Assembly: GCA_026984045.1 (NCBI GenBank)
Contig: JALSSV010000080.1
Coordinates: 1 to 38,475, forward strand
From: Chromatiales bacterium
GTDB taxonomy: Bacteria; Pseudomonadota; Gammaproteobacteria; UBA6429; Thiohalophilaceae
Reading direction: 5' to 3'
DNA: 38,475 bases
Shown piece after piece: positions 1 to 38,475 of this stretch (position 1 is the first letter of the stretch; every line of letters begins with the position of its first letter). The notes beneath the pieces are model-generated. The model saw only the letters and a program-made list of their open reading frames with translations. It was not told the origin of the DNA and did not search any database. The position numbers and the translations under genes were made by a program.

Positions 1-81
1 CCGGGCCCGGCGGCGTTTCCAGAAGGCGTCCTGCTCCGCCTGGATTTCCTTGTAGTAAACGGATTGTTCCTCGATCGCCAT
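1..81 (-). CDS. Unknown protein, N-terminal fragment cut by the window edge
   Basis: An open frame begins with ATG at 81 and runs off the left edge. Only 27 residues are visible, starting MAIEEQSVYYKEIQAEQ and continuing into an arginine-rich stretch (KRRRAR). An AGGGAG ribosome binding site lies just upstream of the ATG. It follows nrdB on the same strand after a gap of 169 bases. The fragment is acidic, then basic, with no signal peptide. I do not recognise the family, and too little is present to assign a function. Confidence 0.55.
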   Translation of the reverse strand, partial: MAIEEQSVYYKEIQAEQDAFWKRRRAR

Positions 82-165
82 GTGGTGCTCCCTGGCGTGA
101 CTGTCCTGCCCGCCATGCTACCGCCGGGAGCCGGTTGGGGAAAGGGCTTTGCGCCGATTTGTGAT

Positions 166-191
166 GGAATTCGCATTCGAAATGCGGTTCC
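166..191. repeat. Imperfect inverted repeat between nrdB and the left-edge gene
   Basis: The arms GGAA-tt-CGCATT and AATGCG-g-TTCC flank a 3-base centre. The element lies downstream of nrdB and upstream of the left-edge gene. It has no T-run on either side, so it is not a convincing intrinsic terminator. It could be an operator or an mRNA 3' stem. The rest of 82-250 holds nothing else that I can support. Confidence 0.3.
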
Positions 192-250
192 GTCATGCTG
201 TTTCGGGCTTGCCGTCCATGGCATGGTGAAGAGGCAATGACCGTGCCTGT

Positions 251-1366
251 TCAGTCCCAGCGCAGAGCGCCGCCGGTCTGGTATTCGGTGACGCGGGTCT
301 CGAAGAAGTTCTTTTCCTTGCGCAGGTTGGCCTGTTCGTCGAGCCAGGGCAGGGCGTTGCGGGCGCCGGGGAAGGGTTCCTCGAAGCCGAGCTGGCGGGC
401 GCGGCGGTTGGCGATGTAGCGGAACTGTTCCAGGTGGTCTTCCGCGTTGTAGCCGAGGATGGGATCGCGCAGGAGGTATTCGGCGTAGTCGCGCTCGGCG
501 TCGTGGGCCTCTTCCCACATGGCCTGCACGGCGGCGGGATCGGGGCGGAGGGCGTTCTCCTCCATGATCTGCTTGCAGGTGCGGATGCCGAAGGCGCAGT
601 GCAGCACCTCGTCGCGCATGATGTACTGGAGCTGCTCGGCGGTGCCGGTCATCAGGCCACGCCGCTGCAGGGCGAAGATGGGCGAGAAGCCGTTGTAGAA
701 CCAGCCGCCCTCGAACACCGCGGCGAAGAAGACGTAGGCCAGCAGGAAGTTGTCGAGTTCCGCCGGGTCGCGCAGATCGATGTCGGCGCGCAGCACCGAG
801 TCCAGGCGCCGGTTGGCGATGGCGATCTTGCGCTGGATGGCCGGCACCACCCGGTAGCGGTTGTAGATCTCGCCCTGATCGAGGCCGAGAGACTCGATGC
901 AGTGCTGGTAGGTCCAAGTGTGCAGGGCCTCCTCGTAGACCTGCCGGGCCTGGTAGATCTGCAGTTCCGGCGCGCTCATCTTCTCCATCACTGCCAGGCC
1001 CACGTTGCGCATGGCCAGGATGTCGGCGGTGGTGAGGTAGGCCAGCACGTTTTCGTACACGTGCCGTTCTTCGGTGGTCAGGCGGTGATGATAATCCTGC
1101 ACGTCGCGGCTCATGTTGATGTCCAGCGGCGTCCAGTGATTGCGGTTGGCGTTGAGAAAGAATTCCCAGGCCCAGGGATAGCGGAAGGGCGCGAGCTGGT
1201 TGATGTCGGCCAGTCCGTTGACCACCCGCTTGTCTTCGGCGCGGACCGGCGCCAGGGTTTCGGCCGGGGCCGCTGGGGGGGACGGAGGCGCCGTTGGCGT
1301 GCTTGCGGTTGCCGGCGTGGCGGGTTGCGGGGTTGGCGTGGCGAGGGGATCGTTCCAGTCGAGCAT
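251..1366 (-). CDS. nrdB: Ribonucleoside-diphosphate reductase class Ia, beta subunit (R2)
   Basis: The R2 subunit holds the di-iron/tyrosyl radical used by NrdA to reduce ribonucleotides to deoxyribonucleotides in the cytoplasm. All expected ligands are visible in the 371-residue protein: D115, E146 and H149 (EEALH), E219 (VFEGG), E253 and H256 (RDEVLH). The radical tyrosine is Y153, four residues after H149 as in E. coli (H118/Y122). I chose the ATG at 1366 because GAGGAA then sits 6 bases upstream; ATGs at 1372 and 1387 have poorer spacing. Residues 6-40 are a Pro/Ala/Thr tract not found in E. coli NrdB. The gene follows nrdA after 71 bases, so they are probably cotranscribed. Confidence 0.96.
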   Translation of the reverse strand: MLDWNDPLATPTPQPATPATASTPTAPPSPPAAPAETLAPVRAEDKRVVNGLADINQLAPFRYPWAWEFFLNANRNHWTPLDINMSRDVQDYHHRLTTEERHVYENVLAYLTTADILAMRNVGLAVMEKMSAPELQIYQARQVYEEALHTWTYQHCIESLGLDQGEIYNRYRVVPAIQRKIAIANRRLDSVLRADIDLRDPAELDNFLLAYVFFAAVFEGGWFYNGFSPIFALQRRGLMTGTAEQLQYIMRDEVLHCAFGIRTCKQIMEENALRPDPAAVQAMWEEAHDAERDYAEYLLRDPILGYNAEDHLEQFRYIANRRARQLGFEEPFPGARNALPWLDEQANLRKEKNFFETRVTEYQTGGALRWD

Positions 1367-1437
1367 GTTCATTTCCTCGGATTGCATGATGGGGGCAGGC
1401 AAGCGGCGGCTTGCCTCTTTGCGCTTTTCTCTGCCGT

Positions 1438-4233
1438 TCACTGGCAGGACTCGCAGTCGGGGTCGTCGATGGCGCAGGCCTTCGGCGCGGCCGGTTCGCT
1501 GTTCTTCTCCACGTGGGTGGCGCCCAGGGTGCGCAGGTAGTAGGTGGTCTTGAGGCCGCGCACCCAGGCCAGCTTGTAGAGGTTGTCGAGCTTGCGGCCC
1601 GAGGGTTCGGCCAGGTAGAGGTTGAGGCTCTGGGCCTGGTCGATCCATTTCTGGCGCCGGGCCGCGGCTTCCACCAGCCAGCGGGGATCGATCTCGAAGG
1701 CGGTGGCGTACAGGGCCTTGAGTTCGTCGGGAACCCGGTCGATGGGCTGCACGCTGCCGTCGTAGTACTTGAGATCGTTGACCATCACCTCGTCCCACAG
1801 GCCGCGCTCGCGCAGGGCCTCGACCAGATAGGGATTGACCACCGTGAACTCGCCCGAGAGGTTCGACTTGACGTACAGGTTCTGGTAGGTGGGTTCGATG
1901 GAGGGGCTCACGCCGCAGATGTTGGCGATGGTGGCGGTGGGGGCGATGGCCAGCACGTTGCTGTTGCGCATGCCCACGCTGCGCACCCGTTCGCGCAACC
2001 CGTCCCAGTCGAGGCGCTGACGGCGATCCACCTCCAGCAGGCCGCCGCGGGCCTCGGCCAGCCGATCCAGGGAATCGATGGGCAGGATGCCCTGGCTCCA
2101 CAGGGAGCCCTCGAAGCTGGGATAGCGGCCCCGCTCGGCGGCCAGGTCGCAGGAGGCGGCGATGGCGAAGTGGCTGACGAGTTCCATGCTGCGGTCGGCG
2201 AATTCCACGGCGTCCTCCGAGGCGTAGGGGATGCCCAGGCGGTGCAGGACGTCCTGGAAGCCCATGATCCCCAGGCCCACTGGCCGATGGCGCAGGTTGG
2301 CGTTGCGCGCTTGGGGCACGCTGTACCAGTTGATGTCGATCACGTTGTCGAGCATGCGCATGGCGGTGCGCACGGTGGCCTCGAGCTTGTCCCGATCCAG
2401 TTCGCCGTCGGTAGTGAGATGATTCACCAGGTTCACCGAGCCGAGGTTGCACACGGCAATCTCGTCGTCGGACGTGTTGAGGGTGATCTCGGTGCACAGG
2501 TTGGAGGAGTGGACCACGCCCGCATGCTGCTGGGGCGAGCGCAGGTTGCACGGATCCTTGAAGGTGAGCCACGGGTGGCCGGTCTCGAACAGCATGCCCA
2601 GCATCTTGCGCCACAGGTCCACTGCCGGCAGTTTGCGGAACAGGCGGATCTCGCCGCGCTCGGCCATGGCTTCGTATTCGGCGTAACGCTCGGCGAAGGC
2701 CCGGCCGGTGAGGTCGTGCAGATCCGGCACTTCGTCGGGGGAGAACAGGGTCCATTCGCCTTCCTCGGCCACCCGCTGCATGAACAGATCCGGAATCCAG
2801 TGGGCGGTGTTCATGTCGTGGGTGCGGCGGCGCTCGTCGCCGGTGTTCTTGCGCAGTTCCAGGAAGTCCTCGATGTCGATGTGCCAGGTTTCCAGGTAGG
2901 CGCACACGGCGCCCTTGCGCTTGCCGCCCTGGTTGACGGCCACCGCCGTGTCGCTGGCCACCTTCAGGAAGGGCACCACGCCCTGGCTGGTGCCGTTGGT
3001 GCCCCGGATGTGGGCGCCCATGCCCCGCACCCGGGTCCAGTCGTTGCCGAGGCCGCCGGCGTACTTGGACAGCAGGGCGTTGTCGCGGATGGCGCTGTAG
3101 ATGCCCTCGAGATCGTCGGGCACGGTGGTCAGATAGCAGGAGGAGAGTTGCGGCCGCCGGGTGCCGGCATTGAACAGGGTGGGCGTGCTGCTCATGAAGT
3201 CGAAGGACGAGAGCCGTTCGTAGAACTCGATGGCCCGCGCCTCGCGATCGATCTCCCGCAGGGCCAGGCCCATGGCCACGCGCATGAAGAAGGCCTGGGG
3301 CGGCTCGAAGCGCACCCCGTCGCGATGCAGGAAGTAGCGGTCGTAGAGGGTCTGCAGACCCAGATAGGTGAACTGCCGATCCCGCTCGGGGCGCAGCGCC
3401 GCGGCCAGCCGTTCCAGATCGAAGCGGCCCAGTTCCTCGTCGAGCAGGCCTGCGTCGATGCCGCGCTGCACGTAGCGGGGAAACAGGCCGGCGTAGTCGG
3501 ACTCGGCCGCCAGGCCGAGGAAGGCGGTGGCTTCCCGCCACAGGCGGTCGGCCAGCAGCCGGGCGGTCACCTGGCTGTAGGCCGGATGCTGTTCGATGAG
3601 GGTGCGCGCGTTCATCAGCAGCACTTCGTCCAGATCCGCCGCCGGCATGTCTTCGTAGAGGTTGCGCCAGGTGGCGTCCACGATGCGCGCCGCCGCCACT
3701 TCCGGCAGATCGGCGCAGGCCGCTTCCACCCGCTGCTGCAGGGCGGCCCGCTCGAGGATCACCGGCCGGCCGTCTTCCCCCTGCAGGCGGAGGCGGAAGT
3801 CGGCCAGATCGGCCTGGTGCGTCTCGCCCTCGCCGTGGGCGCGCCGTTCGGCCCGCTCGGCGCGGTAGAGCACGTAGGCGCGGGCCACCTTGTGTTCGCC
3901 GGCGCGCATCAGGGCCAGTTCCACCTGGTCCTGGATGTCCTCGATGTGCACGGTGCCGCCTTCGGGGCGGCGCCGGAACAGGCTTTCCACCACCTGGTCG
4001 GTGAGCCGCTCAACGGTTTCGTGGATGCGCGGCGAGCCGGCTGCCTGCCGGCCCTCCACCGCCAGGAAGGCCTTGGTGAGAGCCACCGCGATCTTGCTGC
4101 GGTCGAAGGCGGTGAGCTTACCGTTGCGCCGGATCACCCGGGCCTGGTCGGCGGGCGTGTCGTGGCCAGGCGGGACGCTGGCCGGGGCCGGGGCGGGATC
4201 GGGAGTTTCGGTGGGAAATGTCGGGGTTTGCAT
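1438..4233 (-). CDS. nrdA: Ribonucleoside-diphosphate reductase class Ia, alpha subunit (R1)
   Basis: This is the catalytic subunit of aerobic ribonucleotide reductase, 931 residues against 761 in E. coli. An ATP-cone spans about 31-125. A second, more degenerate cone-like segment spans about 155-235, as in the long Pseudomonas-type NrdA. Catalytic residues are visible: redox cysteines C366 (LSSC) and C595 (AVCNL), active-site C580 with N578 and E582 (NLCTE), the radical-transfer pair Y898-Y899, and C-terminal shuttle cysteines C927/C930 (CESC). The C366-to-C580 distance equals that of C225-C439 in E. coli. The start MQTPTF was chosen because GAGGAGAGG lies 5-12 bases upstream. Residues 5-25 are proline-rich. 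It is preceded by a cobalamin riboswitch. Confidence 0.96.
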   Translation of the reverse strand: MQTPTFPTETPDPAPAPASVPPGHDTPADQARVIRRNGKLTAFDRSKIAVALTKAFLAVEGRQAAGSPRIHETVERLTDQVVESLFRRRPEGGTVHIEDIQDQVELALMRAGEHKVARAYVLYRAERAERRAHGEGETHQADLADFRLRLQGEDGRPVILERAALQQRVEAACADLPEVAAARIVDATWRNLYEDMPAADLDEVLLMNARTLIEQHPAYSQVTARLLADRLWREATAFLGLAAESDYAGLFPRYVQRGIDAGLLDEELGRFDLERLAAALRPERDRQFTYLGLQTLYDRYFLHRDGVRFEPPQAFFMRVAMGLALREIDREARAIEFYERLSSFDFMSSTPTLFNAGTRRPQLSSCYLTTVPDDLEGIYSAIRDNALLSKYAGGLGNDWTRVRGMGAHIRGTNGTSQGVVPFLKVASDTAVAVNQGGKRKGAVCAYLETWHIDIEDFLELRKNTGDERRRTHDMNTAHWIPDLFMQRVAEEGEWTLFSPDEVPDLHDLTGRAFAERYAEYEAMAERGEIRLFRKLPAVDLWRKMLGMLFETGHPWLTFKDPCNLRSPQQHAGVVHSSNLCTEITLNTSDDEIAVCNLGSVNLVNHLTTDGELDRDKLEATVRTAMRMLDNVIDINWYSVPQARNANLRHRPVGLGIMGFQDVLHRLGIPYASEDAVEFADRSMELVSHFAIAASCDLAAERGRYPSFEGSLWSQGILPIDSLDRLAEARGGLLEVDRRQRLDWDGLRERVRSVGMRNSNVLAIAPTATIANICGVSPSIEPTYQNLYVKSNLSGEFTVVNPYLVEALRERGLWDEVMVNDLKYYDGSVQPIDRVPDELKALYATAFEIDPRWLVEAAARRQKWIDQAQSLNLYLAEPSGRKLDNLYKLAWVRGLKTTYYLRTLGATHVEKNSEPAAPKACAIDDPDCESCQ

Positions 4234-4235
4234 GA

Positions 4236-4294
4236 CGCCTCTCCTCGCGTTCGTTGTCGTCGGCGGCCTGCGGCAACGAACGGGGAAAGAGACG
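4236..4294 (-). promoter_or_regulatory. Hairpin that can sequester the nrdA Shine-Dalgarno
   Basis: On the minus strand, CGTTCGTTG (4282-4274) pairs perfectly with CAACGAACG (4256-4248). The stem continues below a small internal loop with CGTCTCT (4294-4288) against AGAGGCG (4242-4236), which includes one U-G pair. The lower stem takes in part of the GAGGAGAGG ribosome binding site. It lies between the cobalamin riboswitch and the nrdA ATG, so it fits a translational expression platform. The pairing is read from the sequence; the role is inferred. Confidence 0.5.
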
Positions 4295-4383
4295 CACGGC
4301 GGGCGCACCACGGCCCGGGGATCGGCTCTCGCCCCGTGCCTGTTGCGCGAAGGCCCGGGTGCGGATGCCGGCCTGCGGCATCC

Positions 4384-4564
4384 GTCTCCGGCAGGTCTTC
4401 GGACTCAGGGGCGGGCCGGAAACCGGCTGGCCTCGGGCGGCGACTTCCCGTCCTTGCGGACAGTGTCATGGTGCGCCCTCGTTCCCCAATACCGCTGCGC
4501 GTCAGTCCCGGATTCTCACCGGGTTCCCTTTTGGCGACCCCATATCTGGGTTCGCACCGGAGAC
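4384..4564 (-). promoter_or_regulatory. Cobalamin (B12) riboswitch upstream of nrdA
   Basis: Read on the minus strand, the element opens with GTCTCCGG (4564-4557) and closes with CCGGAGAC (4391-4384), a perfect 8-bp P1 stem. Between them are the conserved blocks of the family in order: GGGAA followed by CCGGTGAGAATCCGGG, GACTGACGCGCAGCGG, a CACTGTC segment, GGGAAGTCGCC, and the B12 box AGTCCGAAGACCTGCC just before P1. A further perfect hairpin (GGATGCCG/CGGCATCC) follows at 4382-4362. The downstream gene is nrdA, 150 bases away on the same strand. Cobalamin riboswitches before class Ia nrd genes are known in Streptomyces, where a B12-dependent class II enzyme takes over when B12 is present. 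Confidence 0.93.
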
Positions 4565-4567
4565 AGG

Positions 4568-4600
4568 GCACAAGATACTGTGCTTTTTCGTGAATGGCAA
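4568..4600 (-). promoter_or_regulatory. nrdAB promoter overlapped by an NrdR-like box
   Basis: On the minus strand, TTGCCA (4600-4595), a 17-base spacer and TATCTT (4577-4572) form a good sigma-70 promoter. Its start point would fall at about 4565, the first base of the riboswitch. The -10 is embedded in GCACAGTATCTTGTGC (4583-4568), which matches 12 of 16 positions of the NrdR consensus ACACAATATATTGTGT. A much weaker half-conserved copy lies 32 bp upstream (4615-4600, ACA...TGT ends only). Confidence 0.65.
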
Positions 4601-4639
4601 CATCACTTCGATTGTGCTGCCCTGTGGAACGGCAGGGGA

Positions 4640-5551
4640 TCAGGCCGGTTCGATGGTGCCGAGGGTCGCGCAGGCGGTCTGACGGGCGGTGGCGAGGAAG
4701 GCCTGCAGCCAGGGGGTGTCGGCCTCGCCCTCGCGGCTTGCGGCCTGCAGGGTGCGCCAGATCCCCTGGACGCCCAGGGGCCGGGAGACGATCACGCCCC
4801 GCGCCTCGGCCGCCTGCACCGCCCAGTGGGGCAGGGCGGCGACGCCCCGCCCGGCGGCCACGAGCTGGACGATCATCTCGGTCAGCTCGGTGGTGCGCCG
4901 CGCCGGATGCACGCCGGCGGGGAACAGGAAGTGGCGGTACACGTCGAGCCGTTGCGGCGGCACCGGATAGGTGATGAGGGTTTCGGTGGCCAGATCCGCC
5001 GGTTCGATGTGGGGGCGGGCGGCAAGGGGATGGCGCGGGGGGAGGATCAGCACCCCCTCGAAGCGGAACAGGGGCGTGTAGCGCACGCCGGGGAGGGGTT
5101 CGGGATCGGAGGTGATCACCAGATCCAGATCGCCGCGCACCAAGGCCGGCAGGGGCTCGAAGTGGAAAGCCAGGCTCACGTCCAGCTCCACATCCGGCCA
5201 GGCGGGCCGGTAACGCTCCAGGGTGGGCAGCAGCCAGTCGAAGCAGCTGTGGCATTCCAGGGCCATGTGCAGGCGGCCCGTCTGGCCGTCGCGGATGCGG
5301 CGCAAGTCGGCCTCGGCGCGGCGGATCTCGGGCAGCACCCGCTCGCCCAGCTGCAGCAGGCGTTCGCCGGCGGCGGTGAAACGCAGGCGCCGTCCCTGCC
5401 GGGCCAGCAGTTCCACGCCCAGCCGGCCCTCCAGCTCCCGCACCTGGTGGGAGAGGGCCGACTGGCTCACGTGCAGGTGTTCGGCGGCCCGCGCCAGGGT
5501 GCCGTGTTCGGCGATGGCGGCCAGGGTGCGCAGGTGACGGATGTCGATCAT
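4640..5551 (-). CDS. metR: LysR-family transcriptional regulator MetR
   Basis: A 303-residue LysR-type regulator, the homocysteine-responsive activator of metE in proteobacteria. The N-terminal winged helix-turn-helix is clear (MIDIRHLRTLAAIAEHG, then SQSALSHQVRELEGRLG at about 31-47). It is followed by the effector-binding region, including LECHSCFDWLLP, a stretch typical of MetR. It is divergent from metE, which is the classic arrangement. The ATG at 5551 was chosen because the helix-turn-helix starts there. There is no Shine-Dalgarno, and a promoter (-35 AAACAA rc TTGTTT at 5581-5586, 17 bases, -10 TATATT at 5563-5558) would start transcription at or next to the ATG. The mRNA may therefore be leaderless. 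Confidence 0.92.
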   Translation of the reverse strand: MIDIRHLRTLAAIAEHGTLARAAEHLHVSQSALSHQVRELEGRLGVELLARQGRRLRFTAAGERLLQLGERVLPEIRRAEADLRRIRDGQTGRLHMALECHSCFDWLLPTLERYRPAWPDVELDVSLAFHFEPLPALVRGDLDLVITSDPEPLPGVRYTPLFRFEGVLILPPRHPLAARPHIEPADLATETLITYPVPPQRLDVYRHFLFPAGVHPARRTTELTEMIVQLVAAGRGVAALPHWAVQAAEARGVIVSRPLGVQGIWRTLQAASREGEADTPWLQAFLATARQTACATLGTIEPA

Positions 5552-5557
5552 GGAAGA

Positions 5558-5607
5558 AATATATGAAAAATACTCAACAAAAACAAAAGATATTTGAGAT
5601 TTACTAA
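5558..5607. promoter_or_regulatory. metR/metE divergent control region with two MetR-like boxes
   Basis: The MetR consensus is TGAA-N5-TTCA. The copy at 5564-5576 (TGAA-AAATA-CTCA) matches 7 of 8 positions, and the copy at 5595-5607 (TGAG-ATTTA-CTAA) matches 6 of 8. Their centres are 31 bp apart, about three helical turns. The first lies in the spacer of the metR promoter (-10 at 5558-5563, -35 at 5581-5586), which fits autorepression. The second sits upstream of metE for activation. This stretch is strongly AT-rich against its neighbours. I see no strong metE -35/-10, as expected for an activator-dependent promoter. Confidence 0.6.
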
Positions 5608-5664
5608 TTGTTTGCTCCGCGCCAGACTCCCGTTCCTCGGCCCGCAAGTCCACAAGGAGCGAAC

Positions 5665-7959
5665 ATGACCACGATTCACACTCTCGGCTATCCACGGATC
5701 GGCGCGGATCGCGAACTGAAGAAGGCCCTCGAGGGCTACTGGCGCGGGGATCTGAACCGGGCGGCGCTGGAGAGCGCCGCCAGCGCGATTCGGCTGGCCG
5801 GCTGGCAGGCCCAGCGCGAGGCCGGGCTGGATTTCGTGACCGCCGGTGATTTCTCCCTCTATGACCACGTGCTCGACACCAGCGCCATGCTCGGCGCGGT
5901 GCCGCCCCGGTTCGGCTGGCAGGGCGAGACGGTGGACATCGATACCCTGTTTCGCATGGCGCGAGGCCGGGCGCCTTCGGGGGCGCCGGCGCCCGCCTGC
6001 GAGATGACCAAGTGGTTCGATACCAACTATCACTACCTCGTGCCGGAACTGCATGCGGACATGACCTTCCGGCTGGCGTCGCCCCGGCTGTTCGACGAGG
6101 TGGCCGAGGCCCGGGCCGAAGGGCATCGGGTCAAGCCGGTGTTGCTCGGGCCGCTCACCTGGCTGTGGCTGGGCAAGTGTCGGGACGGCGAATTCGACCG
6201 GCTGACACTGCTGGATCGCCTGCTGCCGGTGTACGGCGAGATCCTGCAGCGGCTCGCCGCGCAGGGCGTGGAATGGGTGCAGATCGACGAGCCGATCCTG
6301 GTGCTGGATCTGCCCGGCGAATGGCGCGCGGCCTTCGAGGCGGCCTACAACCGCCTGTCGGGCGCGGGCCCGAAGACCCTGTTGACCACCTACTTCGGCG
6401 GCCTGGAGGACAATCTGCACCTGGCCTGCCACCTGCCGGTGGACGGGCTGCATGTGGATCTGGCGCGCGCGCCTCGGCAGCTTGAGCCGGTGCTGGACAA
6501 GCTGCCGGCCTGGAAGGTGCTGTCGCTGGGGATCCTCGACGGGCGCAACGTGTGGCGGGCCGATCCCGATCCCCTGCTGGCGCGGCTGCGTCCGGTGACC
6601 GGACGCCTGGGTGATCGCCTGTGGCTCGCGCCGTCCTGTTCGTTGCTGCACGTGCCGCAGGATCTGGGCCGGGAGACGGGGCTGGACGACGAACTGCGGG
6701 GCTGGCTGGCCTTCGCCCGGCAGAAGCTGGACGAACTGCAACTGCTGCGTACGGCCCTCGATGCCGGTGAGGCGGCCGTGGACGCCGAACTGACCGCCGC
6801 GCGCGCCGCGGCCAACGGCCGCCGTCATTCGGCCCGCATCCACCGGCCGGCGGTGGCCGAGCGGCTGGCGGCGGTCACGCCGGCGATGGGCAGGCGGGGC
6901 ACGCCCTTTGCCGAGCGTTACGCCCGCCAGCAGGCCTGGCTGAAGCTGCCGCCGTTGCCCACCACCACCATCGGCTCCTTTCCCCAGACCGCGGCCATCC
7001 GCGCCACCCGCCGCGACTGGCGGCGCGGGCAACTGGACGATGCCACCTATCGCCGGCGCATGCAGGCCGAGATCGCCGAGGCGATCCGCCGCCAGGAGAC
7101 CCTGAGGCTGGACGTGCTGGTGCACGGCGAGCCGGAGCGCAACGACATGGTGGAATACTTCGGCGAACAGCTCGGGGGCTTCGCCATCACCGAACACGGC
7201 TGGGTGCAGTCCTACGGCTCGCGCTGCGTGAAGCCGCCGATCCTGTACGGCGACGTGTTCCGCCCCGCCCCCATGACCGTGGACTGGATCCGTTATGCCC
7301 AGTCGCTGACCGAGCGGCCCGTGAAGGGCATGCTCACCGGCCCGGTGACGATCCTCAACTGGTCCTTCGTGCGTGACGACCAGCCGCGGCGGGAGACGGC
7401 CCGGCAGATCGCCCTGGCCCTGCGCGACGAGGTGCAGGATCTCGAGGCCGCGGGGATCCGGGTGATTCAGATCGACGAGGCGGCCCTGCGCGAAGGCCTG
7501 CCTCTGCGCCGGGGTGAATGGCAGGCCTATCTGGACTGGGCGGTGAATGCCTTCCGGCTCACCGCCGGCGGCGTGGACGACGGCACCCAGATCCACACCC
7601 ACATGTGCTATGCCGACTTCCACGACATCCTGCCGGCCATCGCCGCCATGGATGCGGACGTGATCACCATCGAGACCGCCCGCTCCCACATGGAACTGCT
7701 GGAGGCGTTCCGCGCTTTCGACTACCCCAATGCCATCGGTCCCGGGGTGTACGACATTCACTCGCCCAACGTGCCGACGGTGGAGGAAATCCATGCCCTC
7801 CTGCGCCGGGCCGCCGAACGGATCCCGCTGGAGCGACTGTGGGTGAATCCCGACTGCGGTCTCAAGACCCGTGACTGGCCGGAGGTGGAAGCGGCGCTGG
7901 CGGCCATGGTGGCCGCGGCGCGGCGCATGCGGGAAGCGCGGATCTCAGGCGCCGCGTGA
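5665..7959 (+). CDS. metE: Cobalamin-independent methionine synthase
   Basis: 5-methyltetrahydropteroyltriglutamate-homocysteine methyltransferase, which makes methionine without B12 in the cytoplasm. It has 764 residues (E. coli 753). The N-terminal half begins with the conserved HTLGYPRIG segment; the C-terminal barrel begins near [12 protein letters not shown]. The zinc ligands are all present with E. coli spacing: H646 and C648 (THMC), E670 (TIETAR) and C731 (NPDCGLK), against H641, C643, E665 and C726. The ATG at 5665 has AAGGAG 5 bases upstream. Divergent metR and the MetR-like boxes indicate activation by MetR. Its stop codon lies inside the convergent GGDEF-EAL gene; the two genes overlap by 15 bases. 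Confidence 0.97.
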
Positions 7960-9831
7960 GGCGGCCCTGCCCGTCTGCCGCCAGGCGCCCTCGCGCAGCC
8001 AGTCCCGCAGGGCGTCGGCGGGTTGGGGCCGGCTGAACAGGAAGCCCTGCACCCGGTCGCAGCCCAGGGCGCGCAGGCGTTCGAGGCCGAGCGGCTCTTC
8101 CACGCCCTCGGCCACCACCTGGTAGTGGAGGTTGTGGCCCAGATCGATGATGGTGCGCACGATGGCCAGGTTGTTTTCCTCGGCCATGTCGATGACGAAG
8201 GACTTGTCGATCTTCAGTTCGTCGAACGGCAGCTCGCGCAGGTAGGCCAGGGAGGAGAAGCCGGTGCCGAAGTCGTCGATGGCGAGGCGGATCCCCAGGT
8301 CGTGCAGGCGGTTGAGCAGCTGCCGGGCGCGCTGCAGATCGTGCATCACGGCGTTTTCGGTGATCTCCAGTTGCAGGCGGGTGGCGGGGAAGTCGAATCT
8401 TGCCAGCAAGTCGGCGATGGCCTCGGGCAGGGCCGCGTCCTGCAGGCACTGGGGCGAGAGGTTCAGGGACAGGGTCAGATCCGGTGCGGGATCTTCCCGC
8501 AGAGCCTGTTGCAGTGACCAGACGGTGAGGGCGTGGATGGTCCCGGTCTGTTCGGCCATGGGAATGAACTCGTCGGGTGTCACGCTGCCCAGATCCGGAT
8601 GCCGCCAGCGGCTCAGTACCTCCAGCGCGGCGGGTTCACCCCGGCGCAGATCCAGCATCGGCTGATAGTGCAGATGCAGCTGGCCCTGTTCGATGGCGCT
8701 GCGCAACTCGCCCATCAGGCGCAGGCGGCGCACGCTGTGGGAATCCTGGCCGGGATCGTAGAAGGCGTATCCGCCGCTGCGCTTGGCCTGGTACATGGCT
8801 ACGTCGGCGTGTTGCAGCAGGCTGGCCGGATCCTCGCCGTGTTCCGGATACAGGGCGATGCCGATGCTGGCGCCGGCTTCGATCCGCACCCCTTCGATGT
8901 CGAAAGGGTGCTGCAAAACCTGGTGGATACGACCGGCACAGACGCTGGCGCCATGGCGATCGGTCTCCGGCAGCAGCATGGCGAATTCGTCGCCGCCGAG
9001 CCGGGCGATGGAGTCGTTCTCGCGCAGCGAGGCGCCGAGACGCTTTCCCACCTGTTGCAGCAGGCGATCGCCGAAGTGGTGGCCAAGGGTGTCATTGACC
9101 TCCTTGAAGCGGTTGAGATCCATGAGGAACAGGGCGAAGGGCAGGCCATGGCGCTGGGCGGCAGAACGGGCCTGGCGCAGGCGGTCGAGCAGCAGGTTGC
9201 GGTTGGGCAGGCCGGTCAGCTCGTCGTGCAGGGCCTGGTGACGCAGGGCCTGGTTCTTCTCCTCCAGGCGCCGCGAGATGCGGGCGGACAGGAACAGCGC
9301 CACCCAGACGGCGATCCACAGGATGGCGATGCCCGAAACCACCAGCCGGCTGCGCAGGGTGGAGGCGCTGGGCGATTCGCCATAGGGCTCGAGGAGCAGA
9401 AGCGCTTCCTCGGCCCGTCCGGGCAGAGGGCTTTGAACCCACAGGTAATCCCCGCCGGGAGAGTCGAAGCGTCCCTCCTCCGTGGCTTCCCGGGATTGCC
9501 GGTTTTGCTGCCAGGACAGCAGGGCGGTCAGCAGGGCTTCATCGGTTTGCGGGTCGGCGGCAATGACCAGCGCCTCGTTGCCCGTTTCCCAGAGCAGCAC
9601 GCTATGGGCTGGCGCCAGCTGGCTGCGCAGCCGCTCGAGGGTATGGGGTGCCGGTGTGCCCTTCGTGTCTGCGAGGCGTTGAGCGATTTCCTGCCCGATC
9701 TGGCCGAGCAGTTCCAGTCGCTTCTGCAGGTCGGCATTCTGGGTGAGCCAGTAGGCCAGCACGCCGTAGACCAGCAGGGCCAGCATGGTCACGCCGATGA
9801 CGGCACCCAGGAGCTGACGGGAGACCCGCAT
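7945..9831 (-). CDS. Membrane-bound GGDEF-EAL protein (diguanylate cyclase / phosphodiesterase)
   Basis: About 628 residues. An N-terminal membrane helix ([20 protein letters not shown]), a periplasmic sensor region of about 130 residues and a second helix ([18 protein letters not shown]) lead into cytoplasmic GGDEF and EAL domains. The cyclase motif is an intact GGDEF, with an upstream RxxD inhibitory site (REND, 5 residues before). The EAL signature reads EVLSRW, a common active variant. The other phosphodiesterase residues are visible: NLSPQ, LEITE, IDDFGTG and KIDKSF. Both activities are therefore possible. ATG at 9831 is preferred; a GTG at 9843 would add 4 residues and abuts the stop of the upstream DUF2892 gene, with which it forms an operon. 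Confidence 0.9.
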
Positions 9832-9843
9832 CGGCGAAGCCAC

Positions 9844-10077
9844 TCAGTCCCGCCGGGTCGTACAGGTATTGATCCCGGTCAGGGCGTAGAGGGGACAGAA
9901 GCGCACGAAGGCCACGATCAGGTTGATGACGCCGAACACACCGAGAACGAAACCGCTGACCGGATCCGGAATCAGGCGCTTGTCGAGGAAGCCGAGGTAG
10001 ATCATGCCCAGGCTGAGAAGGATCCGGATGAGTTGGTCGAGGCGCCCGATGTTGGGAATGACAAGACGACTGCGCAT
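9844..10077 (-). CDS. Small DUF2892 inner-membrane protein
   Basis: A 77-residue protein with two hydrophobic stretches (LIRILLSLGMIYLGFL and VLGVFGVINLIVAFVRF). The C-terminal signature CPLYALTGINTC is typical of DUF2892/YgaP-like transmembrane domains. No rhodanese domain is attached. The biochemical role of this family is unknown. GGAG lies 7 bases before the ATG, and a sigma-70 promoter is found 130 bases upstream. The stop codon is directly adjacent to the possible GTG start of the GGDEF-EAL gene, so the two are probably translated from one mRNA. Confidence 0.8.
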   Translation of the reverse strand: MRSRLVIPNIGRLDQLIRILLSLGMIYLGFLDKRLIPDPVSGFVLGVFGVINLIVAFVRFCPLYALTGINTCTTRRD

Positions 10078-10203
10078 GGCACTTCTCCAGCGATGGGTCA
10101 AGGCCCGCTGGCAGGCGTTCGTTCTTGTGATTGTCGCCCCCACGGAACCGTACTGGGCCACGGGTCGTGGTGGCCGGTCGATATTGTCTTGTTGTTTGTA
10201 GGG

Positions 10204-10233
10204 AATATAGTTGAGGGTCGATGAAACCGTCAA
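10204..10233 (-). promoter_or_regulatory. Promoter for the DUF2892 / GGDEF-EAL operon
   Basis: On the minus strand, TTGACG (10233-10228), an 18-base spacer and TATATT (10209-10204) resemble a strong sigma-70 promoter. It fires toward the DUF2892 gene, leaving a leader of about 120 bases. The leader (10078-10197) shows no recognisable riboswitch. A short CTGCC/GGCAG stem just after the hemL stop (10234-10247) lacks a T-run and is not called a terminator. Confidence 0.6.
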
Positions 10234-10258
10234 CCTGCCGAAAGGCAGAGGCCGGGGC

Positions 10259-11539
10259 TCACAGCCGCCCGAAGGCCCGTTCCGCGGCCTCCAGCGTGGC
10301 GCCGATGTGCTCGTCGGTGTGCGCGGCGGAGACGAAACCGGCCTCGAAGGCCGAGGGCGCCAGGTACACGCCTTCCTCGAGCATGGCATGGAAGAAGCGT
10401 TTGAAGCGTTCCTGATCGCAGGCGGCCACCTCGTCGAAGCGGGTGATCCTTGCCTTGTCGGTGAAGAAGAAGCCGAACATGCCGCCCACTTCGTTGGTGG
10501 CAAGCGGAATGCCCTTCGCCTCGGCGCGCATGCGCAGCCCTTCGGCCAGGGCGGCGGTGCGATCGGCCAGGCGCGCGAAGAAGTCCGGTTCGCTGATGCG
10601 TTCCAGAGTCCTGAGGCCTGCGGCCATGGCCACCGGATTGCCCGACAGGGTGCCGGCCTGGTACACGGGGCCGAGCGGAGCGATCCGTTCCATGATCTCG
10701 CGCTTGCCGCCGAAGGCGCCCACCGGCATGCCGCCGCCGATCACCTTGCCCAGGGTGGTCAGATCGGGGGTGACGCCATAGCGGCCCTGGGCGCCGCGCA
10801 GATCCACCCGGAAGCCGGTCATCACTTCGTCGAAGATCAGCACGCTGCCGTATTCGTCGCAGACCTCGCGCAGGGTCTCGAGGAAACCGGGTACCGGCGG
10901 CACGCAGTTCATGTTGCCGGCCACCGGTTCGACGATGATGGCGGCGATCTGCTCGCCCATCCGGCCGAACACCTCGCGCACCTGCTCGGCGTCGTTGTAG
11001 GTGAGGGTGAGGGTGTGCTCGGCCAGCGACGCCGGCACGCCGGGCGAGGTGGGCACGCCCAGGGTCAGGGCGCCGGAGCCGGCCTTGACCAGCAGCGAAT
11101 CGGAGTGGCCGTGATAGCAGCCCTCGAACTTGACGATCTTGTCGCGACCCGTGTAGCCACGGGCCAGGCGCAGGGCGCTCATGGTGGCCTCGGTGCCGGA
11201 ACTGACCATGCGCACCAGCTCGATGGAGGGCACGAGTTCGCAGACCTTCTCTGCCATGCGGATCTCGAGTTCGGTGGGCGCGCCGAAGCTCAGCCCCTTC
11301 TCGGCGGCGGCCTTCACTGCCGCCAGCACCTCGTCATCGGCATGCCCCAGGATCATCGGCCCCCAGGAGCCCACGTAGTCGATGTACTGCCGCCCGTCCA
11401 CGTCCCACACGTACGGCCCCTTGGCCTTCTCGAAGAACACCGGATCTCCCCCCACGCCCTTGAAGGCGCGCACCGGCGAATTCACGCCGCCAGGGATGAA
11501 TTTCTGGGCTTCGACGAACAGATCATGCGAACGGGTCAT
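10259..11539 (-). CDS. hemL: Glutamate-1-semialdehyde 2,1-aminomutase
   Basis: A PLP enzyme that converts glutamate-1-semialdehyde to 5-aminolevulinate in the C5 pathway of haem biosynthesis, cytoplasmic. It has 426 residues, the same length as E. coli HemL. The PLP lysine is K265 in TLGKVIGGG, also the E. coli position. PLP phosphate contacts (SSGTEA at 113-118) and the aspartate of FDEVMTGFR are visible, as is the N-terminal [13 protein letters not shown] signature. AGGA lies 6-9 bases before the ATG. It is downstream of thiE on the same strand, separated by an inverted-repeat element. A thiD-thiE-hemL order is familiar in gammaproteobacteria. Confidence 0.97.
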
Positions 11540-11564
11540 GGCGGATCCTGTGGCGGGTTGGGAT

Positions 11565-11700
11565 GGAAGAAACGCAGAGACCGCAGAGGCGCAGAGGTCG
11601 CCGAGATGCTTTCAGTGTCTTGCTCGGTCACGGTGAAACGGAACCTTGCGCAGGATCTCCTCTGCGATCTCTGCGCCTCTGCGGCCTCTGCGTTCTTTCC
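11565..11700. repeat. CGCAGAG-rich inverted-repeat element between thiE and hemL
   Basis: Two 37-base arms, 11565-11601 and 11664-11700, are inverted copies matching at 33 of 37 positions, with 62 bases between them. Each arm carries three CGCAGAG-like units at 9-10 base intervals. This sort of 'ACGCAGAG..GCAGAGG' sequence is widely scattered in environmental bacterial genomes and gives spurious arginine/glutamine-rich reading frames. It fills nearly all of the 167-base gap between the two genes. The centre contains a 19-base segment (11626-11644) that recurs near 26898. The function is unknown. It could fold into a long stem in the mRNA. Confidence 0.7.
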
Positions 11701-11706
11701 AGTGAA

Positions 11707-12336
11707 TCAAGAGAAAAACGCATCGACATATTGTCGCGCGGCGGCGTGGATGTCGGCGGCGCCAAATATACCATGAATGACCGCCACCATATCCGCCCCT
11801 GCCTCGCGCAGGACGGGCACGTGTTCGGGCAGGATGCCGCCGATGGCGCACAGGGGCAGGTCGAATTCGGCGCGGGCCCGTTCCAGTACCGCCAGCTCGG
11901 CGGGCGGGGCGTTGGGCTTGGTGTGGGAGGGGAAGAAGCGGCCGAAGGCCACGTAGTCGGCGCCCTGGGCCTGGGCCTTGCGGGCCAGGTCGGGATCGGC
12001 GTGGCAGGTGATGCCGACGATGGCGTGAGGGCCGAGCAATGCCCGGGCCGCGTCGAGCCCCGTGTCGGACTGGCCCAGGTGCACGCCGTCGGCGCCGCAG
12101 GCCAGGGCCAGTTCGGGTTCGTCGTTGACCAGGAACAGGGCGTCATGGCGCCGGCACAGATCGGCCAGGGCGGTGGCCTCGGCGCGCCGCCGCTGGGCAT
12201 CGGCGCGCTTGTTGCGGTACTGCAGCAGCCGCGCGCCGCCTTCGAGGGCGGCCTCCGCCAGGGACAGCAGATCGTCGCCGCACAGGTCGGGATCGGTGAT
12301 GGCGTACAGCCCGCGCAGGCGGGGATCGCGGTTCAT
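11707..12336 (-). CDS. thiE: Thiamine-phosphate synthase
   Basis: Joins hydroxymethylpyrimidine pyrophosphate and thiazole phosphate to form thiamine phosphate. The 209-residue TIM-barrel protein shows the family signatures: GLYAITDPDL at the start, LQYRNK (pyrophosphate-binding strand), LVNDEPELAL, GVHLGQSD, VGITCHA, and CAIGGILPEHVP near the end. Its ATG overlaps the thiD stop in ATGA (12333-12336), indicating translational coupling. I see no TPP riboswitch upstream of the thiamine genes in this operon. Confidence 0.95.
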   Translation of the reverse strand: MNRDPRLRGLYAITDPDLCGDDLLSLAEAALEGGARLLQYRNKRADAQRRRAEATALADLCRRHDALFLVNDEPELALACGADGVHLGQSDTGLDAARALLGPHAIVGITCHADPDLARKAQAQGADYVAFGRFFPSHTKPNAPPAELAVLERARAEFDLPLCAIGGILPEHVPVLREAGADMVAVIHGIFGAADIHAAARQYVDAFFS

Positions 12337-13142
12337 TCTTCCTCGCCGCGGGCCCAGAACAGGCGGTTGGGCAGGAACTGCCCCATGCCCAGGCGGTAGC
12401 CGTGACGCAGCGACTCCCAGGTGTATTCCTGGGCTTCGTGCACGGCGGTGAACACTTCCAGGCCCTGGCCGAGCAGACCGGCGACGGCCGCGGCCAGGGT
12501 GCAGCCGGAGCCGTGATAGCTGTCGGGCAGCCGTTCCCAGGTGAAGGTCTCCAGCAGACGGTGGTTGCCGAACAGGCGGTTTTCCACGTGTGCCGAATCC
12601 TCGTGGGTGCCGGTCAGCAGCACGAACTGGCAGCCGGTGTCCAGCAGCTCCTGACCGCAGGCCTCGAGGGTGTCGGCCTCCGGGGCCAGCCGGCGGGCCT
12701 CCTCGCTGTTGGGGGTGGCCACCGTGGCCAGGGGAAAGAGCAGTTCCTTCAGGGCCGCGCCCAGCGCGTCGGGGTCATCGCTCAGGGCCCCGCCTCCGCC
12801 GCCGGCGAGCACCGGATCGAGCACCACCGGTATGTCCGGATAGTCGGCGAGGATCGAATGGATGGCCTCGACGGTGGCCACCTGACCGGTCATGCCGATC
12901 TTGAACACCGAGACCGGCATGTCTTCCAGCACGGCACGGGCCTGCTCGATGAGCAGGGCCGTGTCCACCGGCGAGAAATCGAGTACCTGGCGGGTGTCCT
13001 GCACGGTGAGGGCGGTGGCCACGGGCACGGCATGGCCGCCCATGCTGGCGATGGCCTCGATGTCGGCCTGCAGGCCGGCACCGCCGGTGCTGTCGAGGCC
13101 GGAGAAGCACATCACGACGGGAAGGCTGGCGGTCTGGGGCAT
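12333..13142 (-). CDS. thiD: Hydroxymethylpyrimidine / phosphomethylpyrimidine kinase
   Basis: Phosphorylates HMP and HMP-phosphate to supply ThiE. A ribokinase-fold protein of 269 residues, close to the usual length. Signatures: GLDSTGGAGLQADI near the start (commonly GSDPSGGAGIQAD), MGGHAVPVATALTVQDT, VLDPVLAGGGGG, ATPNSEEA, and the anion-hole/catalytic motif GSGCTLAAA. The start at 13142 gives the standard N-terminus. An upstream in-frame ATG at 13181 would add 13 non-conserved residues and overlap the preceding gene. No strong Shine-Dalgarno is seen, so it may depend on translation from the aldolase-like gene 35 bases upstream. Confidence 0.94.
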   Translation of the reverse strand: MPQTASLPVVMCFSGLDSTGGAGLQADIEAIASMGGHAVPVATALTVQDTRQVLDFSPVDTALLIEQARAVLEDMPVSVFKIGMTGQVATVEAIHSILADYPDIPVVLDPVLAGGGGGALSDDPDALGAALKELLFPLATVATPNSEEARRLAPEADTLEACGQELLDTGCQFVLLTGTHEDSAHVENRLFGNHRLLETFTWERLPDSYHGSGCTLAAAVAGLLGQGLEVFTAVHEAQEYTWESLRHGYRLGMGQFLPNRLFWARGEEE

Positions 13143-13177
13143 GGCGCGTCTGCCGTTGCGGGGTTGCCCCGATTGTA

Positions 13178-13738
13178 TCATTCCCCTGTCCGGCCGAGGC
13201 GGGCGACGAAATCGGTCCTGGCCGACTGCTCCAGGGAGCAGGTCCACTTGTAGGCCAGGTTCAGGGTTTCGGCCCGGGCATAGACCCCGTGGCCGCGTAC
13301 CACGGCGATGATCGTCTCGCGCAGGGCCTCGGCGACCCGCTGCGGCGCCTCGGCCACATACCGATCATAGGGGATGTCGATCACGGGCACCCGGGGGAAG
13401 TAGTACTGGCCCTCGAAGTCCACCGGGGTGTAGTCGCCGCGGCCGGCGAGGGTCAGCCCCACCGTGTGCGGGCCGTGGCTGTGCAGCACGGCGCCGGTGC
13501 CGGGCGCGGCCCGGTACACGGCCAGGTGCAGGGGCGCATCCAGCGAGGCACCTTCCCCGGGGGTGTCGAGGCTGCAGCGGATCAGTTGTTCCGGGGTCAG
13601 GGTGTCGGCGCAGGCCCCGGTGGGGGTGATCCAGATCACCTCGCCATCGCGCACCGAGGCATTGCCGCTGTGGGAGTCGTTCAGCCCGTACTGGCGCAGC
13701 CAGCGGTAATGGCGGATGAGTTCCTGTTTCGGATCCAT
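13178..13738 (-). CDS. Class II aldolase/adducin-family protein
   Basis: A 186-residue protein of the fuculose-aldolase / ribulose-phosphate epimerase fold, cytoplasmic. Metal-site histidines are visible: HSHGPH at about 97-102 and the later RGHG. Substrate-phosphate motifs SGNASVR and TPTGA are also present. The position equivalent to the catalytic Glu73 of fuculose aldolase appears to be Asp (LDAPLHLAVY), as in AraD-type epimerases, so aldol cleavage is not assured. The substrate is unknown. It is the first gene of the apparent operon aldolase-thiD-thiE-hemL. The ATG at 13738 was chosen because the conserved fold begins there; a GTG at 13768 is possible. Confidence 0.85.
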   Translation of the reverse strand: MDPKQELIRHYRWLRQYGLNDSHSGNASVRDGEVIWITPTGACADTLTPEQLIRCSLDTPGEGASLDAPLHLAVYRAAPGTGAVLHSHGPHTVGLTLAGRGDYTPVDFEGQYYFPRVPVIDIPYDRYVAEAPQRVAEALRETIIAVVRGHGVYARAETLNLAYKWTCSLEQSARTDFVARLGRTGE

Positions 13739-13744
13739 GGTCGC

Positions 13745-13782
13745 GGTGATCTTATCACCCGCTGTCACCGTTCAGGTACAAT
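13745..13782. promoter_or_regulatory. Divergent intergenic region: palindrome and -10 candidate
   Basis: The 90-base gap between the aldolase-like gene and the HDOD gene holds a perfect palindrome GGTGAT-CTT-ATCACC (13745-13759). It also holds a plus-strand -10 TACAAT (13777-13782) aimed at the HDOD gene. No good -35 exists at 17 bases; the palindrome occupies that position. The arrangement would suit an activator or repressor site, but no regulator is identified. Confidence 0.4.
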
Positions 13783-13828
13783 TTTTCGATGTGCGGCCGA
13801 TAACCTTGCCGAAAAAAGTGAGGAAACC

Positions 13829-14689
13829 ATGGCCGACATCCCCCTCGAAATCCGCCTGGTCAGGGACTACCGGGATCTGGTCTCGCTGCCCGAAGTGGCT
13901 TTGCGGGTCAATGAAATGGTGGACGATCCCGACTGCAGCGTGCAGGCGCTGGGCAAGGTGATCAGTCAGGACCCGGCCCTGACCATGCGCCTGCTGGGCA
14001 TTGCCAACAGTCCCTTCTACGGTTTGGCCCGCCAGGTGGAGAACGTCGCCCAGGCCCTGACCCTGCTGGGCCTCCAGCAGGTGCGCAACCTGGTGCTGGC
14101 CTCGGCGGTCAGCTCGGTCTTCGAGCGCATTCCCCAGGAACTCATCACCCTCAAGGACTTCTGGCGGCACAGCCTGTTCTGCGGCCTCGTGGCCCAGGCC
14201 CTGGGCGAGCGGGGAGACAGCCGTTTCAGCACCCTGTTCACGGCCGGGCTCCTGCACGATGTGGGTCAGCTCATCCTGTTCCACCGTTATCCCGAGCAGA
14301 TGCGCGAAGCCATTCTGCAGCAGGTCGAGGGAGGCGAGCCGCTGGACATGGCTGAGGCCGAGCGCCGCTTCATCGGCACCGATCATTGCCAGGTGGGCGC
14401 GGCCCTGGCCCGCCAGTGGCGCCTGCCCGAGCGCTACATCGCCGTCATCGCGGGGCATCATGACGCAGCCGTGGCCGAACCGGCGCATCGCCCCAGCGTG
14501 GCCCTGATCGCGATCGCCAACCGCATCGCCGAACGGCACCTGCTGCCCGACGAGGAGGTGCTGGCGGATCTGCCGGTGGCCGACGAGGCCTGGGAATGGG
14601 CGGGGGTAGCGCCGGCCAGGGCCCCTGAGGCCCTGGCCTCGGCACGGGCGCGTATCGACGAACTCGAACGGGCCTATTTCCTCATGTGA
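13829..14689 (+). CDS. HDOD domain protein
   Basis: A 286-residue protein formed almost entirely by an HDOD domain, a non-catalytic relative of HD phosphohydrolases found in bacterial signalling proteins. Signatures: LPEVALRVNEMV, VISQDPALTMRLLGIANS at about 45-62, LGLQQVRNLVLASAV, and the residual HD motif GLLHDVGQL. It has no attached receiver, GGDEF or kinase domain. GAGG lies 5 bases before the ATG. Its partner is unknown; HDOD proteins often act beside c-di-GMP or two-component systems, both of which occur in this window. Confidence 0.88.
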   Translation: MADIPLEIRLVRDYRDLVSLPEVALRVNEMVDDPDCSVQALGKVISQDPALTMRLLGIANSPFYGLARQVENVAQALTLLGLQQVRNLVLASAVSSVFERIPQELITLKDFWRHSLFCGLVAQALGERGDSRFSTLFTAGLLHDVGQLILFHRYPEQMREAILQQVEGGEPLDMAEAERRFIGTDHCQVGAALARQWRLPERYIAVIAGHHDAAVAEPAHRPSVALIAIANRIAERHLLPDEEVLADLPVADEAWEWAGVAPARAPEALASARARIDELERAYFLM

Positions 14690-14733
14690 CGGTGCGGGAT
14701 GCGGGCAAGACCGGCACCAAGACTCTCCGACCC

Positions 14734-15864
14734 TCAGAACAGATAATTCACGCGCAGCGAAAACACCCATATCGCGGCTTGACGCTGGGTGCCGGCCACC
14801 GATGAGCCGGGATGGCGCAGCCACTGGATGCCCGGCGTCCACTGCAGGTTGCCCCGGCTCGAAATGCGCAGATAGGCCTCGGCGGTCCATTCATCCTCCG
14901 TGTCCGAGGTCGCATGACGGGCGTGTCCCGACCAGGCCACGCCCACGCCGGCCTCGGCCATCCCCACCGGCCAGCTCGTGGCCAGCGACAGGAATCGATC
15001 GTGAGAAGCGACCGCGCCATTGGCCATGCCGATGCGTAACATCCACAGGCCATTGCCCTGGCGCAAGTCGTAAACCGCATACAGGCCCTGATTGGTCGTC
15101 GTTCGCGTGGGGGCATCAATACGCGGATGCGGCGCACTGTTGAGCCAGCCGCCCAGTCTCAGCAGGGATGCACGGCTTCGCCAATAGGTTTCCAAGGCCA
15201 GGAAGACACCCTTGCCCGGTGCGCCCACATCCACGAGCTGGGCGTAGCTGGCATCGGGATTGTCTGCCAGGCCATGGGAGCTGCCGAGAAAGGCGGTGAG
15301 ATCCAGGCGGTTCGGTTCCACGTCCCGGTGCCAGGACAGGCCGAGTGTGTAATCGGGAAACTCGATGAGCGGATTGTTCACCAGGGCACGGTTGAGGAAC
15401 TGTTGGGTCTCGTCGTTGGCCACGGCGCTGTTGTCCAGCATGTCGGTGGGATCGATGAGCCCCAGGCTCAACAGCCGCTTGCCGAAACGCCGGCTGTAGC
15501 GCAATTCGGAGACCTGCAGCCGGCCGGCACCATCGCCATCGAGCGCCGAGCCGGCATCGGCGTTGACCTGCGGGAGTCGGGTGGCGACCCCGTCGGTTCG
15601 CGGACTCAGGTTGCCTTCCACATACAGGGTCCAGTGACCCGCACGCCAGGGCATCACGGAAACCAGATCGAAGGACCCCAGGCCTTCGTTGCGCACGCCC
15701 GGCAGGGTGGCGTGCTGGAAGGTCAGGGTGAAGCCGCCGCGAACCTGGATTCCCGGCTGGACGATTTCAATGGTGCCATGGCGCTCACTGGGCGTATCGC
15801 TCCACACGGGGGTAGACAACAAGAAGGCCAGGAGGCCGACAAATTTGCCTGAACAACGAGACAT
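14734..15864 (-). CDS. OprB-like carbohydrate-porin family outer-membrane protein
   Basis: A 376-residue outer-membrane beta-barrel candidate. A signal peptide is clear (basic start, then VGLLAFLLSTPVWS, cleavage near residue 22). The protein ends in FSLRVNYLF, with the terminal phenylalanine typical of barrel proteins. The central run with DMLDNSAVANDETQQFLN and NNPLIEFPDYTLG resembles OprB-family porins. The substrate cannot be told from sequence. It is the last gene of the operon headed by the Fur-boxed porin gene at 18552, 43 bases after the PepSY gene. This suggests a link with iron rather than sugar. GGAG lies 10 bases before the ATG. Confidence 0.72.
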   Translation of the reverse strand: MSRCSGKFVGLLAFLLSTPVWSDTPSERHGTIEIVQPGIQVRGGFTLTFQHATLPGVRNEGLGSFDLVSVMPWRAGHWTLYVEGNLSPRTDGVATRLPQVNADAGSALDGDGAGRLQVSELRYSRRFGKRLLSLGLIDPTDMLDNSAVANDETQQFLNRALVNNPLIEFPDYTLGLSWHRDVEPNRLDLTAFLGSSHGLADNPDASYAQLVDVGAPGKGVFLALETYWRSRASLLRLGGWLNSAPHPRIDAPTRTTTNQGLYAVYDLRQGNGLWMLRIGMANGAVASHDRFLSLATSWPVGMAEAGVGVAWSGHARHATSDTEDEWTAEAYLRISSRGNLQWTPGIQWLRHPGSSVAGTQRQAAIWVFSLRVNYLF

Positions 15865-15907
15865 GGTGAAACTGCTCCGGGAATCGAAGATGATGCCGTT
15901 CGAATGT

Positions 15908-16684
15908 TCAATGCCGTCTACGCTGCCGCTCGCGCAGGGAGCGCACGATCCAGATCCCGCTTCCGGAGAAGGCCAGCAGGAGCAGCAGCACGGCGGCCGC
16001 GTCCATCACGAAGACCCCGGCCGCGCCGAGGATCCGGCCGCTGTGCAGATCCAGGATCACCCGCTCCAGGCTCAGGCCCTGGCCACGCCAGGCGCGCAGC
16101 AGGCGCTCGCGCAGAGGGGCGGGCAGTTCTCCAGAGCGGGCGATCCAGGCCGGCTGCCCCGTGCTTGTCTGCCAGGCGAGCAGTTGTGCATCGCTCACGA
16201 AACGACCGGTCGGCGTGATCAGCATCGGCCGGCCTTCGGGACTGCGACCGAGCCCCAGCAGGGGCAGGGCGGGGAGGCTTTCGGCGCCGAGCCGCTCCAC
16301 CACTTCGCCCTCCGGGGTCACCAGCAGCAGGGCACGCTCCAGGGCGATCAGGACCAGCTCGCCGAAGCGGCCGGCGCCGATCAGGCGGCCGTCCGCCGTC
16401 TCGCCCAGATCCCGCGTATCCAGATAGAGCCGCCGCGCCCACTGACTGACCCAGTGTTCTCCGGCGGCATGGGCCGGCACGGTTGCGGGGGCGTGGATGC
16501 CGTAGTGATCCAGCAGCCAGTCGCTGTGCACGTGCCGCGAATCCAGGCGCAGGGCGTCGGTGTGGTTGAGCATCAGGCCGGTCACCGCCAGCAGGATCAC
16601 GAACAGGGCGGCCACCAGCCCCAGCCAGCGGTGCCAGACGTAGAACGACTTGAGCTTCAGCCGGTGTCGGCGCCGGCGATTCAT
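15908..16684 (-). CDS. PepSY-associated membrane protein (possible electron-transfer partner)
   Basis: A 258-residue inner-membrane protein with two hydrophobic helices, about 20-40 (after WHRWLG) and about 222-247 (VFVMDAAAVLLLLLAFSG), enclosing a periplasmic domain. H18 and H41 border the first helix, and H214 sits in LDLHSGRILG before the second, as in PepSY_TM proteins. Some of these proteins carry electrons across the membrane to periplasmic acceptors. Its ATG overlaps the stop of the FMN-binding gene (ATGA, 16681-16684), so the two products are probably made in equal amounts. In this Fur-boxed operon a role in ferric reduction is plausible but inferred. Confidence 0.75.
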   Translation of the reverse strand: MNRRRRHRLKLKSFYVWHRWLGLVAALFVILLAVTGLMLNHTDALRLDSRHVHSDWLLDHYGIHAPATVPAHAAGEHWVSQWARRLYLDTRDLGETADGRLIGAGRFGELVLIALERALLLVTPEGEVVERLGAESLPALPLLGLGRSPEGRPMLITPTGRFVSDAQLLAWQTSTGQPAWIARSGELPAPLRERLLRAWRGQGLSLERVILDLHSGRILGAAGVFVMDAAAVLLLLLAFSGSGIWIVRSLRERQRRRH

Positions 16685-17199
16685 GGGGCGGTTCTCTGAT
16701 GGTCGAGATACAGGGCCACCCGGGCCAGCTTGGTCAGGGCACGCACCGACAGGGTGGCGCCGGAGATGCCGTCGATGGGCCGGTCGAGCCGATTGCCGGG
16801 GGCCAGGCCGGCCCGCTCGAACTGGCGGGTAAAGAAGGCATGGCGCACTTCGTCGCCCCGGCTCTCGCGGAAGACGAGCACGCGGATCCGGCTGATCCGC
16901 CCGTCATCGATCACGACACCCACGGTGATGGGCTTCTCCTTGCCGATCTCTTCCAGGATCCAGGCCGAGCGCCCGGCGCGGGCCCAGTAGCGTATCCGCA
17001 GGCGATCGGGCTTGTGCTGGAGGATCTGCGTCACCGCCTTGCGCTTTGCGCCGGTGAGCCAGATCACGGCCGGCGTGGGCGGTGCGCCCTCGAAGGCATC
17101 CGCAAGGAAGGCCGCGGGCGCCTCGTACACGCCCTTCGCTGCGAGTGGAGGAACCAGGCCCAGCAGCAGGAGCGGGAACAGGAGATTTTTCATTTTCAT
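16681..17199 (-). CDS. Periplasmic FMN-binding domain protein
   Basis: A 172-residue exported protein with signal peptide LLFPLLLLGLVPPLAA and a C-terminal FMN-binding domain. The flavinylation motif DGISGATLS is intact, and T149 is the expected site of covalent FMN attachment by ApbE (D-x-x-S-G-A-T consensus of NqrC/RnfG). No apbE is present in the window. The start at 17199 (ATG) is preferred over a TTG at 17211. It lies between the OprO/P-type porin and the PepSY gene in the operon. It is likely a periplasmic one-electron carrier fed by the PepSY protein. Confidence 0.82.
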   Translation of the reverse strand: MKMKNLLFPLLLLGLVPPLAAKGVYEAPAAFLADAFEGAPPTPAVIWLTGAKRKAVTQILQHKPDRLRIRYWARAGRSAWILEEIGKEKPITVGVVIDDGRISRIRVLVFRESRGDEVRHAFFTRQFERAGLAPGNRLDRPIDGISGATLSVRALTKLARVALYLDHQRTAP

Positions 17200-17218
17200 G
17201 CTTCGTTTCAATAATCAC

Positions 17219-17243
17219 GCCGGCCGCGCAATGCGCGACCGGC
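17219..17243 (-). other. Strong intercistronic hairpin after the porin gene
   Basis: GCCGGTCGCGC-ATT-GCGCGGCCGGC on the minus strand gives an 11-bp stem with one U-G pair and a 3-base loop, in the 69-base gap between porin and FMN-binding genes. No T-run follows, so it is more likely an mRNA-stabilising stem or partial attenuator that favours porin over downstream expression. Confidence 0.5.
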
Positions 17244-17268
17244 CCGTGGTGGTCAGGGACAGCGGACT

Positions 17269-18552
17269 TCAGAACATGTAGCCCACGCCCAGGTTGATGC
17301 CGTCGTATTCGGCCGAACCGGTCGGCGTGGACTGATCCTGGTAGTCGAACTTGAGCACCACGTTCTCGTGCGGCCAGTAGTTGAAGCCGATGTCCCGCTG
17401 CGAGTAGGCCGTGTCGGTGCCGCTGTTGACCTGGTTGTCCCAGGTGCTGTAGCGGGCGAAGACACCGAATTTCGGCGTCACCTTCCAGGAAGGCTCCACG
17501 TACCAGCCGGTCTGCCTGTCGGCACCCGCCGTGGCCGGGCCGCTGCCATCGAGCGACCAAGTGGCGTACACGCCCAGAAGCTGGAAGGGGCCGGTCTGCC
17601 AGGAGAAATGCCCCGAGAGCAGGGTGGCCGCACCGGCGTTGGCATCGGTGCCCTGGGTGATGTCGGTCTGGCGTTGCACGGCGCCGCCCACCAGCAGGCC
17701 CGGCATGCCCACCCAGTTCAGGCGCGCGGTCACGGCCAGGTTGTCGGCCGGCGCCGCGCCCACGCCGGTGCGGCCCTTGCGCACGGCATAGTTGCTGGAA
17801 CCGCTGGTTTTGAGGCCAGTGTGTACCAGCAGGTCATAGCTGAAGCCCTGGCCGAAGCGGCCGGTCAGCCCCGCGCCGCCCTCGCGCCAGGTGGTGGGGA
17901 TGATGTTCTTGGCCACGTTGTTGCGCTCCACGCCGTAGAAGGTGGGCGGCTCGTGGGTCTCGTTGATGAAGCCCACGGGGATCAGCAGGATGCCGGCCCG
18001 GGCCGACGTGTTGTCATTGAGATCGAACTCCAGGAAGGCCTGCTCCACCGAGACCTCCCCGGGCGCCGTGTCACCGCTGCCATCGTTGTTGTCATTGAGG
18101 TAGGCATGCTCCACCTCCAGCTCCGACCAGAAGCGGATCCGCTCGCTGAACTCGTGGCCCATGAACAGGATGAAGCGGTGGAAGTCCATTGCCTTCTTGT
18201 CACTCTTGGGGCTGCCGCTGTCCTTCTGCTCGAGGTTGTTGTAGTGCATCTCGCCGTAGCCGCCGATCAGGGTCGAGCCGGTACGGCCGTGGATGCCAAA
18301 GGTACGCTGGCGCATGCTGCCCGTGGTGGGCATGGCGTGATCGTGTGGGCCGGCTTCGGTGGTGCCGACAGGCTGGCCGGCCCGGCCGGATTCCAGCAGC
18401 TCGGCGGTGGCGTCCAGCCGCTCGAGGATTTCCCGGTTCTGGGCCTTGAGGCGTTCCACCTCGGCCTTGAGATCGGTGTCTGCCTGGGCGGCCAGCGGGC
18501 TGGCGAGCATCAGGGACAGGGCCAGGGCGATGGGGGGCTTGCGTGTTTTCAT
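17269..18552 (-). CDS. OprO/OprP-type porin
   Basis: A 427-residue outer-membrane porin of the phosphate-selective porin O/P superfamily. Signal peptide: basic start, then ALALSLMLASPLAAQA. Residues about 27-55 form a coiled coil (LKAEVERLKAQNREILERL), as in many trimeric porins of this group. The barrel follows, with HRFILFMGHEFSERIRFWSELEVE patterns, and the protein ends in GVGYMF. A His/Asp-rich patch (GPHDHAMP) could touch metal. The substrate is uncertain: the family name implies anions, but the Fur-box promoter argues for an iron-related role. GGAGAG lies 9 bases before the ATG. It heads a four-gene operon. Confidence 0.82.
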   Translation of the reverse strand: MKTRKPPIALALSLMLASPLAAQADTDLKAEVERLKAQNREILERLDATAELLESGRAGQPVGTTEAGPHDHAMPTTGSMRQRTFGIHGRTGSTLIGGYGEMHYNNLEQKDSGSPKSDKKAMDFHRFILFMGHEFSERIRFWSELEVEHAYLNDNNDGSGDTAPGEVSVEQAFLEFDLNDNTSARAGILLIPVGFINETHEPPTFYGVERNNVAKNIIPTTWREGGAGLTGRFGQGFSYDLLVHTGLKTSGSSNYAVRKGRTGVGAAPADNLAVTARLNWVGMPGLLVGGAVQRQTDITQGTDANAGAATLLSGHFSWQTGPFQLLGVYATWSLDGSGPATAGADRQTGWYVEPSWKVTPKFGVFARYSTWDNQVNSGTDTAYSQRDIGFNYWPHENVVLKFDYQDQSTPTGSAEYDGINLGVGYMF

Positions 18553-18604
18553 GGCGTGCAACTCTCCGCGGTTTTGTGGGTTGTCAGAAATGTTGGGGCG
18601 GAGA

Positions 18605-18642
18605 AACATATCGAAAAACGTAACTGAATGCAAATCATTATC
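18605..18642 (-). promoter_or_regulatory. Promoter with overlapping Fur box
   Basis: On the minus strand, GATAATGATTTGCATTCAG (18642-18624) matches 13 of 19 positions of the Fur consensus, with the left nine identical. It covers the -35 TTGCAT (18633-18628), which is followed by 17 bases and -10 TATGTT (18610-18605). Fur-Fe would block this promoter, so the porin/FMN/PepSY/OprB operon should rise under iron limitation. Confidence 0.75.
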
Positions 18643-18758
18643 GTTTAGAATCAGATGACGGGCATTGCACGCAGGGGGACAGCAGGTTTGTGAATGCTTG
18701 CTTCTTAATGAAGAGAGATCGGCCGGGCAAAAGAGCCTTGCCGATGAGGGGGCGTCGC

Positions 18759-19181
18759 TCAGCCGGGGCGGACCACCGCCAGGATCACGATGGCGAACAG
18801 GAACAGCACCGGGATTTCGTTGAACACCCGGTAGAAGACGGGGGAGCGGGCATTGCGCCCGGCGGCAAACTCGCGCAGCAGGTGCCCGCAGTAGAAGTGA
18901 TAGCCCATGAGCAGGCCCACCAGCACCAGTTTGGCATGCAGCCAGCCCTGCTGGCGGAACCAGTCCAGACCGTAGGCGGCGATCAGGGCGATCCCGAAGC
19001 CGGCCGTCAGCCACATGATGGGGGTCACGAAGCGGTAGAGCTTGCGTTCCATCACTGCCAGGGTCTGGCGGGTGGGGTCGTCCTCGCTCATGGCGTGGTA
19101 GACGAACAGGCGGGGCAGGTAGAACAGCCCGGCGAACCAGCTCACCATGAAGACGATGTGCAGGGCCTTGAGCCAGAGCAT
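18759..19181 (-). CDS. hemJ: HemJ-type protoporphyrinogen IX oxidase
   Basis: A 140-residue membrane protein with four hydrophobic segments. The family start MLWLKALHIVFMVSWFAGL is present, with the conserved H8, then RLFVYHA, the central TAGFGIAL helix and LHAKLVLVGLLMGYH. HemJ oxidises protoporphyrinogen IX in the inner membrane in organisms lacking HemY/HemG. GAGGAGG lies 5 bases before the ATG. It follows the CLC gene by 16 bases on the same strand. The 206-base gap after it contains the Fur-boxed promoter and no clear terminator. Confidence 0.92.
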   Translation of the reverse strand: MLWLKALHIVFMVSWFAGLFYLPRLFVYHAMSEDDPTRQTLAVMERKLYRFVTPIMWLTAGFGIALIAAYGLDWFRQQGWLHAKLVLVGLLMGYHFYCGHLLREFAAGRNARSPVFYRVFNEIPVLFLFAIVILAVVRPG

Positions 19182-19197
19182 GGGAACCTCCTCGGTG

Positions 19198-20511
19198 TCA
19201 GCCGGGTTGCCGCCGCAGGTAGGCCTCGGCCAGGGCCCGGTAGATGGGGCGCGGGCAGACCAGGTGTGAAATCCCCTGGGCGATGAAGGCCGTGGCCATC
19301 AGAGGCAGCAACATGTGGGAATTGTCGGTCATCTCCATGACGATCACGAAGGCGGTGATGGGGGTCTGCACCACCCCGGTGAAATAGCCCACCATGCCCA
19401 GCAACACGATGGCGCCGAAGGGGATGGCCGGGAACAGCCCGGCCAGATCCGCACCCAGGCCGGCGCCCACCGAGAGGGAGGGGGCGAAGATGCCGCCGGG
19501 GATGCCGCTCAAATAGGAGATGCTGGTGGCCAGCAGCTTGAGCAGGGGATAGGCCGCATTGGCTTCCTGCCCCGTTTCGAGCAGGTGCCGGGCTTCGTCA
19601 TAGCCGGTACCATAGGTCATGCCGCCCGAGAGATAGCCGATGCCGCTGAGCAGCAGGCCGCAACCGAAGGCCAGCAGCACGGGATGCCGGCGCGCCAGCG
19701 GGGCGATGTGCCGGGTTCCCTCGATGAGCGAGGTGGCGAACAGGCCGCCCAGCAGCCCGCCGATGACCCCGCACAAGGGCACCGCCAGCCAGGCGAGGGG
19801 CGAGAGGGGCAGGGCCGCGCTGGTGGAGCCGAAATAGGTGTAGCTGCCGAGGATCGCCAGGGCCGTGAGACCGGCCAGCACCACGCTCACCATCAGGGTA
19901 CCGGTGGTGCGATGCTCGTAGGACTGGCTCATCTCCTCGATGGCGAACAGCACCCCGGCCAGCGGGGTGTTGAAGGCCGCGGCGATGCCGGCCGCGCCAC
20001 CGGCCAGGATCAGCGAGCGGTTCATGTCCTTGCCGCGGAAGGGGGCGATGCGCCGCAGGGCGTGCATGATGGCGGCGCCCACGTGCACCGTCGGGCCCTC
20101 GCGGCCGATGGAAGCGCCACTGGCCAGGCCCAGGCTGGTCAGCAGGATCTTGCCGAAAGCCACCTTCAGCGACAGTACCCGGCTCCGCACCTCGTGGCTG
20201 GGGACCGAGATGGCGGCGATGGCCTGGGGAATGCCGCTGCCCTCGGTGCCGGTGAAGACCTTGCGGGTCAGCCAGGCGATGGCCGCCAGGGCCAGCGGAG
20301 TGAGGGCATAGGCCAGCCAGGGCGCCTGGGCATGCAGGGCACGGAAGCGTTCGTCCGCAAACCGGGCCAGCAGGGCGAAGGCCGCTGCCAGCGCACCCAC
20401 GGCCAGGGCGCCGCCCCAGAACACCAGTCGCAGTTGCCAGGAGCGGCGCGAGAACAGGCGGCGATGGGTGCGGCGGAGGTGGCGGCGGTACATGGCGCGC
20501 AAGTGTAGCAT
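19198..20511 (-). CDS. CLC-family chloride transporter, probably a Cl-/H+ antiporter
   Basis: A 437-residue inner-membrane protein with about ten hydrophobic helices. The three chloride-filter motifs are present: GSGIPQ (S92), GREGPT (gating glutamate E138) and GIPGGIFAP. The internal proton glutamate is also retained: E193 in AIEEM lies 55 residues after E138, exactly as E203 follows E148 in E. coli ClcA. Keeping both glutamates favours antiport over channel activity. The start at 20511 was chosen for GGGAGGAG upstream; further upstream the sequence is non-coding AT-rich DNA. It is cotranscribed with hemJ. Confidence 0.92.
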   Translation of the reverse strand: MLHLRAMYRRHLRRTHRRLFSRRSWQLRLVFWGGALAVGALAAAFALLARFADERFRALHAQAPWLAYALTPLALAAIAWLTRKVFTGTEGSGIPQAIAAISVPSHEVRSRVLSLKVAFGKILLTSLGLASGASIGREGPTVHVGAAIMHALRRIAPFRGKDMNRSLILAGGAAGIAAAFNTPLAGVLFAIEEMSQSYEHRTTGTLMVSVVLAGLTALAILGSYTYFGSTSAALPLSPLAWLAVPLCGVIGGLLGGLFATSLIEGTRHIAPLARRHPVLLAFGCGLLLSGIGYLSGGMTYGTGYDEARHLLETGQEANAAYPLLKLLATSISYLSGIPGGIFAPSLSVGAGLGADLAGLFPAIPFGAIVLLGMVGYFTGVVQTPITAFVIVMEMTDNSHMLLPLMATAFIAQGISHLVCPRPIYRALAEAYLRRQPG

Positions 20512-20570
20512 GGGGCGCCACTCCTCCCGCAGCCCGGCAAGAGGCGTGCCAATGATCAGAAAAAAATGGC

Positions 20571-20599
20571 TTGACCCGACCCGGCCATCCCGGTAATTT
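20571..20599 (+). promoter_or_regulatory. Sigma-70 promoter of a candidate small RNA
   Basis: TTGACC (20571-20576), exactly 17 bases, then TAATTT (20594-20599). It lies in the 304-base gap between the divergent CLC and argC genes and points toward an intrinsic terminator 70 bases further on, not directly at argC. The start point would be about 20606. Confidence 0.65.
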
Positions 20600-20605
20600 C
20601 GATTC

Positions 20606-20690
20606 TGCGCAGGGGGTAACCATCTGCCAACCACCACAACAACAAGCATAACGACAACTTTCGAGACAAGCGGCTGCGGCCGCTTTTTTC
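20606..20690 (+). ncRNA. Candidate Hfq-binding small RNA, undescribed
   Basis: The predicted transcript is about 85 bases, running from the promoter at 20571-20599 to a terminator at 20668-20689. A weak 5' stem (GCAG...CTGC) is followed by a CA-rich, apparently unpaired stretch with repeated AAC/AAG triplets (ACAACAACAAG, ATAACGACAAC), which fits A-R-N binding to the distal face of Hfq. The U-rich terminator tail fits the proximal face. There is no ATG in the transcript, so a leader peptide is unlikely. I cannot match it to a named sRNA family. It could instead be an attenuated leader of argC, whose start is 126 bases beyond. Confidence 0.55.
20668..20689 (+). terminator. Intrinsic terminator of the small RNA candidate
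   Basis: AAGCGGC (20668-20674), loop TGCG, GCCGCTT (20679-20685), with a run of six T's at 20684-20689. Orientation is plus only; no T-run exists on the other strand. No coding gene lies upstream on this strand for several kilobases, so it must end a non-coding transcript. Confidence 0.8.
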
Positions 20691-20815
20691 TTGCCGCGAG
20701 CACGCCCGGCGGCCGGTTTCGTGAACCCGGTTGAAAACTCCCGCCTTTCCGATTGTTTCGCCAGCATTTATCATGTGCCGTTCAGGCATGACTTCAGCAG
20801 GACTGGGATGCGCAC

Positions 20816-21847
20816 ATGATTCAGGTGGCGATCGTCGGCGGGACCGGCTACACGGGGGTGGAACTCTTGCGGCTGCTGGCCGCTCATCCGGGCGTGATCC
20901 TGCGCGCCATTACGTCCCGTTCCGAGGCCGGCACGCCGGTTGCCGACATGTTTCCCAACCTGCGCGGGCACGTGGATCTGTGTTTCAGCGATCCCGACGA
21001 AGCGGATCTGAGCGCCTGCGACGCGGTGTTCTTCGCCACCCCCAACGGGGTGGCCATGCAGCATGCGCCGGCGCTGGTCGAGGCCGGGGTCAGGGTCATC
21101 GATCTGGCGGCGGATTTCCGGCTGCGGGATCCGGCCGAATGGGAACGCTGGTACGGCCTGCCCCACGCCTGTCCCGGGCTGCTTGCCGAGGCGGTCTACG
21201 GCCTGCCCGAGGTCAACCGCGAGGCCATCCGCCAGGCGCGGGTGATCGCCAACCCCGGCTGCTATCCCACCGCCGTGCAGCTGGCCTTCCTGCCGCTGCT
21301 GGAAAAGGGGCTGGTCCGGCCGCAGGGCCTGGTGGCCGACTGCAAGTCGGGCGTCTCCGGGGCCGGGCGCAAGGCCAGCGTGACCACCCTGCTGGGCGAG
21401 GCGAGCGAGAACTTCCAGGCCTACGCCGTGGCCGGCCACCGGCATCTGCCGGAGATCCGCCAGGGGCTGCGGGTGGCCACCGATCAGCCGGTGGAACTGA
21501 CCTTCGTGCCTCATCTGACGCCCATGATCCGAGGCATCCATGCCACCTGCTATGCCACTCTCGAAGCTGGGGCAGAAGACCTGCAGGCCTTGTATGAACA
21601 GCGCTATGCCGACGAACCCTTCGTGGACGTGCTGCCGGCCGGCAGCCACCCCCAGACCCGCAGCGTGCGTGGCGCCAACACCTGCCGGATCGCCGTGCAC
21701 CGGCCCCAGGAGGGTGACACGGTGGTGGTGCTCTCGGTGATCGACAACCTGGTCAAGGGTGCCGCGGGCCAGGCGGTGCAGAACCTGAACATCCTGTTCG
21801 GATTCGACGAGCATGCCGGCATCGACGGCATCGCCCTGCTGCCCTGA
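20816..21847 (+). CDS. argC: N-acetyl-gamma-glutamyl-phosphate reductase
   Basis: NADPH-dependent third step of arginine biosynthesis, cytoplasmic. 343 residues. The Rossmann start [18 protein letters not shown], the catalytic cysteine C149 in [18 protein letters not shown], and HLTPMIRGI are all visible. The start at 20816 begins directly with the Rossmann strand; the ribosome binding site is weak (TGGGATG). Upstream, TATCAT (20769-20774) is a possible -10, but the -35 is poor. No ARG box was recognised. It is followed after 4 bases by the DUF6776 gene, suggesting an operon. Confidence 0.95.
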
Positions 21848-21851
21848 ACCC

Positions 21852-22574
21852 ATGCATCTCAAGGTCAAGCCCCACCATCCCTGGAAGACCCGGCTGTTCG
21901 TCGCCTTCGGGATCGTGGCTCTGGCGGTCGGTGGCTGGAGCCTCTACGACTACGGCCGCTACATGGCCGGCTACGACAGCGCCGAATCGGGCCGCGAGAT
22001 CGTGCAACTCCTGGCCAGCGTGGACGCCCTGAACGCCGAGATCGAGAAACTGCGCGAGCAGAAGGCCCAGCTCGAGCGGGCCGCACAGATCGAGCGCCAA
22101 GCCTACGAGGAACAGGAGGCGACCCTCAAGGCCCTGCAGGGCGAGATCCTGGAGCTGAAGGAGGAGCTGGCCTTCTATCGCGGCATCGTCTCGCCCCGGG
22201 AGGCCTCCCGGGGCCTGCGCCTGCAGAGTTTCACCCTCGAGCCCAACGGCCCCCGCAGCTGGCGCTACAAGGTGGTGCTCACCCAGGTGCTGAAGAATGA
22301 CAGGCTGGCGAGGGGCGCGGTAAGATTGCAGGTGGAAGGCCTGCAGGGCGGCCAGCCCCGCAGCTTCGATCTGTCTGCCCTGAGCGAGAAGCCCGTCAAG
22401 GAATTGCCGTACCGGTTCAAGTACTTTCAGAACCTCGAGGGGGATCTGATCCTGCCTGACGGCTTCACCCCCCTGCGGATCACCGTGCGCATCCTGCCAC
22501 GGGGCCGCCGCAAGGATGCCATCGAAAAGACCATCGACTGGCCGACACAGGAGAAACCAGACCATGTGGGGTAA
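21852..22574 (+). CDS. DUF6776-like membrane-anchored coiled-coil protein
   Basis: A 240-residue protein with one N-terminal membrane helix (FVAFGIVALAVGGWSLYDYG, about 14-33) and a long coiled coil at about 45-115 (NAEIEKLREQKAQLERAAQ and so on). A periplasmic beta-rich C-terminal domain follows. I assign it to DUF6776 from this layout and from its position between argC and a bactofilin gene; the function is unknown. Its last 11 bases overlap the bactofilin start, implying translational coupling. It may anchor or modulate the bactofilin polymer at the membrane (inference). Confidence 0.68.
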   Translation: MHLKVKPHHPWKTRLFVAFGIVALAVGGWSLYDYGRYMAGYDSAESGREIVQLLASVDALNAEIEKLREQKAQLERAAQIERQAYEEQEATLKALQGEILELKEELAFYRGIVSPREASRGLRLQSFTLEPNGPRSWRYKVVLTQVLKNDRLARGAVRLQVEGLQGGQPRSFDLSALSEKPVKELPYRFKYFQNLEGDLILPDGFTPLRITVRILPRGRRKDAIEKTIDWPTQEKPDHVG

Positions 22575-22989
22575 ATCCCGGAAACCCAAGCAGACTGCGC
22601 ACATCGATTCCCTGATCGGACAGAACACCCGGATCCAGGGCGACGTCATCTTCAGCGGTGGCCTGCACGTGGACGGCACCGTGCAGGGCAGCGTGATCGC
22701 CGCCGAGGGGGAGGACTCGGTGCTGACCCTCAGCGAGCGGGGCACCATTGAAGGCGAGGTGAAAGTGCCCAACGTGGTCATCAATGGCCGCGTGATCGGC
22801 GACGTGCATGCCAGCGGCCACGTGGAACTGGCCGCCCAGGCCCGGATCCAGGGCAACGTGTACTACAGCCTGATCGAGATGGCCATGGGCGCCGAGGTCA
22901 ACGGCAACCTGGTCCATCGGGCCGACGAGACCGTGGTGCCCCTGAAGAACACCGATTCGGAGGGGGAACCGGCGGCCAGCGAAAGTTGA
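22564..22989 (+). CDS. Bactofilin (polymer-forming cytoskeletal protein)
   Basis: A 141-residue protein dominated by a bactofilin (DUF583) right-handed beta-helix, about 15-115. Repeated strands end in G or V pairs ([49 protein letters not shown]). Bactofilins polymerise without nucleotide and act in cell shape, curvature or polar placement. Short polar tails flank the core, as usual. GGAG lies 10 bases before the ATG. It overlaps the DUF6776 gene. Confidence 0.9.
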
Positions 22990-23014
22990 CCAAAATGCTG
23001 GGTTATTGTTATCC
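22986..23014 (+). promoter_or_regulatory. erpA promoter
   Basis: TTGACC (22986-22991, running across the bactofilin stop codon), 17 bases, then TTATCC (23009-23014). It would give erpA a leader of about 30 bases, so erpA can be transcribed apart from the argC run. Confidence 0.55.
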
Positions 23015-23050
23015 TGTGCCTGGCACAGTACCGATCCGTGGAGTAGTGAC

Positions 23051-23395
23051 ATGAGTACCGAAACCGAAAGTCCCCTGACCTTTACCGACAGCGCCGCGCA
23101 GAAGGTCCGCCAGCTCATTGAGGAAGAGGGCAACGACAACCTCAAGCTGCGGGTGTTCGTCACCGGCGGCGGCTGCTCCGGCTTCCAGTACGGCTTCACC
23201 TTCGACGAGAACGAGCAGGAAGGCGACACCAAGGTCGAGAACGGCGGCGTGACCCTGCTCATCGATCCCATGAGTTTTCAATATCTTACCGGCGCCGAGA
23301 TCGACTACAAGGAAGATCTCTCCGGCTCCCAGTTCGTGATCCGCAATCCCAACGCCACCACCACCTGTGGCTGCGGTTCCTCGTTTTCTGTCTGA
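23051..23395 (+). CDS. erpA: Iron-sulfur cluster insertion protein ErpA
   Basis: An A-type carrier that delivers Fe-S clusters to apo-enzymes in the cytoplasm. 114 residues, identical in length to E. coli ErpA. The three cluster cysteines are at the E. coli positions: C42 (GGGCSGFQY), C106 and C108 ([10 protein letters not shown]). The ATG at 23051 was chosen for length and for GGAG upstream. It is followed by gltA on the same strand after 145 bases. Confidence 0.96.
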
Positions 23396-23498
23396 TCCCC
23401 GACTTTTCGAGTAAACTTTGCCCTGCCGGGGCGCGGCGCGAGCCGCGGCCCGGTGTTTCGTTTTCTGCGCGGCGGACAAGGGAACCGCCCGCCTGCCC

Positions 23499-23518
23499 GC
23501 CTTCCGGCGCCGGAAGGC
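23499..23518. repeat. Perfect 20-base palindrome in the gltA leader
   Basis: GCCTTCCGGC followed by its exact complement GCCGGAAGGC, ending 22 bases before the gltA ATG. In RNA it would form a short hairpin ahead of the ribosome binding site. In DNA it could be a dimeric operator. The rest of the 145-base gap has a possible -10 TAAACT (23412-23417) without a good -35. Confidence 0.6.
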
Positions 23519-23540
23519 CGAACCGACGGGAGTGAAGGAC

Positions 23541-24698
23541 ATGAGCGAGTATCTGCCCGGCCTGGCCGGGGTGCCGGCCACCAAATCCAACATCTCCGAC
23601 ATCGACGGCGAGAAGGGCATCCTGTCCTATCGCGGCTACCGCATCGAGGAGCTGGCCGAGCACAGCACCTTCGAAGAGACCGCTCTGCTGCTGCTCGACG
23701 GCCGCCTGCCCAACGAACAGGAACTGGCCGAATTCCGCCGCCAGCTGGTCGAGAACCGGCGCATCAAGTTCCACACCCGGGGCCTGATGAAGAACCTGCC
23801 GGCCAACGGCCATCCCATGGAAATGCTGCAGACGGTGGTTTCCTCCCTGGCCATGTTCTATCCGGGCAGCGACTGCCTCACCGGCGCCGACACCTGCAAC
23901 GATCTGGACTACATCCACAACACCACCGTCAAGATTCTGGCCCGCATGGGGCCCATCGTGGCCATGTGGGAACACATCCGCGCCGGCTACGATCCGGTGC
24001 CGCCGCGTGACGACCTCTCCTATGCCGAAAACTTCCTCTGGATGTTCACCGGCCGCGAGCCCGACCCGCTGCTGGCGCGGATCATGGACGTGTGCCTGAT
24101 CCTGCACGCCGAGCACACCATCAACGCCTCCACCTTCGCGGTGCTGGTCAACGCCTCCACCCTGGCCAACCCCTACAGCGTGATCGCCGCGGCCATCGGC
24201 GCCCTCTCCGGTCCCCTGCACGGCGGCGCCAACCAGAAGGTGCTGCAGATGCTCGAGGAGATCGGCACGCCCGAGCGGGCCGAGGAATACGTGGACAGGC
24301 GCCTGGCCGAGAAGAAGGTCATCTGGGGCATGGGCCACCGGGAATACAAGACCAAGGATCCCCGCGCCATCATCCTGCAGAAGCTGATGGACAAGTTCAT
24401 CGAAGCCCGCGGTGGCGACGTGAATCCCCTGTTCGAGGTGGCCAAGGCCGTGGAGAAGGTCTGCGAGGAGCGCCTGGCGAAGAAGGGCGTCTATGCCAAC
24501 GTGGACTTCTACTCCGGCCTGCTCTATTCGGAGATGGGTATCCCCTCCGATCAGTTCACCACCATCTTCGCCATCGCCCGCACTGCCGGCTGGCTCGCCC
24601 ACTGGCGCGAACAGCTCGCCGACAACCGGATCTTCCGCCCCACCCAGATCTACACCGGCGAACCCCTGCGTCCCTACGTGCCCATCGATCAGCGTTGA
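23541..24698 (+). CDS. gltA: Citrate synthase (2-methylcitrate synthase not excluded)
   Basis: Condenses acetyl-CoA with oxaloacetate. 385 residues, the shorter dimeric type seen in Gram-positives and many environmental proteobacteria, without the E. coli N-terminal domain. The catalytic triad is H227 (GPLHGGANQ), H266 (GMGHREY) and D322 (NVDFYSG). The segment HAEHTINAST (H192) is also present. No prpB/prpD neighbours exist here, so citrate synthase is preferred over PrpC. GTGAAGGAC precedes the ATG. Transcription ends at the strong hairpin 12 bases after the stop. Confidence 0.88.
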   Translation: MSEYLPGLAGVPATKSNISDIDGEKGILSYRGYRIEELAEHSTFEETALLLLDGRLPNEQELAEFRRQLVENRRIKFHTRGLMKNLPANGHPMEMLQTVVSSLAMFYPGSDCLTGADTCNDLDYIHNTTVKILARMGPIVAMWEHIRAGYDPVPPRDDLSYAENFLWMFTGREPDPLLARIMDVCLILHAEHTINASTFAVLVNASTLANPYSVIAAAIGALSGPLHGGANQKVLQMLEEIGTPERAEEYVDRRLAEKKVIWGMGHREYKTKDPRAIILQKLMDKFIEARGGDVNPLFEVAKAVEKVCEERLAKKGVYANVDFYSGLLYSEMGIPSDQFTTIFAIARTAGWLAHWREQLADNRIFRPTQIYTGEPLRPYVPIDQR

Positions 24699-24710
24699 CC
24701 GGCCCGAAAG

Positions 24711-24744
24711 AAAACGCCCCGGATGCAACGCACCGGGGCGTTTT
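24711..24744. terminator. Bidirectional intrinsic terminator
   Basis: AAAACGCCCCGG (24711-24722), a 10-base loop, and CCGGGGCGTTTT (24733-24744) form a perfect 12-bp stem with T-runs on both strands. It serves gltA on the plus strand and the cytochrome c-FTR1 gene on the minus strand, which converge here. Confidence 0.93.
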
Positions 24745-24761
24745 CGATCCGGCAGCCGTGA

Positions 24762-26690
24762 TCAGGCCGTTTCGTGCTGGTTGCGATAACGCTCCCAGAA
24801 GAACAGTCCGGCGATCAGCGTGATCACCAGGGCCTGACCCAGAATGGTCTGCACGGTGGGATAGAAGCCCACCCAGTCGAAGGTGGGCAGGTTGAGGTGC
24901 CGCGCGTCGATGTAGCCGGCTTCCTGCAGGGCGGCGATACCGTGGCCGGTGAAGACGATGGCCAGGATGAACAGGATGAAGGCATTGACGTTGAAGAACA
25001 GTCGCAGTGGCAGGCGCAGGCTGGTCTTGAGCAGGATCCAGGCCAGCACCAGCAGCAGTCCCACCCCCGCCAGGAGTCCCCACCAGAGCATGCGCTCGCC
25101 CTCGCCCGGTGAGGTCTGCTGGTTCAGGGCCTCGAGGAACAGCACCGTCTCGAATACCTCCCGGTAGACGGCCAGGAAGGCGATGCCGGTCAGGGCCCAG
25201 AGGGTACGGCCCTGCAGGGCGCCGTGGATCTTCTCCTGCAGGAAGCGCTGCCAGCTCTTCGCATGCGTCTTGGAGTGGAGCCAGAAGCCCACGTAGAGCA
25301 GGATGGCGGTCGCCAGCAGGGCCGTCACCCCTTCGGTGACCTCTCGGCTGGCACCACTGATGGTGACCACGTACTGGGAGAACCACCAGGTCACGCCGCC
25401 CAGCAGCAGGGCGCTCACCCAGCCCATGTGCACCCAGGGCAGCACGTCGCGTCGCTCGGCCTTGATCAGCAGGGCGATGATGGCGGCCAGCACCAGCAGC
25501 GCCTCCAGACCCTCGCGCAGCAGGATCACCAGGGCGCTGGCGAAGGTCATGGCCGGGGTCAGGGCGGTGCCGGTCAGCAGTTCCCGGGCTTCGTCCAGCA
25601 ACTGGCTCACTTCGGCATGGCGCGCCCTGACCTCGTCGAGAGAGGCATGGGCCTTGATCGACGCCCGGTAAGCGGACATGGTGCGCTCCACCTCGCTGAC
25701 GATCTTTGCGTCCAGGTTGCGCAGGCCGGCTTCCACCGCTTCGAAACCGTCCAGATAGGCGGAGACGGCAATCCGGTAGGCATCCTCCACCCGCCCCGCC
25801 TCATAGGCGCTCAGGCTCTTGTCCAGCAGCACCTGAGCCTTGTTCAGGCCCGTGGCGCCGCCGCCCAACACTTCCGGATGGCGGCGCAGATACGCCAGCA
25901 GGGCCACGCCATCCTCGCCGGCCTGTTGCCGGGCCTGTGCCGGCGTCAGACGGGCCAGGGTACCCAGGTTGGGGATCAGATCGGTGAGCTTGCCGGCCTC
26001 GAAGAGCGCCTTGCCCCGGGCGATCTCCTCCGCCGTGAAAGGCAGGCTGCCCACGTGGAAGGCCAGGGCCCAGCGTTCGGCACTGGTCAGCTCGGTGAAG
26101 GCCCGCATGCCGGTCCCGTTCACGCCAAGGGTGATGGTGTTGTACAGGCCGTAGAGGCTGCGCACGAACTGGCGCTCGCGATCGTGGAAGTTGCTGGGTG
26201 GCGGTTCGAGCTTCCGGGCGGCGGGGCCGTCGCCACGGCCGCTTGCGCCGTGACAGGCGGCGCAATGCGCCTGATAGAGCGCTGCGCCCCTGGCCAGCGA
26301 AGGTGGACGGCGCGGCGCGGTGGCGGTGCCGGTCAGGGCGATCACCTTCTGCTGCATGCGCTCGGTGATTCCGGCGACCTTCCCGCCCGGGGCCTTCGCC
26401 CCGATGGCAGCGATCAGCTCCTGGCCCAGCGCGGCCAGTTCCAGGCGCAGCTCGCCTTCCGGCAGTTGCTCGATCAGCGCCGGCACCCGCTGCGCAAACT
26501 CCATCTGCTCCCGGTATTCGTCCGGGTTGATGACGCGGCCATCCTGCACCGTGCCCGGGTAGTCCACGCCGATGTAGTCGAGCAGATGGATCAGCTCCGC
26601 CGCCGGATCCTTGCGCGGCTCCGCCTGCACGGTGAAGGCAGTCAACGACAGAAGAAAGAGAAGAACGAGTGGCTTGCAGCGTGAGCACAT
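24762..26690 (-). CDS. Cytochrome c - FTR1 iron permease fusion
   Basis: A 642-residue inner-membrane protein. A signal peptide (LVLLFLLSLTAFTVQA) is followed by a periplasmic cytochrome c domain with haem motif C143-A-A-C-H147, a helical periplasmic segment (about 285-370), then an FTR1 permease of about seven helices. Both iron-relay motifs are present: R392-E393-G-L-E396 and R510-E511-V-F-E514. FTR1 proteins take up iron as it is oxidised; the fused cytochrome could accept the electron. It belongs to the cytochrome c/FTR1 group known from proteobacteria. The start is ATG at 26690 or 26696. The promoter has a Fur-like box. It shares a terminator with gltA. Confidence 0.92.
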   Translation of the reverse strand: MCSRCKPLVLLFLLSLTAFTVQAEPRKDPAAELIHLLDYIGVDYPGTVQDGRVINPDEYREQMEFAQRVPALIEQLPEGELRLELAALGQELIAAIGAKAPGGKVAGITERMQQKVIALTGTATAPRRPPSLARGAALYQAHCAACHGASGRGDGPAARKLEPPPSNFHDRERQFVRSLYGLYNTITLGVNGTGMRAFTELTSAERWALAFHVGSLPFTAEEIARGKALFEAGKLTDLIPNLGTLARLTPAQARQQAGEDGVALLAYLRRHPEVLGGGATGLNKAQVLLDKSLSAYEAGRVEDAYRIAVSAYLDGFEAVEAGLRNLDAKIVSEVERTMSAYRASIKAHASLDEVRARHAEVSQLLDEARELLTGTALTPAMTFASALVILLREGLEALLVLAAIIALLIKAERRDVLPWVHMGWVSALLLGGVTWWFSQYVVTISGASREVTEGVTALLATAILLYVGFWLHSKTHAKSWQRFLQEKIHGALQGRTLWALTGIAFLAVYREVFETVLFLEALNQQTSPGEGERMLWWGLLAGVGLLLVLAWILLKTSLRLPLRLFFNVNAFILFILAIVFTGHGIAALQEAGYIDARHLNLPTFDWVGFYPTVQTILGQALVITLIAGLFFWERYRNQHETA

Positions 26691-26722
26691 GAGCATATCC
26701 AGCGGGTTGAATGTCTCTAAAT

Positions 26723-26758
26723 GAGAATGATTGTATTTTGTATTTGTGATGATTGCAA
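26723..26758 (-). promoter_or_regulatory. FTR1 promoter with Fur-like box
   Basis: On the minus strand, TTGCAA (26758-26753), a 17-base spacer and TACAAT (26735-26730). The -10 overlaps GAGAATGAT (26723-26731, plus-strand reading), eight of nine bases of a Fur half-site; the full 19-mer 26723-26741 matches 11 of 19. Iron repression is likely. The layout mirrors the Fur-boxed promoter at 18605-18642. Confidence 0.65.
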
Positions 26759-26876
26759 GGCGCAAGCACCGACAGCATTAAAGAAACGGCTCCACCCAGG
26801 ATATGAATTTGGTCATATATGTCTTTGGATTCCCATGATTGTAAGATGTCATGACACCCCGGTAATGCATTCTCGC

Positions 26877-26977
26877 AAGCCGGTGGCGTGCCAGACAGGT
26901 CACGGTGAAAGGGAACTCGCCACGTCCCGCAATGGAGGCTCGCGACGATTCCTGTTTGCCGCGTCACCGGCTTTTTT
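26877..26977 (+). promoter_or_regulatory. Terminator-like structured leader upstream of the lipoprotein gene
   Basis: AAGCCGGTG (26877-26885) is exactly complementary to CACCGGCTT (26965-26973), which runs into six T's (26972-26977). This makes an intrinsic-terminator shape with a 79-base interior. Inside, ACAGG/CCTGT can extend the fold. GTGGCG (26883-26888) can instead pair with CGCCAC (26918-26923), which excludes part of the outer stem. This either/or pairing resembles an attenuator or riboswitch, but no known class is recognised. The flanking DNA 26691-26876 is AT-rich and has no gene that I can support. Confidence 0.4.
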
Positions 26978-27014
26978 GCGTCCGGAAAGAATATCAGCGA
27001 AACAAGGGAGAGGG

Positions 27015-28793
27015 ATGATGAAGTTGAAACGGGACTGGTTCCGGTTTTTGTGGTTGGCGGTCGCGGCCGTGTGGCTTGCAGCCTGTGGGGGAGGTACTGA
27101 TGCACCGACGTCGGCTGATGAAGGGCCGGGCGTGCGCGGGCAGGTGCTGGCCGTCCCCGATGGTGAGCCGCTGGCGGGAGTGGAAATCTATACCACCGAA
27201 GACGGAGTGCTTGCCCGCACCGACGCCCAGGGCAAGTACGTCCTACATTTGCCTGCCGGTACTCAGCGAACCCTGCGATTGCGAAAGGACGGTTACACGA
27301 GCCAGAGTTTCCCGGTGACCATCGGCGATACGTTGCAAGGCCGGGATTTCAGCTTGCGCCAGCGCGGTCCAGTGGTACGGATCCCCAATGCAGAGAATGG
27401 TTTCGAGTACACCGATCCGCAGGGTGCCCGGGTCGTCATCCCGCCGGGCGGCCTGGTTTACCTCGATGGCCAGGGCCAGGAACAGCCGGTGCAAGGTGAC
27501 GTTCTGCTGCAGGTGACGCCGGTGGACGTTTCCGATGACCGTGAGGTCTGGGCGTTCCCGGGCCGATTCGCCGGCACCGACATCAGCGGAAATCCGGCCG
27601 AGATGATCCTCTCTTACGGCACGGTGGAATTCGTGTTCACTCTCCCGGACGGCACGCCGGTCAATCTCAGCGCATCGGCTCCGCCGGCCACCATCGAAAT
27701 CCCGGTGTTCGTGACCACGCATCCCGATGGAAGCGCGATCCAGGCAGGGAATTCGAACCAGGCCGTCTGGTCGTTGGACGAGACCACGGGGTTGTGGATA
27801 CAGGAGAGCGATACGGGTGTGGTCGTGGAATCCACCGCTTCACCCACCGGCCTGGCTCTGCGGGCCAAAGTGACGCACTTTTCCTGGTGGAACTACGACA
27901 TCAAGCCCGTTGCCGGTGGCACCTGTTATCAACAGGTGAGTATTCGTGGGATTCCACCCGGCAGGGAGGCGACTCTGCGCGCGCGGACGGTGGTTTATGG
28001 TGCCCCCCGCTTCGCGTCCCGGCAAGTGGGAAGGAATGGTGACATTTCCGTGTTGGTGCCGGCGGGTCGGGTGACTTTCGAAGCGCTTGTAGACGAACAG
28101 GGGCTGTTCTACATGGCAGGACCGATCGAGATGGATACCTGTGGTGCGAGTGGTACGCTAATCTTGGATCTGACAGCACGTCCACCGGAAATCCGCCGGT
28201 TCGAGGCACGCGTGCAGCCGGTATTTTCCAAGGATGCAAACGGATCGTTTGTCGTTACCGGGAATGATGTCATGCTGACTACCGACGTGCTTGGTGCAAA
28301 CACACTGACACTGACCAACCAGACAATCGGGGAAGTTTCAAATCTTTTGCCGCGGCAGAAGCTGGTCAGAACGGCCATTTCGGGAAATGCCTCGTTTTTG
28401 CTAGAGGCCGCAAACGTGTCCGGCTCTGTATCCGGTCAGTTGAACGTCATGTACGTTGCAAATTCTGCACCGTACATTCGTTCGGCTTACGTGACGTGGG
28501 ATCCATCGCGTGGACTCAACACCTACCTGATTTCCTGGGATGTCGAGGGAGCCGATGCGATCGAATACGGTTATGTTGCCACCACGGCAACCGATCTCAC
28601 GAACGCCGCGGTTCTGGGCAGGAACAATCTGCTGCAAAATAGCCTCTCCATTACGCTTCCCGATGCAAATCGACGGGATATTTATATCCGGTTCATCAAC
28701 GGGAGCGGCGAAGAGGTCAGGCGCTTTACCGTCGATCGAAGCGGACAGGATGCGTGGTGCGATCCTGTCACCGAGATTTGTGGGCCGGCATGA
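27015..28793 (+). CDS. Unrecognised lipoprotein with a carboxypeptidase-regulatory-like domain
   Basis: A 592-residue secreted protein. Residues 1-23 are a lipoprotein signal with lipobox LAAC (C24). About 38-115 looks like a CarboxypepD_reg/Ig-like fold (VRGQVLAVPDGEPLAGVEIYT, GKYVLHLPAG). A ZU5-like stretch (GARVVIPPGGLVYLDG) follows at about 135-200. The C-terminal 250 residues match nothing that I know. Four further cysteines (GTCYQ, DTCGA, WCDPVTEIC) could form disulfides. Base composition is less GC-rich than neighbours, most clearly in the last 550 bases, which suggests separate origin. The start follows GGGAGAGGG. It ends 6 bases before the convergent anmK stop. Function unknown. Confidence 0.75.
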   Translation: MMKLKRDWFRFLWLAVAAVWLAACGGGTDAPTSADEGPGVRGQVLAVPDGEPLAGVEIYTTEDGVLARTDAQGKYVLHLPAGTQRTLRLRKDGYTSQSFPVTIGDTLQGRDFSLRQRGPVVRIPNAENGFEYTDPQGARVVIPPGGLVYLDGQGQEQPVQGDVLLQVTPVDVSDDREVWAFPGRFAGTDISGNPAEMILSYGTVEFVFTLPDGTPVNLSASAPPATIEIPVFVTTHPDGSAIQAGNSNQAVWSLDETTGLWIQESDTGVVVESTASPTGLALRAKVTHFSWWNYDIKPVAGGTCYQQVSIRGIPPGREATLRARTVVYGAPRFASRQVGRNGDISVLVPAGRVTFEALVDEQGLFYMAGPIEMDTCGASGTLILDLTARPPEIRRFEARVQPVFSKDANGSFVVTGNDVMLTTDVLGANTLTLTNQTIGEVSNLLPRQKLVRTAISGNASFLLEAANVSGSVSGQLNVMYVANSAPYIRSAYVTWDPSRGLNTYLISWDVEGADAIEYGYVATTATDLTNAAVLGRNNLLQNSLSITLPDANRRDIYIRFINGSGEEVRRFTVDRSGQDAWCDPVTEICGPA

Positions 28794-28799
28794 AGCCCG

Positions 28800-29945
28800 C
28801 TAGAACCATGTTGTATCGGATTTGGCAGGGGGATAGATTGCCCCAAGGATTACCCCCCGCCCGGCGCCGGTGACCGAGGGCAGGTTGCCGGGCCGCCCCG
28901 CCAGCCTCTCCCGCGCCAGCCAGGCGAAGGCCACGGCCTCGACCCAGTCGGGATCGAGGCCGTGGCGGGCGGTGGACTCCAGGGGGAGGCCGGGCAGCAG
29001 GGCCTGCAGGCGCTGCAGGAGCCGGGTGTTGTGCACGCCACCGCCGCAGACCAGCAGGCGCCGGGTTTCGGGCGCGTGTGCCTCGAGGGCGTCGCGGACG
29101 GAGACGGCCGTCAGCTCCAGGAAGGTGGCCATCACGTCGGCCGGCAGCAGTTCGTCGAGCTTTGGCCATTGCCGCGCCGCCCAGTCCAGATGGAAGTGGT
29201 CACGGCCGGTGCTCTTGGGCGGCGGGGCACGGAAATAGACATCGGCGAGCAGGGCGGCCAGGAGGTCGGAACGGACCTTTCCGCTGGCGGCCCACTGGCC
29301 TTCGGCGTCGTGGGGCCGGTTCCGGTGGCGGGCGATCCAGGCGTCCATGAGGGCGTTGCCGGGGCCGGTGTCGAAGCCTCGCACGGGGGCATCGGGATCG
29401 GCGGGCAGCAGGGTCAGGTTGGCGATGCCGCCGAGGTTGAGGATTGCCCGGGGTTCTTCGGGATGCCGGAACACCGCCGCGTGAAAGGCGGGCACCAGCG
29501 GAGCCCCCTGGCCGCCGGCGGCCATGTCGCGGCGGCGGAAGTCGGCCACGGTGGTGATGCCGGTGCGCTCGGCAACGATGTTGGGATCGCCGATCTGCAG
29601 GCTGGTGGGCGTGTCGCCGCCGGGCCAGTGGCGCAGGGTCTGGCCGTGGCTGCCGATGGCCTGCACGTCGGCCGCGTCGATGCCGGCCAGCGCCAGCAGT
29701 TCCCGTACCGCTTCGGCCAGTTCCCGGCCCATGCGCACGTCGGCTGCGGCCATGCGGGCCAGCTCGTTCTCGCCGGGGCAGGTGAGAGCGGCCATCTCCT
29801 GACGCAGTTCCGGTGGCAGGGGATGCTGATGACTGGCCAGCAGTTCCGGCATGGGCGAGTCGCCGAAACGCACCACCACGGCATCGATGCCGTCGAGACT
29901 GGTCCCGCTCATCAGGCCGATGAACAGATCGCCAGGCTTGCCCAT
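28800..29945 (-). CDS. anmK: Anhydro-N-acetylmuramic acid kinase
   Basis: Phosphorylates and opens 1,6-anhydro-MurNAc during recycling of cell-wall peptides, giving MurNAc-6-phosphate in the cytoplasm. 381 residues (family about 370). Signatures: GLMSGTSLDGIDAV (ATP-binding), IGSHGQTLRH, VADFRRRDMAAGGQGAPL with the catalytic aspartate, LNLGGIANLT, and a C-terminal CGGGVHN. The ATG overlaps the stop of the M23 peptidase gene by one base (TGATG), so the two are coupled. Both act on peptidoglycan, which makes the pairing functional. Confidence 0.95.
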   Translation of the reverse strand: MGKPGDLFIGLMSGTSLDGIDAVVVRFGDSPMPELLASHQHPLPPELRQEMAALTCPGENELARMAAADVRMGRELAEAVRELLALAGIDAADVQAIGSHGQTLRHWPGGDTPTSLQIGDPNIVAERTGITTVADFRRRDMAAGGQGAPLVPAFHAAVFRHPEEPRAILNLGGIANLTLLPADPDAPVRGFDTGPGNALMDAWIARHRNRPHDAEGQWAASGKVRSDLLAALLADVYFRAPPPKSTGRDHFHLDWAARQWPKLDELLPADVMATFLELTAVSVRDALEAHAPETRRLLVCGGGVHNTRLLQRLQALLPGLPLESTARHGLDPDWVEAVAFAWLARERLAGRPGNLPSVTGAGRGVILGAIYPPAKSDTTWF

Positions 29946-31363
29946 CAGGGTTGACGCAGGGCGAGGCGGGTGCGGTTGTACAGGTCGAGCTGGCTCAGCA
30001 GGCCTGCGGTCTTTTGCCGGAAATCATCGAGATAGGCGCGGCGGATGGGCGCGGCGTCTGGCAGCTTGACGGTCAGCGGATTGCGGTGCACGCCGTTGAC
30101 GCGGAATTCGTAATGCAGGTGCGGGCCGGTGGCCCGGCCGGAGCTGCCGACGTAGCCGATGATCTGTCCCTGGCGAACCCGCGAGCCGACCCGTAACCCC
30201 TTTCTGAAGGCCGACATGTGGGCGTAGAGGGTGCTGTAGCGGCCGCCATGCTGGATGATGATCACCCGACCGTAGCCGCCCTTCCGCCCCCGGAAGACGA
30301 TTCGGCCGTCACCGGCGGCCTTGATGGGGGTGCCCCGCCGGGCGGCGTAATCGACCCCCTTGTGCATCTTCATGCGGTTGAGCACCGGGTGATGCCGGCG
30401 GCCGAAACGGGAGCTGATGCGGCGGAAGTCCACGGGCGTGCGCAGGAAGGCCTTGCGCATGGAATGGCCGTCCGGCGTGTAGTAGTCGCTGTGGCCGCGG
30501 GCGTCCGTATAGCGCACGGCCCGGTAGGTGTGGCCGCGGGTGGTGAATTCGGCGGCCACGATGGGACCGTTGCGGAGCTTCTCGCCCTGCAGGTACTGCT
30601 CCTCGTAGAGCAGCGAGAAGCGATCGCCCTGGCGGATGTCCATGGCGAAGTCGATGTCCCAGCCGAAGATGCCCACCAGTTCCATGATCAGGGCATCGCT
30701 CAGCCCCGCGCTCTTGCCGGCCTCGAACAGGGAACGGTCGATCTCGCCGCCGGCATAGGCCAGCCGCGCCTCGAGCGGATGCTGCACATGGCGTGCGGTG
30801 AACCCCGAGTCCTTTCGAGTGACGATCAGCGATTCGAGCCGGCTGATCACGTATTCCATGGCCTGCAGGCGCCCTTGTTCGTCCAGCCGGAAGCGGAAGG
30901 CCTGCCCCGGCTGGAGACGGCGCAGGGCACGAGTCAGCGGACCCAGCTTCATGATGCGATGCAGATCGGCCGGACTGAGTCCTTGCCGGCGGAAGATCCG
31001 CGCCAGGCTGTCACCCCGGCGGACCGTGACGCGGTGCCAGGGGGAGGAGGCCGCCTCGGGCAGGGCATCGGCGGCTTCGCTGACCGGGGCGGAGGAGAGC
31101 GTGGCGGCTGCCGGGGCCGTCTCCGACTGCAGGGCCGGAAATTCCAGGGGAACGGTGATCCGCTGCGGCCGGCGTTCGGCATTGGCCGCAGGGAGGGGAC
31201 GGGTGGCCTCGGCATCGGACGAGACGAACACCAGCACCGTGCCCAGGGCGGTCATCGCGCTGGCCAGCAGCAGGGTGTGCAACCCCGTCCAGCGCAATCT
31301 GCGACGGGGGGCCGGTTCCAGCAGCGACTTGTAGTCCCTTGTGAAGAAGGAATTATAATCCAC
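29945..31363 (-). CDS. M23-family peptidoglycan DD-metalloendopeptidase (MepM-like)
   Basis: A 472-residue envelope protein. An N-terminal membrane anchor (LHTLLLASAMTALGTVLVFV, about 28-47) is followed by a LysM/OapA-like segment (VTVRRGDSLARIFRRQGLS) and a C-terminal LytM/M23 domain. Zinc ligands: H334 and D338 (HKGVD) and H417 in HLHYE, with H415 catalytic. It should cut stem-peptide cross-links in the periplasm to let new glycan in. The start is a GTG at 31363 with no Shine-Dalgarno; no better in-frame start exists. It is coupled to anmK, and is divergent from tyrS. Confidence 0.9.
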   Translation of the reverse strand: MDYNSFFTRDYKSLLEPAPRRRLRWTGLHTLLLASAMTALGTVLVFVSSDAEATRPLPAANAERRPQRITVPLEFPALQSETAPAAATLSSAPVSEAADALPEAASSPWHRVTVRRGDSLARIFRRQGLSPADLHRIMKLGPLTRALRRLQPGQAFRFRLDEQGRLQAMEYVISRLESLIVTRKDSGFTARHVQHPLEARLAYAGGEIDRSLFEAGKSAGLSDALIMELVGIFGWDIDFAMDIRQGDRFSLLYEEQYLQGEKLRNGPIVAAEFTTRGHTYRAVRYTDARGHSDYYTPDGHSMRKAFLRTPVDFRRISSRFGRRHHPVLNRMKMHKGVDYAARRGTPIKAAGDGRIVFRGRKGGYGRVIIIQHGGRYSTLYAHMSAFRKGLRVGSRVRQGQIIGYVGSSGRATGPHLHYEFRVNGVHRNPLTVKLPDAAPIRRAYLDDFRQKTAGLLSQLDLYNRTRLALRQP

Positions 31364-31392
31364 GGAATTTATTGATTTTTTGTTTCCACCCG

Positions 31393-31421
31393 AAGATAGC
31401 CCGAAACGGGGGCCGGGTCAA
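31393..31421 (-). promoter_or_regulatory. Promoter of the M23 peptidase - anmK operon
   Basis: Minus strand: TTGACC (31421-31416), 17-base spacer, TATCTT (31398-31393). Transcription would begin about 31386, leaving only about 23 bases before the GTG start. Confidence 0.65.
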
Positions 31422-31492
31422 TCGGTCATATCCCGATTTCATGTCCATGGGAGATCCGGGGATTGTCCCATGCCGGGCCGACCGGGTGATTG

Positions 31493-31501
31493 TGCTAATC
31501 T
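31493..31501 (+). promoter_or_regulatory. Possible extended -10 promoter for tyrS
   Basis: TGC-TAATCT (31493-31501) is an extended -10 element 34 bases before the tyrS ATG. There is no recognisable -35 at 17 bases, so this is tentative. Confidence 0.35.
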
Positions 31502-31534
31502 ACGCGCCCTTTTTTCAGCGAGGAGTTGCGCAAG

Positions 31535-32731
31535 ATGTCCGTGGCCGAGGCACTGGAACAGATCAGGCGGGGAACCGAGGAGATCCTGGTCGAGTCGGAA
31601 CTGGTGGAGCGCCTGGAAAGCGGCAGGCCCCTGCGGGTAAAGGCGGGTTTCGACCCCACCGCGCCGGATCTGCACCTGGGCCACACCGTGCTCATCAACA
31701 AGTTGCGCACCTTCCAGGATCTCGGTCACGAGGTGCTGTTCCTGATCGGGGATTTCACCGGGATGATCGGCGATCCCACCGGCAAGAGCGCCACCCGTCC
31801 GCCCCTGACCCGCGACGAGGTGATCGAGAACGCCCGCACCTACGAGCAGCAGATCTTCAAGATCCTCGATCCGGAAAAGACCCTGGTGATGTTCAATTCC
31901 AGCTGGATGAACGAGATGGACTCGACCGGCCTGATCCAGCTCGCTGCCCAATACACCGTGGCCCGCATGCTCGAACGGGACGACTTCGCCAAGCGCTACC
32001 AGTCCGGTCAGCCCATCGCCATCCACGAGTTCCTCTATCCGCTGATCCAGGGCTACGATTCGGTGGCCATGAAGGCCGACGTGGAGCTGGGTGGCACCGA
32101 TCAGAAGTTCAACCTGCTGGTGGGGCGGGAATTGCAGAAACACTATGGCCAGAAGCCCCAGGTGGTGATCACCGTGCCCATTCTCGAAGGGCTGGACGGA
32201 GTGCAGAAGATGTCCAAGTCCCTCGGCAACTATATCGGCATCGACGAACCCCCCGACGAGATGTTCGGCAAGATCATGTCCATCTCCGACGATCTCATGT
32301 GGCGCTGGTTCGAGTTGCTGAGCTTCCGCCCCCTGAGCGAGATCGAAAAACTGCGCCAGGAGGTGGCCGAGGGCCGCAATCCCCGTGACGTGAAGTTCCT
32401 GCTCGGCGAGGAGATCGTGGCCCGCTTCCATTCGCCGGAAGCGGCGCGCAAGGCGCGCGAGAACTTCATCGCCCGCTTCCAGAAGGGCGCCATGCCCGAC
32501 GAGATGCCGGAAGTGACACTCACCGCCGGCCCCGACGGTCTGCCCATCGCCAACCTGTTGCGCGAGGCGGGGCTGGTCCAGAGTACCTCGGAAGCCCTGC
32601 GCATGATCCGCCAGGGTGCGGTACGCCTCGACGGCGAGCGGATCAGCGATACGAAACTGCGCCTGCCGGCGGGTGAGACCCACGTGTTCCAGGTGGGCAA
32701 GCGCCGCTTCGCAAAAGTGGGCCTGACCTGA
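31535..32731 (+). CDS. tyrS: Tyrosyl-tRNA synthetase
   Basis: Class I aminoacyl-tRNA synthetase that charges tRNA-Tyr in the cytoplasm. 398 residues. The HIGH-type motif is DLHLGH, and the second signature is KMSKSLGN. The KMSKS form marks it as the TyrZ-like subgroup rather than the E. coli TyrS type (KFGKT). Tyrosine-pocket segments ([15 protein letters not shown]) are clear. A C-terminal S4 RNA-binding domain begins at about 335 ([18 protein letters not shown]). The ATG at 31535 follows GAGGAG by 9 bases; a TTG at 31526 is unlikely. Confidence 0.96.
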
Positions 32732-32802
32732 TGGCAGGAACGCAGGGGCGAAATGGACTATCCTGAGAGCGGACCCACCCCCGGTCATGCAGCGAGTAAC
32801 GG

Positions 32803-35349
32803 ATGTCCTCCGAGTCCGATGCACAGTTTCGCCTGAGCCGCGCCACATTCCGGCGCCATTTCTATCGTCTGATCCTCCTGACCTGGCTGATCCCCCCGGT
32901 CTTCGGCCTGCTGTTCATTCTCTATCTGGGCATCCTCACGCCAGGTCAGCTCCTGGACCTCTTGGCCCATCCCCTGGAGCCGGCGTTCATCGTCGGCTGG
33001 CTGGTCTTCGCCCTGTGGTACTTCCCACGCCAGATCCAGCCCTTTGCGGACTATCTCGAACAGCCCGTGCCGGCGCGCATCGACGCTGCCCGGCACGGCC
33101 TGCGGCGCTTTCCCTGGCATTACTGGAGCCTGTTCCTGCTCTATCTGCTGCTGGCCCCGGGATCGGTGATCCTCGGCACCTGGCTGAGCACCGGCTACCT
33201 GGCGCCGCCCATCGACTGGTTTCGCATCCATCTGGTGGCGCTGATCGTCTCGATCATCGTCGGCCTGCCCATCTTCTTCCTGATCCTCGATCTCTTTGGA
33301 CGGGCCCTGGATGCGCTGCCCCTGCAGCGGCCGCTGGTGACCATCCGCACCAAGGTGTTCCTGATCGGCGCCCTCGTGCCGCTGCTGATCGATACCATCC
33401 TGGTCCAGTATTACTGGACCCGAACCGGTTTCTTCTCCCTGGAAACCTTCGCCGTGTGGCTGAGCCTGGAACTGCTGGCAGTGGGCGGCAGCCTGATTTT
33501 CGTGCGCAGTTTCGGCCAGTCGCTCCAGCCGCTGGAGGCGGTCATCGCCAGCGGATCCGACGTGCCGGCACCCGGTGCCCGCCTGCGGCCCCGTTCCACC
33601 GACGAACTGGGCGTGCTGACCGAGGGCTATCGCCAGCTGCTGGACGCCCTGCGGATCCGCAATGCCGTGCTCGACGTCTCCAACCGCCTGTTGCGCAGTG
33701 CCGGTCGCAAGCGGGATCTGCCGGATCTGCTTGAGACCATCGTTGCCCTCGCCGACGAGGCCATCCCTGGCGACATGGTGTTCCTGATCCTCAAGGATCC
33801 GCAGCGCGAGGAACTGGTGGGCGTGATCCAGAGCGGCGCGGCCTACGCGCCGGAAGGCCGTTTCCGGCTCGCCCTCGACGAGACCTCCATGGCGGTCAGC
33901 GTCTACCGGGAGGGCAAGACCCTGGCGCTGGACGACGTGGCCCGGGATCCCCGGGTCAGCCCGCGCATGCGCCAGCAGTTCCAGGTCTGTTCGGCCCTGG
34001 CCACGCCGCTGCAGGTGGACGCAGAACGGCTGGGCGTGCTGATGAGCGTCTGCCGCGAGCGGCGCCATCACTACACCGAACAGGAAATCCTGCTGTTCGA
34101 GAACATGGCCCGCGAGGCCGCCATCGCCATCCACACCCAGCGGCTGGAAGAACAGCGCCTGGCGGCCGAGGCGGCCCATCGGGAACGGGAGGCCATGGTG
34201 CACCTGCTGCTCGAATCCACCGCCGAGGCCATCTATGGGGTGGATCTCGACGGTCGCTGCATCTTCGTCAATCCGGCCTGTCTGCACCTGCTGGGACAGG
34301 TTTCGGAAGCCACGGTACTGGGGCGGGACATGCACGCCCTGATACATCACAGCCGCGCCGACGGGACGGCCTTTCCCCCGGAAGAATGCCCCATCCTGCG
34401 GGCCGCCCGGCGGGGCGAGTCGGCCCATGGCGATGGGGACGTGTTCTGGCGTGCCGACGGCAGCGCCTTTCCGGTGGAATACTGGTCCCATCCCATTCGT
34501 CGCGAGGGCGAGATCATCGGCGCGGTGGTCACCTTCGTCGACATCAGCGAACGCCTGGCGGCCCAGCGCGCGCTCGAGCAGTACCGTGACCGGCTCGAGG
34601 AACAGGTGGCGCAGCGTACCGCCGAGCTGACCCGGGCCAATCAGGAGCTGGCCTCCTTCAGCTATACCGTCTCCCACGATCTGCGCTCGCCCCTGCGGGC
34701 CATCGACGGCTTCAGCCATGCCCTGCTCGAGGAATACGGCGAGCGCCTCGATACCACGGGCCGGGAATACCTGGAACGGGTGCGTCAAGCCGCCCAGCGC
34801 ATGGGCGACCTCATCGATGCCCTGCTCAAGCTCTCGAAACTGTCCCGCAGCGAACTGCACTGGCAGAAGGTGGATCTCTCCGCCCTGGCCGGCGAGATCG
34901 CCGCCGAGCTGGGCCGCCGGGATCCGCAGCGCCAGGTGGAATGGAACATCGAACCGGATCTGCAGGCCGAGGCCGATCCCGGCCTGCTGCGGGCCGTGCT
35001 GGAGAACCTGCTGGGCAATGCCTGGAAGTACACCGCCCGGACACCGAATCCCCGGATCCGCTTCGCGGCAGAGCCCTGCGAGGACGGCCTGGCCTGGTGC
35101 GTCAGCGACAACGGCGCGGGGTTCGACATGGCCCATGCCGGCAAGCTCTTCGAGCCCTTCCAGCGCCTGCACACCGAGGCCGAGTTTCCGGGAACGGGTA
35201 TCGGCCTGGCCACGGTGCAGCGCATCATTCAGCGCCACCATGGCCGCATCTGGGCGCGGGCGGCGCCAGGCGAAGGGGCATGTTTCTGCTTCACCCTCGG
35301 GGATCCGGCGTTATACGATGACGAAGCGGGCAAGGAACCATATAATTAG
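32803..35349 (+). CDS. Membrane sensor histidine kinase with GAF and PAS domains
   Basis: An 848-residue kinase. About six membrane helices lie in residues 20-236, followed by a HAMP-like linker (about 237-290), a GAF domain (about 300-450), a PAS domain (about 465-590) and a coiled coil. HisKA has phospho-acceptor H625 (VSHDLRSPLRAI). HATPase_c shows NAWKYT (N box), SDNGAGFDM (G1) and GTGIGL (G2). The kinase end resembles phytochrome-type HKs that pair with single-domain response regulators, and one lies 210 bases downstream. The signal is unknown. The ribosome binding site is weak. The PAS domain shows no obvious haem or flavin residues that I can name. Confidence 0.9.
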   Translation: MSSESDAQFRLSRATFRRHFYRLILLTWLIPPVFGLLFILYLGILTPGQLLDLLAHPLEPAFIVGWLVFALWYFPRQIQPFADYLEQPVPARIDAARHGLRRFPWHYWSLFLLYLLLAPGSVILGTWLSTGYLAPPIDWFRIHLVALIVSIIVGLPIFFLILDLFGRALDALPLQRPLVTIRTKVFLIGALVPLLIDTILVQYYWTRTGFFSLETFAVWLSLELLAVGGSLIFVRSFGQSLQPLEAVIASGSDVPAPGARLRPRSTDELGVLTEGYRQLLDALRIRNAVLDVSNRLLRSAGRKRDLPDLLETIVALADEAIPGDMVFLILKDPQREELVGVIQSGAAYAPEGRFRLALDETSMAVSVYREGKTLALDDVARDPRVSPRMRQQFQVCSALATPLQVDAERLGVLMSVCRERRHHYTEQEILLFENMAREAAIAIHTQRLEEQRLAAEAAHREREAMVHLLLESTAEAIYGVDLDGRCIFVNPACLHLLGQVSEATVLGRDMHALIHHSRADGTAFPPEECPILRAARRGESAHGDGDVFWRADGSAFPVEYWSHPIRREGEIIGAVVTFVDISERLAAQRALEQYRDRLEEQVAQRTAELTRANQELASFSYTVSHDLRSPLRAIDGFSHALLEEYGERLDTTGREYLERVRQAAQRMGDLIDALLKLSKLSRSELHWQKVDLSALAGEIAAELGRRDPQRQVEWNIEPDLQAEADPGLLRAVLENLLGNAWKYTARTPNPRIRFAAEPCEDGLAWCVSDNGAGFDMAHAGKLFEPFQRLHTEAEFPGTGIGLATVQRIIQRHHGRIWARAAPGEGACFCFTLGDPALYDDEAGKEPYN

Positions 35350-35364
35350 TGCGCATTTAGTGTG

Positions 35365-35389
35365 CACGGAATCACCGTTTTTCCCGTGC
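35365..35389 (+). terminator. Weak hairpin after the histidine kinase gene
   Basis: GCACGG and CCGTGC can form a 6-bp stem around a loop containing ACGG/CCGT and TTTTT. It may be a weak terminator or only a leader structure. A second short stem CCCGCC-GTT-GGCGGG (35521-35535) lies just before the response-regulator ribosome binding site. The 210-base gap has no clear promoter. Confidence 0.3.
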
Positions 35390-35559
35390 TGTTAAATGTT
35401 TGCGGCGCCGGGTCGATAGAAGTTCCTACCCGGCCACGGTCGACGTTGAACCATGTCGAATGTTAAAAATGGCCCAGCCTGTCGCCGCGAGGCGAGGAAT
35501 TGGTTAGGCTGAGAGATTGCCCCGCCGTTGGCGGGCAGCGAGCACACCGGGGAGGAATG

Positions 35560-36003
35560 ATGGCGTTCAAGAAGAAAATGATCCTGCTGGTCGAGGACAA
35601 TCCCGACGACGAGGCCCTGGCCCTGCGGGCCCTGAAGAAAAGCAACCTGGCCAACGAAATCGCCGTGGCCCGCGATGGCGTGGAAGCCCTCGACTTCCTG
35701 TTCTGCGAAGGGCAGCATGCCGATCGTGCGCCCTGCGATCTGCCGGTGGTGGTGCTGCTCGATCTCAAGCTGCCCAAGGTGGATGGCCTGGAAGTACTCA
35801 AGCGCATCAAGTCCGATGAACGGACCCGGCGCCTGCCGGTGGTGATCCTCACCTCCTCGTCCGAGGAGCGGGACATCGTCGACAGTTACGACTTCGGGGC
35901 CAACAGCTACATCCGCAAGCCGGTGGACTTCAACCAGTTCACCGAGGCCGTGGCCCAGCTCGGGCTCTACTGGCTGGTGCTCAACGAGGTACCGGAATCC
36001 TGA
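35560..36003 (+). CDS. Single-domain response regulator (Rcp1-like)
   Basis: A 147-residue CheY-like receiver without an output domain. The acidic pocket E12/D13 (LVEDNPDDE), phospho-acceptor D68 (LLDLKLPK), T98 (ILTSS) and K120 (RKPVD) are all present, so it should be phosphorylated. The sequence resembles Rcp1-type regulators that pair with phytochrome-like kinases, and the kinase gene upstream is its likely partner. GGAGG lies 4 bases before the chosen ATG (35557 is also possible). Two bases separate its stop from the next gene, indicating one operon. Confidence 0.9.
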   Translation: MAFKKKMILLVEDNPDDEALALRALKKSNLANEIAVARDGVEALDFLFCEGQHADRAPCDLPVVVLLDLKLPKVDGLEVLKRIKSDERTRRLPVVILTSSSEERDIVDSYDFGANSYIRKPVDFNQFTEAVAQLGLYWLVLNEVPES

Positions 36004-36005
36004 AG

Positions 36006-37724
36006 ATGGTCGACGAGAAGATCAGTCTCAGGCTGCTGATGATCGAGGACAACCCGGATGACGAGGCCCTCATCATCCGCAGCATCCGCAAGGGCGGCTT
36101 CGATGTCGAACACCTGCGCGTGGAGAACCGCGCGCAACTGATCGAGGCCCTGCGCCAGCAGGACTGGGACATCGTGCTGTCCGACTACCAGATGCCCGAA
36201 TTCAACGGCCTCAATGCCCTGCGCACGGTCAAGGAACGCAGTCCCGACCTGCCCTTCATCATCGTCTCCGGGACCATCGGCGAGGAACTGGCCGTGGAAG
36301 CCATGCGCAGCGGCGCCCAGGACTACCTCATGAAGGACAACCTGGCCCGGCTGGTGCCGGCCATCCGCCGCGAGCTGAACGATGCCGACGAACGGCGGGC
36401 CCTGCGCCTGGCCCGGCAGACCCTGCGTCACCAGGCCTATCACGACATCCTCACCGGCCTGCCCAATCGCTGGCTGTTGCGGGATCGCCTCGAGCAGGTT
36501 TTCGCCTTTTCCCGCCGCCAGCACACCCGACCCACGGTCATGTTCCTCGATCTGGATCGCTTCAAGAACCTCAACGACACCCTCGGCCACCTGCTCGGCG
36601 ATCAGCTCCTGCGCGCGGTGGCTGATCGGCTGCGCGAAGTGATCGCCGAGCAGGACACCCTGGCCCGGCTCGGGGGCGACGATTTCGTGCTGCTGTTCTC
36701 CGACGTGCCCGACCGGGAGGCCGCCCTGGCGCTGGCCCGTCGCATCCAGGCCCGCTTCGCCCAGCCCTTTCGGCTCGACGGCAAGGAGATCTATCTCGAC
36801 GCCAGCATCGGCATCGCCCGCTATCCCGAAAACGGCAGCGAGCCCGACATTCTCATCAAGCATGCCGAATCGGCCATGTACTTCGCCAAGGAACGGGGCG
36901 GCAACAGCATCCAGTTCTCCTCCGACGAGATCCAGGCGGCGGCCGCCAACCGCTTCAACATCGAGAACGATCTGCGCTGCGCGATCCGCAACGACCAGCT
37001 CGAGGTCCACTACCAGCCCCAGATCGACCTGCGCAGCGGTGCGATCACCGGGGTCGAGGCCCTGGTCCGCTGGCCCCATCCGCACGAGGGGATGATCGCC
37101 CCCGACCGCTTCATCCCCATCGCCGAGGAAAGCGGCCTGATCCTCAGTCTCGGCCACTGGGTGCTGCAGCGGGCCATGGCCGACGCGGTCCGCTTCAAGG
37201 ACGCCGGCTGCCTGCCCCGACGCCTGGCGGTCAACCTCTCTGCCCGCCAGCTCTACCACCAGGAAACCCTGGCCGCGTTCCAGGATCTGCTCGCCGGCAG
37301 CCCCCTTGAGGAGCGCTTTCTGGAAATCGAACTCACCGAGAGCGGCGTGATGCAGAATCCGGAGCAGGCCGTGGCCAATCTCAGCGCCCTGCGGGACCTG
37401 GGCGTCAGCGTGGCCATCGACGACTTCGGCACCGGCTATTCCTCGCTGGCCTACCTCAAGCGCTTTCCCATCGACATTCTCAAGATCGACCGCAGTTTCG
37501 TCCGCGACCTGGCCCTGGACCAGGACGACGAGGCCATCATCCGCACCATCATCGCCATGGCCGAGACCCTCAACATGCGGGTCATCGCCGAGGGCATCGA
37601 GACGCGCGAACAGCTCGAGCGCCTCGAGCGGCTCGGCTGCCAGGAAGGTCAGGGCTATTACTTCGCCCGGCCCCTGCCCTGTGCCGAACTGATCCGTTTC
37701 CTGCAGGACCGGGCCTGCGCCTGA
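36006..37724 (+). CDS. Receiver-GGDEF-EAL response regulator
   Basis: A 572-residue cytoplasmic protein. The receiver is at 1-125, with phospho-acceptor D60 (VLSDYQMPE) and a KD pair (LMKDN). The GGDEF domain at about 140-300 carries GGDDF at 223-227 instead of GGDEF and lacks the RxxD inhibitory site (AEQD), so cyclase activity may be weak or lost. The EAL domain at about 320-565 is complete: E351-A-L-V-R, NLSARQ, LEIELTES, IDDFGTG, KIDRSF. It is most likely a phosphodiesterase that lowers c-di-GMP when phosphorylated, with GGDDF serving as a GTP sensor. It is cotranscribed with the single-domain regulator. Confidence 0.9.
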   Translation: MVDEKISLRLLMIEDNPDDEALIIRSIRKGGFDVEHLRVENRAQLIEALRQQDWDIVLSDYQMPEFNGLNALRTVKERSPDLPFIIVSGTIGEELAVEAMRSGAQDYLMKDNLARLVPAIRRELNDADERRALRLARQTLRHQAYHDILTGLPNRWLLRDRLEQVFAFSRRQHTRPTVMFLDLDRFKNLNDTLGHLLGDQLLRAVADRLREVIAEQDTLARLGGDDFVLLFSDVPDREAALALARRIQARFAQPFRLDGKEIYLDASIGIARYPENGSEPDILIKHAESAMYFAKERGGNSIQFSSDEIQAAAANRFNIENDLRCAIRNDQLEVHYQPQIDLRSGAITGVEALVRWPHPHEGMIAPDRFIPIAEESGLILSLGHWVLQRAMADAVRFKDAGCLPRRLAVNLSARQLYHQETLAAFQDLLAGSPLEERFLEIELTESGVMQNPEQAVANLSALRDLGVSVAIDDFGTGYSSLAYLKRFPIDILKIDRSFVRDLALDQDDEAIIRTIIAMAETLNMRVIAEGIETREQLERLERLGCQEGQGYYFARPLPCAELIRFLQDRACA

Positions 37725-37823
37725 GCCGGGCGAAAAAAACCTGCCCGAACAGGGGCTTGCGGTATTGAAACCGGGCCGCGGCCACCCCATGACAAAAAAA
37801 CGCAACATTTTCCGCAAAGGGTG

Positions 37824-37851
37824 TTGACGCCCATCTCAGGCTGCGTATAAT
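37824..37851 (+). promoter_or_regulatory. rRNA operon promoter P1
   Basis: TTGACG (37824-37829), 16-base spacer, perfect TATAAT (37846-37851), followed by a GC-rich discriminator (GCGCGCC) typical of stringently controlled rrn promoters. A-tracts just upstream (37794-37800) resemble an UP element. The stretch 37725-37793 between the EAL gene and this promoter has only weak stems. Confidence 0.85.
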
Positions 37852-37920
37852 GCGCGCCTCTCGAGACGAGCCACGCGGTGAACGACACCGCCGGCAAGCA
37901 AGGATTCCCGCCCCGAGGGG

Positions 37921-37948
37921 TTGACGAAATCTGAAACTTGCGTAAAAT
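37921..37948 (+). promoter_or_regulatory. rRNA operon promoter P2
   Basis: TTGACG (37921-37926), 16-base spacer, TAAAAT (37943-37948), 97 bases after P1 and with the same -35 and spacer length. Tandem P1/P2 is usual for gammaproteobacterial rrn operons. Confidence 0.7.
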
Positions 37949-37959
37949 GGTTCGTCTGC

Positions 37960-37992
37960 GTCGGACGAAAGACTCCGACCCGCTCTTTAACA
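37960..37992 (+). promoter_or_regulatory. rrn leader antitermination region (boxB-like stem and boxA)
   Basis: GTCGGA (37960-37965) and TCCGAC (37974-37979) form a boxB-like hairpin, followed by boxA GCTCTTTAACA (37982-37992), nearly identical to the E. coli rrn boxA. These load the Nus antitermination complex. Further down, GGTTGT-GCCTA-ACAACC (38121-38137) forms a stem just before mature 16S. Confidence 0.85.
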
Positions 37993-38146
37993 ATTTGATC
38001 AGGTAATTTGTGTGGGTGCTTGCGTCGATGAACGCTCTGCCAAGAGACGTCGATGGAAGTTTACCCAAGTCAAATCCAAGCGTTTTGATGAGGGATTTGA
38101 ACTTTTCATCGCCAAGGTTTGGTTGTGCCTAACAACCGCAAACTTT

Positions 38147-38475
<329 letters not shown>

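Follow-up and report, generated by a model that had tools for sequence, protein, structure and literature searches.

A probable Hfq-associated small RNA gene between clc and argC, with relatives across Gammaproteobacteria

The window analysed here, a stretch of 38,475 nucleotides from a Chromatiales bacterium, carries a candidate small RNA (sRNA) gene on its plus strand, between clc and argC. According to the gene list and comparison with relatives, argC lies downstream (20816-21847, plus strand), clc is the divergent upstream neighbour (19198-20493, minus strand), and a hemJ-like gene (18759-19181, minus strand) is the third member of the conserved neighbourhood; the names argC and clc follow the original prediction and our assumption from the encoded proteins, and hemJ is presumed from its protein. 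The predicted RNA is about 83 bases long (20606-20689, plus strand), as judged from sequence, fold and the covariance model described below. Because clc is transcribed on the minus strand, away from the RNA gene, and argC starts only at 20816, about 126 bases 3' of the T run, no coding gene explains the terminator that closes the RNA, as had been argued originally. A promoter-like TTGGCA-17-CAGAAT directed toward clc (20602-20630, minus strand) overlaps the 5' part of the RNA gene. Elsewhere in the window are a cobalamin riboswitch (Rfam RF00174, 105 bits; 4373-4576, minus strand) and the start of a 16S rRNA gene interrupted by the contig end (38147-38475, plus strand).

The putative sigma70-type promoter (20571-20599, plus strand) comprises TTGACC (20571-20576), a 17-base spacer and TAATTT (20594-20599), a pattern that recurs in relatives. 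It had been described as near-ideal, which is fair for the -35 box and the spacing but overstated for the whole, since the -10 box retains just TAnnnT (3 of 6 positions of TATAAT) and the promoter matches 8 of 12 consensus positions; a consensus scan of the window with a threshold of 9 of 12 missed it. CTTGAC-17-TAnnnT was present in loci that had been found without that pattern (G012, G023, G002, G019, G009, L021, L022, L089 and L101), and among the loci inspected for it no clear promoter was seen in L112, L113 and four loci of genus g14. No general inverted repeat was detected between the promoter boxes of 29 members (mean z 0.13). In three loci of family f67 (L155, L156 and L157), the stretch separating the -35 box from the -10 box contains TGTGAACTGTGTCACA, with one base differing in L156 and in L157. 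We take this element to be a CRP-like palindrome, and it suggests catabolite control of the sRNA in that family.

The position of the -10 box places the 5' end of the transcript at about 20606. All further parts are on the plus strand. A stem-loop predicted by folding occupies 20606-20629, at the place where a stem covaries in family f120. It is followed by a run of AAC/AAG triplets (20638-20658), with AACAACAAG at 20638-20646 and then CAT, AAC, GAC and AAC up to 20658, a candidate ARN site for the distal face of Hfq. The RNA would end in an intrinsic terminator, AAGCGGC-TGCG-GCCGCTT plus six T (20668-20689), whose stem of seven pairs spans 20668-20685 and whose T run spans 20684-20689; both the terminator scan and the fold recovered it. 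The triplet run and the clean terminator with six T are thus located as originally predicted, and Hfq binding by the triplets is plausible from their sequence. Folding of 20606-20691 gave a z of -2.95, with 3 of 200 shuffles equally good, and trimming to 82 bases gave -1.84, with 11 of 200 shuffles equally good. No ATG, GTG or TTG occurs between about 20606 and the last base of the T run, which bears out the earlier description of a transcribed stretch lacking start codons. A small protein gene or leader peptide at this locus is therefore scarcely credible: although L120 contains a 16-codon frame from GTG, in 17 of the 34 members in the ORF and distance set, no ORF has both start and stop within the RNA, the other 17 reach 16 amino acids at most, and no open frame is shared.

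Simple sequence comparison recovered little of this locus. A blastn search of 141 bases against 40 relatives returned short matches only; the best (22 exact bases in L010) was rejected because by eye it appeared to lie in a coding region, and a match in L011 (G035) was, according to later pattern searches, the terminator of a true member. Of 80 named argC loci, all screened by script and 31 also inspected by eye, 4 were recognised as carrying the sRNA. The same order of parts upstream of argC was found in nine loci (L021, L022, L089, L096, L099, L101, L109, L112 and L113), with clc upstream in eight of them, and the sRNA was absent from seven inspected clc-argC gaps (L030, L100, L104, L106, L108, L110 and L115). 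The corresponding gap in L098 (G010) is a doubtful eighth, with GGCAGGGGACAAACGACAA after a TTGATT promoter-like box and a poor terminator, and is possibly a decayed copy of the sRNA. In L108 (G020), a repeated AATAAATGGGGGTCAGAGACG element occupies the position that the sRNA holds in other gaps.

Our claims on relatives draw on three alignments (A6, A8 and A9), of which A6, containing the window and the loci of five relatives, was used to build the covariance model R1. At E < 1e-3, R1 matched 13 of the 40 f1 genomes (six loci that had trained the model and seven that had not), in genera g1, g2 (two), g3, g9, g12 (two), g14 (four) and g16 (two); at E up to 0.1 it matched 26 of the 40, and only the 13 below 1e-3 were counted. 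The same 40 genomes made up the order-level search. No sRNA was found by R1 at E < 1e-3 in the other 27 f1 genomes, including the other species of the window's genus, whose genome is fragmented and in which argC was likewise not found. Of the 13 matched loci, 12 adjoin clc; in G009 the contig lacks clc and the RNA gene lies beside hemJ and a gene that is presumably thioredoxin-like. The inner five pairs of the terminator are invariant in all 13 f1 members. A GGGGnGUAAyC-like block occurs near the RNA 5' end in g1, g2, g9 and g12 (except G023 of g12) and is absent from g3, g14 and g16.

Searches blind to genomic location were made with a pattern joining CTTGAC-18-TAnnnT, AAYAAYAA and GCYTTTT at set distances. 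Across 369 genomes of the class, the full pattern matched 13 places, and the promoter and terminator parts without AAY matched 18, including the window's genome once; the reversed controls of both gave none. The union amounts to 21 distinct places. Within 1.5 kb, 19 of them have a gene of the same block as in the window: argC in 15, clc in two more (G391 and G296) and hemJ in a further two (G106 and G341). The linked places span 12 families (f1, f12, f36, f44, f67, f68, f72, f120, f121, f134, f140 and f147), and in G322 the distance to argC is 838 bases. In G369 and G327, no argC, clc or hemJ lies within 1.5 kb; the G369 place (L169/L179) has the same promoter, hairpin and terminator, and is either a relocated copy or another RNA. 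A slightly looser pattern applied to a sample of 398 genomes from across the phylum matched the window's genome and two other places, neither of them linked to argC, clc or hemJ, and its reversed control matched one; these unlinked matches, like that of the control, are pattern background.

These results bear on whether the locus could be a chance pairing of promoter and terminator without function, its conservation only mirroring that of the argC region. The weak -10 box and the many relatives that lack the sRNA would fit such an accident, but the reversed controls (0 of 369), the clustering of 19 of the 21 places in this one neighbourhood and the covariation of the 5' hairpin in f120 make it very improbable. 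Since relatives in this neighbourhood share the layout and the reversed controls were empty across the class, the window locus is beyond what chance would be expected to produce.

The triplet run is not significant in the window by itself (p = 0.078). Across an AAN-blind set of 18 places, AAN runs exceeded those of dinucleotide shuffles (Fisher p = 2.5e-9, related sequences included), with a run of one triplet or fewer in three places (G369, G159 and G327) and of only two in G082, G391 and G296; outside this set, L101 has a run of one. Runs were mostly of three to five triplets across members, and the tract was unpaired in most member folds and partly paired in L156 and L158.

Evidence for a structured RNA came from family f120, in which 21 of 53 genomes matched and argC was downstream in 20 of the 21; in f67, all three genomes matched. 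Alignment A9 comprised 19 of the 21 f120 matches (G369 and G427 were omitted as too different). In these 19 sequences, 6 of the 10 pairs of the 5' stem changed on both sides, and 17 compensated cells were counted, where shuffles gave 6.5 ± 1.9 and 0 of 500 reached the observed number, the 19 sequences being related and the shuffles ignoring kinship; slid versions of the stem gave at most six compensated cells. A DNA palindrome could also covary, but U-G pairs were retained at one stem pair in six sequences, and RNA is therefore favoured. The terminator stem neither supports nor opposes covariation, as it is nearly invariant.

The 5' sequence drifts even inside families. In f120, conservation was 0.85 for the AAY tract, 0.80-0.87 for the pre-terminator segment and 0.80-0.83 for the stem arms, so retention of the tract and the segment, at about the level of the stem arms, is suggestive only. 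The stretch that separates the AAY tract from the terminator can be conserved, as in a pair of f44 sequences that are identical over their last 37 bases. The original prediction had looked to homologues for a conserved seed: the layout is kept, and a stem covaries in f120, but among the members compared no unpaired block was conserved across families, and thus no common seed is visible.

The proximity of argC raises the alternative of an attenuator or riboswitch-like leader, in which transcription from the sRNA promoter would be either stopped at the terminator or passed into argC. In the 34 members measured, argC begins 55-364 bases 3' of the terminator, and in L172 the pairing of upstream RNA with a terminator arm (-10.1) nearly equals the terminator itself (-10.8). 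However, this competing pairing averaged -4.4 kcal/mol against -10.4 kcal/mol for the terminator and was the weaker of the two in all 22 members of the antiterminator set. (Neither this set nor that of the 34 argC-linked loci included L168, where 838 bases separate the RNA gene from argC.) Furthermore, argC appears to have a promoter of its own, with TATCAT at 20769-20774 (plus strand) as its probable -10 box: TATNAT is missing from 11 of 38 gaps between terminator and argC, but it occurs in the other 27, where shuffles gave a mean of 11.6 and a maximum of 19. This count leaves out four loci that did not fit the expression (L101, L132, L126 and L127) and three duplicates (L181, L198 and L150). 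In L168 and L185 the TATNAT lies far from argC.

A controlled gene directly downstream in every member would be expected of a leader, and ten exceptions were found. In G019 the RNA gene is followed by a convergent gene, in G052 (the only g14 genome inspected downstream) by what is presumably ilvD, and in G009 by what we take to be a DUF5666-like gene; the loci of G053, G054 and G014 are without argC (in G014 only 188 bases of contig remain), and in G391, G296, G106 and G341 argC is not within 1.5 kb. Given these exceptions, the frequency of TATNAT and the weakness of the antiterminator pairing, an argC attenuator is unlikely. Pairing between the sRNA and the argC translation start was not detected in the 34 members either (mean z -0.22).

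No Rfam family reached its gathering score at the sRNA locus in the window or in 19 member loci, consistent with the initial view of an uncatalogued sRNA between clc and argC, and relatives share both place and layout. The closest likeness in architecture was to ChiX of Escherichia coli (84 bases; presumably named sroB in Rfam), which by side-by-side inspection has the same order and size of parts: a 5' hairpin, then AUAAUAAUAAA, a further segment and a terminator. The ChiX seed lies between its A-rich tract and its terminator. ChiX differs in genomic place (ybaK-ybaP), and its model was not listed in a permissive Rfam search of five member loci. The claim of an Hfq class II layout without a matching sequence accordingly stands for the order of the parts. 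PhrS of Pseudomonas has a similar terminator, GCGnCUUCGGnCGC; it was rejected, as the best RF01673 score (23.3 of 37 bits, in L155) was sub-threshold and driven mainly by the terminator, and the match skipped most of the 86 model positions. We found no description of this sRNA in the open-licence literature, and an earlier account may exist elsewhere; the wording on clc, argC, small RNA and Hfq in PMC3110155 carries other senses.

CrcZ and CrcY of Pseudomonas and Azotobacter share A-rich AAnAAnAA Hfq motifs, an intergenic position and a terminator with the RNA studied here. The CrcZ model RF01675 (398 positions) exceeded its cut-off in none of 17 member genomes and gave no match at this locus; sub-threshold matches occurred in 9 of the 17 and in 7 of 14 control genomes. 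This likeness suggests another possible role, that of an Hfq decoy whose AAY tract would compete with ARN-bearing messages for Hfq, as CrcZ does, without base pairing. Such a role would be consistent with an architecture and a tract that outlast the 5' sequence, with the lack of a common seed and with the failure of CrcZ to reach its cut-off in the member genomes. It is nevertheless rather doubtful: members mostly have runs of three to five triplets, whereas Azotobacter CrcZ has six A-rich motifs, along with a predicted RpoN promoter, according to PMC5429807, and a lineage can preserve the bases lying between tract and terminator, as in the f44 pair, a conservation that a decoy would not need. 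An extension of this idea, to which we give little weight, would be an ancient small RNA, present in 12 or more families of Gammaproteobacteria, that occupies Hfq generally and sets its availability, keeping its Hfq-binding architecture while its 5' part drifts, with lineage-specific regulators at its promoter (such as the CRP-like site in f67) and with CrcZ not detected.

The reading best supported by these comparisons is an approximately 83-base small RNA of the Hfq class II type with a ChiX-like order of parts, and we are fairly confident that it is a stand-alone gene with its own promoter, acting in trans in an Hfq-dependent manner. From sequence and conservation, the sigma70-type promoter would start the transcript and its own terminator would end it, with the 5' stem-loop, which covaries in one family, capping the RNA. 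An (ARN)n tract enriched across members, an intrinsic terminator with a U tail and an Hfq gene in the host are all present, the last in 25 of the 26 member genomes searched for it, G000 included (the exception, G023, is 77% complete). In the class II mode, as outlined in PMC9037510, ARN repeats bind the distal face and the U tail the proximal face, and the RNA studied here may bind Hfq in this way. Its targets would then be messages from other loci, with base pairing as the most likely means; the pairing bases would lie in the 5' region or in the lineage-specific segment that separates the triplets from the terminator.

Since relatives keep the place and the layout in many little-studied bacteria, the locus is probably a real, uncatalogued regulator working with Hfq. 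Most knowledge of trans-acting small RNAs comes from a handful of model genera, and the candidate described here keeps its neighbourhood in at least 12 families of Gammaproteobacteria. It offers a covariation-backed RNA family for annotation that lies outside Rfam 15, and a ChiX-like RNA of this kind would make targets and Hfq dependence testable outside the enterobacteria.
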